Positions 1-30,529 of a stretch of DNA of 30,529 nucleotides are shown here, one piece after another (position 1 is the stretch's first letter; the number at the start of each line of letters is the position of its first letter). The stretch lies in the IMG/VR virus record IMGVR_UViG_3300030101_003050, positions 9,125-39,653 of that record. One strand, 5' to 3'. A program made the position numbers and the translations under genes. The DNA comes from a virus. The notes under the pieces are model-generated. The model was not told the origin of the DNA and searched no databases. It worked only from the letters and a program-made list of their open reading frames with translations.

Positions 1-112
1 ATGGCTCATATCCTTTTGTAGATTTACCATCCCATTTACGGTGATAGTATTCTGGGTTCTTAAGCACTCTCATAAAACCATATAGGTTCATCATCTTTAG
101 TAATTTTAGCAT
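1..112 (-). CDS. Unknown protein, N-terminal fragment cut by the left edge
   Basis: An open frame starts with ATG at 112 and runs off position 1, giving 37 residues beginning MLKLLKMMNLYGFMRVLKNP and containing EYYHRKWDGKSTKGYEP. It lies 28 bases downstream of the helicase gene on the same strand, which fits the close spacing of the leftward operon. Two more Met codons follow soon after (residues 7 and 8), so the start is uncertain. I do not recognise the family; too little is present to judge function. Confidence 0.5.
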   Translation of the reverse strand, partial: MLKLLKMMNLYGFMRVLKNPEYYHRKWDGKSTKGYEP

Positions 113-140
113 AATTAATTAATTTAGTAGTTAGTTTTAT

Positions 141-1268
141 TTATCTATTCAAAGGGTTATAGTAAGTGACCTTGCTTTCATCAAAAGATTTAAGTGCACG
201 CTTTACCCATGTAACATCTTGTGTATTTTTATAACATAATATATGACATACCGCTGTCTCAGTAGGATTTAATCTTAATAACCTACCAATTCTTTGTGCT
301 GTTTTACGCTCATTACCATATGCATGCATTATAATACCTGATTTTAATTTTGGAATTGTAACACCTTCTGATAATTGTAAGACACAAGATAGCTGATAAA
401 TCCTTCCATCAGAAAATAACTCTAAATTATCTTCTGATTTGGGATTTTTAGAATGATAACTATATTTACATATTCTGTCTGCTTGTGCTTGAGTATTAGC
501 AAAGACAATACATTTAGTGTCAATGTTTTTTAGCATACTCTTTACATAGCTCTCTTTACTTGTATAATCCATTAGAGCTCTCATACGCATAATTCTAGAA
601 AACTGTATTTGTTTCTGTGTTTGTGCTTCTGCTACTCTACTGTTTATATAGTTATAATCCTTTTGTTCTGTTGTCCACCACACTCCTCCGTTTTTATTCT
701 TCTTCTTAAGTGTAGGCAATTTAGATAGTTCTAACTCATGTACTATGATCTTATAATCATTTAATATCTTTGAGTCAGTTGCAGCATCTACATTAAATAG
801 ATACTTCATGGGACAATATTTTTGAACCATTTTACCTTTTTCTGATTGCCTATCTTTTGGTGGTGTACCTGTCATACCAAGGATTCTACCTGAAAAATTA
901 CTTAGAAATGTATCATGTGATTCCTTAAGGCTGTGACATTCATCTAAATAAAGAAGATCATAAGACTTTGGATCTTTTTTCTTTAGTGATATATATGTAG
1001 TAAATTCTATGTGCTCTAATAATATAGTCTTATTCATAAGTTCTAATTCCTGTACCCATGAATCTTTAACAGACCACTTTGGTATAACAACCAAAGCTTT
1101 TATAAACTGATCATAAAAATTACTGAGGTGCTGTATAGCTATACGTGTTTTACCAACACCCATAGATATACCTAACCCACATCTATTATTTTTTATTGCA
1201 ATTGCTAATGCATCTGCTTGTACTATTTCTCTATTGCTCACGTTAGGAGTCTTAATAATTGTTTGCAT
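141..1268 (-). CDS. Superfamily 2 DNA/RNA helicase (DEAD-like / SNF2-like)
   Basis: A 375-aa ATP-dependent helicase or translocase, likely used in phage DNA replication, recombination or transcription. Numbered from the ATG used here, motif I is GVGKT at about 37-41, motif II (Walker B) is DECH at about 109-112, motif III-like TGTPP is at 133-137, and motif VI QRIGRLLR with the arginine finger is at about 325-332. Both RecA-like domains are therefore present and nothing looks broken. I prefer the ATG at 1268; an in-frame TTG seven codons upstream (1289) is the alternative. The gene is last before the cut gene and follows the tRNA cluster on the same strand. The helicase call is firm; the exact subfamily and role are not. 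Confidence 0.9.
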   Translation of the reverse strand: MQTIIKTPNVSNREIVQADALAIAIKNNRCGLGISMGVGKTRIAIQHLSNFYDQFIKALVVIPKWSVKDSWVQELELMNKTILLEHIEFTTYISLKKKDPKSYDLLYLDECHSLKESHDTFLSNFSGRILGMTGTPPKDRQSEKGKMVQKYCPMKYLFNVDAATDSKILNDYKIIVHELELSKLPTLKKKNKNGGVWWTTEQKDYNYINSRVAEAQTQKQIQFSRIMRMRALMDYTSKESYVKSMLKNIDTKCIVFANTQAQADRICKYSYHSKNPKSEDNLELFSDGRIYQLSCVLQLSEGVTIPKLKSGIIMHAYGNERKTAQRIGRLLRLNPTETAVCHILCYKNTQDVTWVKRALKSFDESKVTYYNPLNR

Positions 1269-1360
1269 ATGTATATTGAGATGAAACAAATTGCTATCCA
1301 GGTAACTATACCTGTATAATTAAATTTTCTTTTCATACTTTTTTTATTAGTTATTAAAGG

Positions 1361-1435
1361 TGCACCCTACAGGACTTGAACCTGTGACCTACTCATTATG
1401 AGTGAGTTGCTCTAACCTACTGAGCTAAGAGTGCA
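1361..1435 (-). tRNA. tRNA with CAT anticodon (elongator Met, or Ile2)
   Basis: Read on the minus strand, the sequence folds into a full cloverleaf. The acceptor arms TGCACTC/GGGTGCA pair with one G-T wobble, the anticodon stem ACTCA/TGAGT carries loop CTCATAA (anticodon CAT), and the T arm ACAGG/CCTGT carries TTCAAGT. It has a normal U1-A72 pair and lacks the GGG/CCC anticodon stem of initiator tRNA, so it is not an initiator. If a host lysidine synthase modified the C it would read AUA (Ile). No CCA is encoded. Confidence 0.93.
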
Positions 1436-1437
1436 AG

Positions 1438-1522
1438 TAGCCGGAGTGGGACTTGAACCCACACGGGCATACTGCCCAACAGATTTTAAGTCTGTCATGT
1501 CTACCTATTCCATCATCCGGCC
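1438..1522 (-). tRNA. tRNA-Leu (TAA anticodon)
   Basis: The minus-strand sequence folds as a class II tRNA. The acceptor is GGCCGGA/TCCGGCT with a G-T first pair, the anticodon stem ACAGA/TCTGT has loop CTTAAAA (anticodon TAA), a long variable arm GGGC..GCCC follows, and the T arm is GTGGG/CCCAC. It reads UUA, a very common leucine codon in this AT-rich genome. It lies 2 bases from tRNA-Met/Ile and 3 bases from tRNA-Arg, so the three are presumably processed from one transcript. Confidence 0.95.
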
Positions 1523-1525
1523 ATG

Positions 1526-1599
1526 TGATCCCACTAGGATTTGAACCTAGAACCTACAGCTTAGAAGGCTGTTGCTCTATCCAGTTGAGCTATGGGACC
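1526..1599 (-). tRNA. tRNA-Arg (TCT anticodon)
   Basis: On the minus strand the acceptor GGTCCCA/TGGGATC, anticodon stem ACAGC/GCTGT with loop CTTCTAA (anticodon TCT), and T arm CTAGG/CCTAG with TTCAAAT form a clean cloverleaf. It reads AGA, the dominant arginine codon in the genes here. It is first in the tRNA cluster and starts 6 bases after the stop codon of the HNH gene. Confidence 0.95.
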
Positions 1600-1605
1600 A
1601 TAAAT

Positions 1606-1875
1606 TTATGATCTTGAGCCTGAAAATCCTAATTCAAAAGATTCAGCTGGATGTTCTTCTATCCACATATGACAGTTTCTACAAACTGGTAACCATGTGG
1701 ATGTTTCTAAGTGGTATACACCACGGCCATGTTTATGATGAACATCTGTAGCGTGCAAAGTACACTTATGTATTTTTGCATGACAGATAGGGTTGTCTTG
1801 TAAATACTGCCTACGCTTTTTGCTATAGGCAGCATTTATTTTTGACATTTTATTTGAGACTTTTTTGATACTCAT
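1606..1875 (-). CDS. HNH endonuclease-like protein
   Basis: An 89-aa protein with a zinc-binding HNH layout: C31 and C38, then DVHHKHGR at 44-51, then WLPVCRNCHMWIEEHP with C65, C68, H69 and H75. This is the small phage HNH type, which cuts DNA in packaging, host-DNA breakdown or homing. I keep the ATG at 1875, overlapping the upstream gene by 26 bases, because the IKKVSNKMSKINAAYSKKRR stretch looks like the basic N-terminus usual for this family; ATG 1848 is the alternative. It sits directly before the tRNA cluster, where homing-type HNH genes are also found. The fold is likely; the biological role is unknown. Confidence 0.82.
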   Translation of the reverse strand: MSIKKVSNKMSKINAAYSKKRRQYLQDNPICHAKIHKCTLHATDVHHKHGRGVYHLETSTWLPVCRNCHMWIEEHPAESFELGFSGSRS

Positions 1876-2392
1876 TTGGTTTGATTGTAAAAAAGTTTCT
1901 AGGTAATAAACCTAAAGACATAAATTTTAAAACTACATCTTCATAGGTTATACCTAAGTCTTTGAATGTAAACGTATTCTTGAAATCATCTAAAGTTTCT
2001 TCTGCAGGTATACTTGCAATATACTGTGCTAAAGGACTGTGTTTAAATGTATTGCTAAGATAAGCATTTATTTTCTTATTGCTTATCATTTGCTTCCATC
2101 TATTTATTTCTTTTTGCCCACGTTTCCATACTCTGGTTATTCTACGTCTTTTGTCCCAATGAAGCTTCTTAACTTCTTCAGGTTTATAGACATTGAGACC
2201 ATGTAGGACACGTTTAAACAAAAAATGTTGATAAGGATTAAGTTTACTGTATTCAAAAGAATTTATTAGAGATGGTGGATGTAACTGGTATTCAGAATAC
2301 AATCCTAAATATTGGTAACGCTCTATGCGTCTGGATAATTTTAGTTCTCTATCATTTAGTTTTAGTTTTTGGATTTGTTCATGAGATAACAT
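1850..2392 (-). CDS. Conserved-looking basic phage protein, function unknown
   Basis: A 180-aa soluble protein rich in Lys, Arg and aromatic residues. A strongly basic middle (about residues 75-105, with KKLHWDKRRRITRVWKRG) could bind nucleic acid. There is no signal peptide or membrane segment and no catalytic motif that I can name. It follows the terminator-flanked SSB-like gene and overlaps the HNH gene by 26 bases, so the two are probably translated from one message. The ATG at 2392 is the first in frame. Confidence 0.75.
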   Translation of the reverse strand: MLSHEQIQKLKLNDRELKLSRRIERYQYLGLYSEYQLHPPSLINSFEYSKLNPYQHFLFKRVLHGLNVYKPEEVKKLHWDKRRRITRVWKRGQKEINRWKQMISNKKINAYLSNTFKHSPLAQYIASIPAEETLDDFKNTFTFKDLGITYEDVVLKFMSLGLLPRNFFTIKPNEYQKSLK

Positions 2393-2433
2393 ACTGTTTA
2401 TTTTAGATATTAGTGATTTAATTAATGGTGTGT

Positions 2434-2473
2434 AAAAAATGTGGGTAGGTAGCTACTTAATTCACTACCTACC
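2434..2473 (-). terminator. Rho-independent terminator after the SSB-like gene
   Basis: A perfect 9-bp inverted repeat, GGTAGGTAG (2444-2452) and CTACCTACC (2465-2473), has a 12-base loop. On the minus strand it is followed, after four bases, by six T. It begins 24 bases after the stop codon of the gene at 2497-3081. Confidence 0.8.
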
Positions 2474-2496
2474 TCAGCATTCTTCAGAAAAACTTA

Positions 2497-3081
2497 TTAA
2501 AGTTCAAAGGTTTCTTCTTCAAGAACCTCTTCTTTTTCTTCAACTACGTCTTCAACTACTGCATCACTAGTATCTTCTGTCTCAACTTCATTTTCTTTCT
2601 CATCAACGTTGATTCCAAAAGCTTCTGCTGTTTTACCAGCTTCAATCTTTACTGCTGTCTCAGATCCATTAGCTTCTCTAATGTCTTGTCCATTAGTGTG
2701 AGCTAATAATACATCTTCTGCATCCACATTTGGTACAAAAAATGTTTTCCTATAAATAGGTTGACCATCTACACAGCATATAATACCTGTATCACCAGCA
2801 TATTTATAATCTCTATCTGGATCATTTTTGCTAAACGGTTCTAATTGTTCTCTAATTATAATCTTACCTGATAATGATTCTCCAGCTTTGAAGCCCATTT
2901 CTTGTAAGTCTTCTAGCTTACCGTGTATTAGAGTTGATACGTTTGAGCTTTTAACCCAACCATTAACTCCAAACGTTACTCTCTTCTGGCCTAGTCTTAC
3001 ATAGCCATACTCTGAATTACTACTTGATTGACGGATAACATTTCCCATGTCATCAGCAATGATGTTTACTTGATTTTGCAT
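2497..3081 (-). CDS. Candidate single-stranded DNA-binding protein with acidic C-terminal tail
   Basis: A 194-aa protein starting MQNQVNII. The first 120 or so residues are mixed-charge and beta-rich by eye (VRLGQKRVTFGVNGW, LSGKIIIREQL, GQPIYRKTFFV), compatible with an OB-like domain. From about 158 the chain becomes almost purely acidic, ending LEEETFEL. An OB domain followed by an acidic tail with a hydrophobic tip is the layout of phage and bacterial SSBs (T7 gp2.5, T4 gp32, E. coli SSB), whose tip recruits replication partners. The frame extends 17 codons further upstream into the preceding gene, but the ATG at 3081 has an A/T-rich leader and leaves the neighbour intact. It has its own terminator downstream. 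The SSB role is inference from architecture; no sequence family was confirmed. Confidence 0.8.
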   Translation of the reverse strand: MQNQVNIIADDMGNVIRQSSSNSEYGYVRLGQKRVTFGVNGWVKSSNVSTLIHGKLEDLQEMGFKAGESLSGKIIIREQLEPFSKNDPDRDYKYAGDTGIICCVDGQPIYRKTFFVPNVDAEDVLLAHTNGQDIREANGSETAVKIEAGKTAEAFGINVDEKENEVETEDTSDAVVEDVVEEKEEVLEEETFEL

Positions 3082-3125
3082 TTTTAAAAAATTTAAATGG
3101 ATTAATAAAATAATTGATTGATGAT

Positions 3126-3395
3126 TTAGCAATCATCTGAATGAAAATACGGGTCTTCCAGTTTTTCATATGCTTCTAGTTCATCTAATGCAGGTTCATG
3201 TTCTTCAATATGTTCTATTGATACTTTCTCTACTTTAGTGTTACTTTCTGCAAATGTGTTATAAAAAGGATTAACCACTTCTTTAGTATACGCTGAACTA
3301 AGGCCATTAAGATCATTGTACTCATCATCTGTTAATGCTAAGTACTGCTCTACTGAACACTCAATTATTCTGCCATTTGGAAGTTGTATTATCAT
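3126..3395 (-). CDS. Small acidic protein, function unknown
   Basis: An 89-aa acidic protein starting MIIQLPNGRIIECSVEQYLAL and ending YFHSDDC. The opening looks like a short beta hairpin followed by a helix (LTDDEYNDL). It has no membrane segment or recognisable motif. It lies 44 bases upstream of the SSB-like gene on the same strand, so it may belong to the same replication unit. About 26 bases upstream of its start, on the minus strand, is a TATATTAT box (3428-3421) resembling the phage promoter motif seen elsewhere in the window. Confidence 0.72.
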   Translation of the reverse strand: MIIQLPNGRIIECSVEQYLALTDDEYNDLNGLSSAYTKEVVNPFYNTFAESNTKVEKVSIEHIEEHEPALDELEAYEKLEDPYFHSDDC

Positions 3396-3489
3396 TCTTT
3401 ATTTTATTGCTGTAAAGATAATAATATAAACTTCTTTGAGTCAGTATATATGAATGTATTTTAGTTCAATTGAAAAATAATAAGCATAT

Positions 3490-3501
3490 ATATAGCTAAC
3501 G
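3490..3501 (-). repeat. 12-base motif CGTTAGCTATAT, copy 1
   Basis: On the minus strand the 12-mer CGTTAGCTATAT starts 2 bases after the stop codon of the winged-helix gene. Identical copies lie at 5581-5592 and 18138-18149 on the plus strand. All three are in gene-free DNA. Confidence 0.7.
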
Positions 3502-3503
3502 TT

Positions 3504-3755
3504 TTACAATATTTGTAGCTTTCTGCCTATTCTAGATATATATTTATGTTGTTTTAACTCTTTTAACCATCTTTTGATAGAAGATTGACTTGAGTCAGCA
3601 TCATCAGCTAATGTGCTAATAGATGGCCAACATAATCTGTTTTTGTTTGCATAGCAACATAAAATACTATACAAACCTTTTGCCTGAATAGATAGATTTG
3701 GATCTGTTAAAACTTTATGTTTAACAATTCCATATCTACTGCTCTTCTTGAACAT
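3504..3755 (-). CDS. Winged-helix DNA-binding protein (HTH_36 / replication-initiator type)
   Basis: An 83-aa protein with the layout of the helix-turn-helix domain found in phage and plasmid replication initiators and DnaD-like proteins. It has YGIVKHKVLTDPNLSIQAKGLY, then CWPSISTLADDADSSQSSIK as the HTH, then a wing KELKQHKYISR. Such proteins bind an origin or act as regulators. Only the DNA-binding domain is present; many relatives carry a C-terminal region of 100 residues or more, so this is either a compact form or a shortened copy. It overlaps the upstream gene by 20 bases, and the N-terminus fits the family, so the ATG at 3755 is kept. A 12-base repeat follows its stop codon. Confidence 0.8.
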   Translation of the reverse strand: MFKKSSRYGIVKHKVLTDPNLSIQAKGLYSILCCYANKNRLCWPSISTLADDADSSQSSIKRWLKELKQHKYISRIGRKLQIL

Positions 3756-3924
3756 GATCTTTTAATAATCTAAGCATAGCTAAGTTATTATCTTGCTCAG
3801 ATTGTAATTTAAGATCTTTTAAAAAGAACTTTGTATTCATATAAGGCCCAAAATGTTTATGTTCATCTTGTTCCTTAAAGCTTTTATACTCTTTTTTAAT
3901 TAATGTTATTGATAATTTAGGCAT
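3736..3924 (-). CDS. Small unknown protein
   Basis: A 62-aa lysine- and glutamine-containing protein starting MPKLSITLIKKEYKSFKEQD and ending KDHVQEEQ, probably mostly helical. There is one base between its start and the upstream stop, and it overlaps the winged-helix gene by 20 bases, so the three genes form one operon. I see no known motif. It could be a partner of the winged-helix protein, but only position supports that. Confidence 0.62.
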   Translation of the reverse strand: MPKLSITLIKKEYKSFKEQDEHKHFGPYMNTKFFLKDLKLQSEQDNNLAMLRLLKDHVQEEQ

Positions 3925-3925
3925 A

Positions 3926-4471
3926 TTAAAAGTTATCTGGGTTATCTATATGTTCTGTTGTACACAGACTAAGCTCTGTCTGTCTACCATTCTTATAATA
4001 CTTTATAGCATTTTTAGTAATTCTGGTACAAAACATAGGATTTGTTTCATGTTCAACCTTTTTTAACTCTTTATTAGCATCATGATATAATAGATCAACT
4101 TTTATTCTGCTATAAAAAGGATTAAACTCTTTATCTGTTGACCAAGATGAATCACCTGTTACTATACCATATACTAATGTATGATCAGTAGGTAATAAAC
4201 CCATATCTTCTAATATATCAACCTCATACTCTTTACCTACGTGGTAAGTTGGAGGTTTAACCTTAACATAATCACCAATTTTAAGTGACTTATATTCTTT
4301 TTCTAATAACATTAGATGTATTATAGCCTCTATTGAGGAGACTGACAAATCATTTGCCAATATTTGTAATACATGTCTACTATTACTGCTAACTCTAAAT
4401 TGACCAGAGTCAACAACTTTTTTAAATATAGTATGTACTACGTCTTTATGTAATGTATAAGTATCTGACAT
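3926..4471 (-). CDS. Unknown protein, possibly with a small beta-barrel domain
   Basis: A 181-aa soluble protein. Residues 1-60 look helical (HKDVVHTIFKKVV, SIEAIIHLMLLEKEY). The middle contains LKIGDYVKVKPP followed by a beta-rich stretch, which resembles the opening of SH3/KOW-like barrels. No catalytic motif is visible. It is the first gene after the palindrome and hairpin region at 4493-4637, so its message would start with a structured leader. The ATG at 4471 follows an A-rich leader. Function unknown. Confidence 0.72.
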   Translation of the reverse strand: MSDTYTLHKDVVHTIFKKVVDSGQFRVSSNSRHVLQILANDLSVSSIEAIIHLMLLEKEYKSLKIGDYVKVKPPTYHVGKEYEVDILEDMGLLPTDHTLVYGIVTGDSSWSTDKEFNPFYSRIKVDLLYHDANKELKKVEHETNPMFCTRITKNAIKYYKNGRQTELSLCTTEHIDNPDNF

Positions 4472-4492
4472 AATTTAATTTTTAGTTATCAG

Positions 4493-4536
4493 AGAGCACA
4501 TACAGAAAACAAGTATGAGAAAACTGTATGGCTCCT
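4493..4536. other. Hairpin in the leader of the 3926-4471 gene
   Basis: The arms CATACAG and CTGTATG pair perfectly (7 bp) and extend by GAGC/GCTC across a one-base bulge. The loop is 18 bases. There is no T run after it on either strand, so it is not a simple terminator. On the minus strand it would lie about 20 to 65 bases before the start codon at 4471, as a leader structure. Confidence 0.5.
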
Positions 4537-4563
4537 GACATTGATTACACACAATCAACACAA

Positions 4564-4637
4564 CTCCACAAGACCTAACTACACTAGCATTATAAATTAA
4601 TTATAATACTGGTGTTGTTAGTGGTCCACGTGTGGAA
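4564..4637. repeat. Long imperfect palindrome with AT-rich centre
   Basis: The two halves, 4572-4598 and 4599-4626, are imperfect reverse complements. The left half has GACC, TAAC, ACAC and ATTATAA in order, and the right half mirrors each of them. Pairing continues outward as CTCCACA against TGTGGA with small bulges. The centre is TTATAAATTAATTATAA. It fills the gap just after the stop codon of the membrane-protein gene. It could be a cruciform-type protein-binding site, a transcription-coupled hairpin or an origin element. Confidence 0.6.
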
Positions 4638-4640
4638 CTT

Positions 4641-4967
4641 TTACTTTTTATGGAATTCAATGGCAACGAATGGTAATACTAATACCCACTTATTATAGTG
4701 ACTAAACGATCCATCCACACCAAAAGCAAATCCAAAGACTGGTATAAACTCTGTTGTTATTTTTGGTAATAGCTTTGTCTTACGCATCATTGTTAAATAA
4801 AATATTGCATTTAACCATGCTATGATTAGTATAACTGATTCAAATAAGAATTTACCAAAACCTAGCCAACCATTATAATAATAGTTGCCCAATATTACTG
4901 CGGTTAATCCAAATGGTATTACTACCACGAATAACCATTTTATGCATACTCTGAAGAATGTTTTCAT
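4641..4967 (-). CDS. Small integral membrane protein
   Basis: A 108-aa protein with two clear membrane segments, about residues 11-29 (WLFVVVIPFGLTAVILG) and 38-60 (GKFLFESVILIIAWLNAIFY), and a weaker hydrophobic stretch at 93-104. A short basic loop (MMRKTKLLPK) follows the second segment. It starts 10 bases after the stop of the lipoprotein gene and is surely co-transcribed with it, so the two may act together at the host envelope. A holin is possible, but the endolysin lies far away on the other strand. I therefore favour an envelope-modifying or exclusion role, by inference only. Confidence 0.75.
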   Translation of the reverse strand: MKTFFRVCIKWLFVVVIPFGLTAVILGNYYYNGWLGFGKFLFESVILIIAWLNAIFYLTMMRKTKLLPKITTEFIPVFGFAFGVDGSFSHYNKWVLVLPFVAIEFHKK

Positions 4968-4977
4968 AATTGTTTTT

Positions 4978-5463
4978 TTAATTGTAGAAGATAATAGTAT
5001 CTCCTGAGTTAATATTTGTGTTTAGATCCCACGTCTTAAGATAAAACCCTAATGTACCATAGGTAGCATTATAGCCAGAAATATCAGGTTCAGCTGATGG
5101 ATAAAAGTAATCATTTGTACTATGTATTTCTATATCTGGTTGTGAAATCATTGAATTGAGGTTCCATTGCAACCATATATCATCACCATTTGATACGCAT
5201 TGATCACCATGTTCTGGTGTACAATCAGCCATAAATGAACTAAAGCTGGTATCCCATTTAGTTTGAGCGGTTACATTATTACTATCTATATCATAATAAC
5301 CTCTATATACCCAATGATTGTTTTGATAATCATACGCTTTAGTATATAACGATACATCTGTATTAGATAGTAGTTCTTGAACTGGACATATTGGTTCAAG
5401 TTCTTCCTTTTGACAGGAAGTAAACGATAGGAGAATGCCTATACATATAATTAATTGTTTCAT
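4978..5463 (-). CDS. Phage-encoded lipoprotein with a Bacteroidota surface-export signal
   Basis: A 161-aa precursor. Residues 1-16 form a lipoprotein signal peptide (MKQLIICIGILLSFTS) ending at lipidated C17, with a loose lipobox as is usual in Bacteroidota. The mature protein begins C-Q-K-E-E, which matches the lipoprotein export signal (Cys-x-Lys-[Asp/Glu]2) known from Capnocytophaga and relatives to send lipoproteins to the outer leaflet of the outer membrane. The rest is polar and aromatic-rich with further cysteines and no known domain. It is followed at once by a membrane-protein gene. Phage T5 uses a lipoprotein (Llp) to block its receptor, so superinfection exclusion is a reasonable inference; a role in release or host interaction is also possible. 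Confidence 0.82.
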   Translation of the reverse strand: MKQLIICIGILLSFTSCQKEELEPICPVQELLSNTDVSLYTKAYDYQNNHWVYRGYYDIDSNNVTAQTKWDTSFSSFMADCTPEHGDQCVSNGDDIWLQWNLNSMISQPDIEIHSTNDYFYPSAEPDISGYNATYGTLGFYLKTWDLNTNINSGDTIIFYN

Positions 5464-5580
5464 ATTTACTTGTTTATTTATTTGTGCAATATTGCGGGTA
5501 CTATGCCTATTATCCTATAGAGAGAGAGACATAACACCATTATTTAGTATTGTTGCTTGTATTAAGGGCTAATACCATTA

Positions 5581-5592
5581 CGTTAGCTATAT
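5581..5592 (+). repeat. 12-base motif CGTTAGCTATAT, copy 2
   Basis: Identical to the copies at 3490-3501 (minus strand) and 18138-18149. Here it is not next to a stop codon, and TATATTAT follows one base later. Confidence 0.7.
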
Positions 5593-5732
5593 TTATATTA
5601 TAGGTACTGATAATTATAACAGTAGTGGTAAAAGGTGGTATTTTGTGGGTATAAGACCTATCTTTTTGTGTTACACACACATAAAATAAAATTTTACCAC
5701 AGTTTTATGCAATAAATTGGCATAACGTGCTA

Positions 5733-5757
5733 TAGCTGGGGAGAAGATAGCAGTAAC
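5733..5757 (+). repeat. Imperfect 25-base direct repeat, copy 1
   Basis: This begins TAGCTGGGGAGAAGA and continues TAGCAGTAAC. The partner at 6267-6291 begins TAGCTGGGGAGCAGA and continues ATAGTAGAAC. The pair flanks the gene at 5873-6202, one copy on each side. Confidence 0.6.
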
Positions 5758-5798
5758 TGTAGTTAGCAGAGAAGAAAGCAGATAAAATAGCAGTAACT
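5747..5798 (+). repeat. AGCAG iteron-like cluster
   Basis: ATAGCAGTAACT occurs exactly at 5747-5758 and again at 5787-5798, 40 bases apart. AGCAG itself occurs at 5749, 5765, 5777 and 5789, at spacings of 16, 12 and 12. Such spaced repeats are typical of binding sites for an initiator or repressor. Confidence 0.5.
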
Positions 5799-5838
5799 TT
5801 TACTTGCATGCATTGCTTTTACTCTGTTAACTAAAAGA

Positions 5839-5862
5839 CAACAGAGCTGTTACACTCTGTTG
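5839..5862 (-). terminator. Hairpin after the 5873-6202 gene, likely terminator
   Basis: CAACAGAG (5839-5846) and CTCTGTTG (5855-5862) form a perfect 8-bp stem with an 8-base loop, 10 bases after the stop codon at 5873. The minus-strand tail is only TCTTTT, so termination may be weak. Confidence 0.55.
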
Positions 5863-5872
5863 CCTATTGTTA

Positions 5873-6202
5873 TTAGACACTCTCTACCCAACGTAGATTA
5901 GTTTCTTCTCCTGTGTTTAAATCTACTACAGGGTTATCACTTAATTTAAAGTTTGGCATTTCATCTCCTTGGTTGAGTTTGTTTTGCAAAGCTTTAATTG
6001 TAGGATGTTGTGCGTTCATCACTTTGTTTGTATCAGGGTCTATTAGACTTAAGATGCCAAAGGTTACATTACCTGTTGCTCTTGTAGCTACTGACATTCC
6101 TGCAAGCTCATTCTTCTTTGAAGTGATTGGCTTGTCTGATACAATGATGGTTGCTGTTCCTGTGTTCTCATTGATTCTTAGTTTTCTGAAAAATACTGAC
6201 AT
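5873..6202 (-). CDS. Unknown small protein, first leftward gene
   Basis: A 109-aa soluble protein starting MSVFFRKLRINENTGTATI. It has a beta-rich first half (TATIIVSDKPI, VATRATGNVTFGILSLID), a helix (HPTIKALQNKL) and a polar C-terminus ending LRWVESV. The frame extends 20 codons upstream, but the ATG at 6202 has an AT-rich leader and is the better start. It stands alone between two copies of a 25-base repeat and is closed by a hairpin at 5839-5862, so it may have its own control. As the leftward gene nearest the divergent region it could be expressed early. I do not recognise a family. Confidence 0.72.
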   Translation of the reverse strand: MSVFFRKLRINENTGTATIIVSDKPITSKKNELAGMSVATRATGNVTFGILSLIDPDTNKVMNAQHPTIKALQNKLNQGDEMPNFKLSDNPVVDLNTGEETNLRWVESV

Positions 6203-6441
6203 AATTATTATATTTAAAAATTTATGGGCTCTCACATTGTTGTGGGGGTACCCGTTGTACAAATTTTAGCTGGGGAGCAGAATAGTAGAACCTTTCAAGC
6301 ACGCAAAACACACAACTTTTTGGGGGGCAAAAAATTTTTTTACCAGATAGCGGGGACATCTTGTGACTCAAAAACTTTTATAGAATTTAAAAATTCACTA
6401 TATTATTCTTATAAAAGAGTTACTAACTAAAATATGCCCCA
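6203..6441. promoter_or_regulatory. Divergent control region between the two gene blocks
   Basis: The leftward block starts at 6202 and the rightward block at 6442, so promoters for both must lie here or close by. Visible elements are the second copy of the 25-base repeat (6267-6291), homopolymer runs of G, A and T at 6324-6340, and TATATTAT (6399-6406) in an AT-rich stretch about 36 bases before the rightward start. A reading frame of 68 codons crosses it on the plus strand, but it has no sign of coding. Confidence 0.6.
6267..6291 (+). repeat. Imperfect 25-base direct repeat, copy 2
   Basis: Partner of 5733-5757. The first 15 bases differ at one position (TAGCTGGGGAG then C or A, then AGA); the rest matches less well and needs a one-base shift. 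Confidence 0.6.
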
Positions 6442-6753
6442 ATGTCTGAGTCTAATGAAAAAGATGATATAATGGATAGAATACAACAAATGCAGTTAGA
6501 TCAGATATTATTAGACAAGGCGTATAACAATGCTTGGCTGATACTGTCCGGGCAAATTACTTTTGATGAGCTATTAGGTCAGAACTTCCAAAAGGAAGAG
6601 TCTATGATAATGGCTTTTGATCCTGAGATGGGACCGAAAAAGGAAGAGTTAGAAAATATGATTGCACATTTCATTGAAAGTGAACAATATGAAAGGTGTG
6701 CAAAACTCACTGAGATATTAAATAAAACATACCCTAAATTAAGTTCAGAATAA
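6442..6753 (+). CDS. Small acidic helical protein, first rightward gene
   Basis: A 103-aa acidic protein starting MSESNEKDDIMDRIQQM, largely helical by eye, with a C-terminal EELENMIAHFIESEQYERC and a tail ending KLSSE. It has no membrane segment or catalytic motif. Its stop codon overlaps the next start (TAATG), so it opens the operon of small basic proteins. An acidic protein leading a set of very basic ones might be a partner for them, but that rests only on position. Confidence 0.75.
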   Translation: MSESNEKDDIMDRIQQMQLDQILLDKAYNNAWLILSGQITFDELLGQNFQKEESMIMAFDPEMGPKKEELENMIAHFIESEQYERCAKLTEILNKTYPKLSSE

Positions 6754-6959
6754 TGGCATTAAAAAAATCAAGTAAAAAGAAAAAAAGTACCGTAAATAGT
6801 AGTGGAAACTACACAAAACCGGGAATGCGTAAAAGATTGTTTAATTCAATCAAAGCCGGAAGCAAAGGCGGAAGACCGGGACAATGGTCTGCACGTAAAG
6901 CTCAGATGTTAGCTAAACGTTACAAAGCTGCTGGTGGAGGTTATAAAAGTAAAAAGTAA
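6753..6959 (+). CDS. Tiny basic protein of the WSARKAQ / GGGY family
   Basis: A 68-aa protein rich in lysine, with an N-terminal KKSSKKKKS run followed by the block GSKGGRPGQWSARKAQMLAK and then RYKAAGGGY. I know this block from small proteins spread through phages and some large viruses (I believe the DUF5872 group, not checked). The function is not established; DNA binding or DNA compaction is plausible from the charge. TAATG overlaps join it to both neighbours. Confidence 0.85.
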   Translation: MALKKSSKKKKSTVNSSGNYTKPGMRKRLFNSIKAGSKGGRPGQWSARKAQMLAKRYKAAGGGYKSKK

Positions 6960-7207
6960 TGGCACTTAAAAAGAAAAAGCCTGTAGCTGCAAAGGCAATG
7001 GCTAAAAGCGTATATAAGAAAGGTGGATCAGTTAAGACTGTAAAAGGTGTTCCAACAAAGGGACTTACCAGCAGACAAGCTACTACACTTAAGAAACATT
7101 CTGTACATCACAGTAAGAAACACATCAAAATGATGGTTGATGCAATGAAAAAAGGAGCATCATTTAGTGCATCACATAAAATGGCACAGAAGAAGGTAGG
7201 CAAGTAA
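6959..7207 (+). CDS. Tiny lysine/histidine-rich protein
   Basis: An 82-aa, strongly basic protein. A low-complexity N-terminus (MALKKKKPVAAKAMAK) is followed by a helical block LTSRQATTLKKHSVHHSKKH and KMMVDAMKKGASFSASHKMA. The same block with SVHH is familiar from many marine phage hypothetical proteins. It begins and ends with TAATG overlaps. It is probably a nucleic-acid-binding or virion-internal protein; no function is established. Confidence 0.83.
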   Translation: MALKKKKPVAAKAMAKSVYKKGGSVKTVKGVPTKGLTSRQATTLKKHSVHHSKKHIKMMVDAMKKGASFSASHKMAQKKVGK

Positions 7208-7449
7208 TGGCAAAAACAAAACAACAAAAAAGTCTAGATAGATGGACTAAACAAAAGTGGAGAACACCTTCTGGAAAGAAAAGTTCTGAGTCAGGAGAGG
7301 TATACGCTCCTTCTGCCACTATCAAAAAGCTTAAGAGTACTAAAAAGGGTAGAGCTAAGCTAGCTGCAGCTAATAAAAAGAAAAGAGCAGCAACAAAAAA
7401 AGGTAAGCAACATGCAAAACACGGCTTACACAAAGGTAAAAAAAGATAA
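7207..7449 (+). CDS. Tiny basic protein with RWTKQKWRTPSGK motif
   Basis: An 80-aa protein. The N-terminal SLDRWTKQKWRTPSGKKSSE and then GEVYAPSATIKKLKS form a compact conserved-looking block. The second half is a lysine/alanine tail with KKKRAATKKGKQH and ends HKGKKR. The layout of a small folded block plus a histone-H1-like tail is shared with other phages. The role is likely DNA binding; the evidence is composition and context only. Confidence 0.83.
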   Translation: MAKTKQQKSLDRWTKQKWRTPSGKKSSESGEVYAPSATIKKLKSTKKGRAKLAAANKKKRAATKKGKQHAKHGLHKGKKR

Positions 7450-7451
7450 CA

Positions 7452-7742
7452 ATGGCTAAGAAAAAAGACAGCAGACTTACAAGAGCAGGTGTATCAGGCT
7501 ATAATAAACCTAAGCGTACACCAAATCATCCAAAAAAATCACACATAGTTGTAGCAAAAGAAGGTGACAAGGTAAAAACTATTCGTTTTGGACAACAAGG
7601 TGTTAAAACTGCAGGTAAACCCAAAGCAGGTGAGTCAGCAAGACAAAAGGCCAGACGTAAAAGTTTTAAAGCAAGACACGGAAAAAATATTGCAAAAGGT
7701 AAAATGAGTGCTGCATATTGGGCAAACAGAGTAAAATGGTAG
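7452..7742 (+). CDS. Small basic protein of the AGVSGYNKPKRTP family (DUF6321-like)
   Basis: A 96-aa protein with a sequence I recognise as widely conserved in phages: SRLTRAGVSGYNKPKRTPNH, then KSHIVVAKEGDKVKTIRFGQ, then KARRKSFKARHGKNIAKGKM and AAYWANRVKW. I believe this is DUF6321; no function is known to me. The charge suggests nucleic-acid binding. It is the fourth and last of the basic cassette and starts 2 bases after the previous stop. Confidence 0.87.
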   Translation: MAKKKDSRLTRAGVSGYNKPKRTPNHPKKSHIVVAKEGDKVKTIRFGQQGVKTAGKPKAGESARQKARRKSFKARHGKNIAKGKMSAAYWANRVKW

Positions 7743-7745
7743 ATT

Positions 7746-7985
7746 ATGACACAATTGCAACTAATAAAATTAGGATTTAAGAAGGTTTTGATAGATGAAC
7801 AAGATGAAGATCACTTTTATTATGACCTTGAATTTGGAGAAATAGTATTTATTTCTGGAGATAATAGTGAAGCAGAAGAAGACGGTGGTTGGTATGTAAG
7901 TACCCCATGTCAAACGTTAAGATTCTATGCGTACTCTGAGATCAAAAGCGTAATAGATATATTTAACCGTAATAAAATTTCTTAA
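7746..7985 (+). CDS. Small acidic protein, function unknown
   Basis: A 79-aa acidic protein. It begins MTQLQLIKLGFKKVLIDEQD, then has FYYDLEFGEIVFIS, an acidic loop, GGWYVSTPC and a C-terminal helix IKSVIDIFNRN. It resembles small phage proteins with an alternating strand and helix pattern that sit near basic cassettes. No function is known. It starts 3 bases after the previous stop and ends the first rightward unit, before the promoter at 8004-8033. Confidence 0.75.
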   Translation: MTQLQLIKLGFKKVLIDEQDEDHFYYDLEFGEIVFISGDNSEAEEDGGWYVSTPCQTLRFYAYSEIKSVIDIFNRNKIS

Positions 7986-8003
7986 AAATAATATCTAAAC
8001 TTT

Positions 8004-8033
8004 TTTGATGTAAACTATTTTTGTATATCTTTG
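8004..8033 (+). promoter_or_regulatory. Bacteroidota-type promoter
   Basis: TTTG at 8004-8007 serves as the -33 box and TATCTTTG at 8026-8033 fits the TAnnTTTG -7 box, with 18 bases between. The distance to the start codon at 8062 allows a leader of about 20 bases. The segment 8019-8033 (TTTTTGTATATCTTTG type) also resembles the motif at 18214, 23464 and 25188. Confidence 0.7.
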
Positions 8034-8061
8034 TCAATATTAATTTAAAAAATATTGCAAG

Positions 8062-8370
8062 ATGGCAAAAAAAACCAACAATCAACCGCTTGATGAAAAA
8101 GAACCTCAAATGTCAAAAGAGGAAATGACCAAGCGTAGAGAAGAAATCACAGAATTTTATAAAGATAACATACCTCATCTTGAAGTACAAGCTGATTATG
8201 AGATGTTATTGGCTGCAATTGAGAAAGCTAGAGCAGAAAGAATGCAGGCACAAATGTTTATGGCACAGTCATACGCTAATCAGAATGGTCAATCTAGTGT
8301 AGATCCTAATTCTGAAGAAGCTAAAGCTTTTCAAGAAGCTATGGCTAATGCTGTAAAAGATCAAAAATAA
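8062..8370 (+). CDS. Small helical protein, likely virion or assembly related
   Basis: A 102-aa protein, nearly all helix: a charged N-terminus, then MTKRREEITEFYKDNIPHLE, then VQADYEMLLAAIEKARAERM and a Gln/Ala-rich stretch ending KAFQEAMANAVKDQK. Similar short proteins are common beside structural genes in Bacteroidota phages. No catalytic motif. It starts a transcription unit behind the best host-type promoter of the window and is followed 5 bases later by the endolysin. Confidence 0.75.
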   Translation: MAKKTNNQPLDEKEPQMSKEEMTKRREEITEFYKDNIPHLEVQADYEMLLAAIEKARAERMQAQMFMAQSYANQNGQSSVDPNSEEAKAFQEAMANAVKDQK

Positions 8371-8375
8371 TAATT

Positions 8376-9299
8376 ATGAGACAATTAAAAGTAGGAAGTA
8401 AAGGAAATGATGTAAAAACGCTACAAACAAAATTGAAGATTACTGTTGATGGGCACTTTGGACCATTAACTGAAAAGGCAGTGGAAAAATATCAATTGGC
8501 TAAAGGGTTACCATGCACAGGTGTAGTTGATAATGATATGTGGTCACTGCTTTTAAATTTAGAATATAAACCAGAAGAGGACATTGCAGAAGATACAGAT
8601 GTAAGTGATCAGTATTTTAAAACTAGATTTGATCAAATAATACATAAACACTATTTACCTAAAGGAGAATATGTAGAAGGCCCTATAAAAAATGAGTATA
8701 TTTTTTTACATCATACTGCTGGTAATGCTAACCCATATAGATGTATAGATCATTGGGGTAGAGATACTAGAGGTAGAATAGCTACAGAATTTGTATTAGG
8801 AGGTATTAACCATAGAAATGGTAATGATGAATATGATGGTGTTATGGTGCAGGCATTTCCTGAAGGATGTCAAGGTTATCATTTAGGTAGAACTGGATCT
8901 GGTTTTATGAACCGTCACTCTGTAGGATTAGAGATATGTAGTATGGGATACTTAAATAGTAGAGATATGACTACATATGTAAATAGCAAATGCGTTGAAG
9001 ATCAAATAGTTGAGCTTCCAGAAATGTTTAAAGGTTATCTACACTGGCATAAATATTCAGAGGAGCAAATAAAAGCTACTGAAAAATGGATTAGATATGT
9101 AGGAGAAAGAGATCAAATAGACATAAGGCTTGGACTAAAACAATTTATAAAGAAGTATGGCCCAACAAAAGGTTTTGAATTTCAAGAGGATGCATTTTAT
9201 GGTAAGGTGAGAGGATTATTAACACATACAAATGTAAGGAAAGATAAGTGGGATTGTTTTCCACAACCAGACTTTGTAGATATGATAATGAGTTTATAA
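8376..9299 (+). CDS. Endolysin: peptidoglycan-binding domain plus N-acetylmuramoyl-L-alanine amidase
   Basis: A 307-aa enzyme that cuts the bond between MurNAc and the stem peptide. Residues 1-62 form a PG_binding_1 domain (GSKGNDVKTLQTKL, VDGHFGP). Residues about 105-298 form an Amidase_2 (T7 lysozyme type) domain: FLHHTAG with H112 as the first zinc ligand, GYHLG at 167-171, SVGLEICSMG at 182-191, and LTHTNVRKDKWDCFP with H284 and C294 as the other ligands and K291 in the usual place. All key residues are present. There is no signal peptide, so release needs a holin or other route that I do not see nearby. It lies among assembly genes, so a virion-associated role is also possible. Confidence 0.93.
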   Translation: MRQLKVGSKGNDVKTLQTKLKITVDGHFGPLTEKAVEKYQLAKGLPCTGVVDNDMWSLLLNLEYKPEEDIAEDTDVSDQYFKTRFDQIIHKHYLPKGEYVEGPIKNEYIFLHHTAGNANPYRCIDHWGRDTRGRIATEFVLGGINHRNGNDEYDGVMVQAFPEGCQGYHLGRTGSGFMNRHSVGLEICSMGYLNSRDMTTYVNSKCVEDQIVELPEMFKGYLHWHKYSEEQIKATEKWIRYVGERDQIDIRLGLKQFIKKYGPTKGFEFQEDAFYGKVRGLLTHTNVRKDKWDCFPQPDFVDMIMSL

Positions 9300-9300
9300 T

Positions 9301-9672
9301 ATGGCATTAGTAAATAAAGTAGATTTAAAATTGCAAGTAGACTTAAATAAGTCTATAAAGTATCAAATTGTTACTTATTGTTTTTTCAAAGATATTCTTA
9401 TATCTAATTCAGATTTAAAGTTTTTAAGTGAATTAGCTAAATCAGGAAAAATAGAATTAACCAAGTTTTGTTCAGATTTAGTAAAAGAGAATATATTTAA
9501 AAGCTCACAATCAGCAAGAAATGCAATAACAAAAGCTGAAAAAAAAGGATTATTAGATAAGCAAGGTATAAATAAGAAAACAATAACAATTAATAATGAT
9601 ATGAATGTGCAAACAACAGGGTTAGTTTTATTAGATTATAAAGTATTAGGCCGTGAAACCCAAGAGTCATAA
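9301..9672 (+). CDS. Predicted winged-helix protein, conserved next to structural genes
   Basis: A 123-aa protein. The middle (LISNSDLKFLSELAKSG, then SSQSARNAITKAEKKGLL) has the helix pattern of a winged HTH. The end (MNVQTTGLVLLDYKVLG) is a beta-rich closing segment that I have seen in small proteins of Bacteroidota phage assembly modules. It may regulate late genes or bind DNA in the virion. It starts 1 base after the endolysin stop and overlaps the HU-like gene by 20 bases. Confidence 0.7.
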   Translation: MALVNKVDLKLQVDLNKSIKYQIVTYCFFKDILISNSDLKFLSELAKSGKIELTKFCSDLVKENIFKSSQSARNAITKAEKKGLLDKQGINKKTITINNDMNVQTTGLVLLDYKVLGRETQES

Positions 9673-10009
9673 AGACTTTAAGAAAGGTATAGCTGATGAG
9701 GTAGGTGTTCATCAGTCTGTTGTTGATGACTTTATATCTTTTTATTATGCTAAAGTAAGAAGCAAACTTTCTAATCTAGAGTTCCCTAGAGTTTATTTAG
9801 ATGGATTGGGGACTTTTTATTTAAGAAAAAACAAATTAGAGAAAGCAATAAAAAGAAACAAAAGTATATTAGGAAATTTAGCTAAAAGAACTTATGCAGG
9901 TTTTGCAAAAAGTGAAGATGTGCAGAAAGATATAGAAAAAATGGAAGAGGCATTAAAACAAATGGAAAAAGATATTCTAAATAAAAAGAAGTTTAAAAAT
10001 GAAAGGTAA
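9653..10009 (+). CDS. HU/IHF-like DNA-bending protein
   Basis: A 118-aa protein with the bacterial HU/IHF layout: two helices (FKKGIADEVGVHQSVVDDFI, SFYYAKVRSKL), then the strand segment VYLDGLGTFYLR, which matches the GFGTF core of HU. A lysine-rich helical C-terminus replaces the usual beta arms. HU/IHF-like genes are known in crAss-like and related phages. The start is GTG at 9653, overlapping the previous gene by 20 bases. Likely roles are DNA compaction, packaging or transcription. The fold assignment is good; the partner and site are unknown. Confidence 0.78.
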   Translation: MKPKSHKDFKKGIADEVGVHQSVVDDFISFYYAKVRSKLSNLEFPRVYLDGLGTFYLRKNKLEKAIKRNKSILGNLAKRTYAGFAKSEDVQKDIEKMEEALKQMEKDILNKKKFKNER

Positions 10010-10334
10010 ATGGAAAAAATATTTAGATGTATTTAAGAATGCTGACCAAATTGCAGAAGGGATAGCAAATACTATATTTAAAAAAGAACATGTTGAAGCA
10101 GTAGCTACAGATAGATTTCAGATTTGTATTAAATGTTCTTTGTTTGATGCTAAAGGTGATGATTGTGTAGCACCTGGGACACAACCATGTTGTAGTGATT
10201 GTGGTTGTAGTTTAGCATTTAAAGTAAGATCACTATCATCAGAATGTCCAAAAGGATTTTGGGATGCATTAGTGACAGAAGAGGATGAAGATATAATAAT
10301 AAACCAAATAGAACAAAATGGAGAAAAAAAGTAA
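9999..10334 (+). CDS. Cysteine-rich, probably zinc-binding protein
   Basis: A 111-aa protein with a central cysteine cluster: ICIKC, then DDCVAPGTQPCCSDCGC, then SLSSECPKGFW. Four or more CxxC-like pairs point to one or two zinc sites. The flanks are a helical N-terminus (ADQIAEGIANTIFKK) and an acidic C-terminus. Similar Cys-rich proteins with a PGTQPCC core occur in other Bacteroidota phages. No enzyme motif is seen; a structural or DNA-binding role is likely. It overlaps both neighbours (11 and 17 bases), so translation is coupled. Confidence 0.78.
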   Translation: MKGKWKKYLDVFKNADQIAEGIANTIFKKEHVEAVATDRFQICIKCSLFDAKGDDCVAPGTQPCCSDCGCSLAFKVRSLSSECPKGFWDALVTEEDEDIIINQIEQNGEKK

Positions 10335-10509
10335 AGAAGAAATAGTTATAGAACTTTTAGAAATAGAAGAAATAACACCTGAAGAAGCAGCAACATTATT
10401 AGATAAAGAAGGTACAATGGAGATAGTAAGGACATATGAACTAATAAATGTTAAACCTTCAGAAAATGAAAAGTCTGATTCATATTGGACAACTAATACA
10501 ACTGGATAA
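10318..10509 (+). CDS. Tiny acidic protein, function unknown
   Basis: A 63-aa acidic protein with a helical N-terminus (KSKEEIVIELLEIEEITPEE, then AATLLDKEG) and a short polar tail ending SYWTTNTTG. The ITPEEAATLL segment could be a small helix-turn-helix, but it is too short to call. It overlaps the previous gene by 17 bases and the next by 1 (TAATG). Confidence 0.65.
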   Translation: MEKKSKEEIVIELLEIEEITPEEAATLLDKEGTMEIVRTYELINVKPSENEKSDSYWTTNTTG

Positions 10510-11324
10510 TGGCAATTTCATTTAAAGAACAAGGACATTTATATGAGAGCATTGATCAAGATAACATAACTTGGACAAGTGTAACCTCATTAGTTTCTAA
10601 GTTTAAACCTAAATTTGATAGAGAAGGTCAAGCAAAAAAGTCTTCTAAAAATAAAAGATCTAAGTGGTATGGTATGTCACCAAAAGAAATTATTGCTGCA
10701 TGGGATGGTGAAACTGAAAGAGCAATAAAGTTAGGTAACTTTTATCATAATCAAAGAGAAGCAGATATGCTTGATTTAAACACTATAGGTAGGCATGGTG
10801 TAGAAGTACCCATAATTAAGCCAATAGTTGATCAGAACGGGATTAAAATAGCTCCTGTGCAAAAGCTAGGGGATGGTGTATACCCAGAACATCTGGTATA
10901 TTTAAAATCTGCAGGTATTTGTGGTCAAGCAGATTTAGTTGAAGTTGTCAATGGTTATATAAATATTACTGATTATAAAACTAATAAAGAAATAAAAGAA
11001 AAAGGTTTTACAAATTGGGAAGGTATAACTAATAAAATGTTTAGACCAGTAAACCATCTTGATGATTGTAATTTAAACCATTATAATTTACAACTCAGTA
11101 TTTATGCGTATATTATTAAAAAGCATAATCCTAAACTTAAAATAGGAGATCTGGTAATACAACATGTAAAGTTTAAACAAATAGGAGAAGACAAAAATGG
11201 ATATCCTATAAATGAACATGTAAATGGTGAGCCAGTGTTAGAGGAAATAAAAATTTATAAACTACCATATCTAAAGGATGAAGTAAATTCAATAATGATA
11301 TGGCTAAAAGAAAACCAAAAATGA
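10509..11324 (+). CDS. PD-(D/E)XK superfamily nuclease (Cas4/RecB-like)
   Basis: A 271-aa nuclease. An early KLGNFYHNQ (about 74-82) gives the histidine site of Cas4/RecB-type enzymes. The core is CGQADLVEV (D142) followed by ITDYKTNKE (D155, K157), and then NHYNLQLSIYAY (Q195, Y199), the QxxxY motif. This is a metal-dependent DNA nuclease of the RecB family. Genes of this kind sit in the structural or packaging area of crAss-like and related phages, where they may process DNA ends or take part in recombination. It starts through a TAATG overlap. The superfamily is firm; the role is inferred. Confidence 0.87.
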   Translation: MAISFKEQGHLYESIDQDNITWTSVTSLVSKFKPKFDREGQAKKSSKNKRSKWYGMSPKEIIAAWDGETERAIKLGNFYHNQREADMLDLNTIGRHGVEVPIIKPIVDQNGIKIAPVQKLGDGVYPEHLVYLKSAGICGQADLVEVVNGYINITDYKTNKEIKEKGFTNWEGITNKMFRPVNHLDDCNLNHYNLQLSIYAYIIKKHNPKLKIGDLVIQHVKFKQIGEDKNGYPINEHVNGEPVLEEIKIYKLPYLKDEVNSIMIWLKENQK

Positions 11325-11575
11325 AAGAATATATAGCAGCAGTAGCAATACAATCTTTGAAGTCAAAGGTTCCAACAGATTTTAGATTTGAAGAAACAAA
11401 AATATGTATTGACTTAAGTAAAATAGTATGGTTCAAAGAATATTTTCATGTAGCAACAGATAAGTTCAAAGCAACACATACTGAAGTATTATTATTTGGT
11501 CAATCTAATCCTATTATTTTAGTGATAGGATATGAAGATTTAAAGAAAGACATTAACAAAAAAAATAAAAAGTAA
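11300..11575 (+). CDS. Small unknown protein
   Basis: A 91-aa basic protein starting MAKRKPKMKEYIAAV, with FEETKICIDLSKIVWFKEYF and LFGQSNPIILVIGYED in the middle and a lysine-rich end. It could have a small alpha/beta fold. Two starts are possible: 11300, overlapping the nuclease by 25 bases, or 11321, where ATGA overlaps the nuclease stop. The second would drop seven residues. No known motif. Confidence 0.68.
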   Translation: MAKRKPKMKEYIAAVAIQSLKSKVPTDFRFEETKICIDLSKIVWFKEYFHVATDKFKATHTEVLLFGQSNPIILVIGYEDLKKDINKKNKK

Positions 11576-11925
11576 TGGCAAATACAATTCCTATTTTAAA
11601 AACAAACTTTAAAACATTAACTCAGGTATTTCCTGTTGTCCAAAGAGATGCTAGTGGTACCTTTTCAACAGACACTAATGGTGAATTTTTACCTTTAGAT
11701 ATGTCTAAAAGAACAGACTTATACATTGATGTGAATACTATAGTTGGTGTATCTAAGTTTTTTGATACACAAAAAAATAACATTAGAGGAAGCTTTAGTC
11801 AAATCACAATTATTGGTGCATCTGTACCTCTTTTTCCTATTGTAGTAACTGAAAGTGTTGCTACTATTAAAGGTTATATGAATGAAAGAGAAGACTGTGC
11901 AGAATTATGTAGAGATAATACGTGA
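11575..11925 (+). CDS. Small unknown protein, probably structural
   Basis: A 116-aa protein, beta-rich by eye: KTLTQVFPVVQRD, TDLYIDVNTIVGVSKFFD, then SQITIIGASVPLFPIVVTES, with a short Cys-containing tail. I do not recognise it. The composition fits a small virion or head-completion protein. It starts by TAATG overlap and is followed directly by the next gene, whose ATG shares the last base of the TGA stop. Confidence 0.65.
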   Translation: MANTIPILKTNFKTLTQVFPVVQRDASGTFSTDTNGEFLPLDMSKRTDLYIDVNTIVGVSKFFDTQKNNIRGSFSQITIIGASVPLFPIVVTESVATIKGYMNEREDCAELCRDNT

Positions 11926-12443
11926 TGATAGTAAAATTATTTGACATACAAAACAGTAAGGTAGTTTTAACAGAACACTGTTATACATTACCATTTTTAA
12001 AAGGGATTATGACTGAATATCCTGATACACATATGCAAGTTTATCAGTATCTATTTTATATGAGCTGTCCTAATCCTGATTTAAATCCTTTTTTTAATTT
12101 ACCAGAACATGAGAAAGAGGATATTATTATAGAAGAAATAGGATTAGAAGAATCTACTGAAGATCCAAAGATTAGATATGGATTAGATATGTGTAAAAAG
12201 CTCTATGAAACACCAACATATAGAGCATATGTAGGTATTAAGTCAATGTTAGATAGACTTGCTAAATACATGGAAGTTACACAGATTGAACATGGTAGAG
12301 ACGGTAATATTAATTCTATGGTAAATGCAGCTGCTAAGTTTGAGCAGATAAGACAATCTTATAAAGGTGCATTTACAGACATGAAAAATGAACAAGAGAG
12401 TTCTGTGCGTGGTGGTGCAGGATTAGCTTATGATCAATTATAA
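11925..12443 (+). CDS. Conserved phage protein upstream of the packaging genes
   Basis: A 172-aa protein starting MIVKLFDIQNSKVVLTEHCY, with YLFYMSCPNPDLNPFFNLPE, a mid-chain helix region (RYGLDMCKKLYETPTYRAYV) and a C-terminus with EHGRDGNINSMVNAAAKFEQ and SSVRGGAGLAYDQL. I recall near copies in other marine phages just before the terminase, so a small-terminase or packaging accessory role is possible but unproven. A GTG one codon upstream (11922) is an alternative start. Confidence 0.75.
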   Translation: MIVKLFDIQNSKVVLTEHCYTLPFLKGIMTEYPDTHMQVYQYLFYMSCPNPDLNPFFNLPEHEKEDIIIEEIGLEESTEDPKIRYGLDMCKKLYETPTYRAYVGIKSMLDRLAKYMEVTQIEHGRDGNINSMVNAAAKFEQIRQSYKGAFTDMKNEQESSVRGGAGLAYDQL

Positions 12444-12464
12444 ACCAAAATTAAAATTAAAATT

Positions 12465-12923
12465 ATGAACAAAAGAAAAAAAGCAGACAGATGGTTTGCA
12501 GCAAATGGAATTAATCCTAACACTCCTGATAGTGATGGGAATGCAAGATTATTAGACTTAGCCCCTTCAGGTGTATGGTGTGCTGATTCAGATGGAGTAA
12601 CTAGTTATAGCTGTACAATTAGTGTACAAGGATATTTATTTTACTCACATGTATCAGTAATTTTTGAAGATGGTAATGGAAACACCTATGAGTTTGAAGG
12701 TGGTGCCGGGGGAGTAGGAGTAGGAGATACTGAAGCTGAGGGTATTATTTACTTTGGTGATGAAGAAACTTTACTAAAAGCAACTACTTTTGGAGTAGCA
12801 TTTATTGCTGAAGACGGTGGTGCACTACAAGTAACATGGGGAACTAGTGGTAATGCTACAGCAGTTGGTGTAGGTGAAGGACTGGGTGCATTTGGTGGTA
12901 GTGGATCTTGGAAAAAAGCATAA
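12465..12923 (+). CDS. Glycine-rich beta protein, possible VapA-like barrel
   Basis: A 152-aa protein. After a polar N-terminus it is a series of short strands with Gly-rich turns: SYSCTISVQGYLFYSHVSVI, TYEFEGGAGGVGVGD, then EGIIYFGDEETLLKATTFGV, and an end with ATAVGVGEGLGAFGGSGSW. The Gly-rich hairpins, the final GGSGSW and the placement of aromatic residues remind me of the Rhodococcus VapA-type beta-barrel. That is a by-eye impression and may be convergent composition. There is no signal peptide. It stands just before the co-chaperonin and terminase, so a virion role is more likely than a secreted one. Confidence 0.72.
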   Translation: MNKRKKADRWFAANGINPNTPDSDGNARLLDLAPSGVWCADSDGVTSYSCTISVQGYLFYSHVSVIFEDGNGNTYEFEGGAGGVGVGDTEAEGIIYFGDEETLLKATTFGVAFIAEDGGALQVTWGTSGNATAVGVGEGLGAFGGSGSWKKA

Positions 12924-12927
12924 GGAT

Positions 12928-13203
12928 ATGAAACAAGTAGTTATACCAGTAGGTAAAAGATTGTTAATCAAAAGAAAAGCTGCAGAGACTAAAACAGCAT
13001 CAGGAATTATTATACCAGAAATAGCTCAAAAAAAAGAGTTTAAAGGTACAGTAGTTGGAGTTGGTGCTGAGGTAGAAGAAATATCTGTAGGAGATGAGGT
13101 ACAATATGCAGAGCATGCTATGCCTACACCAATGAAACATGAAGGTGAGGAGCATTTACTTCTTCAAGCTGGAGATGTATTTGCTATCATAAGATATGAG
13201 TAG
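12928..13203 (+). CDS. groES: GroES-like co-chaperonin (Cpn10)
   Basis: A 91-aa protein over the whole Cpn10 length. It has VIPVGKRLLIKRK at the N-terminus, the mobile loop ETKTASGIIIPEIAQ with the hydrophobic III tripeptide that binds GroEL, the FKGTVVGVG strand, SVGDEVQYAE, and the closing GDVFAIIRYE. The roof hairpin is replaced by a His/Met-rich turn (AEHAMPTPMKH). The reading frame is open 18 codons upstream, but that part lies in the previous gene, and the ATG at 12928 gives the canonical start. It would cap host GroEL to fold phage proteins, as T4 gp31 does for the capsid protein. Its place directly upstream of terminase supports this. The terminase gene overlaps it by 8 bases. Confidence 0.93.
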   Translation: MKQVVIPVGKRLLIKRKAAETKTASGIIIPEIAQKKEFKGTVVGVGAEVEEISVGDEVQYAEHAMPTPMKHEGEEHLLLQAGDVFAIIRYE

Positions 13204-15385
13204 GATTATTCCAACATATGAGAAAGGGAAATGGAGCACTACTGAATTTGAAAATGATCTTGACTTTAGAGAATACCTAGAGACTATTTTTAAAGAGCCA
13301 GGTAAATATGGATTTACTGAAGTGGCATTAGAGTTCAACAAAGAAGCCCGCACATTTAATGAGCAGGGCTTCTATTGTAATGCTCCTTTTAGATCTAAAG
13401 ATTTTACTTCTTACTGGGAGGATCAAAAAAATAAATGTAGGCAGGGAGTAATATACAAGGATAATAATCATGAATGGTATCTTACAAGAGATTACTATAT
13501 GTGGTTAAACTTCTTACCTATTTTTGACAAAGAAGAAAAACATTATGGTTTTGCAAAAGTACGTGATGCACAGTATCATATGGCTTTGTATGAAATACTA
13601 GCAGAGTTAAATAATCAGCATTCTGCTATTCTCAAGAAAAGACAGATAGCATCTTCTTATTTTCATATGGCTAAAATTATAAACCAGTATTGGTTTGAAG
13701 AAGGTTCTATATGCAAAATAGGTGCATCATTAAAAGATTATATTAATGATAAAGGATCTTGGAAGTTTTTAGAAGAATATAAAACATTTTTAAATGAGCA
13801 TACAGCCTGGTATAGACCAAGCAATCCTGAAAAAGTTTTATTATGGCAACAACAGATTGAAGTTAAAGTTAATAATAGAAAAACCTCTAGAGGATTAAAA
13901 TCTAAAATACAAGGTGCATCTTTTGAAAAGAATGCAACAACTGGTGTAGGTGGACCTTGTACTTACTTTTTTCATGAGGAGGCAGGTATTGCAAAAAATA
14001 TGATGCAAACTTATGAGTACTTGCGTCCTGCAATGTCATCAGGTATGGTTACTACTGGTATGTTTATAGCTGCTGGATCAGTGGGTGATTTGGAACAATG
14101 TAACCCACTAAAAGAAATGATATTAAATCCAGGAGCAAATGATATATATGCTGTAGAAACTAATCTAATGGACGCTGATGGTACTATTGGTATGGCAGGT
14201 CTATTTATTCCTGAACAGTGGTCTATGCCACCTTATATTGATGAATATGGCAACTCACAGATAGATGAAGCTATTAAAGCTATACTTATAGAAAGACAAC
14301 GTTGGAAGAATGAGCTAAGTGGTGAACAATATCAGTTAAGAATATCTCAGAAACCTTTGAATATTGCAGAAGCTTTTGCATATAGAAAAGAATCTGTTTT
14401 TCCACAAGGGATACTAAGCAAACAACTTAAAAAGATAGAAGAAAAAGAATATCCATATGAGTTGATTAATTTAGAAAGAGATCAAACTGGCATAATAGCA
14501 AAGAGAACAAAAAAATTACCTATATCTGATTTTCCTGTAAATAAAAAACAGACAGATAAAACCGGATCTATTGTGGTTTGGGAAAGACCTGCAAGTAAAA
14601 GACCAGACTTTGGTTGTTACTATGCATCTATTGACCCTGTATCAGAAGGTAAGACTACAACATCAGATTCTTTATGTAGCATCTATGTATATAAAAATGC
14701 TATAGAAGTTACAAGAGAGTTGCCAAGTGGAGATGTAGAACAGTTTATTGAAAAAGATAAAATAGTTGCTGCATGGTGTGGAAGATTTGATGATATAAAT
14801 AAAACTCATGAAAGATTAGAAATGATCATAGAGTGGTATAATGCATGGACTATAGTTGAAAATAATATATCATTATTTATACAACATATGATTGCAAGAA
14901 AGAAACAAAGGTATTTAGTACCTAAACAACAAATATTATTTTTAAAAGATCTTGGATCAAATAGAACAGTATATCAAGAATATGGTTGGAAAAATACAGG
15001 AACATTATTTAAAAGTCATTTAATATCATATGCTATTGAATTTTTAAGAGAAGTAATAGATGAAGAGTTAGATGACAATGGCAATGTTATGCAGCAAACA
15101 CTGGGTGTAGAAAGAATACCAGATCCAATGTTATTAAAAGAAATGTTAGCTTACTATCCAGGACTAAACGTGGATAGACTAGTTGCCTTTGGTGCTTTAA
15201 TTGCATTTGCTAAAATTCAACAATCTAATAGAGGATACTCTAAAAGACGTGAATCAGAGGATAATTCCTTGGTAAATTCACAAAAAATAAGTAAATTAAA
15301 GTATAGTCCGTTTAGGAATATAGGTTATAATAAAAGACAATCTAACCCAAGAATGAGAAGATCTGGCTTCAAAAATTATAAATAG
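13196..15385 (+). CDS. terL: Terminase large subunit (ATPase-nuclease)
   Basis: A 729-aa packaging motor that binds the portal and cuts concatemers. The ATPase part has Walker B YFFHEEAG at 257-264 and a coupling segment GMFIAAGSVGD at 288-298. The usual Walker A region reads LKKRQIASSYFHMA (147-159): it keeps the KRQ lead but has Ala and Ser where Gly and Lys are normally found. The RuvC-like nuclease has D480 (YASIDPVSEG), E555 (IVENNIS) and D660 (NVDRLVAFGA), the expected triad. A basic tail (RRES to KNYK) ends the protein. It overlaps groES by 8 bases and the portal follows without a gap. The assignment is firm. Confidence 0.93.
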   Translation: MSRIIPTYEKGKWSTTEFENDLDFREYLETIFKEPGKYGFTEVALEFNKEARTFNEQGFYCNAPFRSKDFTSYWEDQKNKCRQGVIYKDNNHEWYLTRDYYMWLNFLPIFDKEEKHYGFAKVRDAQYHMALYEILAELNNQHSAILKKRQIASSYFHMAKIINQYWFEEGSICKIGASLKDYINDKGSWKFLEEYKTFLNEHTAWYRPSNPEKVLLWQQQIEVKVNNRKTSRGLKSKIQGASFEKNATTGVGGPCTYFFHEEAGIAKNMMQTYEYLRPAMSSGMVTTGMFIAAGSVGDLEQCNPLKEMILNPGANDIYAVETNLMDADGTIGMAGLFIPEQWSMPPYIDEYGNSQIDEAIKAILIERQRWKNELSGEQYQLRISQKPLNIAEAFAYRKESVFPQGILSKQLKKIEEKEYPYELINLERDQTGIIAKRTKKLPISDFPVNKKQTDKTGSIVVWERPASKRPDFGCYYASIDPVSEGKTTTSDSLCSIYVYKNAIEVTRELPSGDVEQFIEKDKIVAAWCGRFDDINKTHERLEMIIEWYNAWTIVENNISLFIQHMIARKKQRYLVPKQQILFLKDLGSNRTVYQEYGWKNTGTLFKSHLISYAIEFLREVIDEELDDNGNVMQQTLGVERIPDPMLLKEMLAYYPGLNVDRLVAFGALIAFAKIQQSNRGYSKRRESEDNSLVNSQKISKLKYSPFRNIGYNKRQSNPRMRRSGFKNYK

Positions 15386-18136
15386 ATGAAAGTATTAAAT
15401 GCAATGCAAATGAAAAATGGGGCACGTGCTGAAAGCGGACCTACATTTTCAAACTTAACTCAACCAGTTCAGTTTTTACCGTATAAGAAAAAAACTGATG
15501 ATTGGGCAGCATGGAACTTAGATTGGTTAGAAATGCAAGGAATAGAGTTTTTACGTATAAACTCTAGAAGGTTATTAAAAAATTATAAGTTAGCAAAAGG
15601 TGTAATAGATAAAACAGATTATATAGTTGAGCCTGATAATGAGTATAAAGATCTCATGGATGTATTAACTACAGAAAATGATTCTGCACTAGAACTTAAG
15701 TTTTACCCTATAGTACCTAATGTTATAAATGTATTAACAGGTGAGTTTGCAAAAAGATATTCTAAGGTCCAGTTTAGAGCAACTGATGATGCATCTTATA
15801 ATGAAATGCTAGAAGCTAAAAGAATTCAAATAGAAGAAGCATTACTTGCTGAAGCAGAATCAGAGTTAATACGTAGAATGATAGAGATGGGCATGGACCC
15901 AGGATCTGAGGAAGCACAACAACAATTAAATCCAGAATCTTTAAAATCATTACCAGAGATAGAAGACTTTTTTAGCAAGTCTTATAGAAGTATGGTAGAA
16001 GAGTGGGCATCTCACCAACTTGCAGTAGATGAAGAAAGATTTAAAATGCAAGAACTTGAAGAAAGAGGATTTAGAGATATGCTAATTGCTGATAGAGAGT
16101 TTTGGCATTTCCGTATGTTAGAGGATGATTATGATGTAGAGTTATGGAATCCTGTATTAACATTCTATCAAAAGTCTCCAGACCAAAGATATATTGCAGA
16201 TTCAAACTATGTAGGTAAAGTAGACTTAATGACTGTATCTGATGTGGTAGATAAGTATGGATATTTAATGAATGAAAAACAATTAAAGTCATTACAAAAA
16301 ATTTATCCAGCAAGATCAGCACAATATCAAGTAAATGGATATCAGAATGATGGTGCATACTATGATCCTAAAAGATCTCATGAATGGAATACAAACATGC
16401 CAGGCTTGCCTTATAGACAGTTTGTAAGTAACTTTCATAATGACCCTGCAAGAGGTGGAGATATACTAAGTCAAATATTAGATGAGAATGAAGATGTATC
16501 TATGTGGGGTGAAGGTAACTTAATGAGAGTTGCAACTATATACTGGAAGACACAACGTAGAGTTGGTCATCTTACAAAAGTAGAATTTGATGGTGAAATC
16601 ACGCAAGAGATTGTAGATGAAACATTTAGAATTACTAAAAAAGCAGTATATGATACTTCAATATTTAAACATAAAACTAAAGAGAATCTTTTAGAAGGAG
16701 AACATATAGATTGGATATGGATAAATGAAGTATGGGGTGGAGTTAAAATAGGACCTAATCTACCGGCTATGTGGCAAACTACTATGGGTGATAACATAAA
16801 CCCAATATACTTAGGTATAAATAGAAAGAAGCCAGGAAGATTGCCTTTCCAATTTAAAGGTGATAATAGTTTATATGGTTGTAAGTTACCGGTTGAAGGT
16901 AGAGTTTTTTCTGATAGAAATACTAGATCAACTTCTTTAGTTGATTTAATGAAAGCATATCAAGTTGGATACAATATGGTTAATAACCAGATTGCTGATA
17001 TTCTAATAGATGAATTAGGTACAGTAATTATGTTTGATCAAAATGCATTACCACGTCATTCAATGGGTGAAGACTGGGGTAAGAATAATTATGCAAAAGC
17101 ATGGGTAGCAATGAAAGATTTTCAAATGTTACCTCTTGATACATCAATTACAAATACTGAGAATGCAACTAACTTTAATCATTATCAAACTCTAAATATG
17201 GAGCAGACTAATAGATTAATGTCTAGGATTCAACTTGCAAATTATTTTAAACAACAGTGTTTTGATGCTATTGGTATTAATCCTCAACGTTTAGGTGGGG
17301 CTGTATCTGCGCAAACAGCAACAGGTGTTGTACAAGCAATGCAGCAATCATATGCACAAACAGAAATGTATTTTGTACAGCATTCAGATCATCTTATGCC
17401 AAGAGTGCATCAAATGAGAACTGACTTAGCACAGTTCTATTACAGTTCAAATCCAAGTCTAAGGTTGCAATATATATCTACAGAAGCAGAAAAAGTTAAT
17501 TTCCAAATTAATGGAACAGATCTATTAATGAGAGATTTTAATGTATTTGCAACAACTAAAACTAATCATAGAGCTATTTTAGAAAGTCTTAAACAAATGG
17601 CTCTTACAAATAATACAACAGGAGCAAGTATTTATGAGCTAGGTAACATTGTAAAAGCTGATTCTATTGCAGAAGTTTCTGATATACTTAAAGATTCAGA
17701 AACTAGATTGCAGAAACAAAGACAGCAAGATATGGAACAACAGCGTCAATTACAAGAACAACAGTTACAAGCTAAGGCTCAAGAAGAACAACAGAAACTA
17801 CAAGTTGAAATGTCTGAGAATGAGAAAGATAGACAAAATGATGTTCTTCTAGCAGAAATTAGATCAGCAGGATATGGTTCAATGGTTGATATAAACAAGA
17901 ATGAACAGTCTGATTATATGGATGCAATGAAAGATATTAGAGAGACTACTCAGTACAGAGAACAGATGAATATGAAGCGTGAAGAAAACGCTAGTAAATC
18001 TGCAATGGAAAATAGTAGACTTAGTGTAGAAAGAGAGAAAATAGCTGCTTCAAAACAAATAGCTGACACAAAACTTCAAATTGCAAGAGAAAACAAAAAT
18101 AAATATGATTCTCCAAAAACAAAAGAAGATAAGTAA
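15386..18136 (+). CDS. Portal protein
   Basis: A 916-aa protein directly after the terminase. The first 750 residues are the mixed alpha/beta body expected of a portal (for example RINSRRLLKNYKLAKGVIDK, FYPIVPNVINVLTGEFAKRY, and a long basic and aromatic middle). From about 765 to the end it is a Gln/Glu/Lys-rich coiled coil (QKQRQQDMEQQRQLQEQQLQ). The long C-terminal coil is longer than in typical portals and may reach into the capsid. Size, position between terminase and scaffold, and sequence character all agree; the exact family is not confirmed. A 12-base repeat copy starts 1 base after its stop. Confidence 0.87.
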   Translation: MKVLNAMQMKNGARAESGPTFSNLTQPVQFLPYKKKTDDWAAWNLDWLEMQGIEFLRINSRRLLKNYKLAKGVIDKTDYIVEPDNEYKDLMDVLTTENDSALELKFYPIVPNVINVLTGEFAKRYSKVQFRATDDASYNEMLEAKRIQIEEALLAEAESELIRRMIEMGMDPGSEEAQQQLNPESLKSLPEIEDFFSKSYRSMVEEWASHQLAVDEERFKMQELEERGFRDMLIADREFWHFRMLEDDYDVELWNPVLTFYQKSPDQRYIADSNYVGKVDLMTVSDVVDKYGYLMNEKQLKSLQKIYPARSAQYQVNGYQNDGAYYDPKRSHEWNTNMPGLPYRQFVSNFHNDPARGGDILSQILDENEDVSMWGEGNLMRVATIYWKTQRRVGHLTKVEFDGEITQEIVDETFRITKKAVYDTSIFKHKTKENLLEGEHIDWIWINEVWGGVKIGPNLPAMWQTTMGDNINPIYLGINRKKPGRLPFQFKGDNSLYGCKLPVEGRVFSDRNTRSTSLVDLMKAYQVGYNMVNNQIADILIDELGTVIMFDQNALPRHSMGEDWGKNNYAKAWVAMKDFQMLPLDTSITNTENATNFNHYQTLNMEQTNRLMSRIQLANYFKQQCFDAIGINPQRLGGAVSAQTATGVVQAMQQSYAQTEMYFVQHSDHLMPRVHQMRTDLAQFYYSSNPSLRLQYISTEAEKVNFQINGTDLLMRDFNVFATTKTNHRAILESLKQMALTNNTTGASIYELGNIVKADSIAEVSDILKDSETRLQKQRQQDMEQQRQLQEQQLQAKAQEEQQKLQVEMSENEKDRQNDVLLAEIRSAGYGSMVDINKNEQSDYMDAMKDIRETTQYREQMNMKREENASKSAMENSRLSVEREKIAASKQIADTKLQIARENKNKYDSPKTKEDK

Positions 18137-18137
18137 G

Positions 18138-18149
18138 CGTTAGCTATAT
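18138..18149 (+). repeat. 12-base motif CGTTAGCTATAT, copy 3
   Basis: The copy lies 1 base after the portal stop codon, at the left end of the 129-base gap before the scaffold gene. A TATATTAT box follows about 70 bases later. Confidence 0.7.
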
Positions 18150-18213
18150 ACTGCAAAATATTTTCAATTTTTAGAAAATTTATTAAGTTTATTGTAATGA
18201 TAATATAGAAAAG

Positions 18214-18238
18214 TTTCTGTATATTATTATTGTAACAA
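18214..18238 (+). promoter_or_regulatory. Phage promoter-like motif A (before scaffold)
   Basis: TTTCTGTATATTATTATT followed by GTAACAA agrees at nearly every base with 23464-23488. It lies about 28 bases upstream of the scaffold start codon. The shared core is T-rich, then TGTATATTAT, then AT and GTAACAA. Confidence 0.6.
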
Positions 18239-18265
18239 GTATTAATTATTAAAACCAACATAATT

Positions 18266-19597
18266 ATGGCAACTGAAACACAAACTGTGAATAGTAACGT
18301 AGAACAAGTAGAAGTAAATTTAGATGAGATCTTTAATGCTGCACCAAGTGGAGCTGATATGATCCAAGATACTACTACAAAACCAAAAAACATATTCTCT
18401 GGCTTAGGTAAAGCCTCAGCTGATATGTCTTTTGCAGATCCTGATAAAGATGATAAGGATGATTTAAATGCAAAAGTTGAAGAGAGTAAAGAAGAACCAG
18501 CAACTGAAGAAGTTAAAGCAGAGGTTGAAGAAAAAAAGGAAGAAGTAACAGAAGAACCTAAAGAAAAAGTAGATGAGATTTTTGAAGCTTTAGATCCTAG
18601 TAATGAAGTTGAAGAAGAAGAAGTAGCAGAAACTAAGACTAAAGAAAAAAGAGGTAGAAAAGCAATAAGCGGTATCTCAGACGTATTTACTAAGTTGATT
18701 AAAGATGATAAGATTGTTCCTTTTGATGATGATAAACCATTGGTAGAATACACTGCAAAAGACTGGGAGGAGCTTATTGAAGCTAACTTAGAAGAAAAAG
18801 CAAGACAAGTAAGAAGTGAAACTCCTAAACAATTTTTTCAGAGCTTACCACAAGAATTACAAATAGCTGCTAAATATGTAGCTGATGGTGGTAAAGATTT
18901 AAAGAGTTTATTTACAACTCTAGGTCAAGTTGAAGAAACAAAAAGCATTGATGTTAAATCTGTAGCTGGACAAGAAAGAATTATCACTGAATATTTAAGT
19001 GCAACCGGATATGGTACAGCAGAAGATATTCAAGAAGAAATAGAAATTTGGAAAGACTTAGGTAAATTAGAAACACAAGCTAATAAGTTTAAACCAAAGT
19101 TAGATAAGATGCAAGAAAAAGTTGTTGCACAAAAACTAAAAGAGCAAGAGCTTAAAAAGAAACAACAACAAAATGCATCACAACAGTATATGAAAAATGT
19201 TTATGAAACATTAAAAGAAGGTAAATTAGGTGATATCAAAGTTGATAGAAAGACTCAAGCCATGTTATATAATGGTTTAGTTCAGCCTAACTATCCTTCA
19301 GTAAGTGGAACCAACACTAATTTATTAGGACACTTACTAGAAAAGTATCAATTTGTTGAGCCAAACTACGCATTAATATCTGAGGCTTTATGGTTATTGC
19401 AAGATCCTGAAGGATATAAAGCTAAGATCATGGATAAAGGTGCTCAGAAAAGTGTAGAGAAAACGGTTAGAAAACTGAAGAGTGAACAAGCAAATGTAGG
19501 TGGAGCATCATTAGGTGTTGCACAAGCAGAAGAAGAAAGCAAGAGAAGTTCAAAAAGAAAGATTACTAGACCGGCAAACATATTTAAAAGAATTTAA
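18266..19597 (+). CDS. Scaffold-like / capsid assembly protein
   Basis: A 443-aa protein. Residues 1-50 are polar with an NIFSGLGK segment, residues about 60-130 are very acidic (many E and K repeats), the middle is a helical body with coiled-coil stretches at about 270-310 (KLDKMQEKVVAQKLKEQELK), and the last 20 residues are basic (SSKRKITRPANIFKRI). A basic C-terminal tail that binds the capsid inner face is a hallmark of scaffolds. The gene lies between portal and major capsid, where scaffolds sit. It has its own promoter-like motif. No protease motif is seen. The call is inference from architecture and place. Confidence 0.75.
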   Translation: MATETQTVNSNVEQVEVNLDEIFNAAPSGADMIQDTTTKPKNIFSGLGKASADMSFADPDKDDKDDLNAKVEESKEEPATEEVKAEVEEKKEEVTEEPKEKVDEIFEALDPSNEVEEEEVAETKTKEKRGRKAISGISDVFTKLIKDDKIVPFDDDKPLVEYTAKDWEELIEANLEEKARQVRSETPKQFFQSLPQELQIAAKYVADGGKDLKSLFTTLGQVEETKSIDVKSVAGQERIITEYLSATGYGTAEDIQEEIEIWKDLGKLETQANKFKPKLDKMQEKVVAQKLKEQELKKKQQQNASQQYMKNVYETLKEGKLGDIKVDRKTQAMLYNGLVQPNYPSVSGTNTNLLGHLLEKYQFVEPNYALISEALWLLQDPEGYKAKIMDKGAQKSVEKTVRKLKSEQANVGGASLGVAQAEEESKRSSKRKITRPANIFKRI

Positions 19598-19654
19598 TTA
19601 GGTAAATTAAATGTATAAACTGAAAATTAATTATTAATCAAAAACAATCAAATT

Positions 19655-21274
19655 ATGGCAACTCCAGTTTTAAATAATGGGATTTTCCTACGTGATACAA
19701 GCTATAAAGCAAGTTCACATATTGATTCTTATCACCTTACCCAGATGCTTGGTAACCCTGAGCCTATGGATATGGGACCAATTGATTTATGGGCTATGAC
19801 CCAGAAGGTAGAAATGCCTTTATATCAAATGGCTTCTTTTGGTGGAAAGAACACAATATTAGTGGATAACGCTAGAGGTGAGTACAAGTGGCAAACTCCT
19901 GTTGCACAGGATCTTCCTTATATTGTGGCTGACATTGAGCCTGCTAATACTAGCAAAGGTGTAGATGGAACACTATTTAAGATCAAGATCAACAAAAGGA
20001 CTTTTGGACATGGTGACATTATTACTTATGATAAGTATAATGGATTAGAATTGTACATTACAGCTGATGATATTATCCCAGCAGGTGATGGATATGTCTA
20101 CACAGTCCAATTAGTTAACAACAACAACTCAGCGGTATTAGATAACAAATACTTAGCTAAAGGTACTAAGTTCTTCAGAAAAGGTTCTGCAAGAGGTGAG
20201 TACGGAGAAAGATTCTCTGATATTGAAACAGGTTCAGGTTTCCGTGAGTTCTACAACTATGTAGGAGGAGCAGAAGCTCATGTACACTATTCAATTTCTT
20301 CAAGAGCAGATTTAATGATCAAAGGCGGATTAAACGCTGATGGTACTGTACCTGTTACTGAAATATGGAGAAACTACAACACAGATCCAAATAATCCATC
20401 TGTACCTAGTATTGAAGGATTAGTAGCAAACATGGGTAAAGCGGGTGCAAGAGAAGCATTTGAGAATGGAACTCTTACAAGAACTTTCATTACAAATATG
20501 GAAGCAGCTCACTTATCTAAGATTGCAACGGATATTGAAACTTACCTAATGTGGGGTAAAGGTGGTAGAATTAAGCAAGACGGTCCAGATGACATTAGAT
20601 TATCTGTAGGTTTATGGTCACAGTTAGATAACTCATTTAAGAGAGTTTACAACAAGTCATCATTTACACTTGATATGTTTAAATCTGAACTTTACAACTT
20701 CTATCAAGGTAAAGTTGAATTCAAAGGACCAGATCCACAAAGATCACTTGTTGTACAAACAGGTATTGGTGGTATGCAATTAATCAACAAAGCTATTGCT
20801 GATGAAGTGTATGGTTCAGGTCTAGTACAAAATGCTTCACAAATTGGAGCAGTAACAGGACAAGGAATGGACTTAGATTATGGTTTTGCTTACACAAGCT
20901 TTACTATTCCATTCTTAGCTAATGTTAAGTTTGTATTGAACCCGGCATTTGATAATTTAAATACTAATGACATTGAGAATCCATTAATTGATGGAAGACC
21001 ATTAAGTTCATTTAGCTTTATTATCTTTGATGTTACTGATGAAGGAAATGATAACATTCACTTGTTAAAACTTTCTTGGGATAATCAACTTAAGTGGTTC
21101 TACCAAAATGGTACTATGGACTACATGGGAAGAACTCAAGGATTTGCTTCTACAGGTCAATTCAATGGGTATAGAGTATATATGACTCAAACCATGCCAG
21201 CTGTATGGGTTAAAGATCCGACTAAAGTTCTTAAAATAGTAATGAGAAACCCAGTTACTGGAGGATCATTCTAA
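19655..21274 (+). CDS. Major capsid protein
   Basis: A 539-aa protein, rich in Asn, Asp and Gly, starting MATPVLNNGIFLRDTSYKAS. It contains YKWQTPVAQDLPYIVADI, TFGHGDIITYDKYNG, GERFSDIETGSGFREFYNYV and a C-terminus ending VMRNPVTGGSF. Length, composition, no membrane segment, the gene order portal-scaffold-this, the A-rich leader and a strong terminator directly after it all point to the capsid shell protein, presumably HK97-fold. I see no lead peptide for certain. The assignment rests on position and character, not on a confirmed match. Confidence 0.85.
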   Translation: MATPVLNNGIFLRDTSYKASSHIDSYHLTQMLGNPEPMDMGPIDLWAMTQKVEMPLYQMASFGGKNTILVDNARGEYKWQTPVAQDLPYIVADIEPANTSKGVDGTLFKIKINKRTFGHGDIITYDKYNGLELYITADDIIPAGDGYVYTVQLVNNNNSAVLDNKYLAKGTKFFRKGSARGEYGERFSDIETGSGFREFYNYVGGAEAHVHYSISSRADLMIKGGLNADGTVPVTEIWRNYNTDPNNPSVPSIEGLVANMGKAGAREAFENGTLTRTFITNMEAAHLSKIATDIETYLMWGKGGRIKQDGPDDIRLSVGLWSQLDNSFKRVYNKSSFTLDMFKSELYNFYQGKVEFKGPDPQRSLVVQTGIGGMQLINKAIADEVYGSGLVQNASQIGAVTGQGMDLDYGFAYTSFTIPFLANVKFVLNPAFDNLNTNDIENPLIDGRPLSSFSFIIFDVTDEGNDNIHLLKLSWDNQLKWFYQNGTMDYMGRTQGFASTGQFNGYRVYMTQTMPAVWVKDPTKVLKIVMRNPVTGGSF

Positions 21275-21289
21275 GAATTGTAATTAAAA

Positions 21290-21320
21290 GGGGAGGCGGG
21301 TCAAACCTCCTCCCTTTTTT
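21290..21320 (+). terminator. Strong terminator after the capsid gene
   Basis: GGGAGG (21291-21296) pairs with CCTCCC (21309-21314), with a C-T mismatch and then a GG/CC pair inside, and is followed by six T (21315-21320). It starts 16 bases after the capsid stop codon. Confidence 0.88.
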
Positions 21321-21348
21321 ATTTTTAACCTTTTAAAATATACTAATC

Positions 21349-21588
21349 ATGGGAGCACCAAAACAATTAACCAAGTTGAAGCAACAATTTGAAAGCCCAG
21401 CATTTGAAGGTGTATCAAGAGCAGAAACAGGTAATGCAAGATTACTACATGTAAATGAAGTAATTAGCTGGATCCGTGATGTAGCTGACTCAGATTCTTA
21501 TTTAGATAATGCAGCTGCTAAAGCAGCAGGACTAAAAAAAGGAGATATATATCATACTGCAGGACTTTTAAAAGTTGTTATTGACTAA
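21349..21588 (+). CDS. Small virion-associated protein with DNAAAKAAGLKKG domain
   Basis: A 79-aa protein starting MGAPKQLTKLKQQFESPAFE. Its end, DNAAAKAAGLKKGDIYHTAG followed by LLKVVID, matches a short module (xAAxAAGxxxGxxYxT..x.V.V) that I know from many phage structural proteins and fibre bases. It may be a capsid decoration or head-fibre-like protein, given its place right after the capsid gene. Production would be lower than capsid because of the terminator before it, unless read-through occurs. Confidence 0.72.
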   Translation: MGAPKQLTKLKQQFESPAFEGVSRAETGNARLLHVNEVISWIRDVADSDSYLDNAAAKAAGLKKGDIYHTAGLLKVVID

Positions 21589-21602
21589 CAGTCAAAAACT
21601 TT

Positions 21603-21625
21603 AGCAAGGATAAAACCTTGCTTTA
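21603..21625 (+). terminator. Hairpin after the small virion gene
   Basis: AGCAAGG (21603-21609) and CCTTGCT (21616-21622) form a 7-bp stem with a 6-base loop, followed only by TT AGAAAT. It is possibly a weak terminator or processing site. Confidence 0.5.
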
Positions 21626-21642
21626 GAAATATTAGTAATAAT

Positions 21643-21666
21643 AAAATGTGCAAAACATGCACTTTT
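21643..21666. terminator. Second hairpin in the same gap
   Basis: GTGCA (21648-21652) and TGCAC (21658-21662) pair around AAACA, flanked by AAAA on the left and TTTT on the right with a single mismatch between. It could terminate either strand weakly. Confidence 0.4.
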
Positions 21667-21705
21667 GACGTGAGTAACAATTATTAATTTTTAAAAAACC
21701 AAAAA

Positions 21706-22725
21706 ATGGAAGATTACACTATTGTTGAGAAGTATCAACATACAAAAAAGAGTAGCACAATTGCTATTAGACCTTATTTTAATCCAAACAAGGAGAATAT
21801 GGGGTTAGAAAAATACGGACTTGCTATGCATGATGGCGTATGGCATCAAGAAAGTTTAGCTTGTCTAGAGATAAATGGAGTTAAGAGATATGTTACAGGA
21901 CTAAATGAATTTGCTCCTGAAGTAAAAATGTTACCTCCAGGAGAGAAGAAGGCTAAGATTGCAGAAATCAGAAAGGTAGTTTCTGAATTAGAAGCTGAGT
22001 TAGCTGCTAATGTAGTTGATCCTAAAGATAAAGACTTTTGGAATAAACTAACTGTTATGAAGCCTGACAACTCTAAGTTTTGGGATAGAATTGAAATTAG
22101 ATGTGGTAATGATCCAGTATTTTTAGATGCAGAAGTAGATCCATATGATAGAATTAAATTATATGCTATAAAAGCAGGAGGATTTTCTATTGTTGCTAAA
22201 TCATTAGCAGAAGCTAGAAAATCAAAATCTGGTCATAAATTTTATTTAGATACAGTTAAAGAAACATTAACAACAAGAACTGAGCTAACTAAAGTTAAGA
22301 ATAGAGCTATATCAGCATTAACTGATCTTTATGACTCTAATCCTACTAAGCTTTTATATGTTGCAAAAGTTTGTGATGCTGATAGTGTACAATATAATAA
22401 AACAACACCTAATGATGTATTGTTTGAAAACATGGACAATTACATAAATGGTGAAGGTACTGAGTCTAATAAAAAGAGAGCAGCTAAAAACTTTTTAGAT
22501 GTTTCTAAATTAGACATGGAGGAATTAAAAATTAGAGCATTAATTAAAGATGGTATATACTACAGATTTCTTGTTACTAAAGCAGGAGGATGGATTGAGC
22601 CAATTGATAGTGGTGTAAGATTAGGTAAAAGACCACATGAATGTTTAGAGTTTTTAAAAGATCCAAAAAATGAAGAATCTTTATTATCATTGATGGATAA
22701 AGTAGAACCATATTGGAACTCATAA
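21706..22725 (+). CDS. Unknown protein in the head-neck region
   Basis: A 339-aa soluble protein starting MEDYTIVEKYQHTKKSSTIA. It has a coiled-coil stretch (KAKIAEIRKVVSELEAELAA at about 83-102) and a C-terminal part LDMEELKIRALIKDGIYYRF that resembles a small SAP/HeH-type helical unit. Its last 60 residues contain VRLGKRPHECLEFLKDP. I do not recognise the family. Its place between capsid and neck genes suggests a virion or assembly role. The start codon has an A-rich leader (AAAAAACCAAAAA type). Confidence 0.75.
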   Translation: MEDYTIVEKYQHTKKSSTIAIRPYFNPNKENMGLEKYGLAMHDGVWHQESLACLEINGVKRYVTGLNEFAPEVKMLPPGEKKAKIAEIRKVVSELEAELAANVVDPKDKDFWNKLTVMKPDNSKFWDRIEIRCGNDPVFLDAEVDPYDRIKLYAIKAGGFSIVAKSLAEARKSKSGHKFYLDTVKETLTTRTELTKVKNRAISALTDLYDSNPTKLLYVAKVCDADSVQYNKTTPNDVLFENMDNYINGEGTESNKKRAAKNFLDVSKLDMEELKIRALIKDGIYYRFLVTKAGGWIEPIDSGVRLGKRPHECLEFLKDPKNEESLLSLMDKVEPYWNS

Positions 22726-22736
22726 AATATTAGATA

Positions 22737-23444
22737 ATGGAAAATAGTACACTCTTAATCAAAATTAAACAACGTTTAAATAAACTTGATAGTCAAGACT
22801 ATGATAATATTGAATGTTGGCAATTTATAGAAGCTTTTAATAAAGCACAGATAGAGTGGTGTAGAAGAAATTTGCATGGAGGTAATATGTATAAAGAAGG
22901 TGATGAGTTATCTAAGAAAAGAATAGATGACTTACAACCATTACTAAGAGAGTTATCTCTTACAGGTACTGTTACTGATACATATTTTGAAACAAACAAT
23001 TTTCCTGAAGACCAGTACTTAGAGTTTAAAAGAGTTACAACTCAAGCAACTGATGAGTGTTGTCCTGAGCCAAGATCTATGACTGTATATTTAGCAGAAG
23101 AAGCTAATGTTCCTCTTCTTTTAAGAGACCCATTAAAGAATCCTGATTTTGATTGGGGTGAAACTTTTTGTACAATGCTAAATAATACTATAAGAATATA
23201 TAGGAATCCAAGTTTTAATATTGTAAATCCTGTATTAACTTATTATAGAAAACCTGTACTTATAGAAATACCAGGATGTGTTAATCCATATACTGGTGTT
23301 GAAAGTATTTTTAATGTAAACTGTGAATTCAAAGATGATTTAGTAGAAGTTATACTTGATGACACAGCTGCATTAATTGCTGGTGATATAGAAAATCAGT
23401 ATCAACAACAAAGAGGTACAGCGGCAGCAGAAAGAAATAATTAA
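22737..23444 (+). CDS. Head-tail connector (neck) protein
   Basis: A 235-aa protein starting MENSTLLIKIKQRLNKLDSQ. It includes CWQFIEAFNKAQIEWCRRN, a middle with NPVLTYYRKPVLIEIPGCVN, and a closing NCEFKDDLVEVILDDTAALI, AGDIENQYQQQRG. This C-terminal pattern of a strand with YYRKP followed by CEF.DD and a helix ending in AGDIEN is what I associate with neck or adaptor proteins in Bacteroidota phages, crAss-like ones included. It starts 11 bases after the previous stop. The call is moderately firm. Confidence 0.75.
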   Translation: MENSTLLIKIKQRLNKLDSQDYDNIECWQFIEAFNKAQIEWCRRNLHGGNMYKEGDELSKKRIDDLQPLLRELSLTGTVTDTYFETNNFPEDQYLEFKRVTTQATDECCPEPRSMTVYLAEEANVPLLLRDPLKNPDFDWGETFCTMLNNTIRIYRNPSFNIVNPVLTYYRKPVLIEIPGCVNPYTGVESIFNVNCEFKDDLVEVILDDTAALIAGDIENQYQQQRGTAAAERNN

Positions 23445-23463
23445 TATATGATATAAGATATTT

Positions 23464-23488
23464 ATTTTGTATATTATTATAGTAACAA
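23464..23488 (+). promoter_or_regulatory. Phage promoter-like motif B (before the 514-aa tail gene)
   Basis: ATTTTGTATATTATTATA followed by GTAACAA agrees with 18214-18238 at nearly all positions. The leader from here to the ATG at 23571 is about 80 bases and contains two hairpins. Confidence 0.6.
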
Positions 23489-23535
23489 CAAAGTTACAAA
23501 CAGAGTAAACTGTTAAAATCTTTTTTTATTAACTA

Positions 23536-23555
23536 GTGAGGGTAATGGTCCTCAC
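23536..23555 (+). promoter_or_regulatory. Leader hairpin before the tail gene
   Basis: GTGAGG (23536-23541) pairs with CCTCAC (23550-23555) around GTAATGGT, ending 15 bases before the ATG. An upstream AACAG/CTGTT stem (about 23504-23519) is weaker. It could stabilise the message or control translation. Confidence 0.45.
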
Positions 23556-23570
23556 ACAAATTTATTTATT

Positions 23571-25115
23571 ATGGCTTATTTTAATAATGCGTTTTGTAAG
23601 ACGTTTGTTGTAGGTGATGCTGATTTAGCAGCAGGCACGGCAACAAGTGCACTGGCAGCGGGTGTAATAGGTTTAGTAGATGGAGCTGACTGGGAAACTG
23701 TAGCAGTTGCCGGTGGTGGTGCTGTTCCAGCAGTTACTGCAGGTCAACTAGGTTACTTGGTTGAAGGTTCATTCTATACTAAAGACACTATTGGAAACAA
23801 TCCAGGTCACGGTGGTTACAAAGAATCTGTAAAATCTAAGGGTATGAACCCAAGATATATTACAAGACTTTGGGCAGCAAACTGTTTAAAAGCGGAGCAC
23901 GCAACAGCTAAATTATGTTTAGCTTCAGACTGCGCACCTTGTGGTAAAACACAATTTATGAGACTTGATGTTAAGGGATCTCCTGCATTAAGATTTTTAA
24001 ATCACAATGCATATGCAATTGCTGACTCAGCAAATGTATGTTGTGTTGATGGACAAGAGTACATTGACCCAGCTCTAATTTTAGGAGTTATGGCTCAAAT
24101 GGCTTTAGCTGATCCTCTAATCAAACCATTTGTAGCTGAAGGAAGCGTTAATGGTTTAGGTGATCCTGCTGCTGGTCAAACTTTGGCAGCTGGAGCAGGT
24201 TACACAACTGGAGTAAAATCAACAACAGCTGTTGACAGAGAAAGTCAAGCTATTTCAGCATCAAGCCGTTCAGGTTTTGAAAATGCTAAAGTTGAAGTAG
24301 AGAGTGTATCTGGAGCAGGTGCTATCACTAAATATAAAGTTTCACAAGCTGGAGCTGGATATGAAGATGGTGATGTTCTTACTATAGTTGATTCTGGTGC
24401 ATCTACTGATGCAACAATAACTCTTGCTGCTGCAGGTTTAACTGAAGGTAGCGTTATTGTTACTATGACAGATGCTTCTGGTAATGTAACTACTGAAGTA
24501 TATACAGTTGCACAAGCTGCTGGAGAAGGTGCTGGAGCATATGTTCCTTCAACTGATCCTCATGGTGCAGTTAAAGTTTCTGCATGTGTAATGTTCAAAG
24601 GAGCTTATGTTGACACTGAGTTTGGTAACTGTTCTTTTGATACAAGAGATCACTTTAATGCTGAGCCTGTAGAGATTATTGCATCTTTATTAGATGAGAC
24701 TGGTAATCCATGTAATGATTGTGGTGTTGCTTCAAGAAAGCCTGGTCAAATGCAACAGACTAAAGGTGAAGAAGTAATCAGAGAATTAATCTTATCTGAA
24801 AGATACCGTCAAAATCCTTTCAACCAAGGAAATGCTGACAGTTCAAGATTCAGAGAGATTGAAATGACTGATCAACTTTTAGCTGCTGTTGATAGATCAG
24901 CTACATATAGAGCATATTATATAATGCATTCAGTTCCAAGGTTTAATAACCCAACTGGAGTATTTGATAATGATCAATACATTTACAAGATCTATGTTAA
25001 GTGTGATGATACAGCTGCACAAACTAAAGTTGGAAAAATCATGGAAGCATTAGAAGCTTGGGCTGGTGATAATGGAAATAAAATTGTATTTGAAGATACT
25101 AATGCAATAATTTAA
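23571..25115 (+). CDS. Tail structural protein (tube- or sheath-like) with inserted domain
   Basis: A 514-aa protein starting MAYFNNAFCKTFVVG. The N-terminal and C-terminal parts form one body (NPRYITRLWAANCLKAEHA; VPRFNNPTGVFDNDQYIYKI at the end) with unusually many cysteines (for example CAPCGK and CCVDGQEY). Residues about 193-325 are a Gly/Ala/Thr-rich insert with two GAGY-type repeats (GAGYTTG at 207, GAGYEDGDVLTI at 260). The gene has its own promoter-like motif and a terminator after it, as expected for an abundant virion part. Tail tube or sheath is the best guess; I have no confirmed match. Confidence 0.75.
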   Translation: MAYFNNAFCKTFVVGDADLAAGTATSALAAGVIGLVDGADWETVAVAGGGAVPAVTAGQLGYLVEGSFYTKDTIGNNPGHGGYKESVKSKGMNPRYITRLWAANCLKAEHATAKLCLASDCAPCGKTQFMRLDVKGSPALRFLNHNAYAIADSANVCCVDGQEYIDPALILGVMAQMALADPLIKPFVAEGSVNGLGDPAAGQTLAAGAGYTTGVKSTTAVDRESQAISASSRSGFENAKVEVESVSGAGAITKYKVSQAGAGYEDGDVLTIVDSGASTDATITLAAAGLTEGSVIVTMTDASGNVTTEVYTVAQAAGEGAGAYVPSTDPHGAVKVSACVMFKGAYVDTEFGNCSFDTRDHFNAEPVEIIASLLDETGNPCNDCGVASRKPGQMQQTKGEEVIRELILSERYRQNPFNQGNADSSRFREIEMTDQLLAAVDRSATYRAYYIMHSVPRFNNPTGVFDNDQYIYKIYVKCDDTAAQTKVGKIMEALEAWAGDNGNKIVFEDTNAII

Positions 25116-25138
25116 TATTTATTATCATTAATTTATTT

Positions 25139-25168
25139 AGAGCAGGGGAGAAATCTCCTGCTCTTTTT
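25139..25168 (+). terminator. Terminator after the 514-aa tail gene
   Basis: AGAGCAGG (25139-25146) can pair with CCTGCTCT (25157-25164), or AGAGCA and GGAG can pair with CTCC and TGCTCT across a two-base bulge. TTTTT follows immediately (25164-25168). Confidence 0.87.
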
Positions 25169-25187
25169 ATTTTAAATTGTCTTTAAT

Positions 25188-25212
25188 TTTTTGTATATTA
25201 TCTATATAGTGT
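25188..25212 (+). promoter_or_regulatory. Phage promoter-like motif C
   Basis: TTTTTGTATATTATCTATAT followed by AGTGT shares the TTTTGTATATTAT core with motifs A and B but differs after it. TTG at 25177-25179 and TATCTATA at 25199-25206 have the 19-base spacing of a Bacteroidota -33/-7 pair. The next start codon is at 25229. Confidence 0.55.
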
Positions 25213-25228
25213 AATAAAGTAATACAAA

Positions 25229-25810
25229 ATGGCAAGCAAACATATATTAAGTTTAGAAATACCAGCAGTATCTAATTGTGATCTTTTGTGTATTAAAGAT
25301 ACAAGTCAATACTCCAAAGAGTTAGCAATAGATTGTGAAGAGTTACTTATAACTTTACCAGGATTTTCTGTTCCTGTGCTGATAAAAGTAGATGGTAAAT
25401 TTGATATGTGCTTAACTGCATGCACACTTGCACTACAAAAAGATAACTGTGGTACACATCAGGAAAAAATTCCAGATGGAATATACATTATAAGATATAG
25501 TGTATCTCCAAACTCTAAAGTATATGTAGAATATAATCACCTTAGAGTAACTAGATTGCTAACTACTTACTATGAAGTATTATGTGAACTAGAAGTACAG
25601 GCATGTCAACCAGATTCAGACAAACAAGCTTTGTTAGCAGAAATGAGTTATATAAAAACTTTAATTGATGCAGCTGTAGCTAACGTAGAATACTGTCAAT
25701 CTGCTGAACATGGAATGCAGTTATACAATTATGCTAAAACAAGGTTAAATAAAATATCATGTCCTACAGGAAATTGTGGTGGTAATGGTAGTTCAAAGTA
25801 TTTAATTTAA
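25229..25810 (+). CDS. Conserved tail-region protein, function unknown
   Basis: A 193-aa protein starting MASKHILSLEIPAVSNCDLL. The first 110 residues are beta-rich with IKVDGKFDMCLTACTLALQ, IPDGIYIIRYSVSPNSKVYV and EYNHLRVTRLLTTYY. The second part is helical (ALLAEMSYIKTLIDAAVANV, EYCQSAEHGMQLYNYAKTRL) and ends with a Cys/Gly motif (SCPTGNCGGNG). I recall the DGIY.IRYSVSPN..VYVEYNHLR pattern from other Bacteroidota phages next to tail genes. A virion role is likely; the function is unknown. Confidence 0.82.
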   Translation: MASKHILSLEIPAVSNCDLLCIKDTSQYSKELAIDCEELLITLPGFSVPVLIKVDGKFDMCLTACTLALQKDNCGTHQEKIPDGIYIIRYSVSPNSKVYVEYNHLRVTRLLTTYYEVLCELEVQACQPDSDKQALLAEMSYIKTLIDAAVANVEYCQSAEHGMQLYNYAKTRLNKISCPTGNCGGNGSSKYLI

Positions 25811-25820
25811 ACTAACAAAA

Positions 25821-26000
25821 ATGACAAACTGTGCTCACTGTAATAAAAGATTTACTTGTGGATGTCAGAAGGCTAAATTAGATAATGGTACTATTGTGTG
25901 TAAACAATGTAAAGCAAGAATAGATGCAGATGTTAAAACACAAAGAAACTTAAATATAGAATTAGCTAGACAACAGATACAAGATTTAAAAGCAAAGTAG
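25821..26000 (+). CDS. Tiny zinc-finger-like protein
   Basis: A 59-aa protein not long enough to stand out by length. It begins MTNCAHCNKRFTCGCQKAKL and continues with VCKQCKARI, then a helical tail (ELARQQIQDLKAK). Three Cys pairs (C4-C7, C13-C15, C27-C30) make at least one zinc site likely. It starts 10 bases after the previous stop and ends 2 bases before the next ATG, so it fills the gap neatly and shares the operon. The A-rich leader (CTAACAAAAATG) fits the others. Role unknown; a small assembly or DNA-binding factor is possible. Confidence 0.8.
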   Translation: MTNCAHCNKRFTCGCQKAKLDNGTIVCKQCKARIDADVKTQRNLNIELARQQIQDLKAK

Positions 26001-26002
26001 AT

Positions 26003-26545
26003 ATGGCAAAAGCAATAAAAGCAGCAAGCAATATTGAATTGCAAAAAGAACAAGCTTTACTAAAAAAAATAAAAGTAGAGCAGAAGTTTGCAAATCAAGT
26101 TTATGCTAATTTTCAATCCCTAAGATTTGGTATTGACTCATGCTGTTATACTGACTTTGAGAAAGCAGTATTAAGAAAAGCTCTTTGTGATTGGCAAAAC
26201 TCTGCTAGCAATAAGGTTGTAGTTGCAACGGAAACTGCAGGTGTATTTGTAGAACCTCTAGCTAAAATAAATGCTAGAGCAAGTATGTCTTGTCCAGAAA
26301 CACCTAGTAATGTTTGTACAGTATTAGATCTGGAAAGTATAATTGCAGATGGTAATACATATACACAATGTTTTGAAGAAGCTGCACCAATATGGACAAT
26401 AACACATAATTTAGGAAAATTTCCTTCAGTCACTGTAGTTGATTTAGATAATGTTGTAGTTGTTGGACAGGTTGATTATTTAAATAGTAATATAATACAA
26501 CTAACATTTAGCAAACCTTTTGCAGGGTGTGCTTTTTTAAATTAA
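26003..26545 (+). CDS. Tail fibre or receptor-binding protein with WTITHNLG domain
   Basis: A 180-aa protein. The N-terminal half is helical and lysine-rich (KEQALLKKIKVEQKFANQVY) with several cysteines. The last 50 residues, PIWTITHNLGKFPSVTVVDL, then DNVVVVGQVDYLNSNIIQLT, then FSKPFAGCAFLN, match the short beta domain (WxIxHNLG.yPsVtvvD..g..v.g.V.Y...N.i.l.F..pf.G.a.lN) common at the ends of phage fibres. It is probably a short fibre or a baseplate-bound receptor-binding part, encoded before two larger fibres. Confidence 0.83.
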   Translation: MAKAIKAASNIELQKEQALLKKIKVEQKFANQVYANFQSLRFGIDSCCYTDFEKAVLRKALCDWQNSASNKVVVATETAGVFVEPLAKINARASMSCPETPSNVCTVLDLESIIADGNTYTQCFEEAAPIWTITHNLGKFPSVTVVDLDNVVVVGQVDYLNSNIIQLTFSKPFAGCAFLN

Positions 26546-26570
26546 AAGATAATAATAAAAATAAAATAAA

Positions 26571-28916
26571 ATGGCTATACAATTTCTTACAGGACTGAAC
26601 GTAGATGGTAATATTACATTACAAAATTCAGCTCAATTAAAGGCGGCTAGAATAGATAACTTGAACGCAGATCCAAGTGGAACTTTAGGCCGTATATATT
26701 TCAATACCCAAACTAATAAATTAAGATTATATAATGGAGCTTGGGTAGATATAGATACAGGAACAGATGGTAATACCACATATGATTTATCTGTACCTGC
26801 TTCTACAACTAGTATAAGATTAGCAGGATCTGATGGTACTAATGATGATGTAGAAATTACAGGTGCTGGTTTAATTACTGTTACTAGAGATAGTGCTACT
26901 AAACTAGAAATAACTACTACAGCAACATCTAATACTGGTACAGTAACAAGTGTTACAGCAGGCACTGGTTTAGAACAAAGCGGTACTTCAACGGTTAATC
27001 CAACAATAAAAATAGATTATGTTGGTACTGATAATGCAATTTTAAGTGCAACTGCAGCTACACCAGTTGGTGGTGATACAGTATGGTTTTCTGATGCAAC
27101 GGATAACACAATTAAAAAAGCTTTAATTTCTGCAATGCCAGGATTTGGAAAAGATGGTACAGTAACATCTGTATCAGCTGGAGATGGTATTGTAATCACT
27201 GGTACAAGCACAGTAAATCCAACAGTAAATGTAGATTATGCAGGAACTGATAATGTTGTTTTATCTGCAGCTGATGGTACTAGTGTTACTTTAGCTGATG
27301 GAGATGACTTTTTATTTTCTGACGCAACTGATAATAATGCTAAATATGCTAATTTATCTCAGTTGGCAACTTATATTAATGCAGGTGCGGGTTCTGTAAC
27401 TTCTGTTAATGTTAGTGGTGGAACAACTGGTTTATCAACAAGCGGTGGTCCAATTACATCTAGTGGAACTATAACATTATCTGGTACTCTAACTGAAACA
27501 CATGGAGGTACAGGAAACTCATCATACACAAAAGGAGACATTCTTTATGCTGATGGTACTAATAATCTTGCTAGATTACCTATAGGTTCTAATGGTAAAG
27601 TATTAAAAGTAGCTTCAGGTGTACCAACTTGGGCAACAGATCAAGACGCTGGTGGTACTGTAACTAGTATTACATTAGCTGCAGACACTGGAACTGGTAC
27701 AGCAATAACAAGCTCAGGTACATTTACATTTGATGGTGGTACAAATGTTAGTACATCTGTAAGTGGTACTACAGTAACAATTAACTCTACTGATCAATTC
27801 CAAGGTACTGTAACTTCAATTGCTACTCCAAGTGATGGTGGTTTGACTGGTGGTACTATTACTTCAACTGGTAGTTTAAGACTTAAAAACTATAGTGCAT
27901 TATCTGCTAATAGAGTAATGCAATGGGATAATACCAATAATCAGTTAACAAATGCTCCTATTACTATTAGTGGTAATGATGCTACATTAACTGGAGATTT
28001 AACAATTAGTGGTGGAGATATTACATTGAGTGGTACCGGTAGAATTCAAGGTATTGACACAGTAACTGCTTCAACAGATGCTGCTTCTAAAAACTATGTT
28101 GACCAGCAATTAGCTGGTTCTGGTTTATTATTATTCCAAGGTGGTTATAATGCAGCAACTAACACACCAGACCTTGATTCTTCTCCAAGTTCAAGTATTA
28201 AAAAAGGTTGGTCTTATGTTGTTACAGCTGATGGTTCATTCTTTGCAGAGCAAGTAAGAGTAGGTGATTTATTAATTGCACAACAAGATGCACCAACTAC
28301 GCTAGCACATTGGGTAACTGTACAGAACAACATTGATTTAGCTACAACTACTTCAGTAGGTTTAGCATCATTTAGTAGTGCAAGTTTTGCAGTTAGTGCA
28401 GCTGGACAGGTTACAATTAAAGCGGGTGGTGTTAGTGATTCTCAATTAGCAGAAACATATAACCAGATAATTGGTACTGACTTAGATATTAATACTTCAG
28501 GTATTCAAGTAGTTGATCAGTTAAATATGACTGATGGTGTTATTCAAGGACATAGTGTAAGAAATTTACCAACTGCTGATCAAGCAACTACTGGTGTTAC
28601 AAAATATGCAACTCAGACAATAGTAGATGCAGAGACTGTTGATAATCTGGCTGTATCACCAAAAACACTTGGTGCGTGGCATAGAACTGTTAATTATACT
28701 GAAACATTCCCATCTACTTCTGCAAACTCTCATACAGTTGCTGGTAGTACTCATAAATTAGGAACTAAACTTTTAGTTCAAGTATTTGATACTACAAAAG
28801 GTGCTCAACATTTTGTGAATGTTGAAGTAGATCCAAGTACAGGTGATGTTGATATGGCATGGACAACTAATGTGAGTGCAAATCACTTAAGAGTTAACTT
28901 ACAGAAGATACGTTAA
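26571..28916 (+). CDS. Large tail fibre protein with GTVTSV repeats
   Basis: A 781-aa fibre. Residues 1-20 (MAIQFLTGLNVDGNITLQNS) form an anchor shared with the next gene. It then has GRIYFNTQTNKLRLYNGAWV at 40-59, repeated units starting GTVTSV at about 123, 196, 274 (as GSVTSV) and 362, and a classic fibre segment HGGTGNSSYTKGDILYADGT at 311-330. Two units (123-160 and 196-233) share TSTVNPT and GTDN.(V/I)LSA. The C-terminus (ATQTIVDAETVDNLAVSPKT, then HRTVNYTETFP) is a distinct end domain, probably for receptor contact or trimerisation. It is almost all Thr, Ser, Gly, Asn and Asp. Confidence 0.9.
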   Translation: MAIQFLTGLNVDGNITLQNSAQLKAARIDNLNADPSGTLGRIYFNTQTNKLRLYNGAWVDIDTGTDGNTTYDLSVPASTTSIRLAGSDGTNDDVEITGAGLITVTRDSATKLEITTTATSNTGTVTSVTAGTGLEQSGTSTVNPTIKIDYVGTDNAILSATAATPVGGDTVWFSDATDNTIKKALISAMPGFGKDGTVTSVSAGDGIVITGTSTVNPTVNVDYAGTDNVVLSAADGTSVTLADGDDFLFSDATDNNAKYANLSQLATYINAGAGSVTSVNVSGGTTGLSTSGGPITSSGTITLSGTLTETHGGTGNSSYTKGDILYADGTNNLARLPIGSNGKVLKVASGVPTWATDQDAGGTVTSITLAADTGTGTAITSSGTFTFDGGTNVSTSVSGTTVTINSTDQFQGTVTSIATPSDGGLTGGTITSTGSLRLKNYSALSANRVMQWDNTNNQLTNAPITISGNDATLTGDLTISGGDITLSGTGRIQGIDTVTASTDAASKNYVDQQLAGSGLLLFQGGYNAATNTPDLDSSPSSSIKKGWSYVVTADGSFFAEQVRVGDLLIAQQDAPTTLAHWVTVQNNIDLATTTSVGLASFSSASFAVSAAGQVTIKAGGVSDSQLAETYNQIIGTDLDINTSGIQVVDQLNMTDGVIQGHSVRNLPTADQATTGVTKYATQTIVDAETVDNLAVSPKTLGAWHRTVNYTETFPSTSANSHTVAGSTHKLGTKLLVQVFDTTKGAQHFVNVEVDPSTGDVDMAWTTNVSANHLRVNLQKIR

Positions 28917-28934
28917 AAGGCTAAATTATAATTT

Positions 28935-28952
28935 TTTTAGTATCTTAGCTGC
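28935..28952 (+). promoter_or_regulatory. Possible promoter before the last fibre gene
   Basis: TTTTTTAGTATCTTAGCT resembles TTTTTGTATATCTTTGTC at 8019-8036. It lies about 17 bases upstream of the ATG at 28969. There is no terminator before it, so it may only add to read-through. Confidence 0.35.
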
Positions 28953-28968
28953 AAAAAATAATAATTAA

Positions 28969-30529
28969 ATGGCTGTAGAATTTTTATCTGGAATAAATGT
29001 TGATGGTGCTTCATCTGTTACAGGAACTTTTTCTGTATCAAGCATTTCTAATGATAATAATGCATATACTGGTATTTTAGTTTGGGATGGTTCAGTATTA
29101 AAATATAGGACTAAATCTCAGATTCTTTCTGACATAGGTGGTTCAAGTACTACAGGAACTGTACAAAGTGTTGCAATTGCTAATGGTGGTGGCTTAGGCA
29201 TTAGTGGTTCTCCTATAACAACTAGTGGGACAATTACTATAACTAATAATGACAAAGGTAGTTCACAAAATATATTTAAGACTATTGCAAAGTCTGGACA
29301 GACAAGTGTAACAGCAAACACTAATAATACAACACTAACTTTTGCTGCTAGTGGTGGTATGACTATAACCACTAATAATTCTACTAAAACTATTACGTTT
29401 AATTCTTCAGATGATAATGATAATAATTTTGTTTCATCTTTATCATTTAATACAAGCACAGGAGTATTAAGTGTGGCAAGAAATGGATTATCAACTCTTA
29501 CAGTTGATCTTGATGGTAGATATGTAGAAAAAACTGGTGATACTATGACTGGTGATCTAACCATGGATGGTGCTGGTATAATTATAGATACTGATGTAGC
29601 AGGTAATTCTTTAGTATGGAAAGAAAGTGATAGTTCTACAACTGCAGGACAACTAAGAGGTTATGCAAATAGAGGTGATATTTATTTATATAATAATGGT
29701 AGTAAGCTAACAGAAATATCATCTAGTACTGATTCTTTTATACCAGCTTTACATATTGGTAGTACAGCAGCAGCAGCCGGTGGTGTTTTACAAACAACCG
29801 GTAATGTTAATATAGATGGTGATGCCCATATTAATGGTAGCTGTGGTATTGGAACATCTTCTCCTTCTAATCCGCTTCATGTAAGTTCATCTGTTGAAAC
29901 TATTGCTAGATTTCAAAGCACTGATGCAGGTGCTAAAATACGTGTTTTAGATGATGTAAATAGTGTTTTCTTAGGATGTACTAATAGTGAAGTTTTTATA
30001 GGACCTAATACAACTAATACTAATGTTGCTAATCTTAGAATTGCTACTGGAAATACCGCTAGTGGTCAAGCAGGATATGCTGGGTTTGGTACAACGCCAA
30101 GTTCAGGTCATAAATTTAGAGTTGCTGCAACTAATGATAATTCTGCTGATGCTACTATGACATGCATTACTGCTGATATGAATGTAACAGGAACAAGTGT
30201 ATTAACAGGAGATAGAACTTCAAGAGGAGTTTTTGCAGATATAGATAGTAGTGCATCAGGTGGAGATACTACTAATGAAGTTAGATTAAATGGAGTTGAA
30301 GCACATGTTACAGATACTGGTGACGCAGATTTATCTCAAGCTGTTTTTGGACAAGTACAACAATCAAAAACTAATGCTCTTGATAGTGTAACTAATATAA
30401 CAGGTGGTAGATTTAGTGCATTAGCAGATCATAGTGCAGGATCTATTAGTAATGCTCAAGGGAGCTTTAGCAGTGTTAGAATTAAAAATTCTGGTACTAT
30501 TACAGCCTTGTATGCTAATAGAAATGAAG
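28969..30529 (+). CDS. Second large tail fibre, cut by the right edge
   Basis: The frame is open from ATG at 28969 to the last base, 520 codons so far. It begins MAVEFLSGINVDGASSVTGT, closely like the start of the preceding fibre, so both probably dock to the same tail part. Further on are GTVQSVAIANGGGLGIS, the fibre phrase DGRYVEKTGDTMTGDLTMDG, and CGIGTSSPSNPLHVSSSVE, which precedes the ends of many phage fibres with a self-cleaving chaperone (Peptidase_S74). The end domain lies outside the window. The amino acid make-up (Thr, Ser, Gly, Asn, Asp) continues throughout. Confidence 0.88.
   Translation, partial: MAVEFLSGINVDGASSVTGTFSVSSISNDNNAYTGILVWDGSVLKYRTKSQILSDIGGSSTTGTVQSVAIANGGGLGISGSPITTSGTITITNNDKGSSQNIFKTIAKSGQTSVTANTNNTTLTFAASGGMTITTNNSTKTITFNSSDDNDNNFVSSLSFNTSTGVLSVARNGLSTLTVDLDGRYVEKTGDTMTGDLTMDGAGIIIDTDVAGNSLVWKESDSSTTAGQLRGYANRGDIYLYNNGSKLTEISSSTDSFIPALHIGSTAAAAGGVLQTTGNVNIDGDAHINGSCGIGTSSPSNPLHVSSSVETIARFQSTDAGAKIRVLDDVNSVFLGCTNSEVFIGPNTTNTNVANLRIATGNTASGQAGYAGFGTTPSSGHKFRVAATNDNSADATMTCITADMNVTGTSVLTGDRTSRGVFADIDSSASGGDTTNEVRLNGVEAHVTDTGDADLSQAVFGQVQQSKTNALDSVTNITGGRFSALADHSAGSISNAQGSFSSVRIKNSGTITALYANRNE

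Follow-up and report, generated by a model that had tools for sequence, protein, structure and literature searches.

A crAss-like phage lipoprotein with a conserved Bacteroidota-type surface-export tag and an exchangeable ectodomain

Does a phage of the Bacteroidota borrow the lipoprotein-sorting code of its host, and, if so, to what end? The question is raised by a small lipoprotein gene in a window of 30,529 nucleotides (by window we mean the whole stretch of DNA analysed), which corresponds to positions 9125-39653 of a 39.7-kb IMG/VR virus record. The window belongs to a marine crAss-like phage, which has many close relatives in IMG/VR. It encodes a Crassvirus major capsid protein (PF23898, E = 1e-29, above the cut-off) and members of portal and terminase PHROG families. 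Its genes form two divergent blocks, those left of ~6.2 kb running leftward (replication initiation domain, helicase) and those right of 6.4 kb rightward (structural); capsid, portal, terminase and divergent blocks are all as in Crassvirales.

Translation in Bacteroidota habitually starts without Shine-Dalgarno signals, behind an A-rich upstream region. A Shine-Dalgarno tetramer precedes only one of 38 window genes, compared with a chance level of 9.6% at random positions, and A makes up 60% of the bases upstream of the starts (-12 to -3). Because the nearest named capsid, at 28% identity, belongs to a phage whose listed host is the cyanobacterium Leptolyngbya, we only infer a Bacteroidota host, the main evidence being these translation-start signals and the capsid family.

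An earlier note had described a signal peptide ending at C17 and followed by Q-K-E-E, which was borne out at 5463-4978 on the minus strand. The lipoprotein gene, its parts and the gene next to it are as follows.

4978-5463, minus strand: lipoprotein gene with a type I ectodomain, 161 aa (open reading frame and lipobox)
5416-5463, minus strand: signal peptide, residues 1-16, MKQLIICIGILLSFTS (from the sequence)
5398-5415, minus strand: lipid cysteine C17 and predicted export signal QKEEL, residues 17-22, fitting the C-X-K-(D/E)2-X optimum
4981-5391, minus strand: exchangeable ectodomain, residues 25-161 (breaks in DNA homology; alpha/beta model)
4641-4967, minus strand: membrane protein gene, 108 aa, predicted two-helix hairpin and cytoplasmic beta region

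The N-terminus of the lipoprotein reads MKQLIICIGILLSFTS up to the cleavage site and CQKEELEPICP... beyond it, with K2, a hydrophobic stretch and then F-T-S immediately before C17-Q18-K19-E20-E21. Its charged n-region, hydrophobic stretch and lipobox Cys within the first ~40 residues make it a predicted signal peptidase II substrate, and the same layout of signal peptide and lipobox recurs in all relatives. The lipoprotein is 88% identical in L004/L008, with homologues in A3/A4. Amino acid identities of 88-89% in a second phage, in conjunction with adjacency in tens of more distant phages, establish that both genes are real.

The published optimum for surface export in Bacteroidota is C-X-K-(D/E)2-X, with a consensus of QKDDE, and K-E alone is a weak signal in Capnocytophaga (C. 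canimorsus) (PMC5080379). A rule for surface lipoproteins asks for two or more acidic residues among the six after the Cys (PMC12578637). As read from its sequence, the window lipoprotein carries a near-optimal Bacteroidota export signal. In the open literature searched, which excludes most subscription journals, no paper was found that describes a phage using this signal.

Loci were gathered with the terminase as bait, which makes their selection independent of the motif. The membrane-protein profile was searched in 50 such records, 18 of which reach the site, including the window and its closest relative, and all 18 have the membrane gene. In 14 of them (12 distinct sequences), the tagged lipoprotein lies directly upstream of that gene; in the other four (L028, L040, L060 and L101), the membrane gene occurs without it, and a 51-59 aa lipoprotein with the sequence CGSSRxC is found instead. 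A motif-based scan returned 29 loci, every one with the membrane gene adjoining or one small gene away. Cys17 and Glu20 (+4 in the tag numbering) are invariant in the 12 motif-independent sequences, and S16 and L22 are nearly invariant among relatives. Of the 12, ten have Lys and two have Gln at position +3, and position +5 is evenly divided between Glu (six) and Pro (six). The earlier note had asked whether C-x-K-[DE]2 and the adjoining gene are conserved; the gene is, throughout, and under the LES sequence criterion the window lipoprotein (C-Q-K-E-E-L) and all 12 relatives have the wide form of the motif, although only six have the strict form, the remainder reading C-x-[KQ]-E-P. Relatives without the cysteine or the acidic signal, named in that note as evidence against its reading, are absent among the 12 distinct sequences, each of which has at least two acidic residues in +2 to +7.

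Over residues C17-22 the 12 relatives have a mean pairwise identity of 73%, the corresponding values being 39% in the signal peptide and 27% in the ectodomain, and the best-conserved hexapeptide of the family is C-x-[KQ]-E-[EP]-[LI]. The motif thus exceeds chance, the tag being the most conserved stretch among relatives chosen independently of it. It is retained across diverged leaders (down to 35% nucleotide identity) and unrelated ectodomains. The interpretation given in the earlier note is thus supported in part. Its proposal of a Bacteroidota surface-export signal on a phage lipoprotein holds up in both respects, the tag matching the published optimum (PMC5080379) and forming the best-conserved part of the family; the role in superinfection exclusion or envelope remodelling that it saw for the gene pair is putative.

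The ectodomain behind the tag is of two types. Type I, for which the window protein gave an alpha/beta model (pLDDT 72, pTM 0.68), is that of the window and most relatives, and type II, with a mature part of ~91-117 aa and the pattern C-x-P-x-L-P-x-S-x-x-Y-x-Y, is found in L025, L077 and L125-L133. A profile-profile comparison of the two types finds only an 11-residue leader in common. When the leader is removed, the probability of a match between them is 0.15 percent, compared with 94.8 percent for two subgroups of type I. Aligned in pairs, relatives are homologous at the DNA level up to ~72-90 nt into the gene, just past the tag, and again from the stop codon or a point further on. To illustrate, L017 (type I) shares 89% identity with L025 (type II) over the stretch from -899 to +78; beyond it the two are unrelated until the stop codon, where homology returns. 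The same pattern of break and resumption is seen within type II between L126 and L125, and L009 and L077 are 87% identical to +90 and unrelated after. The ectodomain is thus swapped as a cassette, and the leader and tag in front of it stay the same. Cassette-swapped surface proteins in general are alike in having a constant leader, an exchanged exposed domain and homology on both flanks; unlike them, this is a gene of a crAss-like phage that would act on the surface of the infected host and not on the virion. The combination of a constant leader and tag with an exchanged ectodomain fits pressure from changing surface receptors or from competing phages, and is what one would expect of an outward-facing protein.

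The lipoprotein and membrane genes also stand out from their neighbours by a much higher rate of evolution. A comparison of the window with its closest relative gives a dN of 0.070 for the lipoprotein and of 0.059 for the membrane gene, whereas none of 20 other genes exceeds 0.022; for the nonsynonymous excess, the Fisher p values are 4e-9 and 7e-8, respectively. The 24 codons of the lipoprotein leader show no change in this pair, and the ectodomain shows 46 changes, 20 of them synonymous and 26 nonsynonymous. Positive selection is possible, at an overall dN/dS for the lipoprotein of 0.29 in this closest pair (0.85 for the membrane gene); import of a diverged allele would likewise raise the substitution counts.

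The reading that we prefer, and to which we give an even chance of being right, is that of a lipoprotein displayed on the cell surface, with an ectodomain exchanged as a cassette, whose role is to block or remodel phage receptors. The phage would make the lipoprotein in the first part of infection; once secreted, lipidated on Cys17 and carried to the outer membrane, it would be turned outward to the surface of the presumed Bacteroidota cell by means of an export signal, C-x-[KQ]-E, that is the host's own. There the ectodomain may bind a surface receptor or structure, thereby stopping the adsorption of further phages and of progeny particles stuck to debris. Having to fit the receptor in use, it would diverge fast and be replaced as a cassette behind the constant leader, the small two-helix inner-membrane protein serving as a conserved partner or helper. 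Several points tell against this reading. In about half of the relatives the tag reads C-x-[KQ]-E-P, without two adjacent acidic residues, and K-E alone is weak (PMC5080379); four of the 18 records lack the lipoprotein yet have the membrane gene; searches yielded no exclusion protein resembling it in sequence or fold; its overall dN/dS in the closest pair does not demonstrate positive selection; and the evidence on the host is indirect. The broader proposal, that crAss-like phages possess a surface-acting, receptor-matched immunity built of host-exported lipoproteins with cassette ectodomains and mechanistically distinct from periplasmic Llp and Cor, is tentative, and we would put it slightly on the doubtful side. 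Bacteroidota phages are very abundant, and their superinfection control is largely unknown. A phage gene joining a fixed host sorting code to an exchanged exposed domain would provide a handle on the surface receptors used, with leader and tag as a search key for similar proteins in other Bacteroidota phages, and paired types, such as L017 and L025, permit a direct test of receptor matching.

Known exclusion proteins offer a parallel. Llp of T5 and Cor of the HK022/phi80/T1 type are also small phage-encoded outer-membrane lipoproteins expected to protect the infected cell from adsorption. The comparison with T5 made in the earlier note stands as regards a phage lipoprotein that blocks a receptor, but not as regards topology: Llp sits in the periplasm and blocks FhuA, its receptor, from inside, the complex of the two having been solved, so that a surface-exported blocker would act from the other side of the membrane (PMC9586334). 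The tagged lipoprotein would be a functional parallel to Llp with the opposite topology, and it differs from both Llp and Cor in its greater length, its surface-export tag and its exchangeable ectodomains.

Llp nevertheless suggests a different reading, in which the lipoprotein remains on the periplasmic side of the outer membrane, where it would plug a TonB-dependent receptor from beneath. A weak match of the full lipoprotein to phrog_1119 (Cor; E = 1e-4, 31-33% identity over residues 1-78) points the same way. However, only four of 12 full-length members match, all weakly, and none of 17 mature sequences does; the shared sequence is limited to the signal peptide, and homology to Cor was rejected. 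The NCBIfam Cor model NF047972 gave 14 bits against a cut-off of 31. HK022 Cor has 77 aa, whereas the tagged lipoproteins have 117-161 aa, and the conserved acidic tag predicts Bacteroidota surface export. We therefore regard action from inside as unlikely. Searches of the lipoprotein against Pfam, NCBIfam and PADLOC gave no match above the cut-off, and a PDB sequence search with the profiles of both proteins returned nothing. The ectodomain model had no fold match in BFVD or PDB (best VIA-align Z 3.4), a result that says little for a model with a pLDDT of 72, and across PDB, BFVD and PADLOC the lipoprotein showed neither homology nor a fold match to known exclusion proteins.

A surface lipoprotein might instead serve nutrition, as an auxiliary gene product that binds a glycan or a transporter, remodels the envelope and alters uptake during infection. 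Surface lipoproteins of Bacteroidota often partner TonB-dependent transporters (PMC12578637), and some relatives add a DUF4846 protein, of a family that also occurs in Bacteroidota plasmids. The sorting signal is that of Bacteroidota surface lipoproteins such as MucG and the SusD type, C-Q-K-E-E here and C-Q-K-D-D-E in their consensus. Unlike these, the tagged lipoprotein is phage-encoded and small, has no match to SusD or to glycan-binding families, and has an ectodomain swapped between relatives, the rapid exchange being unlike a metabolic gene. Uptake remodelling thus appears improbable.

Alternatively, the tag might be a by-product, phage lipoproteins of Bacteroidota resembling those of the host without the tag having any special role. 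In a small control sample from two Bacteroidota plasmids, nine of 14 predicted lipoproteins had at least two acidic residues in +2 to +7. An acidic tag is therefore common among Bacteroidota lipoproteins, a single occurrence means little, and the weight falls on conservation rather than presence. Acidic residues are absent from +2 to +7 in the other small lipoproteins of these phages (CGSSRxC, CGxxKPSWE), which makes the tag specific to the tagged lipoprotein; in a 116-kb relative, no lipoprotein found other than the family member conforms to the acidic-residue rule. Given also that the most conserved stretch of the family persists with such divergent leaders and ectodomains, a by-product is quite improbable.

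For the gene that lies beyond the lipoprotein, the earlier note had given a spacing of 10 bases and two to three membrane segments. The gap is exactly 10 bases (4968-4977), and hydropathy indicates two clear membrane segments, a third being unlikely. AlphaFold2 places helices at residues 2-32 and 37-60, followed by a small C-terminal beta region, and positive-inside charge and hydropathy put both termini, including the short beta region, in the cytoplasm. We propose that the membrane protein is a conserved partner or helper of the lipoprotein and that the two may act jointly; as it persists where the lipoprotein is missing, it may serve more than one partner. It had no match above the cut-off in Pfam, NCBIfam or PADLOC, and no relatives in a single-sequence scan of 84,980 prokaryote genomes, a kind of scan that detects close relatives only. 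An outer-membrane lipoprotein gene adjoining a small inner-membrane protein gene, with small lysine-rich lipoproteins at the same place in some relatives, recalls the outer and inner spanins of a lysis module, but this is very unlikely, since the membrane protein, a helical hairpin whose charge places both termini in the cytoplasm and which lacks a coiled coil in the periplasm, departs from Rz/Rz1-like topology, the pair lies with replication genes and away from the amidase gene (8376-9299, other strand), and an outer-face export tag makes little sense for a spanin.

The lipoprotein gene is situated near the head of the leftward operon, with replication genes and opposite to the structural genes. 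Upstream of it are the following.

5464-5872, minus strand: conserved non-coding region of 409 bases, candidate leader or promoter (alignment of 10 relatives)
5495-5520, minus strand: 26-mer CTATAGGATNATAGNCATAGTACCCG in this region, exact and in single copy per locus at 54 of 148 loci
5625-5641, minus strand: ATACCACCTTTTACCAC block in this region, nearly invariant in the alignment of 10 relatives
5873-6202, minus strand: first gene of the leftward operon, 109 aa, a conserved site marker (100% amino acid identity in L004, 64-93% in others)

The region at 5464-5872 is a candidate phage promoter, origin or leader. It has no Rfam match, its predicted RNA folding is not significant (z -1.1), and a search of the upstream sequence for a Bacteroidota -33/-7 promoter (TTTG-N17-23-TAnnTTTG) gave no hit. 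The 109-aa gene has no PHROG or Pfam match; its homologues form a tandem pair in L126 (2229-2558 and 3016-3351) and L130 (2499-2828 and 3025-3360).

Several further genes accompany the site in relatives. A second lipoprotein of 50-60 aa, lysine-rich and lacking the acidic export tag (LQSCGSSRxC...; for example L028:1166-1336, L126:4357-4527 and L102:2330-2497), occurs beside the membrane gene in many of them and sometimes replaces the tagged one. A third small lipoprotein family, CGxxKPSWE, of 59-72 aa, is encoded on the structural-gene strand (L009:3742-3954, L107:1427-1645, L141:1311-1499). In some relatives, a secreted protein is encoded after the membrane gene (L102:659-1504, L060:988-1821). 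That of L102 is a DUF4846 protein (PF16138, E = 1e-70), a family otherwise seen in bacterial (Bacteroidota) plasmid records; it had no match in the phage collection and no relatives in a single-sequence scan of the 84,980 prokaryote genomes, again a scan for close relatives only. No lipoprotein of the tagged family was detected in the cultured Cellulophaga phages phi14:2 and phi17:2, and phi17:2 has two other possible lipoproteins. To the left of the window in the same phage (record G000), L159:8169-8492 encodes another possible lipoprotein or anchored protein (...LLNSCRTADKVV). The two closest phages differ in a run of small lysine-rich genes (6753-7207 in the window, L004:2932-3482), where L004 has an extra gene.
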